Assembly (NCBI GenBank): GCA_016929195.1
Contig: JAFGJG010000123.1
Span: 1-44,273 of the forward strand
Length of the DNA: 44,273 nucleotides
From: Thermoleophilaceae bacterium
GTDB lineage: Bacteria; Actinomycetota; Thermoleophilia; Solirubrobacterales; Thermoleophilaceae
Direction of reading: 5' to 3'
In this document: one piece after another, positions 1 through 44,273 of the stretch
How the letters are laid out: each line of letters opens with the position of its first letter
Position numbering within the stretch: the stretch's first letter is position 1
Translations under genes and position numbers: made by a program
Notes under the pieces: generated by a model
Seen by the model: only the letters and a program-made list of their open reading frames with translations
What the model was told of the DNA's origin: nothing
Database searches by the model: none

Positions 1-167
1 TCGTGACCACCGAGAAGGTCGGCCGGACGCGCGTGTGCACCCTCGGCCCGCGGCGTCTCGAGGACGTCCAGGACTGGGTGGAGACCTACCGGCGGATGCT
101 GAACGAGCGCCTCGACCGGTTCGGGGAGCTGCTCGAACGACGAAAGGAGCCCCAGGATGGCCAGTGA
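1..167 (+). CDS. ArsR-type HTH regulator, C-terminal end (partial)
   Basis: The window opens inside a reading frame whose codons begin at position 3 and end at a TGA at 165-167. The visible 54 residues contain RTRVCTLGPRRLED and an amphipathic tail (YRRMLNERLDRFGELLER). This is the usual C-terminus of the ArsR-type winged-helix regulators that sit next to SRPBCC/AHSA1 genes: the end of the wing, then the dimerisation helix. The stop lies inside the next gene (11-bp overlap), so the two are probably translationally coupled. The DNA-binding helix lies outside the window, so the family call rests on the tail and the neighbour. Confidence 0.7.
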   Translation, partial: VTTEKVGRTRVCTLGPRRLEDVQDWVETYRRMLNERLDRFGELLERRKEPQDGQ

Positions 168-651
168 CCAACAGCAGGCCCGGAAGGCGACCGTGACCAC
201 TCCGGGCGATCGCGAGATCGTGGCGGAGCGCGTCTTCGACGCCCCGCGCGACCAGGTGTGGGCGGCCTACACCGACCCCGAGTTGATCCCCGAGTGGTGG
301 GGGCCGCACGGCACGACCACGATCGTGGACAGGATGGAGGTCGAGGCCGGCGGCGGGTGGCGCTTCGTGACGAAGGGCCCCGACGGCAGCGAGACCGCCT
401 TCCGCGGGACCTACCGCGAGGTGACTCCGCCCGAGCGCATCGTCCAGACCTTCGAATGGGAGGGCATGCCCGGCCACGTGTCGGTGGACACCGCGACGTT
501 CGAGGACCTGGGCGACCGGACCCGCGTGGTCTCGCACTCGATCTTCCACACGGCCGAGGAGCGCGACGGCATGCTCGGGTCGGGTATGGAGAAGGGCATG
601 AACGAGACGTTCGAGCGGCTGGACGAGCTGCTCGCGCGGCAGTCGGGTTGA
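157..651 (+). CDS. SRPBCC / AHSA1-type domain protein
   Basis: A 164-residue cytoplasmic protein with the START-like fold of the Aha1/YndB group. The typical N-terminal signature VFDAPRDQVWAAYTDPE is followed by the conserved EWWGP segment, and the C-terminal long helix (GMEKGMNETFERLDELLA) closes the hydrophobic cavity. Family members bind lipophilic ligands; the ligand here is unknown. The ATG at 157 lies within the end of the preceding ArsR-type gene, and a GGAGC ribosome-binding stretch precedes it at about 146-150. ArsR plus SRPBCC is a recurrent actinobacterial pair in which the regulator often controls the partner. That regulatory link is inferred here. Confidence 0.85.
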   Translation: MASDQQQARKATVTTPGDREIVAERVFDAPRDQVWAAYTDPELIPEWWGPHGTTTIVDRMEVEAGGGWRFVTKGPDGSETAFRGTYREVTPPERIVQTFEWEGMPGHVSVDTATFEDLGDRTRVVSHSIFHTAEERDGMLGSGMEKGMNETFERLDELLARQSG

Positions 652-1517
652 CCGCCGACCGCGACGCCCTCCGCGCCTGGGAGCAGGCCGGCCTGGATCT
701 GCCCGACGGCCTCGAGCTGGAATGGCTCGGGGTCTCGGGCTACCGGCTGACCTACGAGGGCGTCTCGCTCTTCGTGGACCCCTACGTCTCGCGGGTGCCG
801 CTCCGGGCGCTCCTCCTGCGGCGCGTGGCGGTCCCGGACGAGAAGCTCGTGTCGCGCTACCTCACCGCGCCCGGGCCGGTCGCGGGCGTGCTCGTCGGGC
901 ACACGCACTTCGACCATGCGGTCGACGCGCCGGCGGTGGCGCGGCGCTTCGGGGCGAAGGCCTACGGGTCGCCGTCGCTCGCCCACCTGATGCGGCTGCA
1001 CGGCCTGGGGGACCTCGCGGTCGAGGTGGACCCGCACCGTCCCTACGAGCTCGGCCCGTTCACGGTCACCTTCGTGCCGAGCAGGCACTCGAAGCTGCTC
1101 TTCGGGCGCAGGGTGCCGATGGACGGCGAGCTGACCTGCGAGCACCTGCACGGGCTGTCGCCCGGTGCGTACAAGTGCGGCGCGGTGTGGGGGATCCGCA
1201 TCGAGGTCGGCGGCCTGCGCCTCTACCACCAGGGCAGCGCCGATCTCGACGACGACGAGCTGCGCCACGGGCCCGTGGACGTCTTCCTCGCCGGCGTGGC
1301 CGGTCGCAGCGTGACGCCGCGCTACTGGGAGCGGATCCTGCCTCGCCTCGACCCGCGGGTGGTCGTCCCGACGCACTACGACGACTTCTTCGCGCCGCTC
1401 GGCGGGCGCGAGCGCTTCGTGCGCGGGGTGAAGCTCGCCGACCTCGAGGGAGAGCTGTCGGCGGTCTCCCGTGACGCCCGGCTCGCTGCGCTCGCGCGCG
1501 TGGACCGGCCGGCCTAG
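648..1517 (+). CDS. metallo-beta-lactamase-fold hydrolase (UlaG-like)
   Basis: A 289-residue protein read from a TTG at 648 that overlaps the TGA of the SRPBCC gene (TTGA). The frame is open much further upstream, but that part is antisense-like and lies inside the SRPBCC gene. The zinc motif HTHFDH is at residues 85-90 and is preceded by WLGVSGYRL and FVDPY, the start of the beta-lactamase-like fold found in UlaG/YtnP-type hydrolases. Further metal ligands are plausibly the H of PSRHSK (about residue 147) and the H of VVPTHYDDF near the C-terminus. No signal peptide is seen, so it is probably cytoplasmic. Substrate unknown. The stop overlaps the MarR stop of the opposite strand by 4 bp. Confidence 0.8.
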   Translation: MTADRDALRAWEQAGLDLPDGLELEWLGVSGYRLTYEGVSLFVDPYVSRVPLRALLLRRVAVPDEKLVSRYLTAPGPVAGVLVGHTHFDHAVDAPAVARRFGAKAYGSPSLAHLMRLHGLGDLAVEVDPHRPYELGPFTVTFVPSRHSKLLFGRRVPMDGELTCEHLHGLSPGAYKCGAVWGIRIEVGGLRLYHQGSADLDDDELRHGPVDVFLAGVAGRSVTPRYWERILPRLDPRVVVPTHYDDFFAPLGGRERFVRGVKLADLEGELSAVSRDARLAALARVDRPA

Positions 1518-1963
1518 GGCCACAGGAAGGCGCGCAGCTCGAGCAGCAGCTCGCGCAACTTCGCGAGCCGCTCCTCGCCCAGCGCCGCGCCCCACTCGGC
1601 CTCGATCTCGGCCACCGCCGCGCGGCCGGCTTCGCGCGCGGCCAGACCGTGCTCGGTGAGGCGCACCAGCTTCGCGCGCCCGTCGCCGGGATCGGGGACC
1701 CGCTCGACGTAGCCCATCGCCTCCAGATCGTTGACGAGGTAGACCACCGTCGGCTTGGTCACCTGTGCGCGCTCGGCCAGCTCGGTGATGCGCGAGCCCG
1801 CATCACGAACGTGATGGAACACCGCCGTGTGGGCGATGCGTATGTCCGAGAAGCCGGCTTCCGCCACGCGCTCGAGCAGGCGCTCGTTCATGAAGAACGC
1901 CGGATCGCGCAGCAGGAATCCGAGGTTGGGGGTCCCTATGGGCCGAAGCGGCCGTTCCGCCAC
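1514..1963 (-). CDS. MarR-family transcriptional regulator
   Basis: A 149-residue winged-helix protein. A dimerisation N-terminus is followed by the helix-turn-helix (ITELAERAQVTKPTVVYLVNDLEAMGYV), the wing with DPGDGRAKLVRLTEHG, and a long C-terminal dimerisation helix. The DxR wing motif is typical of MarR. It is transcribed away from the cupin gene, with a 22-bp imperfect dyad in the 73-bp intergenic region, so autoregulation and control of the cupin gene are likely (inferred). Ligand unknown. An internal ATG (MNERLL, about 24 residues in) would give a shorter protein; the longer form is kept because it fits the family length. Confidence 0.88.
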   Translation of the reverse strand: MAERPLRPIGTPNLGFLLRDPAFFMNERLLERVAEAGFSDIRIAHTAVFHHVRDAGSRITELAERAQVTKPTVVYLVNDLEAMGYVERVPDPGDGRAKLVRLTEHGLAAREAGRAAVAEIEAEWGAALGEERLAKLRELLLELRAFLWP

Positions 1964-1990
1964 TGGACACAGGCTAGGCGATGGTGAGAT

Positions 1991-2012
1991 GATCTAACCA
2001 ATTAGTTAGGTC
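1991..2012. promoter_or_regulatory. probable MarR operator (imperfect 22-bp dyad)
   Basis: A dyad in which 9 of 11 base pairs match, with half-site GA(T)CTAAC and mirror GTTAG(G)TC. It sits in an AT-rich island between the divergent MarR and cupin genes. A further partial half-site (TCTAATCGA) follows at 2013-2022. The symmetry is directly visible; binding by the adjacent MarR protein is an inference from location. Confidence 0.6.
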
Positions 2013-2036
2013 GTCTAATCGAAACGGAGGATCACG

Positions 2037-2609
2037 GTGGCGGTCCCGGGTCAGGCCATGAGCCATCCCAAGACGGGCGAGCGGGTGACGTTCGTCCGCA
2101 CCTCAGACGAGACGGGTGGGCGCTTCTGCGAGCTGGAGCTGATCGCCCTGCCCGGCACGAGGCCGGCCGCCGCGCACATACATCCGGAACAGCTCGAGCG
2201 CTTCACGATCCACTCCGGCCGCGTCCGCGTGCGCCTCGGGCGCGGGGAGAGCGACCACGGCGCCGGGGAGACGGTCGTGGTCGAGCCCGGAACTCCCCAC
2301 ACCTGGACGGCGGTCGGCCACGAGGAGCTGCACCTGACCGCGAGGATCGAGCCGGCGCTCAACGCCGAGCGCTTCTTCGAGGACTTCTTCGCCCTCGCCG
2401 AGGCGGGAAAGACCAACCGCGCCGGAGTGCCGACGCCGCTGCACCTCGCGGTCCTGCTCGCCGACAATCCCGGGTTCCTCTACCTGGAGAAGCCTCCGCT
2501 GCGCGTGCAGAAGGCGATGGTCCGCGCGCTGGCGCCCCTCGGGCGCGCCCTCGGCTACGGGCGCCGGCAAGACGGAGAGGGTGGGATTCGAACCCACGAG
2601 GCAGTTTGA
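2037..2609 (+). CDS. cupin-domain protein
   Basis: A 190-residue single-cupin protein. The GTG start is preceded by GGAGG at 2026-2030 with 6-nt spacing. Cupin motif 1 appears as AAHIHPEQLERF (H47, H49, E54) and motif 2 as VEPGTPHTW, so a metal-binding beta-barrel is likely. About 70 helical residues follow. The last 12 residues (DGEGGIRTHEAV) are encoded by the reverse complement of the tRNA-Ser gene. The stop therefore lies inside that tRNA, and the natural C-terminus may have been lost or altered. It is divergent from the MarR gene and probably regulated by it. Substrate unknown. Confidence 0.78.
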   Translation: MAVPGQAMSHPKTGERVTFVRTSDETGGRFCELELIALPGTRPAAAHIHPEQLERFTIHSGRVRVRLGRGESDHGAGETVVVEPGTPHTWTAVGHEELHLTARIEPALNAERFFEDFFALAEAGKTNRAGVPTPLHLAVLLADNPGFLYLEKPPLRVQKAMVRALAPLGRALGYGRRQDGEGGIRTHEAV

Positions 2610-2661
2610 CCCGCCCACACGATTTCCAGTCGTGCACCTTAAGCCGCTCGGTCACCTCTCC
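2574..2661 (-). tRNA. tRNA-Ser (anticodon GGA)
   Basis: The reverse complement folds as an 88-nt class II tRNA. The acceptor stem is GGAGAGG paired with CCTCTCC, the D-arm includes ACCGAGCGG, and the anticodon stem-loop ACGACTGGAAATCGT carries anticodon GGA. A long variable arm (GGGCGGGTCAAACTGCCTC) follows, then the T-arm GTGGGTTCGAATCCCAC. CCA is not encoded. Its 3' half overlaps the end of the cupin frame on the other strand. Confidence 0.97.
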
Positions 2662-2721
2662 AGCGAGCGGACAAGCCTAGCCCGTGGTTTCATGGTCGGG
2701 TTACGGGGAACGTTGACGCCC

Positions 2722-3033
2722 ATGGCCATGACAGAACGACCTGACGACGAGCGCTACGTGGAGGACCAGGAGGACGCCGCGGCCGCGGAGGCGGCCCGGA
2801 TCGGCGGCCCCGGGCCAGACTACGAGACCGACGAGGCGCATCGGCCGCTCGAGGAGTCCGGCGAGGGCGAGGCCGAGGGCTTCGAGGAGGCGGAGCGCGA
2901 GCTCATCGAGCACGCGACGCACGAGGAGCAGGGCGGCAACCCGCTCCATGACGCCTTTACTCCGGAGCAGGAGTCGGACCGCTCGACGGCCGAGTACGGG
3001 GAGGCCGACGAGGCCGTCCCCGAGGACGACTAG
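2722..3033 (+). CDS. small acidic hypothetical protein
   Basis: A 103-residue protein dominated by Glu, Asp and Ala, with no membrane segment, signal or known catalytic motif. It looks largely disordered or helical (repeated EE/AE runs) and ends in VPEDD. I chose the ATG at 2722; in-frame ATGs at 2692 and 2728 are alternatives. I do not recognise the family. Two other very acidic small proteins lie 0.7-1 kb away on the opposite strand. The gene ends at the first copy of a 47-bp tandem hairpin repeat that probably terminates transcription. No function is assigned. Confidence 0.6.
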   Translation: MAMTERPDDERYVEDQEDAAAAEAARIGGPGPDYETDEAHRPLEESGEGEAEGFEEAERELIEHATHEEQGGNPLHDAFTPEQESDRSTAEYGEADEAVPEDD

Positions 3034-3125
3034 GAGGTCGGTGCGCAGCCGGCCGAGCCGGCTGCTTCCGCAACGACGAGGAGGTCGGTGCGCAGCCGGC
3101 CGAGCCGGCTGCTTCCGCAACGACT
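3032..3125. repeat. two tandem copies of a 47-bp hairpin unit
   Basis: A 47-bp unit is present twice back to back, nearly identical, filling the gap between two convergent genes. Each unit contains a perfect inverted repeat with 9-bp arms GCAGCCGGC/GCCGGCTGC around a CGA loop, at 3045-3065 and 3092-3112. The upstream gene's GACGACTAG ending is echoed at the end of the second unit, where the opposing gene's stop codon lies. Position and stem strength suggest a duplicated bidirectional terminator without a U-tract. Confidence 0.85.
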
Positions 3126-3699
3126 AGAGCCCGAGTTCGCGCACGCCCTGCTCGCCCCACCCGAGGTGGTGGGCGAGCTCGTGGCGGAGGGTCCGCTCGA
3201 CCTGGGCGCGCAGGACGTCGGGGTCGTACCCGAAGTCGCGCTCAAGCGTGTCCTGGTAGACGACGATGCGGTCGGGGAAGTTGTCGCGGGCGACCGTGTC
3301 CCCGAAGTAGTGGCCGTAGGCGCGGTTCTCGGCACCGCGGCTCGACACCACCACGGGCGTCTGGTCGAGGAGTCGCTGAAACTCCTCCGGCAGGGCATCG
3401 ATCGCCTCGGCCACGATCAGGTCGAACTGCTGTGTCTCCGCACGCAGCTCGGGCTCCCTTGCGAGCTCCTCGCTACGGGCCACGAGCCGCTCGAACTCGG
3501 CGTCGCTCATGCCGTCCTCGCCGGCAAGCGCGACGAACGCCCAGGCCGTGAGCAGCATGAGCAACAGCCCGCCCCCGGCGAAGACCGCCATGCCCTCCGC
3601 GCCCGACAGCGACGGCGGGTTCAGCAGGAACAGCAGCATCCCGACCGCGAACAGCGCTATCGCGCCGGCCTTGACGGGCCCTCGGATGGCGTCCTTCAC
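3124..3699 (-). CDS. membrane-anchored zincin-like metallopeptidase family protein
   Basis: A 191-residue protein with a GTG start. Two hydrophobic segments at about residues 11-28 and 36-58 would anchor it in the membrane. The soluble C-terminal part ends with HELAHHLGWGE, an HExxH zinc motif at residues 173-177 followed by a downstream acidic residue. This matches the short minimal zincins annotated as metallopeptidase family protein (PF06262-like). Those are usually soluble and about 120-130 aa, so the membrane N-terminus is an addition. It is the last gene of a probable operon with two small acidic proteins. Proteolytic activity has not been established for most members of this family. 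Confidence 0.75.
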   Translation of the reverse strand: MKDAIRGPVKAGAIALFAVGMLLFLLNPPSLSGAEGMAVFAGGGLLLMLLTAWAFVALAGEDGMSDAEFERLVARSEELAREPELRAETQQFDLIVAEAIDALPEEFQRLLDQTPVVVSSRGAENRAYGHYFGDTVARDNFPDRIVVYQDTLERDFGYDPDVLRAQVERTLRHELAHHLGWGEQGVRELGL

Positions 3700-3717
3700 G
3701 CCTCCGAGATTACGCGG

Positions 3718-3891
3718 CTACTCGTCGGATCCTGCGGCGTCGGGGTTGCCGGTCGCCGTGCCCTCCTCGCCGGGCGTCCCCGGGCTGTCGGTGGCCGCGT
3801 CGCGGGCGCCGTCGCCCGTGTCGTCCGGCACGGCCTCCGAAGGCTGCTCCTCGGGGAGCTGGTCGGATTCCTTCCCGGGCTTCTCGCTCAC
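3718..3891 (-). CDS. small acidic hypothetical protein (57 aa)
   Basis: A 57-residue frame from a GTG at 3891, preceded on the minus strand by a strong GGAGGA ribosome-binding site. It overlaps the stop of the upstream small gene (GTGA). Composition is Glu/Asp/Pro/Gly-rich with no hydrophobic core (SEKPGKESDQLPEEQPSEA near the start), so it is probably disordered. The stop-start overlap and the Shine-Dalgarno sequence are the best arguments that it is real. It is followed 18 bp later by the zincin gene. No function recognised. Confidence 0.55.
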   Translation of the reverse strand: MSEKPGKESDQLPEEQPSEAVPDDTGDGARDAATDSPGTPGEEGTATGNPDAAGSDE

Positions 3892-4061
3892 GATTCCTCC
3901 TCCTCACCGGGATCCGGCTGAGCGCCCGGTACCTGGGCGTCGTCCTCCTTGTGCTCCCAGTCCTCGCGGGTCTTCTCGATGTGCTCCTCGACCCGGTCCG
4001 AGCGCTTCTCGAGGTCCTCGAGCTCCCGCTCGAGGTCATCGGCCCTCTCTTCGTGCTCCAT
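3888..4061 (-). CDS. small coiled-coil acidic hypothetical protein (57 aa)
   Basis: A 57-residue frame from the ATG at 4061. Its first 40 residues are heptad-like charged helix (EERADDLERELEDLEKRSDR), suggesting a short coiled coil. The tail is acidic and ends in EEEES. The frame stays open further upstream without a better start. It is the first gene of the probable three-gene unit ending with the membrane zincin. I do not recognise it beyond the resemblance to small actinobacterial coiled-coil proteins. Confidence 0.55.
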   Translation of the reverse strand: MEHEERADDLERELEDLEKRSDRVEEHIEKTREDWEHKEDDAQVPGAQPDPGEEEES

Positions 4062-4118
4062 GCCAGCCCCGTACCCACCGCGGCGCCGCCCGCAAACCGG
4101 GGGGCGTAGTCTGCGCGC

Positions 4119-4499
4119 ATGGCCCACGCTTTCCGCACCGCAGTCGAGAGCCGCGACCTGGACGCCGCGGCCGACCTCCTCGCCCCGGACGTGCAGCTGC
4201 ACAGCCCCGTGGCCTTCCGGCCGTTCGACGGTCGCGAGTCCGTCATGGGCGTGCTGACCGCGATCACGTCGGTCTTCGAGGACTTCGAATACATCGACGA
4301 GCTCGAGTCGGACGACGGCACCACCGCGCTCATCTTCCGCGCGCGCGTCGGCGACAAGTCCGTTCAGGGCATCGACTATCTCCGCCACGGCGACGACGGG
4401 CTGATCACGGAGTTCACGGTGATGCTGCGCCCCCTGTCGGCGATCATGGCAGTCGGAGAGCGGATGGCGCCGCAGGTCGAGGGCCTCGCGAAGGCCTAG
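4119..4499 (+). CDS. NTF2/SnoaL-like fold protein
   Basis: A 126-residue cytoplasmic protein with the cone-shaped NTF2-like pattern. An N-terminal helix with SRDLDAAADLLAPDVQLHSP is followed by a mid segment RPFDGRESVMGVL and beta strands ending with FTVMLRPLSAI. Such proteins are small isomerases, hydrolases or binding proteins; specificity cannot be read from the sequence. It ends two bases before the PHO-box-like repeats of the following phosphatase operon and is probably transcribed separately from it. ATG start at 4119. Confidence 0.8.
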   Translation: MAHAFRTAVESRDLDAAADLLAPDVQLHSPVAFRPFDGRESVMGVLTAITSVFEDFEYIDELESDDGTTALIFRARVGDKSVQGIDYLRHGDDGLITEFTVMLRPLSAIMAVGERMAPQVEGLAKA

Positions 4500-4500
4500 C

Positions 4501-4544
4501 GCTTCACATCCGTTCACACCAGGTTTTCCGCTCGTTCACGTGAG
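4501..4544 (+). promoter_or_regulatory. PHO-box-like direct repeats upstream of phosphatase operon
   Basis: Four 11-nt units start at 4501, 4512, 4523 and 4534: GCTTCACATCC, GTTCACACCAG, GTTTTCCGCTC and GTTCACGTGAG. The second and fourth match the GTTCAC core of the actinobacterial PhoP box closely; the first and third are degenerate. The block ends 29 bp before the start of a PhoX-like phosphatase. The repeats are visible directly; PhoP binding is inferred from the Streptomyces consensus and the gene downstream. A 7-bp inverted repeat (TCCGCTC/GAGCGGA, 4527-4550) overlaps it. Confidence 0.55.
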
Positions 4545-4573
4545 AGCGGAGCTTCGCGGGCACCCTGGCCGCG

Positions 4574-5761
4574 ATGCAGCGGACCCGCCGGGAGGTGATC
4601 GGGGTTGCCGCGGGCGGCGTGGCCGCAGTGGCCCTGGGGACCGCCTTCTGGGACGACCTGTTCGGCTCGGCCTCGTCCGCGCAGCTGCGGCCGGGCCCGG
4701 GCTACGGCCCGCGCCGGGCGCCTGACGAGCTCGGGCTGCGCCTGCCGGAGGGCTTCTCCTCGCGGCTCGTCGCCCATGGCGGCGAGCGCGTGCCCGGCAC
4801 TGGCTACCGCTGGCACGAGGCCTCCGACGGAGCGGCCACCTTCCCGCTCGGCGACCGCGGCTGGATCCTCGTCTCGAACTCGGAGACGCTCTCCGGCGGC
4901 GCGTCGGCGATCCGCTTCGACCGTCGTGGCGAGGTCGAGGACGCGTACCGGATCCTCGACGGCACCAGCCAGAACTGCTCGGGCGGAGGCACGCCGTGGG
5001 GCACCTGGCTCTCGTGCGAGGAGGTCGAGGACGGGCTCGTCTGGGAGTGCGACCCCACCGGCAGGCGGAAGCCGGTCAGCCACCCGGCGATGGGCGTCTT
5101 CAAGCACGAGGCCGCGGCGGTGGACCCGCGCGGCCGGCGCGTCTACCTCACCGAGGACCTGATCGACGGGCGCTTCTACCGCTACACGCCCGAGCGCTGG
5201 CCCGACCTGAGCGCGGGGCTGCTGGAGGTCGCCACCGTTCGGCAGGGAGGGGCGGTCGACTGGGCGAAGGTGCCCGACCCGGCGGCGAGGAGAGAGCCGA
5301 TCCGGCGCCAGCTCCCCGGCACCACGGCCCTGAAGCGCGGCGAGGGCATCTGGCGCGACGGCGGCACCGTCTACGTGGCGACCACGGCCGACGACCGCGT
5401 CCACGCCTACGACATCCGGCGCGAGCGCATGCGGGTGATCTACGACGGCCTTGCCTCACGCTCGGCGCCGCTGCTGCGAGTCGACCAGCTGACGGCCAGC
5501 CGCGCGGGGGAGGTGTTCGTCTGCGAGGACATCTCCACGCGGGAGATCGACATCGGCCTGATCGAGCGCTCCGGCCGCGTCTCAGTGTTCCTGTCCGCGA
5601 CGGGACCGCTCCATGAGAACTCGGAGCTCACCGGCGTGACGTTCGACCCGTCCGGCAGCCGGATGTACTTCTCCTCGCAGCGCGCCGGGGGGAAGGACGG
5701 GCTCGCGGGCCCGGGCGCGATCTACGAGGTCACGGGGCCCTTCAAGGGGAGGCGCGCGTGA
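4574..5761 (+). CDS. phoX: PhoX-like (DUF839) alkaline phosphatase, Tat-exported
   Basis: A 395-residue protein. Its N-terminus MQRTRREVIGVAAGGVAAVA is a twin-arginine signal, fitting PhoX enzymes, which fold around metal in the cytoplasm and are then exported. The mature part is a DUF839 beta-propeller-like sequence with SNSETLSGG, SGGGTPWGTWLSCEE, GVFKHEAAAVDP, YLTEDLIDGRFYRY and FVCEDIS. These are the conserved acidic and Cys/Glu blocks of PhoX-type enzymes. Expected role: release of phosphate from organic monoesters outside the cell. It forms an operon with the 5'-nucleotidase (GTGA overlap) and lies under a PHO-box-like element. DUF839 covers proteins of untested activity, so phosphatase function is likely but not certain. 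Confidence 0.82.
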   Translation: MQRTRREVIGVAAGGVAAVALGTAFWDDLFGSASSAQLRPGPGYGPRRAPDELGLRLPEGFSSRLVAHGGERVPGTGYRWHEASDGAATFPLGDRGWILVSNSETLSGGASAIRFDRRGEVEDAYRILDGTSQNCSGGGTPWGTWLSCEEVEDGLVWECDPTGRRKPVSHPAMGVFKHEAAAVDPRGRRVYLTEDLIDGRFYRYTPERWPDLSAGLLEVATVRQGGAVDWAKVPDPAARREPIRRQLPGTTALKRGEGIWRDGGTVYVATTADDRVHAYDIRRERMRVIYDGLASRSAPLLRVDQLTASRAGEVFVCEDISTREIDIGLIERSGRVSVFLSATGPLHENSELTGVTFDPSGSRMYFSSQRAGGKDGLAGPGAIYEVTGPFKGRRA

Positions 5762-7281
5762 GGCCGCGCCTCCGCGACCGCCGCCACCTCGCGCCGGGCG
5801 TGGCGGCCTTCGCGGCCGCGACGCTCGTCGCGCTGCTCGGCCTCTACGCCCGAGCCGACAGCCCGGAGCAGGCGACTGGGCTGGTGAAGCTGCGCCTGCT
5901 CGGCATCAACGACCTGCACGGGCACGTCGAGCCGCCGGCCGAGGGCCTCGGCGGTGCCGCCTGGCTGGCGGCCGGCCTCGACCGCGCGACGATCCCCGGC
6001 CGCACCATCAAGGTCCACGCCGGGGACCTCGTGGGCGCCTCACCGCTCGCCTCGGCCTACTTCCACGACGAGCCGTCGATCGAGGTGGCGAACGAGATCG
6101 GCTTCGACGTGGCCACGCTCGGTAACCACGAGTTCGACGAGGGCGTGGGCGAGCTGCGCCGGCTGCTCGACGGCAGCCCCGGCTTCGCGGGCGCACGCTT
6201 CCCGTACACGTCCGCGAACGTGACCGACGCCGACGGGAACCTGCTGCTCCGGCCGTACGAGATCGTCGAGCGCGCCGGTGTGCGGATCGGCTTCATCGGC
6301 GTGACCACTCCCACGGCGACGCGCTACCTGCTGCCCCGCTACTCGGGCGGCCTCCGCTTCGGCGACATGTCCGATGCGGTCAACCGCCAGGTGCCGGAGC
6401 TCCGGCGCCGCGGCGTCGAGGCCATCGTCGTGCTCGCCCACTCGGGTGCGCCCACGCAGGTCGGGGACGGCGCGCGGGCGAGCGGGCAGGTCGTGGACGA
6501 GGTGCGGCAGATGAGCGACGCCGTGGACGTGGTCGTGGCCGGCCACAGCCACACCGAGCTGAACCTGCGCATCCCGAACCAGAGCGGCGGCGGCCACAAG
6601 CTGGTCGTCGAGTCGCTGTCCTACGGGACCGCCTTCGACCAGGTCGACATGACCCTGGACCGGGCGACCGGCGACGTGATCGCGAAGCGCGCGGTCATCC
6701 CGCGCACGCTCCACTCCGGGCTGGCGCCCGACGCCCGGGTGGAGCGGCTGCTCTCCGGCTACCGCGAGCGCCTCCGGCCCCTGGCCGACCGTGTGGTGGG
6801 GCAGGCGGCCGGCCCGCTGTCGGCCGCCACCGGCCTGGGCGGGATCGCCGCCGAGGCGCAGCGCGCGTTCGCGAAGGCGGACGTGGCGCTCGTGGACGCG
6901 GGCAGCTTCCGGGCGCGGATCGACGCGGGCCCGATCACGTACGCCGAGCTGTTCGCGACCCAGGCCTACGACCACCCGCTCGTGCGGATGGAGCTCAGCG
7001 GCAGGGAGTTGCGCGGCGTGCTCGATGACGGCCTCTACACGGCCGGGGCGCGCGACCTCGATCCGGACCGGGCCTACTCGGTCGTGGCGAACGTGCTGCT
7101 CACGGACGCGGGTCCCTATCCCGTGCTGCGCCGGGCCGCTCGCCGCGGGCGTGAGCTGGGGTCGCAGGTCGAGGCGCTCGCGGCCTACGTGGAGACGCTC
7201 GCGGGGCCGATCCGGCCGACGCGCGCCGAGCCGGTGCAGCCCGTGAGCACGCCGTCCTACGTCTGCCTGATCCCCGCCTAG
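5758..7281 (+). CDS. exported 5'-nucleotidase / metallophosphoesterase
   Basis: A 507-residue UshA-type two-domain enzyme from a GTG at 5758. A signal peptide or membrane anchor is at residues 8-33. The metallophosphoesterase domain shows GINDLHGH (D52, H54), HAGDLVGAS (D90), LGNHEFDEG (N123, H124), VLAHSG and AGHSH (about residue 260). The C-terminal 5'-nucleotidase domain runs from about residue 340, with NDGSFR-like VDAGSFRARI, QAYDHPLVRMELSG and YSVVANVLL. It probably removes phosphate from extracellular nucleotides. It is translationally coupled to the PhoX gene, making a two-gene phosphate-scavenging operon. Confidence 0.9.
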   Translation: MRPRLRDRRHLAPGVAAFAAATLVALLGLYARADSPEQATGLVKLRLLGINDLHGHVEPPAEGLGGAAWLAAGLDRATIPGRTIKVHAGDLVGASPLASAYFHDEPSIEVANEIGFDVATLGNHEFDEGVGELRRLLDGSPGFAGARFPYTSANVTDADGNLLLRPYEIVERAGVRIGFIGVTTPTATRYLLPRYSGGLRFGDMSDAVNRQVPELRRRGVEAIVVLAHSGAPTQVGDGARASGQVVDEVRQMSDAVDVVVAGHSHTELNLRIPNQSGGGHKLVVESLSYGTAFDQVDMTLDRATGDVIAKRAVIPRTLHSGLAPDARVERLLSGYRERLRPLADRVVGQAAGPLSAATGLGGIAAEAQRAFAKADVALVDAGSFRARIDAGPITYAELFATQAYDHPLVRMELSGRELRGVLDDGLYTAGARDLDPDRAYSVVANVLLTDAGPYPVLRRAARRGRELGSQVEALAAYVETLAGPIRPTRAEPVQPVSTPSYVCLIPA

Positions 7282-7325
7282 GCGTACCGGCGCACCCTTA
7301 CCGAATCGCCCCCATAGTGGTGTTC

Positions 7326-7368
7326 GGCCGTCGGCGCATCGCTTTCGACGAGGCGAACGTCGACGGCC
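7326..7368. terminator. candidate bidirectional terminator hairpin
   Basis: Perfect 8-bp arms GGCCGTCG (7326-7333) and CGACGGCC (7361-7368) flank 27 nt. They lie between the convergent ends of the nucleotidase (7281) and the P-loop kinase (7380). The loop is long and there is no U-tract, so this is only a candidate. Confidence 0.35.
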
Positions 7369-7379
7369 CAGAGACTTCC

Positions 7380-7892
7380 TCAGCGCTGCAGCCGCTCGGG
7401 GCACGCGGCGCGAATTCTCTCCGCCACCGCTGCTGTCGAGAGCTCGACCGTGTCGACGACCAGGCCGACGCCGTCGAGCTGGTCCTGGGCCCGGTCGAGA
7501 GGCTCCACCTCGTCGAGCAGGTGCTCGAGGCTGTGCCAGCCCGGCGGCTCACGGGCGACGATCCGTGCGCGCATCGTGTCCATGGACGCCGTCAGCCGGA
7601 CGAGCAGGTGGTCGCCGGCGCCGATCGCCGCCAGCACCGCCTCGAGGTGCTCGGGCGACTCGATCACCTCGGCCACCAGGAGCAGCTCGCACCCCGTCGC
7701 GCGGTGTGACTCCGCCCAGGTGCGCAGGTGCTCGCAGCGGCCGTCCAGGCCGGGAAAGGGGTACGCCCAGGCGAGCTCGTCCACGTCCCCGGCCGCGTGT
7801 GCGACCGCGTCGGCGACGAGCGCGTCGCTGAGCGCCATGAGCGTCGTCGTCTTGCCCGCGCCCGGCGCGCCCGTGACGATCACGGCGAACAC
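7380..7892 (-). CDS. P-loop NTPase / nucleoside-kinase-like protein
   Basis: A 170-residue protein from a GTG at 7892. The Walker A motif GAPGAGKTT is at residues 8-16. A DxD-like acidic segment (GDVDELAWAYPFPGLD) and a Walker-B-like strand ELLLVAEV follow. RARIVAREP and DRAQDQL later resemble the lid and late helices of small kinases. It is most like AAA-17/18 family small-molecule kinases, substrate unknown. It stands alone, with a convergent neighbour upstream and 21 bp to the next minus-strand stop. Confidence 0.72.
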   Translation of the reverse strand: MFAVIVTGAPGAGKTTTLMALSDALVADAVAHAAGDVDELAWAYPFPGLDGRCEHLRTWAESHRATGCELLLVAEVIESPEHLEAVLAAIGAGDHLLVRLTASMDTMRARIVAREPPGWHSLEHLLDEVEPLDRAQDQLDGVGLVVDTVELSTAAVAERIRAACPERLQR

Positions 7893-7913
7893 GGGGCGAG
7901 TCTCTCACGCTCG

Positions 7914-8828
7914 TCAGCGGTAGCCGGCGTCGCCCGCGGGGCGGCCGCGCTCGATCACCTCGGCCATATAGCGCCAGCAGTCGGGGCGCGTGCCGTCGAG
8001 GTCGGTGTAGCCGTACACCTGGGCGAGCCCGCCGCTCGAGAGCGACTCACCGTTCCAGCGCGCCACCTCGGGATCGCCGGCGAGCGCCGCCACCGCGCGC
8101 CCCACGAAGCGCGGCGACTCGGAGATGCAGAAGTGCGGGACGCGCTCGGTGGCGTCGCGCCAGTTGTCCTCTCGGACCCCGTAGATGTCGAGCATGCCCT
8201 CCGAGCGCAGCCAGCCGGGGGTGAGTGCGACGGCCGTCCCGCCGTGCGGCTCGAGCTCCTGCGCGAGGCCCCACGCCATGCGCGTGACCGACGTCTTCGC
8301 GAGGTCGTAGAACATCGAGTTGCGGTAGTGCGTCGCGTTGTACTCGGCCGTGCCGTCGGTCATCTCGACCACGAGCCCGCCGCGGTCCCGCACGAGCAGC
8401 GGCAGCGCATGATGGCTCGTGACGAGGTGCGTCTCGATCGCGAGCCGCATGAGCCGCAGGCCGTTCGCGAGGTCGTGCTCCCAGACCGGCTTGTCGAACT
8501 CGAACAGGTGCTCCGAGCCCCAGACGTCGTTCACGAGCAGATCGAGCCGGCCCCGCTCGGCGTCGATCCGCTCGACGAGGGCGGCCACCTCCGCCGGCTC
8601 GAGGTGGTCCACGCGCACGGCGATCCCCTCGCCGCCCGCCCGGGTCACGAGCTCGGCGGTCTCCTCGATCGTCTCCGGCCGGTCGACCTCCGAGCGTCCC
8701 GCGCGCGTGCTGCGGCCGGTGGCGTACACCGTGGCCCCGGCCTCGCCGAGCGCCACCGCCGTGCCGCGGCCCGCGCCGCGCGTGGCGCCGGCGACCAGGG
8801 CCACCTTGCCGCTCAGCGGCCCGCTCAC
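7914..8828 (-). CDS. SDR family oxidoreductase
   Basis: A 304-residue Rossmann-fold dehydrogenase. The GTG at 8828 overlaps the stop of the EamA gene (GTGA). The cofactor motif GATRGAG is at residues 14-20 and Arg after ATG (TGRSTRAGR) suggests NADP(H). LLVNDVWG replaces the usual NNAG, and the active-site YDLAK supplies Tyr and Lys. The C-terminal part (FVGRAVAALAGDPEVARWNG and YGYTDLDGTRP) matches the long SDR variants often annotated simply as SDR family oxidoreductase. It is co-transcribed with an EamA exporter opposite a LysR regulator. Substrate unknown. Confidence 0.85.
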   Translation of the reverse strand: MSGPLSGKVALVAGATRGAGRGTAVALGEAGATVYATGRSTRAGRSEVDRPETIEETAELVTRAGGEGIAVRVDHLEPAEVAALVERIDAERGRLDLLVNDVWGSEHLFEFDKPVWEHDLANGLRLMRLAIETHLVTSHHALPLLVRDRGGLVVEMTDGTAEYNATHYRNSMFYDLAKTSVTRMAWGLAQELEPHGGTAVALTPGWLRSEGMLDIYGVREDNWRDATERVPHFCISESPRFVGRAVAALAGDPEVARWNGESLSSGGLAQVYGYTDLDGTRPDCWRYMAEVIERGRPAGDAGYR

Positions 8829-9763
8829 GCCGCGGCCCTCGCGGCGGCCGCGTGCTCGACCGGCGCGGCGGGCAGTGGCCGGCCGCGGCCGCTGTTGAGC
8901 ACCAGCACGGCCGCCAGCACGAGCGCGCCGCCGGCGATCTGGACGAGCCCCAGCGTCTCGCCGAAGACGAGGAAGGCGAGGATCACAGTCACGAGCGGCT
9001 CGACCGTGGAGAGGATCGAGGCGGCGGTCGGGCCGACCCGCGGCAGGCCGGCGAAGAACAGGCCTACGGCGCCGACGGTGGAGACGAGGGCGATCGCCGC
9101 CAGCCAGCCCCAGCCGGCGAGCGTCAGCTCGCCGAGACGCAGCTCGCCGAGCAGCGTCGCCCCGAGCGTCAGCGAGACGGCCGCGCCGCTGCACACGAGC
9201 GCCGACAGGACGCTCGGGCGAAGGCGCCCGGAGATCCCCTGGCTCGTGAGGATGTAGGTGCTGTAGACGAGCGCGGCGCAGAGGCCGAGGGCCACGCCCA
9301 CCGCATCCAGCGTCCCGGCGCCCGCCCCGCCCACCACCAGCGCCAGGCCGCCGAGCGACAGGACGAGCGCGAGCAGCCGCCGGCCGGTCATGCGCTCGCG
9401 CCCGAGCGCGACGGCGGCGGCGGCCACGATCGCCGGGAACGTGTAGAGCACGAGCGACAGCAGCGAGGCGTCGATCCGCTCGAGCGCCGAGAAGAAGAAG
9501 CCGGCCTGGGCGGCGTACCCGAACGCGCCGAGCCCGATGCCGAGCCGCAGGTCGCCGCGACCGGCGGCGCGCACGTCGCCGAGCGTCCCCGCCGCCGCCA
9601 CGAACGCCCAGAAGACCGCCGCCGCGAAGGCGAAGCGGACGGCCAGCAGCGTGCCGACGGTGGCGCCCTCGTCGTAGGCGAGCTTGCCGAAGATCGCCAT
9701 GGCCCCGAAGCAGGCCGCCGAAGCGATGCACATGAGGGTGCCCGAGGAGCGCACGGGGGTCAT
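8825..9763 (-). CDS. EamA/DMT-family transporter
   Basis: A 312-residue integral membrane protein with about ten hydrophobic helices arranged as two EamA repeats; GRRLLALVLSLGGLALVVG closes the first repeat. The ATG at 9763 is preferred because the upstream TTG at 9790 would run into the control region of the divergent LysR gene. Members export or import small metabolites such as amino acids and nucleosides. The stop overlaps the SDR start, so the pair is an operon, and the LysR gene facing it is a plausible regulator. Confidence 0.85.
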   Translation of the reverse strand: MTPVRSSGTLMCIASAACFGAMAIFGKLAYDEGATVGTLLAVRFAFAAAVFWAFVAAAGTLGDVRAAGRGDLRLGIGLGAFGYAAQAGFFFSALERIDASLLSLVLYTFPAIVAAAAVALGRERMTGRRLLALVLSLGGLALVVGGAGAGTLDAVGVALGLCAALVYSTYILTSQGISGRLRPSVLSALVCSGAAVSLTLGATLLGELRLGELTLAGWGWLAAIALVSTVGAVGLFFAGLPRVGPTAASILSTVEPLVTVILAFLVFGETLGLVQIAGGALVLAAVLVLNSGRGRPLPAAPVEHAAAARAAA

Positions 9764-9828
9764 CCTGCCATGGGGCACCCTCAGGAACAATTCCGATTTC
9801 TGGCGCTGATTCGGTAGCGTTCCTTACG

Positions 9829-10749
9829 ATGCTGGAGCTCCGCCGACTGCGTCTCCTGTGGGAGCTGAACGAGCGTGGCACGATTGCCGCGGTCGCCGAC
9901 GCCCTTCAGTTCACGCCGTCGGCCGTGTCTCAGCAGCTCGCGATGCTCGAGCGCGAGACCGGCGTGGCCCTGCTGGAGCGCGCCGGCCGCCGGGTGCGGC
10001 TGACCGACCCGGCGCTCGTCCTGGTCGAGCACGCGGAGGCGCTGCTCGCGCGTGCCGAGCTGGCGGAGGCGGACCTGGCCGCCGCGTCTGGCGACGTGAC
10101 GGGACGGGGCAGGATCGCCGGCTTCCAGTCGGTGTCGCTGCGGATCGCCTCCCCGGCGATGCAGTCACTCGCGCGCTCGGCGCCGCGGCTCCGCTGCGAG
10201 CTCGTGGAGGCCGAGCCCGAGGACGCGCTGCCGGCGCTCGCGCGCGGCGACATCGACCTCGCCCTGGTGGACGAATGGCAGCACCAGCCGCTCAGGGTCC
10301 CCGCCGGCCTCGAGCGCCACGAGCTGCTGCGCGATCCGGTGCACCTCGTGCTGCCGGGCCGTCACCCGCTCGCGCGGCGCCACCGCGAGGCGATCCCGCT
10401 CGGCGAGCTCTCCGGGGAGTCCTGGGCGACGGCCCACCCGGGCATGGCATGGGAGGAGATGACGCAGCGAACGTGCCGCCAGCTGGGCGGCTTCGAGCCC
10501 GACATCCGGCACCGCACGAACGACGCGACGGTGAGCCTGGCGCTCGTCTCGCGCGGCCTGGCGGTGACGCTGCTGCCCGAGCTCGCCCTGCCCGAGCACC
10601 GCAGGGGGGTGACGCTGAGGCGCGTGGCCGACGGGCCGGTGGAGCGGCGGATCTACGCGGTCACGCGTGGGGCGGACGAGGCGCGCCCGTCCACGCGGGC
10701 GCTCCTGGCCGCGGTTCGGGACAGCGTCCCTGACCTCGATCAGGCGTGA
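9829..10749 (+). CDS. LysR-family transcriptional regulator
   Basis: A 306-residue protein. The N-terminal winged HTH is at residues 1-60 (ELNERGTIAAVADALQFTPSAVSQQLAMLE) and is followed by a linker helix. The periplasmic-binding-like effector domain starts at GRIAGFQSVSLRI. It is divergent from the EamA/SDR operon across a 65-bp gap that contains a small dyad GGAACAATTCC at 9784-9794, which could be part of its site. The stop overlaps the end of the MMPL gene of the opposite strand by 10 bp. Its effector is unknown; control of the transporter/SDR pair is inferred from divergence. Confidence 0.9.
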   Translation: MLELRRLRLLWELNERGTIAAVADALQFTPSAVSQQLAMLERETGVALLERAGRRVRLTDPALVLVEHAEALLARAELAEADLAAASGDVTGRGRIAGFQSVSLRIASPAMQSLARSAPRLRCELVEAEPEDALPALARGDIDLALVDEWQHQPLRVPAGLERHELLRDPVHLVLPGRHPLARRHREAIPLGELSGESWATAHPGMAWEEMTQRTCRQLGGFEPDIRHRTNDATVSLALVSRGLAVTLLPELALPEHRRGVTLRRVADGPVERRIYAVTRGADEARPSTRALLAAVRDSVPDLDQA

Positions 10750-12848
10750 CCGAAGCGCACGTCGGGCAGCAGGCGGTGGAGCGGCCCGGGCAGGTACCAC
10801 GCCGCCCGGCCGAGCAGGCGCAGGATCACCGGCACGAGCAGCAGGCGCACGAGGGCCGCGTCGAGCAGCACCGCGACTCCGAGGATCACGCCCATCTCCT
10901 TCGGCGGCAGCGGCCCGGACAGCGCGAACGTGAAGAAGACCGCGACCATCACGGCGGCCGCGGCGAAGATCACGCGCCCGCTGTGCGCCAGGCCGCCGAC
11001 CATCGCCTCCTCGGGATCGCCCGACCTGTCCCAGTGCTCCTTGGCCGAGCTGAGCAGGAAGACCGTGTAGTCCATCGAGATGGCGAAGACCATCGCGAAG
11101 AAGAACACCGGGCCCCACGCGTCCAGGAAGCCCTGGGACTCGAATCCGAGGAGCCCGGACAGGTGGCCGTCCTGGAAGATCAGCTTGCTGACGCCGAACG
11201 CGGCGCCTGTCGCTAGCAGGTTGGTCAGGACGCCGACCGCCGCGATCACTGGAGCCTGAAGCGCGACGAGCAGGAGCAGGAAGCCGAGCGCGAGCACGAC
11301 CCCGATCACCAGCGGCGTCTTGTCGCCGAGGGCCGCCTCGAGGTCGTGGTTCTCCACGGCCGCGCCCCCCACGAGCGTGCCGGCGGGCAGCGAGGCGCGC
11401 AGCCGGTCGATCGTCGGCCCGACGCTCGGCGCCGACGGGTCCGCGTCGGGCACCGCCTGGATCAGCGCCAGGCCGTCCGCGCCCGGTTGCGCCGGACCGA
11501 CCTGCGCGATGCCCGGGTCCTCCCCGGCGACGCGCGCGACCTCGTCCGCGGCCGCCTCGGTCGTGACCAGCTGGAGCGGCCCGGTCGCGCCGGCACCGAA
11601 TGCCTCCTGGACCTGCTGGTACCCCTGGCGCGAGTGGTCCGACTCGGGCACGACCTTGATCGAGGGCATGCCGGTGTCGAGTGACAGCACCGGCACGGCG
11701 AGCGCTCCGAGCACGGCCAGCGCGGCCAGGCCGTAGGGCAGCGGGCGCCTCCAGAGGCGCCGGCCCCACGCCTCGAAGCGCGCGGAGCGGTGCTCGCCCG
11801 AGTGCACCCACCCGAACGCGAGCTTGTCGACCCTCGGGCCGAGCCTTGCGAGCACGGCCGGCAGCAGCGTCAGCGTCGCCAGGAGGACGAACGTGACCGC
11901 GAGCATGATGCCGAGGCTCATCGAGCGGAACGCGGGGCTCGGGACGAGCATCACCGCCATCAGCGAGATGAGCACCGTCAGCCCGCTGAACAGGACCGCC
12001 TTGCCCGCGGTGTCCATGGTGACCGCGGCGGCCTCCACCGGGTCGAGCCGCGAGCCGAAGAGGGCGGCGCGGAAGCGCATGACGACGAACAGCGCGTAGT
12101 CGATCCCGAGCGCCAGCGCGAACATGAGCGCGAAGTTCATCGCCCAGATCGAGATGTCGAGGATCTGCGCGCCGAGGTACAGCGATCCGGCCGCGGCCAC
12201 GAGCCCGAGGATGGTCAGCATCAGGGGGAGGCCGGCGGCCACGAGCGAGCCGAACGCCACCACGAGGATCCCGAGCGTCACCGGCCACGAGATCACCTCG
12301 GACTTGAGCATCGCGGCCTTGTTGGCCTCGTTGAAGTCCGACCACATGCCGGGCGCGCCGGTGAGATCGACGGCAATGTCGCCGGAGCCGAGCCGTCCCA
12401 GCTCTCCCTTCAGATCGTCCGCCGCGCGAACCATCTCGTTGGGGTTCTTCGCGGCGCCGGCCTGGACGACCGCCGTGTGCCGGTCGGCGGAGATCGTCGC
12501 GCCCTCGCGCGGCGGCACGACGGTGGTGACCGACTCGTCCGCAGCGAGCCTGCGCTCGACGGCGCGCAGAGTGCCGCGGAACGCGGGCTCCTCCACCGTC
12601 GCGGACCGCGAGTGGACGACGACCATGAGGCCGTAGCCGCCGTGGCCGGCGAAGCCGCGGTCGATTGCCTGCCGCGCCTGAACCGACTCCGAGCCGGTCG
12701 CCTCCCAGCCCGCGCCGGAGAGGGCGTGCTCGACCTTCGGGGCGAAGAAGCCGAACACCGCGGCGATCACGACCCAGGCGGCGAGCACGGCGCGGAAGTG
12801 CGTCGCCGTCCAGCGGCCGAGCCTGCCGAGTGAACCCAGCTGCGTCAT
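10740..12848 (-). CDS. MMPL-family RND transporter
   Basis: A 702-residue membrane protein starting MTQLGSLGRLGRWTATHFRA. One N-terminal transmembrane helix, an extracytoplasmic loop (about 40-170), five helices with the GIDYALFVVMRFR segment, a second loop and a second block of helices with ISMDYTVFLLSSAKEHWD follow. The paired GxDYxxF motifs are the hallmark of MMPL/hydrophobe RND transporters, which export lipids or hydrophobic compounds. It is the last gene of an ArsR-DUF2892-MMPL operon joined by 4-bp ATGA overlaps, so it is probably induced through the ArsR protein. Substrate unknown. Confidence 0.92.
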   Translation of the reverse strand: MTQLGSLGRLGRWTATHFRAVLAAWVVIAAVFGFFAPKVEHALSGAGWEATGSESVQARQAIDRGFAGHGGYGLMVVVHSRSATVEEPAFRGTLRAVERRLAADESVTTVVPPREGATISADRHTAVVQAGAAKNPNEMVRAADDLKGELGRLGSGDIAVDLTGAPGMWSDFNEANKAAMLKSEVISWPVTLGILVVAFGSLVAAGLPLMLTILGLVAAAGSLYLGAQILDISIWAMNFALMFALALGIDYALFVVMRFRAALFGSRLDPVEAAAVTMDTAGKAVLFSGLTVLISLMAVMLVPSPAFRSMSLGIMLAVTFVLLATLTLLPAVLARLGPRVDKLAFGWVHSGEHRSARFEAWGRRLWRRPLPYGLAALAVLGALAVPVLSLDTGMPSIKVVPESDHSRQGYQQVQEAFGAGATGPLQLVTTEAAADEVARVAGEDPGIAQVGPAQPGADGLALIQAVPDADPSAPSVGPTIDRLRASLPAGTLVGGAAVENHDLEAALGDKTPLVIGVVLALGFLLLLVALQAPVIAAVGVLTNLLATGAAFGVSKLIFQDGHLSGLLGFESQGFLDAWGPVFFFAMVFAISMDYTVFLLSSAKEHWDRSGDPEEAMVGGLAHSGRVIFAAAAVMVAVFFTFALSGPLPPKEMGVILGVAVLLDAALVRLLLVPVILRLLGRAAWYLPGPLHRLLPDVRFGHA

Positions 12849-13084
12849 GCCCGCGGCTCCGGATAGACCGCAGAGCGAAGGTGGAGGAGCCGGCCCAGGA
12901 TGAGCGAGGCCGGGCAGGCGCCGGCGACCACGTAGAGCCACTGGTTGGCCCCCACGAAGACGGTCAGGAGCAGGAACCAGGGGGACACGAGGGCGGCGAG
13001 CAGCGCGCTCAGCAGAGTCATGGTCCCCGCCAGCGCGAACAACGCTCGCTCGAGCGGCCAGCCGGCCCGCGGCGGGCAGCTCAT
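12845..13084 (-). CDS. DUF2892-type inner membrane protein (YgaP-like membrane domain)
   Basis: A 79-residue protein with two transmembrane helices (about 12-32 and 35-56) ending in GACPASLILG. This Cys-Pro motif after the second helix is typical of DUF2892, the membrane half of rhodanese proteins such as YgaP. Here the rhodanese half is a separate gene on the other strand 400 bp away. Cys3 and Cys57 are the only cysteines. Both ends overlap neighbours by ATGA, so it is translated as part of the ArsR-DUF2892-MMPL operon. Confidence 0.75.
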   Translation of the reverse strand: MSCPPRAGWPLERALFALAGTMTLLSALLAALVSPWFLLLTVFVGANQWLYVVAGACPASLILGRLLHLRSAVYPEPRA

Positions 13085-13437
13085 GCCGTCACCTCCGTCG
13101 CCAGCACGGCGTCGAGCTCGCTCAGCTGCCGGCGCAGCCCGCCGCAGACGTGCTCGCAGAGCGTGAAGACGCCGGGGTCGGCGATCGCGTAGCGCACGGA
13201 CGTCCCGTGCTTGGTCCGGGAGACCATGGCGGCGCTCAGCAGGACTCCGAGGTGCTTGGAGACGTTCTGCTGTGACGCGCCGAGGGCCTCCTGGAGCTCC
13301 GTGACGGAGGCGTCGCCGTCGCGCAGCCGGTCGAGCAGCTTGATGCGCATCGGCTCGGAGAGCACGCGGAAGCGTTGAGCGATCAGGTCCACCAGCGGGT
13401 CCGGGAGCGGATGCGGGACGGGGTCGAAATCGGTCAT
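13081..13437 (-). CDS. ArsR/SmtB-family repressor
   Basis: A 118-residue winged-helix protein with HTH residues ASVTELQEALGASQQNVSKH and the FRVLSEPMRIKLLDRL helix typical of ArsR. A Cys pair LCEHVCG (C94, C98) lies in the C-terminal helix and could sense a metal or a thiol/persulfide signal. The known persulfide sensors BigR and YgaV use a different Cys pair, so the signal is uncertain. The ATG at 13437 is preferred over a TTG six codons upstream, which would overlap the operator. It is the first gene of the operon and faces the rhodanese gene across a perfect dyad. Confidence 0.88.
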   Translation of the reverse strand: MTDFDPVPHPLPDPLVDLIAQRFRVLSEPMRIKLLDRLRDGDASVTELQEALGASQQNVSKHLGVLLSAAMVSRTKHGTSVRYAIADPGVFTLCEHVCGGLRRQLSELDAVLATEVTA

Positions 13438-13449
13438 GCGCTGAGCGTA

Positions 13450-13469
13450 GCACAACCAAACAGTTGTGC
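13450..13469. promoter_or_regulatory. ArsR-type operator (perfect 20-bp dyad)
   Basis: GCACAAC (13450-13456) and GTTGTGC (13463-13469) form a perfect inverted repeat with a 6-nt CAAACA spacer. It lies in the 50-bp gap between the ArsR operon and the divergent rhodanese gene, in an AT-rich patch. A further GTTGTGG follows at 13479. Binding of the adjacent ArsR protein and shared repression of both directions are inferred. Confidence 0.72.
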
Positions 13470-13487
13470 AATGGTAGAGTTGTGGAC

Positions 13488-13940
13488 ATGACCACTTCGA
13501 TGACTCGCATCGCGCGCCGGCCCGACGCCTTCATGGTCCCGCGAGCGGTCGAGGGGTCCGCGGGACGCTTCGTGGTCGACGCGACCTGGGGGACGATCTT
13601 CCCCATGGAGCTCGCACCCGGGGTCCGTACGGTCGGCGAGCTCGAGGTCATCCGGCACATCGAGCGCGGCCTTCCGCTCGTGGACACCCGGAGGCCCGAG
13701 TACCTCCCGGAGGGCACCCTCCCCGCCGCCGTGAGCATCCCCCACACCGAGACAACCGTCCGGCTCGACGAGTTCGACCCCGGGGTCGAGACGGTCGTCT
13801 TCTGCAACGGGCCGCAGTGCGCCGCGACCCCGGACAGCATCGAGCAGCTGCTGGCAGCCGGCTATCCCGCGGACGCGCTTCTCTATTACCGCGGCGGCAT
13901 CCACGATTGGGTCACGCTCGGGCTGCCGCTCGTGGCATAG
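13488..13940 (+). CDS. rhodanese-domain sulfurtransferase
   Basis: A 150-residue protein. The rhodanese fold is visible as LPLVDTRRPEYLPEGTLPAA (about 63-82) followed by the active-site loop FCNGPQCAAT, with Cys106 as the expected persulfide-carrying residue and a second Cys at 111. YYRGGIHDWVTLGLPL is the usual C-terminal tail. About 50 residues precede the fold. No signal peptide is seen. It is divergent from the ArsR/DUF2892/MMPL operon over a shared operator, which points to a sulfide/persulfide or thiol-related response. The ATG at 13488 follows GTTGTGG. Confidence 0.88.
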   Translation: MTTSMTRIARRPDAFMVPRAVEGSAGRFVVDATWGTIFPMELAPGVRTVGELEVIRHIERGLPLVDTRRPEYLPEGTLPAAVSIPHTETTVRLDEFDPGVETVVFCNGPQCAATPDSIEQLLAAGYPADALLYYRGGIHDWVTLGLPLVA

Positions 13941-13951
13941 GATCGCCCCGC

Positions 13952-14860
13952 ATGGTTTCCCGCGCAAGGATCCTGGCCGCGCTTCTCGTGGTCATCGTCC
14001 TCGCGGGCTGCCAGGTGCCGCGCCCGCCGGGCCCGGAGCCGCTGCGCTACCGCGACACGGTCTTCAGCGCCGCGACCGTCACGAGCAACCTCGTGTACGG
14101 AAGCGCCCCGGACGGGGCCGGCAACCCCGTCACGCTGACGCTCGACGTCTACCGGCCGGCGGGCGACAGCCAGACGAAGCGCCCGGCGCTCGTGTGGGTG
14201 CACGGCGGGTCGTTCAGGTCCGGCTCGAAGACCGACTTCGTCCCGACCGACGTGGCCAACACGTTCGCGCGTCTCGGCTACGTCGTGGTCTCCATCAACT
14301 ACCGCCTGCTCGCGCCGAACACCTGCATCGCCAATCCGGGCCAGGCGGCCTGCATCACGGCCGCGATCGAGGCCCAGCACGACGCCCAGGCGGCGGTGCG
14401 CTGGCTGCGCGCGAACGCGGGCACCTACGGCGTGGATCCCACCCGCGTCGCGATCGGCGGCGAGTCCGCCGGGGGCATCACCGCGACCCTCGTGGGCCTT
14501 CGCCGCGACGATCCCGGCACGAGCGGGAACCCCGGGCCGTCGTCCACGGTCGGCGGCTTCGTCTCCGTCTCCGGCGGGGTCCCGAGCGGGGCGTTCGTGG
14601 ACTCCGGCGACTCCCCGGGGCTCCTCTTCCACGGCACCGCCGACCGGACCGTCTCACCCTCGTGGTCGCGCGACACAGCGGATGCGCTGCTCCGGGCCCA
14701 CGTGCCCTTCTCCTACCAGGTGCAGGAGGGCGCCGGGCACGTCCCGTGGGGCCAGTACCGCACCCTCTACCTCACACAGTCGAACTACTTCCTGTACCAG
14801 CAGCTCGATCTCGCCCACGCCGCCGGCCAGCCGCAGTCGGCTACCGCTCGGCGGCGATGA
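13952..14860 (+). CDS. lipoprotein alpha/beta-hydrolase (carboxylesterase-like)
   Basis: A 302-residue protein with a lipoprotein signal whose lipobox LAGC places the lipidated Cys at residue 20. The esterase fold shows the oxyanion segment VWVHGGSF, the nucleophile GESAGG (Ser172), a likely acid in HGTADRTV and a His in GAGHVPWG. These are the features of the BD-FAE/carboxylesterase type B-like group. It is probably anchored on the outer face of the membrane. It lies 11 bp after the rhodanese gene and may be co-transcribed with it. The end overlaps the GH15 gene of the opposite strand by 20 bp. Confidence 0.88.
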   Translation: MVSRARILAALLVVIVLAGCQVPRPPGPEPLRYRDTVFSAATVTSNLVYGSAPDGAGNPVTLTLDVYRPAGDSQTKRPALVWVHGGSFRSGSKTDFVPTDVANTFARLGYVVVSINYRLLAPNTCIANPGQAACITAAIEAQHDAQAAVRWLRANAGTYGVDPTRVAIGGESAGGITATLVGLRRDDPGTSGNPGPSSTVGGFVSVSGGVPSGAFVDSGDSPGLLFHGTADRTVSPSWSRDTADALLRAHVPFSYQVQEGAGHVPWGQYRTLYLTQSNYFLYQQLDLAHAAGQPQSATARRR

Positions 14861-16691
14861 GCTCCATCACGGCGTTGACCAGCGACAGGTGCGTGAAGGC
14901 CTGCGGGAAGTTCCCCAGGTGGCGCCCGCTGGCCGCGTCGATCTCCTCCGCGTAGAGCTCGAGCGGGCTCGCGAACGAGAGCAGGCGCTCGCAGAGCGCC
15001 CGCGCGCGCTCCGTCTCGCCGATGCGGGCGAGGGCCGACACGAGCCAGAAGGAGCAGATCGTGAAGGTGCCCTCCTCGCCCTCGAGACCATCGTCGGTGT
15101 GGCCCACGCGGTAGCGCAGCACGAGGCCGTCCTTCGTCAGCTCGTCTGCGATCGCCAGCACCGTCGCGCGCACGCGCTCGTCGTCCGGCGGGAGGAAGCC
15201 CATGAGCGGGATCAGCAGCAGGGAGGCGTCCAGCGCGTCGGTCTCGTAGTGCTGCACGAACACGCCGCGGTCGTCGATCCCGCGCTCGCAGACGTCTGCC
15301 TGGATCTCGGCCGCCACGCCGCGCCACCGCTCCGCGCGCTCCCGGTCCCCGCGCGCCTCGGCCATCTGCAGCCCGCGGTCGAGCGCCACCCAGCACATCA
15401 CCTTCGACGCCGTGAAGTGCTTCGGCGCGCCGCGCACCTCCCAGATCCCGCGGTCAGGCTCGGTCCAGTGCGTGATCGCGTCCTCGACGTGGCGGGAGAT
15501 CACCTCCCACGTCGCGTTCGGTACCTGCCGCGACATCGCGTTGCGCCTCGTGTGCAGCGCGAACGAGTCGAGCAGCATTCCCCAGACGTCGTGCTGGCGG
15601 TGCCGGTACGCGCCGTTGCCAGTGCGGACCGGGCGCGCGCCGTCGTAGCCGGAGAGGTGGTCGAGCGTGTGCTCCGTGAGGTCCTTCTCCCCGCCGATGC
15701 CATACATGATCTGCAGCTCGTCCGTGCCGACCGTCTCGGCGATGAACGAGAAGAACTCGTACGCCTCCCAGTCGAAGCCGAGGCTGAACAGCCCCCAGAG
15801 GAGGAAGGCGGAGTCGCGCACCCACGTGTAGCGGTAGTCCCAGTTGCGCTCGCCGCCGGGCGTCTCCGGCAGCGACGTGGTCGCGGCCGCCAGCACGGCG
15901 CCGGTCGGGGCGTGGCTCAGGCCCTTGAGCGTCAGCGCGCTCCGCTCGAGATAGCTCCGCCAGGGGTGGTCCGGGAAGTTGCCCTGCTTGAGCCAGCCGC
16001 GCCAGTGCTTGGCCGTTGCGTTCGACTGCTCGTAGGCCTCCTTCAGGGACTCCGGCCCGGGGCCTCCCCAGGAGAGCGCCGCGAAGAGGCCGTCTCCCTC
16101 CCTCAGGTGCGCCCGCGCGTACGCCCGCGGGCCGATGAAGCCGAGTCGCGCGTTCGTGGTCAGGACCAGGTCCTGCTCGAGCGCATCGCACTCGACCCGC
16201 GCGCGCCCGTAGCCGTCGCCGTCGTAGCTCCACGCGCCCGGCCGGCGGCCGTAGTCGAACTGCGGGAGGCAGTCGAGGATGGCCACGGCCTCGCCGTCGA
16301 TGCAGGTCGCGACCCTGAGCAGCACCTGACGGGCCACGAAGTCGCCGGGCGGCCGGCGGTGGCGGTCGGAGCGCTCCGCTCCATCCCAGGCGGCCACCAC
16401 GAGGGAGTCGTGGACGACGAGCCACCCGGTCGGCGTCCGCCAGGTCGTCTCGAGGACCATGCTTCCCGCGAGGTAGCGGCGCTGGGTCGGGACCGTCGTG
16501 CCGTCCGGCAGCAGGCCGAACACCCCGGCGGTCCGGTCGAGCAGCGACCCGAACACGCTGGGCGAGTCGGGCCGCGGCAGGCAGAGCCACTCGACCTGAC
16601 CCCCCGGCGCGACCAGCGCGCACGTCTCGCAGTCGGAGAGGAACGCGTAGTCCGCGATCGGTGCGAAGCCGTTCCTGCTCGCGAGGGCCAT
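14841..16691 (-). CDS. GH15 glycoside hydrolase (glucoamylase/trehalase type)
   Basis: A 616-residue cytoplasmic protein with the two-part GH15 architecture. The N-terminal beta-sandwich starts IADYAFLSDCETCALV with EWLCLPRPDSPSVFGSLLD, and the (alpha/alpha)6 barrel contains ERNWDYRYTWVRDSAF and KVMCWVALDRGLQMAE. FTICSFWLVSALARIGE and NFPQAFTHLSLVNA form the C-terminal part. Actinobacterial members of this type include trehalases as well as glucoamylases, and the sequence alone does not decide. The ATG at 16691 is preferred to the upstream TTG at 16703 and GTG at 16697. A strong terminator hairpin lies just upstream, so it probably has its own promoter. Confidence 0.92.
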   Translation of the reverse strand: MALASRNGFAPIADYAFLSDCETCALVAPGGQVEWLCLPRPDSPSVFGSLLDRTAGVFGLLPDGTTVPTQRRYLAGSMVLETTWRTPTGWLVVHDSLVVAAWDGAERSDRHRRPPGDFVARQVLLRVATCIDGEAVAILDCLPQFDYGRRPGAWSYDGDGYGRARVECDALEQDLVLTTNARLGFIGPRAYARAHLREGDGLFAALSWGGPGPESLKEAYEQSNATAKHWRGWLKQGNFPDHPWRSYLERSALTLKGLSHAPTGAVLAAATTSLPETPGGERNWDYRYTWVRDSAFLLWGLFSLGFDWEAYEFFSFIAETVGTDELQIMYGIGGEKDLTEHTLDHLSGYDGARPVRTGNGAYRHRQHDVWGMLLDSFALHTRRNAMSRQVPNATWEVISRHVEDAITHWTEPDRGIWEVRGAPKHFTASKVMCWVALDRGLQMAEARGDRERAERWRGVAAEIQADVCERGIDDRGVFVQHYETDALDASLLLIPLMGFLPPDDERVRATVLAIADELTKDGLVLRYRVGHTDDGLEGEEGTFTICSFWLVSALARIGETERARALCERLLSFASPLELYAEEIDAASGRHLGNFPQAFTHLSLVNAVMELIAAER

Positions 16692-16707
16692 GCGCACGGC
16701 CAACGCT

Positions 16708-16734
16708 ATCCCCCGCGCGGCTCGCGCGGGGGAT
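16708..16734 (-). terminator. strong intrinsic terminator hairpin after peroxiredoxin
   Basis: Perfect 12-bp arms ATCCCCCGCGCG/CGCGCGGGGGAT surround a 3-nt loop. It lies 14 bp beyond the peroxiredoxin stop and just upstream of the GH15 start on the same strand. No U-tract follows, as is common in GC-rich actinobacteria. It probably separates the two transcripts. Confidence 0.7.
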
Positions 16735-16748
16735 CCTGTCTCACGGCC

Positions 16749-17408
16749 TCAGCGGGGCTGCGGCACGACCCGGATGTACGGGCGCGGCGACTCCCAGCCG
16801 TCGGGATACTTCTCGCGGGCCTCGTCGTCCGACACGGACCCGGCGATGATCACGTCGTCCCCGTCCTTCCACTGCGCGGGGGTCGCGACCTTGTGCTTCG
16901 CCGTCAGCTGGAGCGAGTCGATCACCCGGAGCACCTCGTCGAAGTTCCGGCCGGTCGTCATCGGATAGACGAGGATCAGCTTGATCTTCTTGTCCGGACC
17001 GATCACGAAGACGTTGCGGACGGTCTGGTTGTCGGCCGGCGTCCGGTCGCCCGGGTCGCCGTCGACGCTCGACGGGAGCATGCCGTAGGCCTTCGAGATC
17101 TCGAAGTCCGCGTCGCTGATGATGGGATAGTTGGGCGCCGTCCCCTGGGTCTCCGCGATGTCCTGGGCCCACGTCTCGTGCTTGTCGAGCGGGTCCACCG
17201 ACAGGCCGGCGATCTTCACGCCGCGCTTGTCGAAGGCGGGCTTGATGCTCGCCATGTACCCCAGCTCGGTCGTGCACACCGGGGTGAAGTCCTTCGGGTG
17301 CGAGAACAGCACGGCCCACGAGTCGCCGAGCCAGTCGTGGAAGCTGATGCGTCCCTCTGTGGTGTCGGCCTCGAAGTCCGGTGCCGTGTCGCCGAGCTGC
17401 AAGCTCAT
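16749..17408 (-). CDS. 1-Cys peroxiredoxin (Prx6 type)
   Basis: A 219-residue thiol peroxidase. The catalytic motif FTPVCTTELG carries the peroxidatic Cys45, and there is no other cysteine, so it is a 1-Cys enzyme needing an external reductant. The C-terminal extension (about 160-219, with LQLTAKHKVATPAQW and YIRVVPQPR) is the Prx6-specific dimerisation arm. It reduces hydrogen peroxide and alkyl or lipid hydroperoxides in the cytoplasm. A clear AGGAGG ribosome-binding site precedes the ATG. The upstream 50 bp (17409-17458) is unusually AT-rich and probably holds its promoter. Confidence 0.95.
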   Translation of the reverse strand: MSLQLGDTAPDFEADTTEGRISFHDWLGDSWAVLFSHPKDFTPVCTTELGYMASIKPAFDKRGVKIAGLSVDPLDKHETWAQDIAETQGTAPNYPIISDADFEISKAYGMLPSSVDGDPGDRTPADNQTVRNVFVIGPDKKIKLILVYPMTTGRNFDEVLRVIDSLQLTAKHKVATPAQWKDGDDVIIAGSVSDDEAREKYPDGWESPRPYIRVVPQPR

Positions 17409-17458
17409 GGAGTCCTCCTGATGAAAATAACCGATGGGCGGTCGTCTTTTATGGGATT

Positions 17459-17917
17459 CTAGAGGCTGAGCCGTGAGCCGACTGGCCGAGCCGGCGGAGG
17501 ACCGGAGCGCAGGATGATCGTCGTCTCCGTGTCCGCCGCCCCGTGCCGGTGGCGGAGGGCGCGGAGCAGGACGTCGAGCTCGGCGGTGTCGCGACAGGCC
17601 ACGCGCAGCTGGTAGTCCGGCGCGCCGGCCAGGTGGAGCACCTCCTGGACCGGCTCGAGCGCTGCTGCGGCGACCGCGAAGTCGTCCGAGTCGGTGCCGG
17701 CCGCGACGGTCACGCCGACCAGGGCCTCGAGCCGCCGCCCGCCGGCGGCTGGATCCACCAGCGCGGCGAAGCCGGTGATCACGCCGGCGCGGCGTAGACG
17801 GCGCACGCGGTCGGCGGCGGCGTTCGGGCTCAGACCTACGGCCGCGCCGAGGTCCCGCCATGACAACCTGCCGTCCACGCGAAGCAGACTGAGGATCTCG
17901 CTGTCCACAGGGTCCAT
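17459..17917 (-). CDS. Lrp/AsnC-family regulator
   Basis: A 152-residue protein. The N-terminal HTH is LLRVDGRLSWRDLGAAVGLSPNAAADRVRRL (residues 10-42), and GVITGFAALVD leads into a RAM ligand-binding domain (about 65-140; EVLHLAGAPDYQLRVAC). Lrp-type proteins respond to amino acids. It is divergent from a LysE-like exporter across 52 bp containing a perfect 13-bp palindrome. Lrp (LysG-like) plus LysE exporter pairs usually form an amino-acid efflux switch, so the same is inferred here. Confidence 0.92.
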   Translation of the reverse strand: MDPVDSEILSLLRVDGRLSWRDLGAAVGLSPNAAADRVRRLRRAGVITGFAALVDPAAGGRRLEALVGVTVAAGTDSDDFAVAAAALEPVQEVLHLAGAPDYQLRVACRDTAELDVLLRALRHRHGAADTETTIILRSGPPPARPVGSRLSL

Positions 17918-17920
17918 GAC

Positions 17921-17933
17921 AGCGATTATCGCT
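17921..17933. promoter_or_regulatory. palindrome in Lrp/LysE divergent control region
   Basis: AGCGATTATCGCT is a perfect 13-bp palindrome centred on T. It starts three bases upstream of the Lrp-type gene's start codon, in the gap shared with the exporter gene. It is a good candidate binding site for the Lrp protein. A TTTCACTTGTGTTTTCGC AT-rich stretch follows. Confidence 0.55.
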
Positions 17934-17969
17934 GATTTCGCGGTCTTTCACTTGTGTTTTCGCAGATGC

Positions 17970-18587
17970 ATGGATATCTCCGTGGCGATGACCACCGCAC
18001 TCGTAGCGGGCCTCGGGGCCGGCCTCGCCGTGGCCGTCCAGGTCGGCGCGGTGAGCCTGCTCGTCGTCGAGACCGCGATGAACGGCGGTTCGCGAGCGGG
18101 AGTGGCAGCGGGGATGGGCGTGGCGACCGCCGACCTCGGCTTCGCCGCCGTGGCGGCCGCGGCGGGCGGCGCCGCGAGCGCAGCCCTGAGCGGGTACGAG
18201 GACGAGATCCGGCTGTGCGCCGCGGTCGCCCTCGCCGCGATAGCGCTCCATGGCCTCGCCCGCCTGCGCGCGGAGCCGGACGCGCTCGGCTCGCCCCCAG
18301 CCGCGGGCGTGTACCGCCGCTTCGTCGCCATGACCGCGGTCAACCCGCTGACCATCGCGTCGTTCGCGGCGATCGCAGCGTCGCTCTCGCTCGAGGGCCC
18401 CGCCGGCGCCGTGGCGTTCGCCGTCGGGGCCGGCCTCGGCTCGGCCGCCTGGCATCTCGTGCTGCCGCTCGGCGCCGCGCGCGCGGGCGCGTGGATGACG
18501 CCGCCGCGCCGGCGTGCGCTCGCGGCCGCTGGGAGGGTGGCCGTGCTTGCCATCGCGGCTCATCTCGCCCTATCCGGAGCAGGGTGA
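17970..18587 (+). CDS. LysE-family amino-acid exporter
   Basis: A 205-residue protein with six hydrophobic helices in the LysE pattern. The first helix (VAGLGAGLAVAVQVGAVSLLV) is followed by GVAAGMGVATADLGFA and by FVAMTAVNPLTIASFAA, the conserved NP motif of the family. It exports an amino acid or similar metabolite. The ATG at 17970 is chosen; an ATG at 17985 is also possible. It is divergent from an Lrp-type regulator that probably controls it. The CocE-like gene follows 27 bp later. Confidence 0.9.
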   Translation: MDISVAMTTALVAGLGAGLAVAVQVGAVSLLVVETAMNGGSRAGVAAGMGVATADLGFAAVAAAAGGAASAALSGYEDEIRLCAAVALAAIALHGLARLRAEPDALGSPPAAGVYRRFVAMTAVNPLTIASFAAIAASLSLEGPAGAVAFAVGAGLGSAAWHLVLPLGAARAGAWMTPPRRRALAAAGRVAVLAIAAHLALSGAG

Positions 18588-18614
18588 TCACCCGATCCGT
18601 TACGGTGCGCACTC

Positions 18615-20879
18615 TTGTCGGTCCGGTCATCAGTGCTCCTCGTCGTCGCCGCCCTCGCCGCCCTCGCGTTCGGCGCCCAGTCGTCGGCGGCCGCCGTCAA
18701 GGCGCGCGGCAGCATCAACCAGGCCTACGTCCTCGGTGCGAAGCAGGGGCAGAAGCTCAAGCTGATCCGGCACGGGCGCGTGCTCGACCGCGGCACCGCC
18801 GACAGCTTCGGCAGCTTCATCTTCCGCGAGCTGCGCCCCGGCAAGGGCTACCGCGTGCGCGCGGGCCGGAAGACGACTCGGCGGTTCAGGGTGCTGCGCC
18901 CCGGAGCCAACCCGAGGCCCTCGTTCTACAAGCGCAAGAAGCTGGTGCAGGGCCTCAACTACGTGAAGATGCGGGACGGGGTGGAGCTCGCGATGACGGT
19001 GCGGCTCCCGGCCGGCAAGAAGCTCGGCGACGGGCCGTTCCCGACCTTCATCGAGTACTCGGGGTACCAGACGGCGGCGCCGCACGATCTGTTCGAGGCC
19101 GTCGCGGCGCAGCTCGCCGGGGGCCCGGCCGACCCGCTCGCGCCGGCCACGTCCACGGCGGTCGGCTCGCTGATCGGCCCGCTGCTCGGCTTCGCCGTGG
19201 TCAGCGTGCAGATGCGGGGCTCGGGCTGCTCGGGCGGGGCGTTCGACCTCTTCGACTACCCGACGACATATGACGGCTACGACGCGGTCGAGGCCGTCGC
19301 GGCGCAGGACTGGGTGAAGGGCGGCAAGGTCGGCATGGGCGGCATCTCCTTCTCGGGGATCACCCAGCTGTTCACGGCCGGCACGCAGCCTCCGCACCTC
19401 GCCGCGGTCTCACCGCTGTCGGTGACGGACGACGTGTACACCGGGACCGGGTACCCGGGCGGCATCTTCAACTCGGGCTTCGCCAAGAGCTGGGTGCAGG
19501 AGCGCATGGACGACGCCAAGCCGGCGCCCGCCGGCGGCCAGCCCTACGCGCGTGAGCTCACGAAGATGGGCGACAAGCACTGCATCGCCAACCAGAGGCT
19601 CCGGCTGCAGACGCAGGACGCGCTCCAGATCCAGGAGGACAACCCCTTCCGCACGCCGTCGATCTTCGCCCAGCGCGCCCCCGGCCCGTGGCTGCGCCAC
19701 GCCAAGGTGCCCGTGTTCCTCGTCGGGCAGTTCCACGACGAGCAGACCGGCGGCCACTTCGCCGAGGCGATCCCGTTCCTGAACCACAACAAGAACGTCT
19801 GGGTCTCGCTCCAGAACGGCGTGCACGTGGACTCGCTCGGCCCGAGCACGATCACGCGCTGGGCCGAGTTCATGAAGCTCTTCGTGGCCGACGAGGTCCC
19901 GCGCATCCCCGACGCGGTTATCAACCTGAGCAGCGTGCTCTACTCGTACCTCGCGGAGGCCGGATCGGCCCCCGTGACGCAGTCGCGCTTCGCGAACATG
20001 ACGAGCGTCGCCGAGGCGAGGGCCGCCTTCAAGCGCGATCCGCGCATCCGCCTCCTGATGGACAACGGCGCGGGGCCGCAGGGCCCGGGCTCGATCGGCG
20101 CGACCTGGGAGCTGGGCTACAGCGCCTGGCCGCCGAGGCAGGCGCGTCCCACCCGCTACTTCCTCGGCAACGGCGGCGCGCTCGGCAGGAAGCCCTCGAA
20201 GGCGAGCAGCGCGAGCTACACCGCCGACCCGGCGGCCCGGCCGAAGCAGACGCTGCCAGGCAACGGCGCCGAGGACGCGTGGAAGGCCCAGCCGCCGTAT
20301 CAGTGGGCGCCGCTCGCCGACGGCAAGGGCGTCGGGTTCGCGACGCCGAAGCTGGCCAAGGACCTGGTGATCGCCGGCCCCTCGAGCCTCGACCTGCACC
20401 TCAAGTCGTCCGCGCGCGACACGGACCTTCAGGTCACGCTCAGCGAGGTGCGCCCGGACGGCAACGAGACCTACGTGCAGAACGGCTGGCTGCGGGCGTC
20501 GCACCGAAAGCTCGACCGGCGGCGCTCGACGGTGCTCGACCCGTATCCGACCCACCTGAAGCAGGACGCGGAGTGGCTGCCCAGGGGACGCTGGTCGCTC
20601 GTGCGCGTCCCGGTCTTCCCGGTCGCACACGCCTTCCGCGCGGGCTCGCGGATCCGCGTGACGATCCAGGCCGTCGGCGGAGACCGGCCGCGCTGGGACT
20701 TCGACACGGTCGACAAGGGCAGCACCCGCAACACGATCGCGCTCGGCGGCCCGCGCGCCTCTTCGCTGGTCCTGCCGGTGATCGCGGGCGCGACCGCCAA
20801 GGGCACGCCGCTGCCCGGCGCCACGTCGCTCCGCGGCGAGCCGAACCGGACCTACAGGGCAGCCTCGAACGGCGGCTAG
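18615..20879 (+). CDS. secreted CocE/NonD-type (X-Pro dipeptidyl-peptidase S15) hydrolase
   Basis: A 754-residue protein from a TTG at 18615. A Sec signal (residues 1-27, LLVVAALAALAFGAQSSAAA) precedes an about 80-residue N-terminal module. The S15 alpha/beta hydrolase domain then runs with YVKMRDGVELAMTV, VSVQMRGSGCSGG and the nucleophile elbow GISFSG (Ser245). A later jelly-roll domain holds PSSLDLHLKSSARDTDL and the GSRIRVTIQAVGGDRPRW C-terminus. The family cleaves acyl bonds of esters or X-Pro peptides; the substrate is unknown. GTG at 18633 is an alternative start but would shorten the signal. The stop overlaps the opposite gene by 4 bp. Confidence 0.9.
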   Translation: MSVRSSVLLVVAALAALAFGAQSSAAAVKARGSINQAYVLGAKQGQKLKLIRHGRVLDRGTADSFGSFIFRELRPGKGYRVRAGRKTTRRFRVLRPGANPRPSFYKRKKLVQGLNYVKMRDGVELAMTVRLPAGKKLGDGPFPTFIEYSGYQTAAPHDLFEAVAAQLAGGPADPLAPATSTAVGSLIGPLLGFAVVSVQMRGSGCSGGAFDLFDYPTTYDGYDAVEAVAAQDWVKGGKVGMGGISFSGITQLFTAGTQPPHLAAVSPLSVTDDVYTGTGYPGGIFNSGFAKSWVQERMDDAKPAPAGGQPYARELTKMGDKHCIANQRLRLQTQDALQIQEDNPFRTPSIFAQRAPGPWLRHAKVPVFLVGQFHDEQTGGHFAEAIPFLNHNKNVWVSLQNGVHVDSLGPSTITRWAEFMKLFVADEVPRIPDAVINLSSVLYSYLAEAGSAPVTQSRFANMTSVAEARAAFKRDPRIRLLMDNGAGPQGPGSIGATWELGYSAWPPRQARPTRYFLGNGGALGRKPSKASSASYTADPAARPKQTLPGNGAEDAWKAQPPYQWAPLADGKGVGFATPKLAKDLVIAGPSSLDLHLKSSARDTDLQVTLSEVRPDGNETYVQNGWLRASHRKLDRRRSTVLDPYPTHLKQDAEWLPRGRWSLVRVPVFPVAHAFRAGSRIRVTIQAVGGDRPRWDFDTVDKGSTRNTIALGGPRASSLVLPVIAGATAKGTPLPGATSLRGEPNRTYRAASNGG

Positions 20880-21733
20880 GCGATGAGCTCCGTGCGGAGC
20901 TCGTGGCTCTCGTCCGGCAGGCGCTGCTCGTAGAAGATCCGCACGCCCCCGTCCGGCAGCGGGAGGGCGTTCAGGTAGCGGACGTCTGCCGACGGCGCCT
21001 CGTTGTCGTGCGCCAGCCGGCCGGGCGTCCCGGCGAGCCTTGCCAGCCCGGTCTGCTCGAACCAGTTCTCCTCGGCCGTCGCGCGCCCGTCGTAGGCGGC
21101 GCGGCCATCCGGCAGCAGGGTCGTGAGCCGTGCGCCGCGAGCGTCCCACATGCCGGGCCGGCCGGTCAGCGCCGTGCCGTTCAGCTCCCAGTCGAGCCCG
21201 TCGGGGCTGGTGGCGTACGCGGTCAGCATCCTGTCCTCCTCGCCCTTCTCCTCGAGCAGGTGGCAGCAGATCCAGGCGCGCCAGGCGCCGTCCGCTCGCT
21301 GCACGATCGGGTCCTTCACGCCGTATCGCTCGTCGCCCGGGAACGCGGTGCGCGGCTCGGCGCCTGACAGGCCCTCGAGCGTCTCCGCCTCGAGCACGTC
21401 GATCCACCAGTGGGCGCTGTCCGGCGTGGCCATGCACACGTAGAGGCGCCAGCCGCCGGAGTCGGTCCGCGCGAGCGCCGGGCGCTCCATCCCCATCGCG
21501 CCGAAGTCGGTCTCGTCGAGGGTCGCGACGGGAGTGAAGCGCTCGCCGTCCTCTGAGCGCGCGACCACGGTCTGGTCGTTTCCGTCGTGGCCGTTGCGCA
21601 CGCGGTAGCCGAGGACGAAGGTGCCGTCGTCGTCGAGCGCGGCGCACGGCGCGCCGGCCCACCAGCCGGGGCCCTCGCCCGGGGCCGCCACCGCGACGGC
21701 CGCCTCGCCCATGCCGGGTAGCGGGAAGTCCAT
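20876..21733 (-). CDS. glycosidase-like five-bladed beta-propeller protein
   Basis: A 285-residue protein without a signal peptide. It has the repeated W-x-Y/blade patterns of GH43/GH32/DUF377-type propellers: WWAGAPCAALDDDGTFVLGYRVR, VVARSEDGERFTPVA, YGVKDPIVQRADGAWRAWICC, YATSPDGLDWELNG and IFYEQRLPDESHE. Catalytic residues cannot be assigned with confidence. The ATG at 21733 is the first good start; the frame upstream is antisense to other sequence. It lies 17 bp after the cupredoxin gene and may belong to the same minus-strand unit, although the functions are unrelated. Confidence 0.7.
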   Translation of the reverse strand: MDFPLPGMGEAAVAVAAPGEGPGWWAGAPCAALDDDGTFVLGYRVRNGHDGNDQTVVARSEDGERFTPVATLDETDFGAMGMERPALARTDSGGWRLYVCMATPDSAHWWIDVLEAETLEGLSGAEPRTAFPGDERYGVKDPIVQRADGAWRAWICCHLLEEKGEEDRMLTAYATSPDGLDWELNGTALTGRPGMWDARGARLTTLLPDGRAAYDGRATAEENWFEQTGLARLAGTPGRLAHDNEAPSADVRYLNALPLPDGGVRIFYEQRLPDESHELRTELIA

Positions 21734-21750
21734 CGAGTTGGTCCTACCCG

Positions 21751-22434
21751 CTAGAGCGGCCGTCCGATCCTGAACCTGATCCGCTTGCCGCGCGAGCGGT
21801 TGCCCACAGCGTCGTACGCCACCAGCCTGATCCGGTAGGGGCCCGGCTCGAAGCCGCGCACGTGCAGGCGATGGCGGTCGCGGCCCCTGGCGGCGTCGAA
21901 GTCGAACGTGCGGACGAGCTTCCAGCGCCCCCGGACGGCGTGATCGATGCGCGCGACGACCGTCGAGCGCTCGCTCATCCGCACGTTGAGATACGCGCGC
22001 GTGACGCGGCAGCCCGGAGCGGACTCCGCGCACACCCGGCCCGGCCTGACCACGGCGCCCCCGATGACTGGCCTCACCGAGTCGCGCGGCGCGAGCGCCA
22101 CGACCGTCACGCGTCCGGTCATCGACGAGTGCACGCTGCAGTGGTAGGCGAAGACGCCCGGCTTCGTGAACCGGTGACTGAAGGTGAACCCGGCCGGGTG
22201 CACCGCGCCGGAGTCGAAGCTCTCGGCCTGGCCCGCGTCGGCGGTGACCGAGTGATCGCCGGCCGGGCCGAGCCACTTCCAGATGACCGTGTCGCCGGTG
22301 GCCACGGTCAGCTCGGCCGGGCGGAAGAAGTCGTCACCCACCTGCACCTCCCGCGGTCCGTGCCCGGGGTGCCCGAGCGCCGGCGCCGCCACAAGCCCCG
22401 AGGCGAGCACGAGCATGGCCGCGAGCCGTCGCAA
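21751..22434 (-). CDS. exported cupredoxin-domain (plastocyanin-like) protein
   Basis: A 227-residue protein. The N-terminal signal is residues 1-21 with a TTG start at 22434; an internal ATG at 22416 is the alternative. The cupredoxin domain (28-115) has type 1 copper ligands in the right order: His61 (GDHSVT), Cys99, His102 and Met105 in YHCSVHSSMTG. A second domain (about 120-227, with two cysteines, VCAESAPGC) resembles the Ig/fibronectin-like GxxxIRLVAYDAVGNRS folds of exported proteins. It is probably an electron carrier or copper-binding protein outside the membrane. It follows the small secreted Cys protein by 3 bp. Confidence 0.85.
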   Translation of the reverse strand: MRRLAAMLVLASGLVAAPALGHPGHGPREVQVGDDFFRPAELTVATGDTVIWKWLGPAGDHSVTADAGQAESFDSGAVHPAGFTFSHRFTKPGVFAYHCSVHSSMTGRVTVVALAPRDSVRPVIGGAVVRPGRVCAESAPGCRVTRAYLNVRMSERSTVVARIDHAVRGRWKLVRTFDFDAARGRDRHRLHVRGFEPGPYRIRLVAYDAVGNRSRGKRIRFRIGRPL

Positions 22435-22437
22435 CGG

Positions 22438-22725
22438 CTAGAGGCGGGTGGCCCAGTAGGCCTTCGCGGCCCGGCTGCAGTACACGCGAATGGACCCCGG
22501 CGGATCGGTGCACGACCAGCCCGAGGGCTTGGCGCGCCGCTTCAGGTAGCGCTTGACCCACGTCTTCGCCGACCGGCAGGAGATCACCCGCGCGTCCACC
22601 CGGTAGTCGGCCGACCCGCGCGCGACGATCCCGCACGACTTGCCGTGCGACGCCGGCGCCGGCTGGGCCGGGACCGCGGCGAGGCCGGCGGCCAGCACTG
22701 CCGCGATCGCGAGACGCCTCTGCAC
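22438..22725 (-). CDS. small secreted cysteine-containing hypothetical protein
   Basis: A 95-residue protein from the GTG at 22725. A Sec signal (QRRLAIAAVLAAGLAAVPAQPAPA) is followed by a 65-residue mature part with four cysteines (KSCGI, ISCRSA, SWSC-like GWSCT, VYCSRA). These probably form two disulfides, with a basic middle (VKRYLKRRAK). An in-frame ATG at 22758 would add 11 residues before the signal and is less likely. It is co-directional with, and 3 bp upstream of, the cupredoxin gene. I do not recognise a family. Confidence 0.6.
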   Translation of the reverse strand: MQRRLAIAAVLAAGLAAVPAQPAPASHGKSCGIVARGSADYRVDARVISCRSAKTWVKRYLKRRAKPSGWSCTDPPGSIRVYCSRAAKAYWATRL

Positions 22726-22756
22726 GCGGCCGAGGGTAGCCCAGTAGGGTCCGCCC

Positions 22757-23767
22757 ATGGCCCAGTCAAATCGCAAGTTCCTGCTGCGCGAACGCCCCAA
22801 GACGCGCTGTGTGCCCGAGACGTTCGAGCTCGTGGAGGAGGCGGTCCCGGATGTGGGCGACGGCGAGGCGCTCGTCCGGACCGAGTGGATCTCGATCGAT
22901 CCGACGAACCGCGCCTGGATCGGCGCGGAGCCCACATATCTCCCGCCGGTCGGCATCGGCGAGGTGATGCGCGGGATCGGCCTGGGCCGCGTGGTCGAGT
23001 CGAGGCACCCGAGCTACGCCGAGGGCTCGCTCGTGCAGGGCCTGACCGGCTGGCAGGAGTACGCGGTTGCGTCCGACGCCGCGCCGCTGCTCCCGGTCAT
23101 CGAGGTCGCTGGAGTGGATCCGAGCGCGTACCTGGGCGTGCTCGGCATGACCGGCCTGACGGCCTTCATCGGCATCGACGAGATCGGCAAGCCGCAGGAG
23201 GGCGAGACGTTCGTGGTCTCGGCGGCGGCCGGGGCGGTGGGCTCGGTCGCGGGGCAGCTCGCGAAGGCGCGCGGCGCACGCGTGGTCGGGATCGCCGGCG
23301 GGCCCGAGAAGACCGCGCTCCTCACCGACCGGCTCGGCTTCGACGTCGCCGTGGACTACAAGGCCGGCGACTGGCGCGACCAGCTCAAGGCCGCCACTCC
23401 CGAGGGCATCGACGTCGACTTCGAGAACGTGGGCGGCGAGATCATGGACGCCGTCTTCGGGCGGCTGAACCTGCGCGCCCGGGTCGCATTGTGCGGGCTG
23501 CTCTCGAACTACAACGACGCGGAGCCGCCGCCCGGGCCGCGCAACTTCCGGCGGGTGCTCGTGAACCGCGTGCTCGTGAAGGGCTTCATCGTGCTCGACC
23601 ACTTCGCCCGCGCGCCCGAGGCCGCGGCCGAGATCGGCGGGCTGATGTCGGCCGGCAGGCTGCAGCCGCTCGAGACGGTCGTGGAGGGCTTCGAGAAGCT
23701 GCCCGAGGCGATCAACATGCTGTTCGACGGCGCGAACGTCGGCAAGCTCGTCGTCAAGACCGCCTAG
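22757..23767 (+). CDS. MDR-family NADP-dependent oxidoreductase (zinc-independent)
   Basis: A 336-residue enzyme of the leukotriene-B4-dehydrogenase/curcumin-reductase branch. The GroES-like N-domain contains EWISIDPTNRAWIG and LVQGLTGWQEYAV. The Rossmann domain has SAAAGAVGSVAGQLAKARG (the AxxGxxG motif) and LGFDVAVDYKAGDWRDQL. The C-terminal DFENVGGEIMDAVF and RVALCGLLSNYND are typical. No zinc ligands are present. It reduces double bonds of enals or enones using NADPH; the substrate is unknown. Its start is 31 bp from the start of the divergent small secreted gene. Confidence 0.93.
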   Translation: MAQSNRKFLLRERPKTRCVPETFELVEEAVPDVGDGEALVRTEWISIDPTNRAWIGAEPTYLPPVGIGEVMRGIGLGRVVESRHPSYAEGSLVQGLTGWQEYAVASDAAPLLPVIEVAGVDPSAYLGVLGMTGLTAFIGIDEIGKPQEGETFVVSAAAGAVGSVAGQLAKARGARVVGIAGGPEKTALLTDRLGFDVAVDYKAGDWRDQLKAATPEGIDVDFENVGGEIMDAVFGRLNLRARVALCGLLSNYNDAEPPPGPRNFRRVLVNRVLVKGFIVLDHFARAPEAAAEIGGLMSAGRLQPLETVVEGFEKLPEAINMLFDGANVGKLVVKTA

Positions 23768-24657
23768 CCGCCCGGACAGGCGCTCGCGCGCCCCGAGCCG
23801 GCCACGAAGCACGCGTCCACGCGCGCGGGCGCGTGCCCGCGCCTGATCCGGAAGCGCGTGTACTTGCCGACGGTCCCCGGCCTGGCCGCGAATACCTCGA
23901 TCACGGTGCCCGCGCGCAGCCGGCGCTGCAGGCGGCGGAAGCGGACGCCGCCGTCGCTCGAGATCAACGAGCGGCGCTTCCAGGGGCAGCCGCGTCCGCG
24001 GCAGCGCACGGTCACGCGCACGCCGGGAGCGGCGCGCACCCCGAGCAGCTTCACGCGCGCGCCCGCGGGCGTGGTCACCACCCGCAGGCGGACCAGGGGG
24101 AACGGCCGCAGCAGGTCTGCGGCGATCAGGACCGGCCGGTAGACGGACGCCGCGGCACCGTCGCGGTCGACCACCCGCAGCCCGATCCGGTGGAGGCCGG
24201 GGGCGAGGGCGACCGTGGCACCGATGCCGTTGCCGTCGTCGAACGCTCCGTCGCCGTCGAGATCCCAGGCGTACGCGACGATCGGCCCGTCGAGGTCCAC
24301 GGACGTCGACGTGACCGTGACGGTGCCGCCCCCGGAGAAGGAGAAGTCGGCGCGCGGCGGGCGGTTGCGGACGAGCACGGTCTGCCTCTGCAAGGCGGCA
24401 TCGCCGTTGACGCACAGCGCGACCGAGTAGACGCCCGCCGTCGCGAACGTGCGTGTGGCCACGGGACCGGTGGCGTCGTCGCACCCGGCGTCGCCGTCGA
24501 GGTCCCAGGCGAGGCTCGTGACCGTCCCCGTGGAGGTGGATGCGAAGGTCACGACCTGCGCGCTCAGCGGCGCGGGCGGCGAGTACGTGAACGAGGCCAC
24601 GGGCGCCTGCGCCCAGGCCGGCGATGCCGGCAACGCGAGCACCAAGGGGATCAGCAT
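23764..24657 (-). CDS. secreted PKD-domain protein
   Basis: A 297-residue exported protein with a short signal (residues 1-16, ending PAWA). Two PKD-type beta-sandwich repeats follow, with the diagnostic AWDLDGDAGCDD (about 50-61) and YAWDLDGDGAFDDGN (about 128-142). These are DxDGD metal-binding-like turns. The C-terminal half (about 190-297) is basic and contains VTVRCRGRGCPWKRR and KYTRFRIRRG, modules typical of actinobacterial exported proteins with an RxRxGxCPxxR pattern. It probably acts at the cell surface. No enzyme domain is visible. Its stop overlaps the oxidoreductase gene of the opposite strand. Confidence 0.82.
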   Translation of the reverse strand: MLIPLVLALPASPAWAQAPVASFTYSPPAPLSAQVVTFASTSTGTVTSLAWDLDGDAGCDDATGPVATRTFATAGVYSVALCVNGDAALQRQTVLVRNRPPRADFSFSGGGTVTVTSTSVDLDGPIVAYAWDLDGDGAFDDGNGIGATVALAPGLHRIGLRVVDRDGAAASVYRPVLIAADLLRPFPLVRLRVVTTPAGARVKLLGVRAAPGVRVTVRCRGRGCPWKRRSLISSDGGVRFRRLQRRLRAGTVIEVFAARPGTVGKYTRFRIRRGHAPARVDACFVAGSGRASACPGG

Positions 24658-24672
24658 CCTGCCGATAGCCGT

Positions 24673-24698
24673 GCCCGCGAAGCTACTCCCTCGCGGGC
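24673..24698 (-). terminator. hairpin upstream of PKD-protein gene
   Basis: Perfect 8-bp arms GCCCGCGA (24673-24680) and TCGCGGGC (24691-24698) around a 10-nt loop, 16 bp upstream of the PKD gene's start. It could be a 5'-UTR structure or part of the terminator region after the HAD gene. Role uncertain. Confidence 0.35.
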
Positions 24699-24722
24699 CG
24701 TCGCGCTAGTCGCGCGGCATCC

Positions 24723-24775
24723 CGAGCGTGGTCGACGCAAGCGTCGGTATGCGACGGAAGGGTCGACCACACTCG
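24723..24775 (-). terminator. two-tier hairpin (14-bp outer, 5-bp inner stem) after HAD gene
   Basis: The outer arms CGAGCGTGGTCGAC (24723-24736) and GTCGACCACACTCG (24762-24775) pair at 13 of 14 positions. Inside, a symmetric 5x5 purine-rich internal loop (GCAAG/GAAGG) leads to a perfect 5-bp stem CGTCG/CGACG with a GTATG loop. It lies 23 bp past the HAD gene stop on the same strand. It may be a terminator, but the ordered internal loop and length are unusual, so a small RNA or repeat element is possible. Confidence 0.55.
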
Positions 24776-24798
24776 TGGCGGAGCGCGGCGCCGTCGGG

Positions 24799-25578
24799 CT
24801 AGTCGACCCAGTCGACCAGCTCGGCGACCGACCCCGCGATGTGCGCGGGCCGGAACGGGAAGCGCTCCGCCTCCGGCTGCGTCGTGACCCCGGTCAGCAC
24901 CAGGACGGTCTCCAGCCCTGCCTCGATGCCGGCCACGACGTCCGTGTCCATCCGGTCGCCGATCATCACCGTCGTCTCGGAGTGCGCGTCGATCGCGTTG
25001 AGCGCCGAGCGCATCATCAGCGGGTTCGGCTTGCCGACGAAGTAGGGGTCCACGCCCGTCGCGCGCGAGATGAGCGCCGCCACCGACCCGGTCGCGGGCA
25101 GCGGGCCCTGGTTCGAGGGGCCGGTCGGGTCGGGGTTCGTGGCGATGAAGCGCGCGCCGGCCGCCACCAGCCGGATCGCGTGTGTGATGCGCTCGAAGCT
25201 GTAGGTGCGGGTCTCGCCGAGCACCACGTAGTCGGGCTCGCGCTCCGTCTGCGTGTAGCCAGCCTCGTGCAGCGCGGTGGTCAGCCCGGTCTCGCCGATG
25301 ACGAAGGCGGAGCCGCCCGGGCGCTGGCCGGCCAGGAACTGGGCCGTGGCGAGCGCCGAGGTCCAGATCGACTCCTCGGGCACCTCGAGGCCGCTCGCCC
25401 GGAGGCGCGCGGAGAGGTCGCGGCGGGTGTAGATCGAGTTGTTCGTGAGGACGAGGAACGGGATCTCGCGCTCGCGCAGGCGCGCGAGGAAGCGGTCGGC
25501 CCCCTCGACGGCGTGCTCCTCCGAGACCAGCACGCCGTCCATGTCCATCAGCCAGCTGCGGATCTCGCGGCGCGTCAC
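24799..25578 (-). CDS. HAD-IIA family phosphatase (NagD-like)
   Basis: A 259-residue haloacid-dehalogenase hydrolase from a GTG at 25578 overlapping the previous stop (GTGA). Motif I DMDGVLV supplies nucleophile D12 and acid D14, motif II is LVLTNNS and motif III is KPNP. Motif IV is [15 protein letters not shown]. The cap with [11 protein letters not shown] is of the NagD/AraL type. It dephosphorylates small phosphate esters; the substrate is unknown. It is the second gene of a unit led by the cyclase. Confidence 0.92.
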
Positions 25579-26333
25579 GCGCGGGATGGTACGTCCGCGA
25601 CCACGCGCGCCGGGGCGGCGCTTCCGCCGACCAGCCGCAGCGGGAAGCACGAGACCGTGAACCCGTGCGGCGGCAGCGAGCCGAGATTCACGAGCCGCTC
25701 TATCTGCGAGTAGGCCAGGCCGCACTGGTGCGCCTCCCAGAAGACGCCCGGGCGGCCCTCGGCCTTCGCGCGCTCGGCCTGGAGGTGGAGCGGCGCGTCC
25801 CAGCCCCAGGCGTCGATCCCCATCACGCGGACGCCGCGCTCGTACAGCCAGCGCGTGCCGTCCGCCGTCACGCCCGGGCCGCGGGCGATGTAGTCCGGCT
25901 GCCCGTAGAACTCGTCGCGGCCCGTGTGCACGAGGACGATGTCGAGCTGCTCGAGCTGACGCGGGACGCGCTCCTCGAGGTCGGCAGCCGTCAGCGCCTC
26001 GCCGTCCGCGCGGTCGGTGGCGTCGATCACGACGCCGGGGGCGAGGAACCACTCGAGCGGGAGCTCGTCGATCGTCTGCGCCCGCTCGCCGCCGATGGCC
26101 GAGTTGTAGTGCCACGGCGCGTCCACGTGGGTGCTGTTGTGCGTCCCGAAGCGGGTGAAGGTCTCGGTGGCCCAGCCCTCGCCGTCGCGCAGCAGTTCGG
26201 GGCCGACGCCGAACAGCGTCTGGATCGCCGCGGCGCCCGCGGCGTGGTCGTCGTAGCCGATGTCCGTACGGAGCACGTCGGGCAGCTCGGGCGGGTCGGG
26301 CCGGATCGGGGCTGTGAGGTCGACGAGCGGCAT
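25575..26333 (-). CDS. cyclase-family (kynurenine-formamidase-like) hydrolase
   Basis: A 252-residue metal hydrolase. The family zinc motif appears as [14 protein letters not shown], with H65, H69, D71 and H75. [14 protein letters not shown] and GVDAW-like [12 protein letters not shown] add the later conserved blocks, and [18 protein letters not shown] closes the fold. Relatives open formamide, lactone or cyclic amide bonds. It is divergent from the amidohydrolase with only 23 bp between start codons and coupled to the HAD gene. This suggests a small catabolic set. Confidence 0.88.
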
Positions 26334-26356
26334 GGGCGGCGGGATATCGTCGCACC

Positions 26357-27805
26357 GTGAGCGAGCGGCTGCTCCTGCGCGGCGGGTACGTGCTGTCGAT
26401 GGACGACGCCGTCGGCGAGCTGGCGCTGGGCGACGTGCTCGTGGAGGACGGCCTGATCGCGGCCGTCGCGCCCACGCTCGATGCCGGCGGGGCGGAGCGT
26501 CTCGACGTGGCCGGGCACGTCGTGATGCCGGGGTTCGTGGACACGCATCGACACACCTGGCAGGCGCCCTTCCGAGGCGTGTGCGCCGACTGGACGCTCG
26601 AGGACTACTTCCGCGGGATCCGGACCACGATCTCGCCCAACTGCTCCGCCGACGACGTCTATGCCGGGAACCACCTGGGCGCACTCGAGGCGCTCGACGC
26701 CGGCGTCACGACGATCCTCGACTTCTCGCACTGCAACAACACGCCGGAGCACGCCGACGCTGCGCTCCAGGGCCTGCGCGACGCCGGCATCCGGGCGCTG
26801 TTCGCCTACGGGTACTACCCGGCGCCCTCGGCTGAGCCGGGCTTCGCCGACCACGCCGCGCGGCTCGCGGACGCGCGCCGGATCCGCGAGCGCGAGCTGC
26901 CCTCGGACGACGGGCTCGTGACGATGGGACTGGCGCTCACCGAGGTCGGGCTGCTGCCCTTCGAGGACACGATCGCCGAGGTGCGCTCCGCGGGCGAGCT
27001 CGGGGTGCCCACGGTCCTCCACACCGGCTGCAGCTGGGGCTCGCCGATCACGGAGGGGATCCCCGAGCTCGACCACCACGGCCTGCTCGGCGCCGAGCAG
27101 GTGCACGTCCACTGCAACACGCTCGACGACCGCGACTTCCGGCGGCTGGCCGAGAACGGCTGCAAGATCTCGTCGAGTCCGGAGACCGAGCTCCAGATGG
27201 GAATGGGCCACCCCGTCATCCGGCGCGCGCTCGACCACGGGATGCGGCCGAGCCTCTCGTGCGACGTGATGTCCTCGAACTCGGGCGACATGTTCAGCCA
27301 GATGCGGATCGGCCTCCTGTTCGAGCGCGCGATGCGGAACGACACCTTCAACGCGCGGAACGCCATGCCAGACGGGCTCGACCTCACCGTGCGCGACGCG
27401 CTGCGGTGGGGCACGGCGAACGGCGCGCACGCGGCCGGTCTCGAGGACCGGGTCGGCTCGCTGACGCCGGGCAAGCAGGCCGACGTGATCGTGATCGGCG
27501 GCGACCGGCTCAACATGGTCCCGATGGCCGACCCCGTCGGCTGCATCGTTGCCCAGGCGAACGCCTCGAACGTCCGTCACGTGCTCGTGGCCGGCCGCTT
27601 CGCCAAGCGCGACGGCGAGCTCGTGGGCGTGGACGCGCGCCGCGCGGTCCAGCTCGCTCGCGACGCGTCCGAGCGCGTGCTCGGCTTGGTCGGCTCGGAC
27701 GGGGAGCTGCTGCCGCCGGCGCCCGACGGATTCGCCGACATGCTGGGCACGTTCGCCGCACGCAACCTCGCGCGGGCATGGGCCATCGAGCCCGCCGGCA
27801 GCTAG
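26357..27805 (+). CDS. amidohydrolase-superfamily deaminase/hydrolase
   Basis: A 482-residue TIM-barrel enzyme from a GTG at 26357. Metal ligands: DTHRHT (H64, H66), the HTGCSWG histidine (about 223), VHVHCN and the catalytic Asp in [11 protein letters not shown]. [29 protein letters not shown] is the usual C-terminal composite-domain return. It is closest to the TrzN/SsnA/cytosine-deaminase-like group (AtzA-like cluster), which removes amino or halo groups from rings. It is probably cytoplasmic. The P450 gene follows 10 bp after its stop. Confidence 0.9.
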
Positions 27806-27815
27806 GGTGCCCGCG

Positions 27816-29057
27816 ATGAGGGTCAACCTCAGCTCGCTCGCCTTCTGGGAGCTCCCGGAGGAGGAGCAGGAGCAGGCCTTCGCGCTGCTCCGGCGCGAGG
27901 CGCCGATCGCCGAGATGCCGCCGATCGAGGACGACCTCGCGGCGATCCCGCAGGTGAACCCGACCGGGTACCGCGCGATCGTCCGCTACGACGACATCAA
28001 GCGGATCTCGCGTGACCCGCAGCGCTTCTCCTCCGCGGACGGCGTGGTCCTCGGGGACGTGGCGCCGGAGCTGCTCGAGGCCACGCTGTCCTTCATCGCG
28101 ATGGACGCGCCGCGGCACACGAAGCTGCGCGGACTCGTCTCGTCGGCGTTCACGCCCAGGCAGGTGGCCCGCATCGAGGAGGGCATCCGCCAGGCCGCGA
28201 AGGAGATCGTGGCCGACGCCGCGCCCACCGGCGGCGGCGACTTCGTGACGCTGATCGCCAAGCGCCTGCCGCTTCAGACGATCTCGGACATGATCGGTGT
28301 GCCCGACGCCGACCGTGAGCGCATCGTGGCCGCCGCCGACACGATCGTCTCCGTGGGCGACGAGGAGTTCCTCGGGGGGCGCGAGCCGATGGCGGCGCTG
28401 GGCGAGGCGATCTTCACGCTCTCGCAGTTCGCGTCGGAGATGGCGGCCCACCGCGAGGAGCACCCGAGCGACGACCTGATGACGGCTCTCGTCCAGGCGG
28501 AGATCGACGGCGAGCGGCTCACGCACGCGGAGATCTCGGCGTGGTTCGTCCTCCTCTCGGTGGCCGGGAACGACACGACCCGGCACACCACCTCCCATGC
28601 CATGCGCGCCCTGACGCTCCACCCGGACCAGCGGGAGTACATCCGGGAGGACCCGGACGCGCGGCTGCCGGCGGCCGTGGAGGAGTTCGTCCGCTGGGCC
28701 ACGCCGGTGATGCACTTCCGGCGCACCGTGAGGGAGCCGGTCGAGCTCCACGGCGAGACCCTCCGGCCGGGCGAGAAGGTCGTGATGTTCTACCTCTCGG
28801 GGAACCGCGACGACAGTGCCATCGAGGACCCCTACCGCTTCGACGTCACGCGCGATCCGAACTACCACCTCGGATTCGGCGGGGGCGGTCCCCACTACTG
28901 CCTCGGCGCCTCGCTGGCGCGGACGCAGCTGCGCTCGGTCTTCGGGGAGATCCTGGCTCAGATCCCCGACATCGAGGTGGGCGAGCCCAACCCGCTGCTG
29001 GGGTCGTTCATCCGCGGCGTGAAGCGGATGGACTGCAGCTGGCGCCCCCGACACTGA
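27816..29057 (+). CDS. cytochrome P450 (CYP124/125-like)
   Basis: A 413-residue soluble bacterial P450. The I-helix oxygen motif AGNDTTR, the ExxR helix EEFVRW and the heme-ligand segment GFGGGGPHYCLGASLAR (Cys362) are all intact. The N-terminus (FWELPEEEQEQAFALLRREAP) resembles the CYP124/125 group of Mycobacteria, which hydroxylate methyl-branched lipids and sterols. Substrate identity is inferred from similarity of pattern only. It probably forms an operon with the amidohydrolase. Ferredoxin and reductase partners are not in the window. Confidence 0.94.
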   Translation: MRVNLSSLAFWELPEEEQEQAFALLRREAPIAEMPPIEDDLAAIPQVNPTGYRAIVRYDDIKRISRDPQRFSSADGVVLGDVAPELLEATLSFIAMDAPRHTKLRGLVSSAFTPRQVARIEEGIRQAAKEIVADAAPTGGGDFVTLIAKRLPLQTISDMIGVPDADRERIVAAADTIVSVGDEEFLGGREPMAALGEAIFTLSQFASEMAAHREEHPSDDLMTALVQAEIDGERLTHAEISAWFVLLSVAGNDTTRHTTSHAMRALTLHPDQREYIREDPDARLPAAVEEFVRWATPVMHFRRTVREPVELHGETLRPGEKVVMFYLSGNRDDSAIEDPYRFDVTRDPNYHLGFGGGGPHYCLGASLARTQLRSVFGEILAQIPDIEVGEPNPLLGSFIRGVKRMDCSWRPRH

Positions 29058-29077
29058 CCGGGGATACTCGGCGGGCG

Positions 29078-29400
29078 ATGTCGCGGGAGAACGTGGAGGT
29101 GATACGCCGAGGGGTCGAGGCGTGGAATCAGCAGGACGCCGACCTCTGGCTCAGCCATGCCGCGCCCGAGATCGAATGGATGCCGGCTGGTCCCGCGACT
29201 GTGGAGCGCGCCGTCTATCGAGGCTACGAGGAGGTGGCGTCCGGGTTTGCCGCGGTTTGGGAGACCTGGGAGGGTTTCGCTTCCAGGAGTCCGAGGTCCG
29301 CGACCTCGGGGACTCGGTGCTCTGGCTCGGGCGCGTGAAGATGAAGGGCGGCGCCAGCCACGTCGAGCTGGACCAGGAGTTCGCCTTTCACGCCGGAGGC
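29078..29400 (+). pseudogene. frameshifted and truncated SnoaL-like gene
   Basis: Residues MSRENVEVIRRGVEAWNQQD (from ATG 29078) to FAAVWETWEG match the start of SnoaL/NTF2-like proteins. From about 29270 the continuation FRFQESEVRDLGDSVLWLG appears in the -1 frame, requiring one lost base in or near GGGTTTCGC (29273-29281). The second frame gives VELDQEFAFHAGG but has no proper end: it runs into the VOC gene of the other strand at 29401. So the gene has a frameshift and lacks its 3' end. A sequencing error could explain the frameshift but not the missing end. Confidence 0.7.
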
Positions 29401-29841
29401 TTAGCTGAGCTTCTCGGCCAGCCCGATGATGAAGCCTTCGGGGCCACGCACGAAGCAGAGCCGGTAGATGTCCTCGTACTGCGCGATCTCGCCGACGAGC
29501 TCGGCACCGTGGCTGCGCAGGCGTGCGACGACGTCGTCGATGTCGTCGACGGCGAACATGATGCGGCGTATGCCCAGCGCGTTCGCCGGCGCGCTCTCCG
29601 GCTCGGCTCTGACAGCCGGCGGGGTGTGGAACCTCGAGAGCTCAACGCGGCCGTGGCCGTCCGGGGTCCGCATCATGGCGATGTCGGCACGGACGTCCTC
29701 GAGCCCGACGACGCGGCCCACCGAATCGCCCTCGACCTGCGTCTCGCCTTCCAGCTCCATGCCGAGCTCGGCGAAGAACGCTTTGGCGGCCTCGAGGTCG
29801 TCGACGACGATGAGCACGTTGTCCATCCGCTGAAGCGTCAT
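29401..29841 (-). CDS. VOC (glyoxalase/dioxygenase-fold) family protein
   Basis: A 146-residue protein with two beta-alpha-beta-beta-beta modules. The first (RMDNVLIVVDDLEAAKAFF to MMRTPDGHG) and the second (IRRIMFAVDDIDDVVARL to CFVRGPEGFIIGLAEKL) are the usual VOC pattern. Possible metal-binding positions are H63 of DGHG and E in the C-terminal strand, but they cannot be fixed from the sequence. The ATG at 29841 has a GGGGAT leader. Function unknown. Confidence 0.88.
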   Translation of the reverse strand: MTLQRMDNVLIVVDDLEAAKAFFAELGMELEGETQVEGDSVGRVVGLEDVRADIAMMRTPDGHGRVELSRFHTPPAVRAEPESAPANALGIRRIMFAVDDIDDVVARLRSHGAELVGEIAQYEDIYRLCFVRGPEGFIIGLAEKLS

Positions 29842-29896
29842 ATCCCCGCAGCATAGGGTCGGATGTTCGCTGCCTGAAGGCGGCCCGACGGCAGCT

Positions 29897-30103
29897 TCAC
29901 GCCGCGCGGCGCGTGGGCGCCTGCGCCCGCCGTGGCAGCCGCATCAGCGCAGCCGTCGCGGGCGCCGCCTCGCTCACCGAGAGCACCTGCAGGGTGCAGC
30001 CGCAGCCTTCGCAGACGAGCAGCTCGACGTCGGCGAGCTCGCCCCAGGCCTCCACCTCGACGGCGCAGTCCTCGTCCGAGCAGATGAGCGTCACGTGGAA
30101 CAT
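29897..30103 (-). CDS. small zinc-ribbon-like hypothetical protein
   Basis: A 68-residue protein starting MFHVTLICSDEDCAVEV. Cysteines at 9, 13, 31, 34 and 36 (CSDEDC then CEGCGC) are arranged like a short zinc ribbon. The C-terminus is basic and Ala-rich (RLPRRAQAPTRRAA). It probably folds around one metal. I do not recognise a named family. It lies near a DUF6812-like gene in the same orientation, 41 bp downstream of that gene. Confidence 0.62.
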   Translation of the reverse strand: MFHVTLICSDEDCAVEVEAWGELADVELLVCEGCGCTLQVLSVSEAAPATAALMRLPRRAQAPTRRAA

Positions 30104-30144
30104 CGGCCCACCAGGCTGGGAGGCCCAGCGGACGGAATGCAGGA

Positions 30145-30396
30145 TCAGGTGCTGTCGGCGGCCGGCACGATCAGCCGGATCTGGTTTCGGGCCAGCATGA
30201 GCACCGGCGCCGTCCAGTCGCGCCCGGAGCCGTCAAGCGCGCGCAGCTCGGCGTCCACGATCGTGAAGAAGTCGTGGTCGCGGCGGTTGACGTAGTCCGA
30301 GAGCCGGCTGCGGTAGCCCTCCCGGGGCAGGGTGAGCATCCCCTCCACGCGGTAGCGGTCCGTTTCGACCACCACCCTCTCCTGCCGCATGTCCAT
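30145..30396 (-). CDS. DUF6812-like small protein
   Basis: An 83-residue protein of the VETDRYRVEGMLTLP-YRSRLSDYVN type. The core carries DFFTIVDAELRAL and ends in a strand LMLARNQIRLIVPA. This pattern fits DUF6812, a small beta-rich family of unknown role found in actinobacteria and other phyla. It is divergent from the FadR-like gene across 60 bp. No catalytic motif is apparent. Confidence 0.68.
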   Translation of the reverse strand: MDMRQERVVVETDRYRVEGMLTLPREGYRSRLSDYVNRRDHDFFTIVDAELRALDGSGRDWTAPVLMLARNQIRLIVPAADST

Positions 30397-30456
30397 CGGC
30401 GGGAATCTACCCGTCGCCCCTCACGGCAAAGGCGCATGCTGTGTACCTTTGGGTGC

Positions 30457-31188
30457 GTGGAAAGGGGCGCGGCCACCGTTGACAGCCCGGCGGCAGAGGC
30501 CGTCTTCGACCCCGTGCAGCCGCCCAGCACCTTCGAGCAGACGGTCGGCCGGCTCGGCACGGCGATCCGCCTCGGCCTCCTGCCCGCGAACAGCCAGCTC
30601 CCCCCGGAGCGCGAGCTCGCCGCCCGGCTCCGGATCTCCCGCTCCACGCTCCGCCAGGCGCTGACCGCGCTCGTGCAGAGCGGCCACCTCGTGGCGCTGC
30701 GCGGCCGGACCGGCGGGACGTTCGTCGCCGACGCGCCGCCGCTCGCGGAGAGCGGGGTCGGCGATGCGCTCGACGACGCCACGCGCTCGGTGCTCGACCT
30801 GCGGGTGGCGATCGAGGCGGGTGCCACGGTGCTGGCCGTGGAGCGCGCGGACGAGGACGATCTGGCGCGGCTGGAGGAGTGCGCCAACCGCATGGCCGAG
30901 CGCCCGCCCTGGGAGGAATACAGGCGGGCCGACGTGCGCTTTCACATCGGCGTGGCGGAGGCGACGCATTCGGCGCGCCTCGTGACGGAGATGACCGAGG
31001 TCCAGGGCGAGATGAGCGAGCTGATCAGCCGCATCGGGCACCCGGACGAGGTCCTGATGCGGTCGAACGACCAGCACCGCCGTTTGGTCGAGCTGATCCG
31101 CCGGCGGGACGCCGGCCGCGCGGTCCGGCTGATGCGCGAGCACATCGAGGGCACCGAGCACATCCTCATCGGGCTGCTGCGCGGCTGA
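30457..31188 (+). CDS. FadR/GntR-family transcriptional regulator (FCD domain)
   Basis: A 243-residue regulator. The N-terminal GntR HTH is near residues 20-85 (STFEQTVGRLGTAIRLG, PPERELAARLRISRSTLRQAL) and its wing is in RGRTGGTFVAD. The C-terminal all-helical FCD effector domain has VLDLRVAIEAGA and histidines in DVRFHIGVAEATHS that commonly bind metal and a carboxylate ligand. I use the GTG at 30457; an ATG at 30436 is possible but has a poorer fit. Such regulators often control nearby amine/acid catabolism. Its target here may be the gamma-glutamylation cluster 8 kb away, but this is only a guess. Confidence 0.88.
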   Translation: MERGAATVDSPAAEAVFDPVQPPSTFEQTVGRLGTAIRLGLLPANSQLPPERELAARLRISRSTLRQALTALVQSGHLVALRGRTGGTFVADAPPLAESGVGDALDDATRSVLDLRVAIEAGATVLAVERADEDDLARLEECANRMAERPPWEEYRRADVRFHIGVAEATHSARLVTEMTEVQGEMSELISRIGHPDEVLMRSNDQHRRLVELIRRRDAGRAVRLMREHIEGTEHILIGLLRG

Positions 31189-31198
31189 CGCACTCCCG

Positions 31199-32131
31199 TC
31201 AGGGTCCGGCGACGCGCGCTTCCCGTAGCCACCCCTCCACCGACGGGCCCGCGGCCACCACGCGTTCCATGTGCCGGCGCGAATAGCCCGCGAAGTCGAA
31301 ATCGACCTCGGATACCGCCGCCTGGACGAGCGCCCACATCGCCTCGCGGAGGTCCGAGAGCCAGCGGAACAGCCTGAGCCATGCGCGGCGGGCGTCGTCC
31401 GGCGGCTCGCCGAAGTACTTCGTGAGGAACAGCACCTCCTGGTCGTCGTCCAGGTCGTTGTGCGCCGCGAAGTTGCCGAGGTCGAACCAGCGGTCGCCCA
31501 TGCCGGCGTACTCCCAGTCCACGATCAGGAGCCGCTCGCCCGAGCGCAGGAAGTTGTAGCTCAGGAGATCGTCGTGGCACGGGACCGCCCGGTGCTCGCC
31601 CAGCCCCGTGGCCGCCTCCCGGATCGCGCGCCCGCGGTCCAGCGCCTCCGCCAGCCCATGGGGAGGCTCACCGCCGAGCCGCTCGACCGTCGCGGCGTAG
31701 CGCTCCGCGGTGGCCACGCCGTCGAAGTCCACGCCCAGCTCGGCGCCGGATCCGTGGAACTCGCGCAGGGCCGCGGCCACCTTCCCGAGGTTCTCGGCCT
31801 CGCGGAGTTCGGCGGGCTCCATCATGTCCCCGACCACGAAGTGCGTCACGAGCGACGACGGGTCCTCCAGAAACGCGGCGACCGGCGGAGCGATGCCCAG
31901 CTCGGCGGCCCGCTTGTTGGCGGCGCACTCCGCGCCGCGGTCGATTCCCAGGAGCTCGGTGTCCTTCCCGGGCAGCCGGACGACGTAGTTGGTACCGCCC
32001 AGGCAGACGCGGTAGTTGCGATTGGTGATGCCCCCCTCGAGGAGCGACACGCCGCCCTCGCGCGCTCCCAGCAGCGCCGCCACGCGGGCGACCACTTCCG
32101 TCAGCTCGGGAATGGTCACTTCCTGGTGCAC
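31199..32131 (-). CDS. aminoglycoside/choline-kinase-like phosphotransferase
   Basis: A 310-residue protein with the protein-kinase-like fold of the APH/ChoK superfamily. A glycine-rich N-lobe (LLEGGITNRNYRVCLG, NYVVRLPG) is followed by the Brenner motif CHDDLLSYNFL and the metal-binding IVDWEYAG and YDLG-like FDLGNF. It resembles the LicA/choline-ethanolamine kinase type more than drug-resistance enzymes. The likely start is GTG at 32131 (HQEVTIPEL). It is convergent with the FadR-like gene with 10 bp between stops. A nested hairpin lies upstream. Confidence 0.87.
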   Translation of the reverse strand: MHQEVTIPELTEVVARVAALLGAREGGVSLLEGGITNRNYRVCLGGTNYVVRLPGKDTELLGIDRGAECAANKRAAELGIAPPVAAFLEDPSSLVTHFVVGDMMEPAELREAENLGKVAAALREFHGSGAELGVDFDGVATAERYAATVERLGGEPPHGLAEALDRGRAIREAATGLGEHRAVPCHDDLLSYNFLRSGERLLIVDWEYAGMGDRWFDLGNFAAHNDLDDDQEVLFLTKYFGEPPDDARRAWLRLFRWLSDLREAMWALVQAAVSEVDFDFAGYSRRHMERVVAAGPSVEGWLREARVAGP

Positions 32132-32167
32132 GCCCGCTGCGGTTATACCCCGTCGACGTGCGCCCAC

Positions 32168-32210
32168 GCCCCGGGCAACCACGGACCTCCGTGTCCGCGC
32201 CGCCCGGGGC
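32168..32210 (-). terminator. nested hairpin between recombinase-like and phosphotransferase genes
   Basis: Outer perfect 9-bp arms GCCCCGGGC (32168-32176) and GCCCGGGGC (32202-32210) enclose an inner perfect 6-bp hairpin CACGGA-CC-TCCGTG (32180-32193). It lies downstream of the PGBD-resolvase gene and upstream of the phosphotransferase. It probably terminates the former or forms the leader of the latter. Confidence 0.5.
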
Positions 32211-32254
32211 GCTGGCGCTGCCCGTCCTGCGGGTAGCTTTGAAAGCGTTCGGCG

Positions 32255-33961
32255 CTAGCCCTTGCGCGCTCCCTTGCGCGACGGGAGCGGGACGACGTTC
32301 CCCGGCACGTCGCCGTTGCGCTCGAGCACGGTGCGGACGTTGCGCGGGCGCCACTTGAACCCGCCCGGCGGCGGAACCTGTTCGTCATTGAGCGCGTCCG
32401 CGATCGCCTGGAGCGATTCGCCGCGGTCGCGCAGAGCGACGATCCGTGCGGCCAGCTCGGCGTCCACGGCCCGGCCCGGGCCCGCGAGCTTCGCGCGCTC
32501 GCTGCGGACGAGCTCGAGCTGGTGCACGAGCTCGCGGCCCTCCGCCGTGGAGGTGTCTAGCTCCGGCTCGAGCGCCACGAGCGCCACACCGCGGTCGTCG
32601 AGCCGCTCGAGCAGGGTGTCGAGCTGCTTGCGCGAGGTGGCGAGCCGGCTCACGTCGCAGACCACGAGGGCGCGCGCCTCCTCGGACTCGAAGCGCTCCA
32701 GCGCGTACCGCACGCCGGGCCGCCTCATCACGTCGCCGCCGTTCGCCTCCACGTCGCGAACCACTCCGAGGAGCTCGAACCTGCGGCGCTTGCAGAGCCC
32801 CTCGATGCGGGCGAGCTGGTCGTACAGCTCGGACTGCCGCTCGGGCACCGCCTTCGGCACCGTCACGTAGCCGAGCACCGGCGTCCCCGGCCGCAGGCCG
32901 CGCTGACCTGACCACGGCCCGGGATGTGCCTGGAGCGCGGGCGGAAGCGGGGTCTCCACCTCCGTGTACGCGACCCAGAAGGGGAGCCGGTGCTTCGGGT
33001 CGAGGACGAAGAACCTGCTGCCCTCGGCGCGCTGTTCAGCGTCCTTCACGTCCGGCATCTCGACCGCGTACGCCGTACCGCGGAAGCGGCCGATCTCCGG
33101 GTCGCTGCTCTCGCCCTCCACCTCGATCCCGCGCCCGAGCGGCACCACCGTGGTGGGCGGCTTCCGGCGCGGCAGCCGGTCGCGCAGCAGGAACAGGAGC
33201 CCCGCCACGCCGAGCACGCCCAGCGCGATCGCGATCGGCATCCACGGCACGCCGGCTCCGTCCCCGTCGCCGGTCTCCGTGGTTGCGGCTGCCGGCTTCG
33301 CCCCGGCGGGCCGCTCGTCCCTGGGTGACTGCTCGGAGCCTCGCCGCTCCGTGTCCTGCTTCGGCTCGTCCTTCACCTTCCGGCTGCCGTCGTCGCGGAG
33401 CCGGTTGAGCGCCGCGCTCGTGCGCGCCCCCACGACCCCGTCCACGACGAGGTCGCTCTTGCCCTGGAGGCTGTTGACGGCCAGCTCCGTCTGCGGCCCG
33501 AACTTCCCGTCCACCGGCCCGGCGCGGAAGCCCGCCGCGCGGAGCCGGCGCTGGAGCGTCCGGACCCGTGGCGAGCCACCGGCCACGCCCACGCCCTCGC
33601 CGGGCCGGAGCGGCCGCGGCCGGGCTGAGCGGAGCGCCTTGCGCGTCGCCTGTCCGACGATCCCGTCAGCGGCCAGGCCGGTCCGCAGCTGAAGGCGGAC
33701 CACGGCGCCCTCGGTCAGCGGGCCGAAGATGCCGTCGACGGGCCCGGGGCTCTCGCCGAGGGTCTGCAGCCGTCGCTGCAGGTCCTCGACGGGGCCGGAA
33801 CCGCCGGGGGTCCCGTATCCCGCGCCGCGGGCAAGCAGATTGGAGCCCTGGGGCTGCTGGGCCGCCGCCGCGGCCGGGAATGCGCCCAGCGCGAGCGCCA
33901 CTCCCACCAGCAGAACCACCAGCCCGCTGCCTGCGGCCGAGGATCCTTTCTTTCCGAACAT
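32255..33961 (-). CDS. peptidoglycan-binding / transmembrane / degenerate serine-recombinase fusion protein
   Basis: A 568-residue fusion from ATG 33961 with a GAAGGAG site 7 nt before it. An N-terminal Sec signal (1-34) is followed by two PG_binding_1 domains (about 56-111 and 130-187), each with the VDGxFGPxTExAV motif. Then comes a polar linker (188-236), a transmembrane helix (238-260) followed by RDRLPRRK, and an about 100-residue linker domain. A resolvase-like domain runs 361-492 and a recombinase-type C-terminal helical domain (about 498-550, SLQAIADALNDEQVPPP) follows. The positive-inside rule puts the PG-binding part outside and the resolvase-like part inside the cell. The resolvase active site is degenerate: the GYxRVS motif is GYVTVP, so nucleophile Ser and adjacent Arg are replaced, and LDRLxR is VSRLAT. 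It lies directly downstream of the Pro-rich protein gene. Confidence 0.85.
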   Translation of the reverse strand: MFGKKGSSAAGSGLVVLLVGVALALGAFPAAAAAQQPQGSNLLARGAGYGTPGGSGPVEDLQRRLQTLGESPGPVDGIFGPLTEGAVVRLQLRTGLAADGIVGQATRKALRSARPRPLRPGEGVGVAGGSPRVRTLQRRLRAAGFRAGPVDGKFGPQTELAVNSLQGKSDLVVDGVVGARTSAALNRLRDDGSRKVKDEPKQDTERRGSEQSPRDERPAGAKPAAATTETGDGDGAGVPWMPIAIALGVLGVAGLLFLLRDRLPRRKPPTTVVPLGRGIEVEGESSDPEIGRFRGTAYAVEMPDVKDAEQRAEGSRFFVLDPKHRLPFWVAYTEVETPLPPALQAHPGPWSGQRGLRPGTPVLGYVTVPKAVPERQSELYDQLARIEGLCKRRRFELLGVVRDVEANGGDVMRRPGVRYALERFESEEARALVVCDVSRLATSRKQLDTLLERLDDRGVALVALEPELDTSTAEGRELVHQLELVRSERAKLAGPGRAVDAELAARIVALRDRGESLQAIADALNDEQVPPPGGFKWRPRNVRTVLERNGDVPGNVVPLPSRKGARKG

Positions 33962-33990
33962 CCGAAGACTCCTTCTCGAGCGATACGACG

Positions 33991-34014
33991 GCCGGCCGCG
34001 CAGGGGCGGCCGGC
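33991..34014 (-). terminator. hairpin between Pro-rich and PGBD-recombinase genes
   Basis: Perfect 9-bp arms GCCGGCCGC/GCGGCCGGC with a 6-nt loop, 19 bp past the stop of the Pro-rich gene and 29 bp before the recombinase-like start. It may terminate the upstream transcript partly, or attenuate between the two genes. Confidence 0.5.
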
Positions 34015-34033
34015 TTGGGCTGGCCCGAGAGGG

Positions 34034-35827
34034 CTAGCCGGGGCGCTCGAGAAGGGCGATGTAGGCCTGCGGCCGCAAGCGGGCCGAGGCCATCACCAGC
34101 GGGCCCATGCGCAGGGCGGCGAGGCCCATCAGCGCAAGGAGCCCGGCGAAGAGTGCTGCGGAGAAGGCCCCGCCGGGGGAGCCGCCGCCGGCGGTCGCTC
34201 CTCCGGGGGCCTGCGTGGGCGCCGGACGCTCGGGCGCCGGGGCCGGCTGGGACGGCGGTGCGTCGGGAGAGCCGGATCCGGCGTGCCGGGAGCCGGTGCC
34301 GAAGAGCTTGTCGGCGATCCCCGCGGGCAGCGTCGCGGGGACGCCCGCCTGGCCGTCGAGGAACGCGGCCACCGACGGCGGGAGAAGCGAGAGGCGGTCG
34401 GCCAGGGTGCCGAGGAGGCCGCCTCCGTCGCTTGCGCCCAGGAACCCGCCGAGCTCACCGGAGAAGGACCAGGGGAGCGTCTCCGGTGACGCCGTGGCGG
34501 GCGTCCCGGGGCTGGTTACGGAACCGCCGGCGGGCGGCCCGGGTGTAACCGGTGCGGGCGGAGCCTGTGTGGGCGCGGAATCCACGGCCTCGGTGACGGG
34601 CGGGGGGCCGAGCGGCGGGAGATCCGGGAGCACCTGGACGACCGGCGGATCGGCGGGCGGCGCGGGCGGATCGGGCAGGACGGGGACGACCGCGTCCGGG
34701 ATGACCGGGTCGACCACCGGCGGGACCTGGACGATCGGCGGCAGCTCGACGACCGGCGGCGTCTCGGGGAGGACCGGCGGGAGCTCGGGGAGCGTGTCGA
34801 CCGGGACCGGGACGATCGGGTCGGCCGGCAGCTCCGGCAGCACCGGGGGCAGCTCGGGAAGGGTGTCGACCGGGACCGGGACGACCGGGTCGACGTCGAT
34901 CACCGGATCGGCGGGCAGCTCCGGGAGGACCGGATCGAGGTCGACCGGAAGCTCCGGCAGCACCGGGGGCAGGTCCGTGGGCGTGTCGACCGGCGTCGGG
35001 ACGATCGGGTCGAGGTCGATGACCGGGTCGGCGGGCAGCTCCGGCAGCACCGGGTCGAGGTCGATCGGATCGGCCGGGGTCACCGGGTCGAGGACAGGCT
35101 CCGGGTCGAGGTCCGGCAGCGGCAACACGTCGATCGGGTCCGGGGCCACCGGGCCGGAGTCCTCCGGCGTCGTGGGCGGAACGACCGGGTCGAGATCGAC
35201 CGGAAGGTCGGGAATGGAGGGAAGCTCGGGGAGCGGGTCCGGGAGGGCGCCCGGCGGCTCGCTCTCGTCGAACGGGGGAAGCGGGAGGGCGCCCGAATCC
35301 GAGTCGGGCTCCGGCGACGGGGCGGGGGCCTCACCGGCGGGCTCCTCCGGAAGCGCCTCGCCGACGGTGTCGCCGACCACACCGGTCACGTCGTCGACCG
35401 CGGCCGGCACGTCCACGACGGGCTCGGCCGGGATCTCGACCACCGGCTCCGAAGGGGCCTCCGCGACCGGCTCCGCGGGCGCCTCCACGGCGGGCTCAGC
35501 CGGCGCCTCCGCAACGGGCTCCGCGGGGGGCTCCGCGACCGGCTCCGCGGTGGGCTCAGCGACAGGCTGCGCCGGCGTGTCGGTGGCGGGGACCGCGGGC
35601 TGCTCGACCTCGGGCACGCCCGGCCCGGGCTCCGCGGGCTCGGCCGGCGTCACAGGCGTCTCGGGCAGCGCGTCCTGGACCGCGCTCTCCACCTCGGGTA
35701 CATCGACCGGCAGCTGGGCGGACGCGACGGATGGCGCCAGGACGGCGAGCAGCGTGAGCAGGAGCGCGACTAGGAGGCCCCGGCGGAGGCCCGTGGTTAT
35801 CGGTGGATTGCGCGTCGCGCCTGCCAA
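34034..35827 (-). CDS. large exported proline-rich repeat surface protein
   Basis: A 597-residue protein from a TTG at 35827. Sec signal: LLVALLLTLLAVLAPSVASA (about 19-38). Residues 40-440 are low-complexity, first with AEPVAE/APAEP-type repeats, then with DLDPVLPELPADPVI-type repeats (Pro, Asp, Val, Leu, Glu). This suits an extended rod across the wall. A short ordered part (about 450-505) and a Pro/Gly linker precede a C-terminal transmembrane helix (SAALFAGLLALMGLAAL) and a basic tail ending LLERPG. It is probably a cell-wall-spanning anchor or stalk. The repeats vary at base level, so they are not CRISPR-like. The TTG start has no clear Shine-Dalgarno; no in-frame ATG is better. Confidence 0.75.
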   Translation of the reverse strand: MAGATRNPPITTGLRRGLLVALLLTLLAVLAPSVASAQLPVDVPEVESAVQDALPETPVTPAEPAEPGPGVPEVEQPAVPATDTPAQPVAEPTAEPVAEPPAEPVAEAPAEPAVEAPAEPVAEAPSEPVVEIPAEPVVDVPAAVDDVTGVVGDTVGEALPEEPAGEAPAPSPEPDSDSGALPLPPFDESEPPGALPDPLPELPSIPDLPVDLDPVVPPTTPEDSGPVAPDPIDVLPLPDLDPEPVLDPVTPADPIDLDPVLPELPADPVIDLDPIVPTPVDTPTDLPPVLPELPVDLDPVLPELPADPVIDVDPVVPVPVDTLPELPPVLPELPADPIVPVPVDTLPELPPVLPETPPVVELPPIVQVPPVVDPVIPDAVVPVLPDPPAPPADPPVVQVLPDLPPLGPPPVTEAVDSAPTQAPPAPVTPGPPAGGSVTSPGTPATASPETLPWSFSGELGGFLGASDGGGLLGTLADRLSLLPPSVAAFLDGQAGVPATLPAGIADKLFGTGSRHAGSGSPDAPPSQPAPAPERPAPTQAPGGATAGGGSPGGAFSAALFAGLLALMGLAALRMGPLVMASARLRPQAYIALLERPG

Positions 35828-36214
35828 GTGTCGGCCGGTCGTTGCCCCTCAGGGGGCATGTGCCCGGGTCGGGCGTTCTGTATGCGCAGGTTGCGGCGGA
35901 AGAACCTGCGTAACGGCGAAGGCGTCTTGTACAGGATTCCGGGACGCTTGCCTAGTGCTCGGTCGTGTCTCGTCCGGCCCGGGCGCCGGGGGCCCACGCC
36001 GCCCGCAATCGATTCGCCTCCGAACCTTTGTTCGGACCGGACGGCGGGCGTGGCGTGGCCGCCGCGAGCCGCCGGAAGGGTCCCGAGCGGACGTTCAGGC
36101 GTGTAACCAATCGCCCGGTGCGCCATTCCGGAGGATGCTGACGTCCCATCCCGGGGTGTAACCACTCGAGGCCGTTTCGCTCTGGACGCGGCATCGGGGC
36201 GGTGTAACCGGCGC
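35828..36214 (-). promoter_or_regulatory. 387-bp intergenic control region with repeated motif and hairpins
   Basis: No convincing gene is found here. The octamer GTGTAACC occurs three times (36101-36108, 36156-36163, 36202-36209) in the same orientation with 55- and 46-bp spacing, read as GGTTACAC on the minus strand. Three perfect hairpins lie nearer the gene: TCCGAAC/GTTCGGA (36019-36036, 4-nt loop), CGCAGGTT/AACCTGCG (35885-35910, 10-nt loop) and TGCCCC/GGGGCA (35843-35858, 4-nt loop, 16 bp before the Pro-rich start). A regulated promoter and structured leader for the surface protein are likely. I do not recognise a known riboswitch. Confidence 0.5.
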
Positions 36215-37681
36215 TCAGAGGGTTGCCGCGCCCTCGACGAACGCCCGCCACGCGGCGTGACCGCCGGAGCGCCACGCATCGTCGCGCTTCGGCTCGATCC
36301 GTCCGCCCGTGGGCACCCGCTCGCCGATCTCGCGCGTCGATTCCCATACTCCGGCGCCCACCGCGGCGAGGGCCGCCGCCCCGGCGGCGGTCGCGTCGAT
36401 CGCGCCCGGCTCGACCGGCACTCCGGACGTGTCCGCCTGGAGCTGGAGCAGCAGCCGGTCGCGCGTGAGCCCGCCGTCCACTCGCAGCGCCTCGGGCTCG
36501 GCATGCTCGGAAACGACCGCGAGGATGTCGGCCACGCGCCACGCGATCGACTCGAGGGCCGCGCGCGCCACGTGCCCGGCCCGCGCGCGCCCGGTCAGCC
36601 CGGCGATCACCGCGGTGGCTTCGGGCCGCCACCACGGCGCGCCGAGGCCGGCCAGCGCGGGCAGCACCCGGACGCCTGCCGAGTCCTCGACGTCGGCCGC
36701 CAGCGCGGCCAGCGCCGGCGGGTCGGGCGCGAGGCCCAGGTCCCGGCTCAGCCACTCGAGCAGCGCGCCGGCCGTGAACACCCCGCCGTCGAGCGCGTAC
36801 TCCACCCGGCCGCCCACGCGCCAGGCCACGGTGGGCAGGAGGCCGCCCTCCGAGGGATCGGGCCGCTCGGCCCCGGCGTGCGCGAGCACGAAGACCCCGG
36901 TCCCGTAGGTGGCCTTCACCCGGCCCGGCTCCGTGCAGCCTGCGCCGGCGAGCGCCGCCTGCTGGTCCACGACCTGTCCCCGGAGCGGGAGCTCGCGGCC
37001 CCAGTCCGGGTGGCGGAGCGTGCCCAGGTCGCCGGCGCTGTCGCGGATGGACGGCAGCGCCTCGCGCGGGACCCCGAAGGCGGCGAGCAGCCGCGGGTCC
37101 CAGTCCGGCGCCCCGGGCGCCGAGAGCTGCGTGCGCGACGCCGTGGACGGGTCGGTGGCGAAGCCCGAGCCGAGCATGTCGCACAGCCACGAGTCCACCG
37201 TGCCGAGCCGCAGCGTCCGGGCATCGAGCGCCCGCTGGACCGCCGGCTCGTGCTCGAGCAGCCAGGAGAGCTTGCCGGCGGAGAAGTATGGGTCGAGGGG
37301 CATGCCGCTGACCTCACGCACCTCGGCGTCGCCGCCGTCCGCCTCCAGTCGGTCGAGCACCTCCTGGGAGCGCTTGTCCTGCCAGGTGACGATCGGCGTG
37401 AGCGGATCGCCGCTCTCCGCGTCCCAGGCGAGCACCGACTCGCCCTGGTGGTCGAGCCCGCAGGCGACGACCTCGCCCTCGGCGCCAGCGAGCAGCTCGC
37501 CGACTGCGTCCACCACGGCGACCATCACGTCCTGCGGGTCCTGCTCGACCCAACCGGGACGCGGATGCGCGAGCGGCTTCTCGCGGCGCGCCTCGGCCAG
37601 CGGGCGGAGGTCGGTGTCGTAGAGCACGGCCTTGACGGCCGAGGTGCCCTCGTCGATCCCAAGGAGCAGCCGGCCGCTCAT
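36215..37681 (-). CDS. FGGY-family carbohydrate kinase (glycerol-kinase-like)
   Basis: A 488-residue kinase. The phosphate motif GIDEGTSAVKAVLYD (residues 8-22) and the ATP-domain motif ATYGTGVFVLAH are intact. Glycerol-kinase features kept are the WQDKR tryptophan, PYFSAGK tyrosine and VVDQQAALAG aspartate (catalytic base). The NQRE motif is DHQGE (77-81), so the Arg that contacts glycerol in E. coli GlpK (R83) is Gly80 here, which may change the substrate. It is coupled to the FAD oxidoreductase gene by an ATGA overlap, suggesting phosphorylation followed by oxidation of the product. Confidence is high for FGGY kinase and low for glycerol as substrate. Confidence 0.88.
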   Translation of the reverse strand: MSGRLLLGIDEGTSAVKAVLYDTDLRPLAEARREKPLAHPRPGWVEQDPQDVMVAVVDAVGELLAGAEGEVVACGLDHQGESVLAWDAESGDPLTPIVTWQDKRSQEVLDRLEADGGDAEVREVSGMPLDPYFSAGKLSWLLEHEPAVQRALDARTLRLGTVDSWLCDMLGSGFATDPSTASRTQLSAPGAPDWDPRLLAAFGVPREALPSIRDSAGDLGTLRHPDWGRELPLRGQVVDQQAALAGAGCTEPGRVKATYGTGVFVLAHAGAERPDPSEGGLLPTVAWRVGGRVEYALDGGVFTAGALLEWLSRDLGLAPDPPALAALAADVEDSAGVRVLPALAGLGAPWWRPEATAVIAGLTGRARAGHVARAALESIAWRVADILAVVSEHAEPEALRVDGGLTRDRLLLQLQADTSGVPVEPGAIDATAAGAAALAAVGAGVWESTREIGERVPTGGRIEPKRDDAWRSGGHAAWRAFVEGAATL

Positions 37682-38805
37682 GCCGCCGCCCTGAATCCGG
37701 CCGTCCGGCGCCACCACGATCCCGGCTCCCGCGGCGCCCGGCGCGGAAGCGGCGCCTCATCCCCGAGAGGGACGCCCAGGCCGGCCACGATCCGCGCCAC
37801 GTGCTCGGCGATCCCGAGCGACGCCGTCAGCCCGGTGGAGCGGACGGCGGCCACGTTCACGAGGCCGGCGGCCCGCGCCGACGCCCCGATCGCGTAGTTG
37901 ACCCCGCGCCCCGCCGGGCGCAGCCCAGCGTACGAGGCGATCGGCTCGGAGCCCTCGAGCGGCGGGTGCATGGCCACGGCCTTCGGCACGATCTCGGCGG
38001 CCGCCTCCGGGCGGACGGACCAGTCGTCCTTGTCCTCCTGGTCCACGGCCGTCGGTCCCGCCACGATCCTCCCGTCGAGGGTCGGGAACACGAGCACTCC
38101 CTTCGTGCGTGCGGTCGGGACGGGCAGGAGGATCCGCTCGAGCGGCCGCCCGTCCGGCGGATCGAAGACCAGGAACTCGCCCTTTCGCGGATAGATCTCG
38201 AAGGACGAGTCGCCGGCCATGCGCGCGAGCTCGTCCGCGTGGAGGCCGGCGCAGTTCACCGCGACCCGCGCGCGCAGCCGCGCGCCGCCCTCGTCCTCCG
38301 CCTCGACGCCTCCGGACACGGGGCGCAGCGCGACGACGCGGCTTCCCGTGCGCACCCGGGCCCCGATGTCCGTGGCGGCCGCGGCGAGCGCGCACGTGTA
38401 GTCCACGGGATCGGTCACCGCCTCACCGGGCACGCGCAGGGAGCCGTCGGGGTCGAGCTCCGCGCGCACGCCGTTTCGCTCGGCGCCCTCCGCCAGCCGC
38501 GCCGCGGTGGCACGCTCCTCGCCGCCGGACGGTCGCAGCACCGCGCCGCAGCGGAGCACCGGGATCCCGAGCTGGCCCAGCACGTCGTCGCGAAGCTCGG
38601 CGGAGCGAAGGATCAGCCTCGTCTCGAGCTCGCCCGGGGTGGAGTCGAAGCCCGTGTGGAGGATTCCCGAGTTGGTGCCGCTCGCCGCCAGGCCCGGCTC
38701 GGGCTCGGCCTCCAGCACGGCCACCGCGGCGCCCCGGCGCGCCAGCGCGAGCGCAACCGCCGTCCCGACCACACCGGCGCCAATGACCGCCACGTCGGCG
38801 TCCAC
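37678..38805 (-). CDS. FAD-dependent oxidoreductase (GlpA/LhgO-like, DAO fold)
   Basis: A 375-residue flavoprotein from a GTG at 38805. The dinucleotide motif GAGVVG is at residues 9-14, followed by VLEAEPEPGLAASGTNSGIL (FAD-binding arginine/glycine helix of the DAO family). Substrate-domain segments YPRKGEFLVFD and VFPTLDGRIVAGPTAVD, and a C-terminal AVRSTGLTASLGIAEHV, match the L-2-hydroxyglutarate/glycerol-3-phosphate dehydrogenase (GlpA N-terminal type) group. It probably oxidises the phosphorylated product of the downstream FGGY kinase. It is divergent from the permease operon over a 137-bp promoter region. Confidence 0.85.
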   Translation of the reverse strand: MDADVAVIGAGVVGTAVALALARRGAAVAVLEAEPEPGLAASGTNSGILHTGFDSTPGELETRLILRSAELRDDVLGQLGIPVLRCGAVLRPSGGEERATAARLAEGAERNGVRAELDPDGSLRVPGEAVTDPVDYTCALAAAATDIGARVRTGSRVVALRPVSGGVEAEDEGGARLRARVAVNCAGLHADELARMAGDSSFEIYPRKGEFLVFDPPDGRPLERILLPVPTARTKGVLVFPTLDGRIVAGPTAVDQEDKDDWSVRPEAAAEIVPKAVAMHPPLEGSEPIASYAGLRPAGRGVNYAIGASARAAGLVNVAAVRSTGLTASLGIAEHVARIVAGLGVPLGDEAPLPRRAPREPGSWWRRTAGFRAAA

Positions 38806-38857
38806 GGGCGCGACCCTAGCCGTCGGCGGCCGGGGCCTGCAAGGACTCTGCAATGGC

Positions 38858-38887
38858 TTGACTTCGTGGCAGTAAGCACCATAAAGT
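38858..38887 (+). promoter_or_regulatory. sigma-70-type promoter for permease operon
   Basis: A TTGACT -35 (38858-38863) and TAAAGT -10 (38882-38887), 18 bp apart; CATAAA at 38880-38885 with a 16-bp spacer is an alternative -10. They lie 55-85 bp upstream of the APC permease start. GGAGGA at 38932-38937 is its ribosome-binding site. Confidence 0.5.
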
Positions 38888-38942
38888 CACCAGAAGAGAA
38901 GGAAGGCTCGGCAAACCTTTTACTGGCTCGAGGAGGACGCGC

Positions 38943-40526
38943 ATGTCGGAAGTCCGCGACCCCGCCCCTGACGCAGGCTCCGCTGGAAGCGACGAGCAGC
39001 GCCTCGCAGAACTCGGCTACAAGCAGGAGCTCTCGCGCGCGTGGTCGGGCTTCACGAACTTCGCGATCTCCTTCACGATCATCTCCGTCCTCGCGGGGAC
39101 GTTCACGACCTTCTCGTACGCGTGGCAGAACGGCGGGCCGATCGCCGTGTCGATCGGCTGGCCGGTCCTGTGCTTCTTCGTTCTGATGGTCGCCTTCTCG
39201 ATGGCCGAGCTGACCTCGAGGTACCCGACCGCCGGTGGCCCGTACTGGTGGGCGCACGACCTCGGTGGCAAGGGCTGGAGCTGGATGACGGGCTGGTTCA
39301 ACATCGTCGGCCTCGTCGGGATCGTGGCGTCCGTCGGCTACGGGGCCGCGATCTTCCTAAACGCCACGCTCGCCCTCTACGCGGTCAGCATCTTCGGAAT
39401 CGACTTCGCCGACTCGCAGCACATCCTCTCGGAGACGTGGCTGCTCTTCTTCCTGATCCTGGTGCTCTACACCGTGGTCAACATCTTCGCCGATCGCGGC
39501 CTGGCGATGATGAACAACATCTCCGTCGGCTGGCACGTGATCGGCGTGCTCGTGGTCATCGGGCTACTCGTCTTCGTGCCCGACCAGCACCAGGACCTGA
39601 GCTTTGTCTTCGGCGAGCGGATCAACAACTCAGGCCTGCACGACGGGTCGACCAGCAACCTGGGCTTCTGGTTCCTCGTGCTGCCGATCGGCTTCCTCCT
39701 GGCGATGTATACGCAGACCGGCTACGACGCCTCCGCACACACGGCCGAGGAGACGCGCGGCGCCGCCATGGCCGCGGCACAGGGCGTGTGGCGCTCGGTG
39801 TTCTTCTCCGCACTGATCGGCTGGTTCGTGCTGCTGGCCTTCCTGTTCGCGGCCAACGACGTCACCGCGGTCAACGACTCCGCCGGGTTCGTCGGAGCGA
39901 TCTTCACGAGCGCGCTCGATTCCTGGGCGGCCAAGTTCGTGCTGATCATCGCCACGGTCGGCCAGCTCTTCTGCGGCGCCGCCGGGCTCACCAGCGCGTC
40001 ACGCACCTGGTACGCGTTCTCCCGCGACCGCGGGATGCCGGGGTGGTCGCTGTTCGGTCGGGTCAACAGCGACCGGGTTCCGTTCAACGCGGTGATCGCC
40101 GTCTCGGTGGCGGCGCTGATCCTCGCCATCCCCGCGCTCTTCGGGAAGAACAACATCCCGTTCGCCTTCTTCGCGCTGACCGGCATCTGCACCGTCGGCC
40201 TCTACCTCGCCTACATCATCCCGGTGTACCTGCGGCTGCGGGCCGGCGACGACTTCGAGCCGGGCCCCTGGAACCTCGGCAAGCGCTACAAGATCGTGAA
40301 CGTCCTCGCGATCATCTTCGTGGTCCTGGTCGTCTACAGCCTCGACCTGCCCTACACGCCCACCGGGCTCCCGTGGAACGACGGCTTCGACACGAGCGTC
40401 GTGAACTACACGCCGCTCGCGATCATCCTGCCGCTCATCTTCGGCGTCTGGTACCTGGTCGACGCGAAGGACCGCTACCAGGGCCCGATCCGCACGCTCG
40501 AGGAGGACGAAGTCACGCGTGGCTGA
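38943..40526 (+). CDS. APC-superfamily amino acid/amine permease
   Basis: A 527-residue permease with 12 predicted helices. The first helix and the family motif SRYPTAGGPYWWAHDLGG place it with basic amino acid/GABA/choline-type APC transporters (AAT/HAAAP side). The conserved region TGYDASAHTAEETR and SRTWYAFSRDRGMPGW are intact. It likely imports the amine or amino acid that the genes downstream process. The stop overlaps the glutamine-synthetase-like start by 8 bp. A strong Shine-Dalgarno (GGAGGA) precedes the ATG. Confidence 0.93.
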   Translation: MSEVRDPAPDAGSAGSDEQRLAELGYKQELSRAWSGFTNFAISFTIISVLAGTFTTFSYAWQNGGPIAVSIGWPVLCFFVLMVAFSMAELTSRYPTAGGPYWWAHDLGGKGWSWMTGWFNIVGLVGIVASVGYGAAIFLNATLALYAVSIFGIDFADSQHILSETWLLFFLILVLYTVVNIFADRGLAMMNNISVGWHVIGVLVVIGLLVFVPDQHQDLSFVFGERINNSGLHDGSTSNLGFWFLVLPIGFLLAMYTQTGYDASAHTAEETRGAAMAAAQGVWRSVFFSALIGWFVLLAFLFAANDVTAVNDSAGFVGAIFTSALDSWAAKFVLIIATVGQLFCGAAGLTSASRTWYAFSRDRGMPGWSLFGRVNSDRVPFNAVIAVSVAALILAIPALFGKNNIPFAFFALTGICTVGLYLAYIIPVYLRLRAGDDFEPGPWNLGKRYKIVNVLAIIFVVLVVYSLDLPYTPTGLPWNDGFDTSVVNYTPLAIILPLIFGVWYLVDAKDRYQGPIRTLEEDEVTRG

Positions 40527-41865
40527 GCGGGGCGCGCTGTCGGTCGACGAGCTCAAGAAGGCGGTCGGCGACGGCACCGTCGACACGGTGCTCCTCACGA
40601 TCGCCGACATGGAGGGCCGCCTGCAGGGCAAGCGCCTGACGGCGGAGCACTTCCTCGACGAGATCGCGCACCACGCAGCCGAGGGGTGCAACTACCTGCT
40701 GGCGGTCGACGTGGACATGGACACCGTCTCCGGCTACGAGATGTCCGGCTGGCACCGCGGTTACGGCGACTTCGTGATGAGCCCGGACCTCGACACGCTG
40801 CGGCACATCCCGTGGCATCCGGGAACCGTCCAGCTGATGGCGGATCTCCAGTGGGAGGACGGCTCCGACGTGGTGGCCTCGCCGCGTCAGATCCTGCGGC
40901 GGCAGCTCGATCGGCTGGCCGAGCGCGGCTGGACGGCGGCCGCCGGCACCGAGCTCGAGTTCATCCTCTTCAACGACACCTACGAGGAGGCGTGGCACAA
41001 GGCCTACCGCGATCTCGAGCCGGCCAACCTCTACAACGTCGACTACTCGATGGTGGGCACCGCCCGCGTCGAGCCGCTGATCCGGCGGATCCGCAACTCG
41101 ATGATGGGCGCGGGCATGCGGGTGGAGAACTCGAAGGGCGAGTGCAACCTCGGCCAGCACGAGATCAACTTCCGCTACGACCATGCGCTCGCGACGGCCG
41201 ACGACCACGCGCTCTACAAGACCGGCGCCAAGGAGATAGCGGCCCAGGAGGGGTACGCGATCACGTTCATCGCGAAGCTCGACGAGCGCGAGGGCAACTC
41301 CTGCCACATCCACTGCTCGCTCCAGCACGAGGACGGCTCGAGCGTGTTCGCCGGCGACGAGAAGACTTTCCACCGCTTCCTCGCCGGCCAGCTGGCGTGC
41401 CTGCGCGAGCTCACGCTCTTCTTCGCGCCGCAGATCAACTCCTACAAGCGCTTCGTCGAGGGCTCGTTCGCCCCCACGGCGGTGGCCTGGGGTCACGACA
41501 ACCGCACCTGCTCGCTGCGCGTGGTCGGGCACGGCCAGGGCCTCCGCCTCGAGAACAGGCTGCCCGGGGCCGACGTGAACCCCTACCTCGCTCTCGCCGC
41601 GATGATCGCGGCGGGCCTTCACGGGGTCGACAACGAGCTGCCGCTCGAGGCGCCGTTCGAGGGCAACGCGTACGAGGCCGACAAGCCGCGCGTGCCGCAC
41701 ACGATGTATGCGGCACGCGACCTGTTCGCCGACTCGCAGGTGGCGCGCGAGGCCTTCGGCCAGGAGGTGGTCGACCACTACCTCAACCGCGCGAAGGTCG
41801 AGCTCGACGCCTTCGAGGCCGCGGTCACGGACTGGGAGAAGTTCCGCGGCTTCGAGCGCCTCTGA
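40519..41865 (+). CDS. glutamine-synthetase-family gamma-glutamylation enzyme
   Basis: A 448-residue protein from GTG 40519. GS features are present: TIADMEGRLQGKRL at the N-domain, GTELEFILF (metal Glu), GECNLGQHEINFRYD (metal/substrate Glu), SCHIHCSLQHEDG (His for ATP/metal) and YKRFVEGSFAP with NRTCSLRVVG and ENRLPGADVNPY. The length and these variants fit the PuuA/GlnA4-like gamma-glutamylamide ligase branch rather than nitrogen-assimilating GS. It couples glutamate to an amine with ATP. Neighbours (amidase, ALDH, permease) support the same. The actual amine (polyamine, ethanolamine or other) cannot be told from sequence. Confidence 0.9.
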   Translation: MAERGALSVDELKKAVGDGTVDTVLLTIADMEGRLQGKRLTAEHFLDEIAHHAAEGCNYLLAVDVDMDTVSGYEMSGWHRGYGDFVMSPDLDTLRHIPWHPGTVQLMADLQWEDGSDVVASPRQILRRQLDRLAERGWTAAAGTELEFILFNDTYEEAWHKAYRDLEPANLYNVDYSMVGTARVEPLIRRIRNSMMGAGMRVENSKGECNLGQHEINFRYDHALATADDHALYKTGAKEIAAQEGYAITFIAKLDEREGNSCHIHCSLQHEDGSSVFAGDEKTFHRFLAGQLACLRELTLFFAPQINSYKRFVEGSFAPTAVAWGHDNRTCSLRVVGHGQGLRLENRLPGADVNPYLALAAMIAAGLHGVDNELPLEAPFEGNAYEADKPRVPHTMYAARDLFADSQVAREAFGQEVVDHYLNRAKVELDAFEAAVTDWEKFRGFERL

Positions 41866-41885
41866 GCGTTGCGTACGCTGAACCG

Positions 41886-42617
41886 GTGAGTCGCCCCGTA
41901 ATCGGCATCTGCGCGGCCACCGAGGTCGTCCGCTGGATGGCCTGGGAGGTGCTCTGCAACATCTCGCCGCGCACGTACTCGGACGCCGTCCAGGCGGCGA
42001 ACGGGCTGGCGGTGATCCTGCCGCCCGACGACGCGACGGCGATGGAGCCCGACGAGACGCTCGACCTCCTCGACGGCCTCGTCCTCGCCGGGGGGGCCGA
42101 CCTGGACCCTGGCAGCTACGGCGCGAAGCCTCACGAGCAGACCGTGAACACCTGGCCCGAGCGCGACCGCTTCGAGCTTGCGCTGACCCACCGCGCGCTC
42201 GAGCGCAAGCTGCCGGTGCTCGGCATCTGCCGCGGGATGCAGCTCCTGAACGTCGCGCGCGGCGGCACGATCGACCAGCACGTTCCGGAGGCGGTCGGCC
42301 ATCACGACCACCGTGAGGTGCCCGGCACATTCTCCGACCATGAGGTGCGGCTCGAGCCCGGCTCGCTGGCGGCGCGGGTGGTGGGCGCCGAGTCGACGGC
42401 CGTCAGGTCGCACCACCACCAGGGGATCGGCGAGCTCGGCGAGGGGCTGCGAGTGACCGGGCGCGCCACGCGGGACGACCTGGCGGAGGCGATCGAGCTG
42501 GAGGGTCCCTGCTTCGCGCTCGGCGTCCTCTGGCACCCCGAGGAGGACGGGCAGAGCCGCGTGATCTCCGAGTTCGTCGAGCAGGCCCGGGCGCGCCGGG
42601 CCGCCGGGGTCCGGTGA
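41886..42617 (+). CDS. puuD: gamma-glutamyl-amide hydrolase (peptidase C26, PuuD-like)
   Basis: A 243-residue class I glutamine-amidotransferase-fold hydrolase from GTG 41886. The nucleophile elbow GICRGMQ has Cys115, and the His/Glu pair is in GVLWHPEED near residue 220. GLVLAGGADLDP is the typical early block. It removes glutamate from the gamma-glutamyl intermediate after oxidation. It is 20 bp after the ligase gene and overlaps the ALDH start by 4 bp. Confidence 0.9.
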   Translation: MSRPVIGICAATEVVRWMAWEVLCNISPRTYSDAVQAANGLAVILPPDDATAMEPDETLDLLDGLVLAGGADLDPGSYGAKPHEQTVNTWPERDRFELALTHRALERKLPVLGICRGMQLLNVARGGTIDQHVPEAVGHHDHREVPGTFSDHEVRLEPGSLAARVVGAESTAVRSHHHQGIGELGEGLRVTGRATRDDLAEAIELEGPCFALGVLWHPEEDGQSRVISEFVEQARARRAAGVR

Positions 42618-43969
42618 TCCAGGTCCTCGAGCCCGCCACGGCGGGCGTGATGGCGGAGGTCCCGCGCGCGGGCGTGGAGGAGGCGGACGCCGCGGTCGAG
42701 GCGGCCCGCTCGGCCTTCCCGGCCTGGCGCGCGCTCGCGCCGTCCGAGCGCAGCGCGGTGCTGCGCGGCCTGGCGGACGCCCTCGACTCGCACGTCGAGG
42801 AGCTCGCCGTGCTCGAGGCGCGCAACGCCGGCAAGCCGATCGGCGACGCCCGCGGCGAGATGGGCATGGTGGTGGAGACGTTCCGCTACTACGCGGGCGC
42901 GCCCGAGCGCCTGGCCGGTAAGACGATCCCGGTCGCGGGCGGAGTGGACATGACCTTCCGCGAGCCGCTCGGCGTGGTGGCGCTGATCACGCCCTGGAAC
43001 TTCCCGCTCACGATCGCGTCGTGGAAGGTGGCACCGGCGCTCGCCGCCGGGAACACCGTCGTCCTCAAGCCGGCGGAGCTCACGCCGCTGACCTCGATCG
43101 AGCTCGAGCGGATCGCACTCGAGGCCGGGCTGCCCGAGGGCGTCCTGAACGTCGTGGCCGGCCCGGGCTCGGTCTGCGGGCAGCGGCTCGTGGAGCACCC
43201 CGACGTGGCGAAGGTCGCCTTCACGGGATCGACCGAGGTGGGGCGGGGGATCGCGGCGGCAGCGGCGGGCACGATCAAGCGCGTCACGCTCGAGCTCGGC
43301 GGGAAGTCGGCGAACGTGGTGTTCGCGGACGCCGACCTCGAGGCCGCCGCCGAGGCAGCGCCCTCGGCCGTCTTCGGCAACGCCGGCCAGGACTGCTGCG
43401 CCCGGTCGCGCATCCTCGTCGAGCGCCCGGTGCTGGACGCGTTCATGGAGCGGCTCGAGGCCGCGGTCGGGCGGATCGTGGTCGGCGACCCGCTCGACGA
43501 GTCGACCTCGATGGGGCCGCTGATCTCGGCCGGCCATCGCGACAAGGTGGCCGGCTACGTGCCGGACGACGCTCCCGTCGCCTTCAGGGGCAGGGCGCCG
43601 GACGGCCCCGGGTTCTGGTTCGCCCCGACGGTCCTCTGCCCGGTAGGCAACGACGACCGGCCGGCGCGCGAGGAGATCTTCGGCCCGGTGGCGTGCGTGA
43701 TCCCATTCGACGGCGAGGAGGAGGGGGTCCGGCTCGCCAACGACACGATCTACGGGCTGTCGGGGTCCGTCTGGACGCGCGACGGCGCCCGCGCACTGCG
43801 CGTGGCCCGGGCGATCGACACCGGCGTCGTCTCCATCAACTCGAACACCTCGGTGCGGGTGGCCACGCCGTTCGGCGGCTTCAAGCAGTCGGGCCTCGGC
43901 CGCGAGCTCGGCCCGGACGCGCTCGAGCACTACACCGAGCTGAAGAACGTCTACTACGCGACGGGGTGA
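42614..43969 (+). CDS. aldehyde dehydrogenase (gamma-glutamyl-aminoaldehyde / PuuC-like)
   Basis: A 451-residue NAD(P)-dependent aldehyde dehydrogenase from GTG 42614 overlapping the previous stop (GTGA). The NAD motif FTGSTEVGR and LELGGKSANVVF (with the catalytic Glu) are visible, and the active-site Cys is in NAGQDCCARSRI (about residue 255). A SGLGRELG C-terminal motif follows. It is about 30-40 residues shorter than most ALDHs, mainly at the N-terminus. It likely oxidises the aldehyde made from the gamma-glutamyl amine. Confidence 0.93.
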   Translation: MIQVLEPATAGVMAEVPRAGVEEADAAVEAARSAFPAWRALAPSERSAVLRGLADALDSHVEELAVLEARNAGKPIGDARGEMGMVVETFRYYAGAPERLAGKTIPVAGGVDMTFREPLGVVALITPWNFPLTIASWKVAPALAAGNTVVLKPAELTPLTSIELERIALEAGLPEGVLNVVAGPGSVCGQRLVEHPDVAKVAFTGSTEVGRGIAAAAAGTIKRVTLELGGKSANVVFADADLEAAAEAAPSAVFGNAGQDCCARSRILVERPVLDAFMERLEAAVGRIVVGDPLDESTSMGPLISAGHRDKVAGYVPDDAPVAFRGRAPDGPGFWFAPTVLCPVGNDDRPAREEIFGPVACVIPFDGEEEGVRLANDTIYGLSGSVWTRDGARALRVARAIDTGVVSINSNTSVRVATPFGGFKQSGLGRELGPDALEHYTELKNVYYATG

Positions 43970-43971
43970 GC

Positions 43972-44273
43972 ATGGGACGGCTGGACGGGAAGGTGTGCGT
44001 GGTGACCGGGGCGGCCAGCGGGATCGGCGCCGAGACCGCGAAGCGCTTCCGCGAGGAGGGCGCCACCGTCGTGGGCGTGGACCTGAGCCCGCACAGCGCG
44101 ACCGACCTGCCGCTGCAGGCGGACGTGACCGACCCGGACCAGGTGAGGGACGTCTATAGACGCGCGCGGGAGCAGTTCGGCCACATCGACGTGCTGTTCA
44201 ACAACGCGGGCATCTCGCCGAACGACGACGTCTCCGTGCTCGACACCACGCTCGAGGCCTGGCAGCGCGTGCA
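43972..44273 (+). CDS. SDR-family dehydrogenase (partial, cut by window end)
   Basis: The first 100 residues of an SDR starting MGRLDGKVCVVTGAASGIGA. The cofactor motif TGAASGIG and GVDLSP (acidic, so NAD(H) likely) are followed by DVTDPDQV and NNAG. It is 2 bp after the ALDH gene and likely the last step of the amine-utilisation operon. The catalytic YxxxK lies outside the window. Confidence 0.88.
   Translation, partial: MGRLDGKVCVVTGAASGIGAETAKRFREEGATVVGVDLSPHSATDLPLQADVTDPDQVRDVYRRAREQFGHIDVLFNNAGISPNDDVSVLDTTLEAWQRV

What the first reader, a model, noticed from the sequence alone, without database searches (positions are those of the whole stretch)
4501..4544. PHO-box-like 11-nt repeats before a PhoX/5'-nucleotidase operon
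Units starting at 4501, 4512, 4523 and 4534 are spaced exactly 11 nt; two carry a GTTCAC core as in Streptomyces PhoP boxes. The downstream genes are two exported phosphate-releasing enzymes. This predicts phosphate-starvation control and is a simple testable regulatory call.
Basis: partly seen in the sequence, partly recalled or inferred. Interest (0 to 1): 0.55.

Follow-up and report, generated by a model that had tools for sequence, protein, structure and literature searches.

The report
Phosphate-starvation switch before phosphatase genes
A short stretch of 11-letter DNA repeats in front of a phosphatase-type gene matches the repeats in front of the phosphate-transport genes of the same bacterium and its relatives, so it is very probably an ordinary phosphate-starvation control site, in a group of bacteria where we came across no earlier description of one.

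Summary
The repeats are real and the phosphate reading holds, with corrections. TTCAC cores start at 4503, 4513 and 4535: the last two are 22 nt apart, the unit between them is degenerate, and the first is one base out of register. The array lies in the 74-nt gap before a short PhoX-family gene (4574-5761) that overlaps a 5'-nucleotidase gene. A matrix built from pstS promoters of 29 relatives ranks 4512-4544 first in the window (16.1 bits; 0 of 30 shuffles reach it). Genome-wide, the three-unit pattern with at most 2 mismatches occurs at three sites, two of them before PhoX genes. All 30 pstS loci read carry a 4 x 11-nt array. Four near PhoX orthologues also keep an array; most distant ones do not. 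A shared geometry (core, 20 nt, -10-like hexamer) at five arrays suggests one promoter class, leaderless at three. No regulator passes the PhoB equivalog cut-off; candidate readers are a RegX3-like regulator and two PhoB-like regulators beside pstS, one lacking a receiver domain and having its own array. New member of a known kind; binding and phosphate control are not shown.

The parts
4502..4511 (+). outer repeat unit CTTCACATCC, one base out of register with the others (10 nt to the next core)
   Evidence: best single-unit score in 4480-4580, 12.2 bits; core positions
4512..4522 (+). repeat unit GTTCACACCAG
   Evidence: 9.9 bits with the matrix from 29 relatives' pstS arrays
4523..4533 (+). 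degenerate repeat unit GTTTTCCGCTC
   Evidence: 0.4 bits
4534..4544 (+). repeat unit GTTCACGTGAG
   Evidence: 5.8 bits; the three-unit sum for 4512-4544 is 16.1, the best in the window on either strand
4561..4566 (+). proposed -10 hexamer CACCCT, 20 nt after the last TTCACN core and 7 nt before the ATG
   Evidence: inference from the same 20-nt gap at four other arrays of this genome; a plain sigma-70 scan of 3800-7500 found no site
4574..5761 (+). PhoX-family protein, 395 aa, short branch, with a twin-arginine-like N-terminus (RTRREVIG; export judged by eye)
   Evidence: PF05787 E=7.5e-35; nearest solved chain PhoX 3zwu, E=1.9e-7, in short stretches; conserved NC-GG-TPWGT and CEE and F-HE residues in a 15-row alignment
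5758..7281 (+). 5'-nucleotidase/UshA-like phosphoesterase, overlapping the PhoX gene by 4 nt
   Evidence: PF00149 and PF02872; UshA-type NCBIfam matches below their cut-offs and PDB nucleotidase matches

Best explanation
4502-4544 is a PHO box: a run of 11-bp direct repeats on which OmpR/PhoB-type DNA-binding domains line up head to tail. It covers the -35 position of one promoter and its last core lies 20 nt upstream of a weak -10 (CACCCT). Under phosphate starvation the bound regulator recruits RNA polymerase, and a leaderless or nearly leaderless message is made from about 4574, encoding a PhoX-type phosphatase and a 5'-nucleotidase that free phosphate outside the cell. Shown: the repeats, their match to pstS arrays of relatives, their rarity in the genome, their recurrence at some orthologues and at phosphate genes, the common spacing, and the gene families. 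Inferred: protein binding, the identity of the regulator, activation rather than repression, leaderless transcription, export, and phosphate dependence.
For: (a) The matrix from 58 units of 29 relatives' pstS arrays (own genome left out) gives 16.1 bits for 4512-4544; the next window value, -4.0, overlaps the array, and the best elsewhere is -6.6; 0 of 30 shuffles reach 16.1. (b) TTCAC-N6-TTCAC-N6-TTCAC with up to 2 mismatches: 4 matches at 3 sites in the 3.46-Mb genome (this window, the classical PhoX gene on C24, C17), reversed-pattern control 0; with up to 3 mismatches, 11 against 2, now including pstS. (c) Over 61 genomes the pattern gives 237 matches against 20 for the control, more than the control in 54 and fewer in 1. 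(d) Of the 30 loci returned with that search, 18 precede a pstS-like gene, a pst-linked receiver-less regulator, a PhoU_div (DUF47) or a phosphoesterase gene, 3 more lie in a pst neighbourhood, 9 show no such link. (e) 30 of 30 pstS loci read carry a 4 x 11 array, 18-23 of 23 consensus positions, against a maximum of 16 in 900 shuffles. (f) Of 14 PhoX upstream regions in the relatives' search, the window and four others (G002, G030, G004, G034) have a three-unit array that 0 of 500 shuffles reach. (g) The gap from core to hexamer is 20 nt at all five arrays measured in this genome.
Against: One of the three in-phase units is near-random (0.4 bits) and a fourth is out of register. Two-unit tests are at chance level. 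9 of the 14 PhoX upstream regions lack a strong array, among them the second short PhoX of this genome on C190, and 0 of 13 further, mostly more distant, named relatives has one (best score 0.9). No PhoB equivalog passes its cut-off. No sigma-70 promoter was found; the -10 call rests on spacing. The 5'-nucleotidase gene does not follow PhoX in G002, where the next gene is an MlaE permease, nor by the ORF lists in G030 and G004. 7 of the 11 genome matches at up to 3 mismatches are not at the three best sites: one is pstS and six are near no phosphate gene that I could recognise. No expression or binding data exist.
Confidence: 0.84

Rival explanations
1. The array is read mainly by another OmpR-family regulator with a similar 11-nt repeat site (MtrA-like or GlnR-like), so the operon answers to other signals rather than phosphate.
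For: The published Streptomyces MtrA consensus is also an 11-nt direct repeat, GTAACC-N5-GTAACC, and MtrA is reported to target phoA and phoP and to compete for GlnR sites (PMC12323332, passages). Most pstS arrays here end in a GTAACA-like unit. The C36 regulator is about as near to MtrA (203.0 bits) as to RegX3 (212.5 bits) among solved structures.
Against: The window units are TTCAC-type, not GTAAC-type, and such arrays recur before pstS, PhoX, PhoU_div and pst-linked regulator genes.
Confidence: 0.08
2. The repeats are a chance cluster of TTCAC in an intergenic gap, with no function.
For: Two-unit scans are at chance level; one unit is degenerate and one out of register; 22 of 27 PhoX upstream regions scored lack a strong array.
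Against: Three-unit scoring, genome-wide rarity, arrays at the nearest orthologues and the shared spacing.
Confidence: 0.05
3. It is a PHO box used for repression, keeping the operon down rather than switching it on.
For: [quoted passage not shown]
Against: The position relative to the presumed -10, the same as at pstS, and the scavenging function of the genes fit activation (and inference).
Confidence: 0.03

Closest known systems
Streptomyces coelicolor PHO boxes (PhoP direct repeat units of 11 nt, core GTTCACC)
   Same: 11-nt direct repeats with seven conserved and four less conserved positions, GTTCAC core, conserved units beside weak ones, overlap of the -35, at phosphate genes (PMC4415409, PMC7866108, PMC6283541: passages)
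   Different: Here the core is mostly TTCACA; the pstS arrays end in a GTAACA-like unit that overlaps the presumed -10; phoU lies after pstB and next to Ppx and ppk genes, not beside a phoR-phoP pair. The published matrix was not available and was not applied.
RegX3 of mycobacteria (phosphate response regulator; its role as such is given in PMC4415409, passage)
   Same: The C118 regulator's best solved relative is RegX3 (231.7 bits, next MtrA 195.7), followed by a HAMP/HisKA kinase gene
   Different: Not linked to pst or phoU in the stretch read; among the 15 top array hits listed per unit number, none lies at its promoter. Orthology was not tested by a tree.
PhoX alkaline phosphatase (PDB 3zwu)
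   Same: Shared NC-GG-TPWGT-L-CEE and F-HE residues
   Different: 395 residues against 592 in the chain, matching only in short stretches (34 bits); the C24 protein of this genome is the classical form (241.9 bits).

Membership tests
PHO box | direct repeats of 11 nt with a conserved 7-nt core | tested here: met
   Units at 4512, 4523 and 4534, the middle one degenerate; an outer one one base out of register
PHO box | same motif at pst and other phosphate genes of the genome | tested here: met
   pstS C14:61391-61434, pst-linked regulator C14:60977-61020, classical PhoX C24:15075-15102
PHO box | a PhoB/PhoP/RegX3-type regulator in the genome | tested here: inconclusive
   RegX3-like and PhoB-like regulators present, none above the PhoB equivalog cut-off
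PHO box | binding by the regulator and response to phosphate | not testable with these tools
   needs gel shift, footprint or expression data
Streptomyces PhoP box | score above threshold with the published matrix | not tested
   The matrix was not in the passages read; only the consensus GTTCACC was compared by eye
PhoX alkaline phosphatase | PF05787 above its cut-off | tested here: met
   121.5 bits against 24, best stretch covering profile 152-372 of 515; shared motifs. That these motifs form the metal site is recalled, from no call.
5'-nucleotidase/UshA group | Metallophos and 5_nucleotid_C domains | tested here: met
   no NCBIfam cut-off reached
MtrA site | GTAACC-N5-GTAACC | tested here: not met
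   By eye: the cores at 4513 and 4535 are TTCAC, the one between is TTTTC; consensus from PMC12323332, passage

The most novel reading that the evidence does not exclude
In these bacteria the phosphate regulon, this operon included, is driven partly by a free-standing DNA-binding domain with no receiver: a PhoB-like winged-helix protein of about 111 aa encoded beside pstS behind its own PHO array, acting as a constitutive positive-feedback amplifier, or as a competitor, of the two-component switch. PhoB freed of its receiver, and the isolated PhoP DNA-binding domain, are reported to bind DNA constitutively (PMC4415409, PMC6283541: passages), so evolution may have made that construct here.
Probability: 0.4. 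Interest if true: 0.65.

Novelty: new member of a known kind. Interest (0 to 1): 0.42.

Why it matters
It carries the actinobacterial PHO box, with the same 11-nt repeat logic, into the class Thermoleophilia, where the six literature searches made here listed no such study. It gives a matrix with which phosphate regulons of these bacteria can be predicted, and a concrete test promoter. The arrays also point to an odd receiver-less PhoB-like regulator beside pstS.

Tried and rejected
Two-unit pattern GTTCAC-N5-GTTCAC: chance level in the window; in the genome 110 matches at up to 2 mismatches against 39 for the control, too noisy to use alone.

Sigma-70 and terminator scan of 3800-7500: nothing found.

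Reading of C36 as MtrAB-LpqB: dropped, because the third gene is a trypsin/PDZ protein.

In one search the upstream regions of the five orthologues whose matches lay on the minus strand (L057-L061) were printed from the wrong end; one search replaced them.

Confidence was lowered from 0.86 to 0.84 after (0 of 13).

Literature: six searches. Listed were 20 of 28, 20 of 33, 3 of 3, 20 of 32, 8 of 14 and 8 of 14 papers. Among these listings, by title and start of abstract, I saw no PHO-box study in Thermoleophilia and no receiver-less regulator beside pstS; unlisted papers and journals outside the library were not seen. Passages were read of PMC7866108, PMC4415409, PMC6283541, PMC12323332 and PMC9045223; no paper was read whole. 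PMC9045223 reports that MtrA changed at its phosphorylation site, also to Asn, no longer binds its sites, which speaks against a working role for the Asn-type receivers noted below.

Not done: fold prediction, scans of viral or metagenome collections, Rfam search, a tree of the regulators.

Full report
WHAT IS THERE. Between the stop codon of a SnoaL-like gene (4119-4499) and the ATG of a PhoX-family gene (4574) lie 74 nt. They hold TTCAC at 4503, 4513 and 4535. The first core is one base out of register and the third unit (GTTTTC) is degenerate, so the array is three in-phase units (4512-4544) plus one out-of-phase unit.

GENES. The first gene (4574-5761, 395 aa) matches Pfam PhoX over part of the profile. 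Its solved relative is the alkaline phosphatase PhoX, weakly. It shares the NC-GG-TPWGT-L-CEE and F-HE residues with the other 14 rows of an alignment that includes the classical PhoX of C24. The second gene (5758-7281) overlaps it by 4 nt and is a UshA-like 5'-nucleotidase. Export was judged by eye. The genome holds three PhoX-family genes: the classical one on C24, this one, and a second short one on C190.

CHANCE. Two-unit tests are at chance level, and a pattern drawn from the sequence itself is not rare when 3 mismatches are allowed. Three units in phase are: three TTCAC on one strand within 40 nt in 0 of 200 shuffles, and 16.1 bits for 4512-4544 with a matrix from the first two units of 29 relatives' pstS arrays, own genome left out, against -6.6 for the best place elsewhere in the window and 12.2 for the largest of 30 shuffles. 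The shuffles keep base-to-base steps on average; those keep base composition only. In the whole genome the pattern with at most 2 mismatches occurs at three places (4 matches, control 0): this one, the classical PhoX gene, and C17 before a 60-aa ORF followed by a fatty-acid hydroxylase gene. With up to 3 mismatches there are 11 matches against 2. One is pstS. Six others are not before recognisable phosphate genes, by the ORF list and Pfam on five of the six (C3 was not searched).

RELATIVES. The nearest named relative of the PhoX protein is a Thermoleophilaceae assembly (72% identity); others are Solirubrobacterales, Patulibacter, Conexibacter, Solirubrobacter and Actinophytocola records, and a few assemblies labelled as other phyla. 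Patulibacter and Thermoleophilaceae both belong to the class Thermoleophilia. Of 61 genomes, 56 have a PstS-family match. The 30 loci returned, of 29 relatives and the own genome, were read, and 30 of 30 carry a 4 x 11-nt array, in outline TTCACA-N5-TTCACA-N5-NNNACA-N5-GTAACAGRCT, with 18-23 of 23 consensus positions against a maximum of 16 in 900 shuffles. The consensus was drawn from these same loci; the matrix test on the window is the independent one. Across the 61 genomes the three-unit pattern is about 12 times as common as its control, 237 against 20.

TARGETS IN RELATIVES. Of the 30 loci returned with that search (one best match for each of 30 genomes), 18 stand before a phosphate gene: 7 pstS-like, 7 receiver-less regulator (one cut by a contig end), 1 whose frame was called wrongly but runs into pstS (L166), 2 PhoU_div and 1 phosphoesterase. 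3 others (L146, L147, L150) lie between or within about 6 kb of pstS genes, and 9 have no evident link. Six of the downstream proteins were put to Pfam; the rest were assigned from the translations and the places.

PHOX ORTHOLOGUES. Of 14 upstream regions, 5 have a strong three-unit array (window, G002, G030, G004, G034; 0 of 500 shuffles), 3 a weaker one (G041, G012, G047: 3, 12 and 5 of 500) and 6 none. Of 13 further named relatives, 0 have a strong array; L076 (score 0.9) and L071 (-7.5) are the least unlikely, 2 and 4 of 300 shuffles. In G004 the PhoX gene lies about 6 kb from pstS. In G002 it is followed by an MlaE permease gene.

PROMOTER. At five arrays of this genome (window, C24 PhoX, C17, pstS, pst-linked regulator) a TTCACN or ATCACN core is followed after 20 nt by a hexamer: CACCCT, TAGCTT, GACACT, CAGACT, CGGACT, four of the five of the form NANNNT. 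The start codon follows after 7, 8, 6, 60 and 30 nt. I chose the hexamers by eye before measuring. The equal spacing suggests one promoter class, with leaderless messages at the first three; this is inference.

REGULATOR. 13 places carry OmpR-type DNA-binding domains. The C118 regulator is nearest to RegX3 among solved structures and is followed by a HAMP/HisKA kinase gene. Next to pstS stand a full-length PhoB-like regulator (C14:60060-60944, minus strand) with a weak receiver match, and a 111-aa protein that is only the winged-helix domain (C14:61051-61386, plus strand), whose gene lies directly before pstS and has its own array at C14:60977-61020. In the 30 pstS loci, judged by sequence motifs and with at most 1.5 kb upstream held, 23 have the full-length regulator and 13 a receiver-less one; 12 of those 13 have a two-unit score of at least 10 upstream. 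Several of these short genes lie in longer open frames, so their starts are guesses. In a sample of 79 genomes of the class, the matches with open frames under 180 aa fall in this order; a long open frame does not exclude a short gene. In five genomes of one family the expected phosphoacceptor aspartate of the full regulator reads as asparagine (position judged by eye). phoU is split over two contig ends (C14 and C88) and is followed by Ppx/GppA and polyphosphate kinase genes. Which regulator reads the box is open.

COMPARISON. [quoted passage not shown] coelicolor, with weak units beside strong ones and overlap of the -35 (PMC4415409, PMC7866108, PMC6283541; passages). The window fits this, degenerate unit included. 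MtrA sites are GTAACC-N5-GTAACC (PMC12323332, passages), a different core.

VERDICT. A predicted PHO box, well supported by comparison and unproven by experiment; a new member of a known kind.

Noticed in passing
L045:6052-6387 (G000:C14:61051-61386); relatives L102, L108-L111, L113, L114, L117, L119, L120, L122, L127: Receiver-less PhoB-like winged-helix protein (111 aa in this genome) encoded directly upstream of pstS in 13 of 30 pstS loci, 12 of them with their own PHO-type array; possibly a constitutive amplifier of the phosphate response.
   Followed up: partly
L100, L104, L107, L116, L118 (family f4 genomes): The full-length pst-linked regulator has NP where the phosphoacceptor aspartate is expected, an atypical receiver (judged by eye).
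   Followed up: no
L046:9843-10775 (G000:C17): The best three-unit score among the own-genome stretches scanned (21.8) precedes a 60-aa ORF of no Pfam family and a fatty-acid hydroxylase (PF04116) gene; perhaps lipid remodelling under phosphate starvation.
   Followed up: partly
G000:C14:65239-65388 and C88:28162-28662: phoU is divided between two contig ends; C88 continues with Ppx/GppA, a histidine-phosphatase-family gene and polyphosphate kinase.
   Followed up: partly
L140, L154, L162, L164: In relatives, pattern matches stand before a HAD-family hydrolase gene, a PF04185 phosphoesterase gene and two PhoU_div (DUF47) genes, candidates for the wider regulon.
   Followed up: partly

What the first reader, a model, noticed from the sequence alone, without database searches (positions are those of the whole stretch)
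32255..33961. Transmembrane fusion of cell-wall-binding domains with a catalytically degenerate serine recombinase
Signal peptide, two PG_binding_1 domains, one transmembrane helix and a cytoplasmic resolvase-like domain form one 568-aa protein. Topology puts the wall-binding part outside and the recombinase-like part inside. The GYxRVS nucleophile motif is GYVTVP (no Ser, no Arg) and LDRLxR is VSRLAT, so strand exchange is unlikely. The recombinase C-terminal helical domain is retained. This could be a wall-sensing membrane protein that reuses the recombinase fold as a DNA- or protein-binding domain. I know of no characterised member.
Basis: partly seen in the sequence, partly recalled or inferred. 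Interest (0 to 1): 0.78.

Follow-up and report, generated by a model that had tools for sequence, protein, structure and literature searches.

The report
Wall-anchored dead DNA recombinase protein
In a little-studied group of soil actinobacteria, a DNA-cutting enzyme that has lost its active site has been fused to a membrane anchor and cell-wall-binding domains; comparison suggests that it kept its ability to bind DNA, so it may link the state of the cell wall directly to the chromosome.

Summary
It is not a one-off: eleven such fusions lie in ten Solirubrobacterales genomes. They fall in one clade of 24 rows (99/99 support) with membrane-only and soluble versions; none of the 24 has a complete active site, while all seven active sister rows do. 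The dead domain is under purifying selection in close pairs. Conservation is inverted: in the dead clade the HTH is far better kept (65% mean identity) than the catalytic domain (35%); in active relatives they are equal (45% and 44%).

A partner gene sits directly upstream in 8 of 10 testable fusions. It encodes a secreted low-complexity protein with a C-terminal membrane helix and an invariant final ERPG. In other genomes the same pair carries TPR repeats in place of the recombinase, often followed by a LuxR-type response regulator.

Best reading: a wall-anchored, membrane-bound DNA-binding protein built on a dead recombinase. DNA binding, wall sensing and gene control are inferred, not shown. 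I found no characterised member.

The parts
32255..33961 (-). Gene B: signal peptide - PG_binding_1 x2 - TM - juxtamembrane beta domain - dead serine recombinase domain - HTH, 568 aa
33860..33961 (-). Predicted signal peptide, residues 1-34 (ends AAAAA|Q)
   Evidence: hydrophobic segment 14-32; cleavage site judged by eye
33632..33793 (-). PG_binding_1 domain 1, residues 57-110
   Evidence: Pfam PF01471
33401..33565 (-). PG_binding_1 domain 2, about residues 133-187
   Evidence: second PF01471 stretch; aligned to SleB and other solved PG-binding domains at 132-188
33185..33241 (-). Transmembrane helix, residues 241-259, followed by RDRLPRRK (positive-inside)
32942..33160 (-). Juxtamembrane beta domain, about residues 268-340; relatives are small leaderless proteins, two beside a thioredoxin gene
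   Evidence: models; weak SH3/Tudor-like matches only
32486..32881 (-). Dead serine recombinase catalytic domain, residues 361-492
32855..32872 (-). GYVTVP (residues 364-369) in place of GYxRVS: no Arg8, no Ser10
32636..32653 (-). VSRLAT (residues 437-442) in place of LDRLxR: no Asp67, no Arg71
32315..32464 (-). Recombinase-type C-terminal HTH, residues 500-549; diverged here (no RGG)
   Evidence: PF07508 above cut-off; alignment; model helices
33969..33977 (-). Ribosome-binding sequence GAGAAGGAG before the ATG
   Evidence: sequence printed
34034..35827 (-). Gene A, directly upstream (72 nt gap): signal peptide, Pro/Asp-rich low-complexity region, C-terminal TM, tail LRPQAYIALLERPG
   Evidence: no Pfam hit
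34037..34048 (-). Invariant C-terminal ERPG of gene A
   Evidence: 13 of 13 rows

Best explanation
Gene B is a membrane-bound DNA-binding protein made from a small serine recombinase that lost strand-exchange chemistry. SHOWN: the domain order, the loss of the active site across the whole clade, purifying selection on the dead domain in close pairs, far stronger conservation of the HTH than of the catalytic domain, and pairing with an ERPG-tailed envelope protein. INFERRED: the PG_binding domains sit in the wall; the single TM carries the signal or tether; the dead recombinase domain serves for dimerisation; the HTH binds DNA next to the membrane. The likeliest role is a one-component regulator (working like CadC/ToxR in layout) whose input comes from the wall, perhaps through the ERPG protein. 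Where the paired PG-binding protein has TPR repeats or a short tail instead, a LuxR-type response regulator often follows (4 of 7), as if the DNA-binding output were supplied in trans.
For: Eleven SP-PGB-TM-resolvase proteins in ten genomes, all 11 matching both PF01471 and PF00239. One dead clade, 24 rows, 99/99, apart from 7 active rows; 0/24 against 7/7 complete active sites. dN/dS of the dead domain 0.16, 0.27 and 0.39 in close pairs, against 0.89 in the TM/linker of the one pair so divided. HTH against catalytic identity: dead 65% and 35%, HTH higher in 91/91 pairs; active 45% and 44%, 35/66 pairs; no label shuffle in 5000 as extreme. Fold: TP901-1 integrase Z 18.9, and two-domain alignment to DNA-bound Tn3 and gamma-delta resolvase. 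Gene A upstream in 8/10 testable fusions. TPR variants and response regulators. Chromosomal setting with metabolic and transport genes; no phage or plasmid record covers 80% of the protein.
Against: The window's own HTH is the most diverged complete one (no RGG motif), and the own-genome paralogue, G001 and G415 lack it. dN/dS between the window gene and its paralogue is 0.62 in the dead domain, weaker constraint than in close pairs. No operator was found at the window locus: the dyad upstream of soluble Solirubrobacter relatives is absent from the window. Apart from gene A, no neighbour is conserved across the fusions. The shuffle test ignores shared ancestry. No expression, binding or localisation data exist.
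Confidence: 0.45

Rival explanations
1. Wall-to-nucleoid tether: the HTH binds DNA to hold a chromosomal region at the envelope (for example in chromosome positioning or division), with no effect on transcription.
For: Same sequence evidence as the best explanation: wall-binding domains, a single TM, and an HTH under strong constraint. No regulated gene is recognisable nearby apart from gene A.
Against: Replacement of the recombinase by TPR repeats followed by a response regulator fits signalling better than tethering. HTH-less members cannot tether DNA.
Confidence: 0.2
2. Protein-protein scaffold: the dead recombinase fold, like the TPR repeats in sister modules, is only an interaction or dimerisation platform inside the membrane, perhaps for the ERPG tail of gene A; DNA binding is vestigial in the window protein.
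For: TPR in the equivalent place; three of eleven fusions without the HTH, including the own-genome paralogue; diverged HTH in the window protein; conserved pairing with the ERPG-tailed partner.
Against: In the clade as a whole the HTH is the best-conserved segment.
Confidence: 0.22
3. It is a working recombinase kept at the membrane.
For: Recombinase fold and HTH retained.
Against: Ser10, Arg8, Asp67 and Arg71 are all lost here, and no member of the clade has the full set.
Confidence: 0.02
4. Chance read-through fusion, assembly chimera or decaying pseudogene.
For: The window comes from a 193-contig draft, and related genomes are mostly drafts.
Against: Same architecture in ten genomes, including isolates such as Candidatus Solirubrobacter pratensis and S. 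taibaiensis; open frames; purifying selection in close pairs; conserved upstream partner.
Confidence: 0.02

Closest known systems
Small serine recombinases (gamma-delta/Tn3 resolvase, Gin; PF00239 with C-terminal HTH)
   Same: Fold, domain order (catalytic domain then HTH) and sequence homology
   Different: No Arg8/Ser10/Asp67/Arg71; fused behind a signal peptide, PG-binding domains and a TM helix
PG_binding_1 proteins (SleB, muramoyl-pentapeptide carboxypeptidase)
   Same: Two PG_binding_1 domains outside the membrane
   Different: No hydrolase or transpeptidase domain; a cytosolic DNA-binding-type domain instead
YneA-YneB of Bacillus subtilis
   Same: A small membrane-bound division inhibitor and a resolvase-like protein in one SOS operon (operon: PMC6051672; YneA's LysM domain and YneB's resolvase likeness from my own knowledge and the NCBIfam model name). 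The pairing of a wall-binding membrane part with a resolvase-like part echoes the fusion
   Different: Separate proteins, and the YneB model scores 15.8 against a cut-off of 175, so not a YneB
CadC/ToxR-type membrane one-component regulators (own knowledge)
   Same: One TM joining an outside sensing part to an inside DNA-binding part
   Different: Opposite order (DNA-binding part N-terminal in CadC/ToxR), winged HTH rather than recombinase HTH, no PG-binding domains
IS607-type and MJ0014-like serine recombinase-fold proteins
   Same: Recombinase fold in unusual arrangements
   Different: HTH at the N-terminus, not membrane proteins

Membership tests
Serine recombinase superfamily (PF00239) | Sequence and fold homology to the resolvase N-terminal domain | tested here: met
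   PF00239 E 2.2e-14, above cut-off; profile hits to Gin and gamma-delta; Z 18.9 to 3bvp_A
Catalytically active serine recombinases | Ser10 nucleophile with Arg8, Asp67 and Arg71 | tested here: not met
   T, P, S, T at R8, S10, D67, R71 in the window; 0 of 24 clade members complete, 7 of 7 active rows complete
Catalytically active serine recombinases | C-terminal recombinase DNA-binding region | tested here: met
   PF07508 at 500-548, 24.8 bits against cut-off 21.1; diverged but alignable HTH
PG_binding_1 proteins | PF01471 domains in an exported segment | tested here: met
   E 6.2e-34, two stretches, after a predicted signal peptide
PG_binding_1 proteins | Actual binding to peptidoglycan | not testable with these tools
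   needs a pull-down with purified sacculi
YneB family (NF049883) | Score above the NCBIfam equivalog cut-off | tested here: not met
   15.8 bits against 175
Membrane one-component regulators | One TM between an outside domain and a cytosolic DNA-binding domain | tested here: met
   hydropathy only; HTH
Membrane one-component regulators | Specific DNA binding and control of transcription | not testable with these tools
   no operator found at this locus
ERPG-tail / PGB-TM two-gene module (described here) | ERPG-ending membrane protein directly upstream on the same strand | tested here: met
   34034-35827, 72 nt gap; 8 of 10 testable fusions

The most novel reading that the evidence does not exclude
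An undescribed two-protein envelope system in Solirubrobacterales: an ERPG-tailed membrane protein plus a wall-anchored PG-binding protein with interchangeable cytosolic outputs (TPR repeats with a response regulator, or a dead serine recombinase that binds DNA directly), so that wall state is passed to the chromosome through a repurposed recombinase.
Probability: 0.3. Interest if true: 0.85.

Novelty: new variant of a known kind. Interest (0 to 1): 0.66.

Why it matters
Serine recombinases are known as DNA-cutting enzymes; I found no described member of the fold serving as a membrane-bound, wall-anchored DNA-binding domain. The conservation pattern (dead catalytic domain free to drift, HTH held) is a clear case of an enzyme reduced to its DNA-binding half. 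If right, it offers a direct physical route from cell wall to chromosome, and a testable system in cultured Solirubrobacter strains. The ERPG-tailed partner is an unrecognised C-terminal motif in a poorly studied class.

Tried and rejected
Active recombinase: rejected by the active-site table. Mobile element, phage or plasmid gene: window neighbours are metabolic, transport and hydrolytic genes, and phage and plasmid hits cover only the recombinase or only the PG-binding part. YneB membership: score far under cut-off. One-off chimera: rejected by recurrence. Conserved neighbours other than gene A: none across the fusions. Operator at the window locus: TGTCAG-N4-CTGACA, found once per genome upstream of soluble relatives in three Solirubrobacter genomes, has no match in the window even with two mismatches; the one exact site in G453 lies away from any relative. 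Known fold for the juxtamembrane domain: only weak SH3/Tudor-like matches (Foldseek E above 0.1, best Z 6.8), inconclusive. G038 'ERPG' pattern hit is a glyoxalase/VOC-like protein by eye, a false positive. First attempt at a named-genome scan failed because the alignment was too diverse. Literature searches found no paper on this architecture.

Full report
WHAT IS THERE. The ORF lies on the minus strand at 32255-33961 and encodes 568 aa. It has the codon-position signature of a real gene and a GAGAAGGAG ribosome-binding sequence 7 nt before the ATG. Pfam gives two PG_binding_1 domains, Resolvase and Recombinase, all above curated cut-offs. Hydropathy shows a signal peptide and one TM helix followed by a basic stretch, which by the positive-inside rule puts the recombinase part in the cytosol. 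Relatives of the beta domain just inside the membrane are small leaderless proteins, two of them beside a thioredoxin gene, which fits a cytosolic place.

THE ACTIVE SITE IS GONE. Arg45 is kept. An AlphaFold2 model of residues 260-568 (30-row alignment, mean pLDDT 85) matches serine recombinase catalytic domains best (3bvp_A, Z 18.9, 134 residues, rmsd 2.0) and aligns with DNA-bound Tn3 and gamma-delta resolvase across both domains.

IT IS A FAMILY. Searches of relatives, the class and the order, with follow-up of loci, gave eleven SP-PGB-TM-resolvase proteins in ten genomes: the window, its own-genome paralogue (G000:C156), G001, G002, G016, G189, G368, G415, G416, G452 and G454. All eleven match PF01471 and PF00239. 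Named matches are Solirubrobacterales: Solirubrobacter, Conexibacter and Thermoleophilaceae genomes. On a tree of 34 domains, the fusions, four TM-only proteins and nine soluble or tandem proteins form one group of 24 (99/99), apart from seven active rows. None of the 24 keeps the four catalytic residues; all seven active rows do. Three further soluble proteins lost Ser10 independently within the active side. Within the dead group the PGB-TM fusions are not one clade on this tree, so fusion may have arisen or been lost more than once; support there is limited.

THE DEAD DOMAIN IS KEPT. dN/dS of the recombinase region in close pairs is 0.16 (G258/G454, TM-only), 0.39 (G189/G454, PGB fusions) and 0.27 (G294/G252, tandem), against 0.89 for the TM/linker of the G189/G454 pair. 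Between the window gene and its paralogue it is 0.62, weaker. Strong GC bias at third positions compresses dS, so the ratios are probably overestimates.

WHICH PART IS KEPT. With one row per lineage, mean pairwise identity in the dead group is 35% for the catalytic domain and 65% for the HTH, HTH higher in 91 of 91 pairs. In twelve active relatives it is 44% and 45%, 35 of 66 pairs. No shuffle of labels in 5000 was as extreme (rows share ancestry, so this is not a strict probability; five of the active rows were fetched with HTH patterns, which works against the contrast). This is what one expects if strand exchange no longer matters and DNA binding does. The window's own HTH is, however, the most diverged complete one, and three fusions (paralogue, G001, G415) have none.

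THE PARTNER GENE. Directly upstream, with a 72 nt gap, lies 34034-35827: signal peptide, Pro/Asp-rich low-complexity region, C-terminal TM, and the tail LRPQAYIALLERPG. The own-genome paralogue has the same partner with a 68 nt gap. A partner ending in ERPG lies directly upstream in G016, G189, G368, G416, G452 and G454 too; G001 and G415 lack it and G002 begins at a contig end. So 8 of 10 testable fusions have it, and the fusions were collected without reference to it. The last four residues are invariant in 13 rows. A profile of the tail finds it in a minority of the order. Among strong tail genes found without reference to gene B, four of six have a PG-binding membrane protein directly downstream (G434, G436, G437, G430; not G000:C28 or G010:C20). 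In G236, G378 and G434 that protein carries TPR repeats inside, G436 and G437 look alike at the same place, and G399 has a short tail. A LuxR-type response regulator follows directly in G236, G378, G399 and G434, and lies a few genes away in G016. Weaker ERPG tails elsewhere in the class sit beside other secreted repeat proteins, so the tail is a wider motif.

MECHANISM. Shown: architecture, loss of the active site, constraint on the HTH, genetic pairing. Inferred: the PG-binding domains hold the protein in the wall, the TM transmits tension or occupancy or simply anchors, the dead domain dimerises, and the HTH binds DNA. I favour a membrane-bound one-component regulator (0.45) over a tether (0.20) or a protein scaffold (0.22). 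The swap between a recombinase-HTH inside and TPR repeats or a short tail plus a response regulator is suggestive, on small numbers (directly adjacent regulator in 4 of 7 modules without the recombinase, and in none of the 8 with it).

KNOWN OR NEW. The parts are known; the combination, the partner and the selective retention of the HTH are not in any paper I found. The nearest echo is the B. subtilis yneA-yneB operon, a membrane division inhibitor with a resolvase-like protein (PMC6051672); the window protein is not a YneB. I file it as a new variant of a known kind: a dead member of the serine recombinase superfamily in a membrane role.

Noticed in passing
L107:6702-7673 (-), L109:4107-5468 (+), L215, L220, L228: The ERPG C-terminal tail also ends secreted low-complexity membrane proteins that are not paired with a PG-binding gene, several beside secreted Asn/Gly-rich repeat proteins; it may be a general envelope-protein motif of Thermoleophilia.
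   Followed up: partly
L151, L148, L150, L074 (upstream of soluble dead recombinases in Solirubrobacter): A dyad TGTCAG-N4-CTGACA occurs exactly once per genome in G189, G258 and G327, each time about 90-115 nt upstream of the soluble dead recombinase gene (G454 has GTCAG-N4-CTGAC there), with a conserved TTGATC-N17-TAGGCG promoter-like block; a candidate operator, possibly autoregulatory.
   Followed up: partly
L071:4497-5882 (-), L072:3674-5146 (+): Proteins with two dead recombinase domains in tandem (G294, G252), the first one much reduced, with no signal peptide evident.
   Followed up: partly
L076, L077, L079, L081, L082, L093, L094: A separate lineage of soluble recombinases reading GYxRVAPRE lost Ser10 independently while keeping Arg8 and Asp67; widespread in other Thermoleophilia families.
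   Followed up: partly
L232:1498-1788 (+), L235:1498-1788 (+): Relatives of the window protein's juxtamembrane beta domain occur as a small leaderless protein directly after a thioredoxin gene (identified by eye).
   Followed up: partly
window 33961-34034 (-): The gap between gene A and gene B holds a GC-rich inverted repeat (GCCGGCCGCCCCTGCGCGGCCGGC) without a T run; possible attenuator.
   Followed up: no
L062:1-3400 (+): In G368 the fusion lies next to, and convergent with, ORFs that look like murE/murF/mraY (by eye).
   Followed up: no
G000:C28:28698: A third ERPG-tail gene in the window's genome, followed by a secreted Gly/Asp/Asn-rich repeat protein rather than a PG-binding one.
   Followed up: partly
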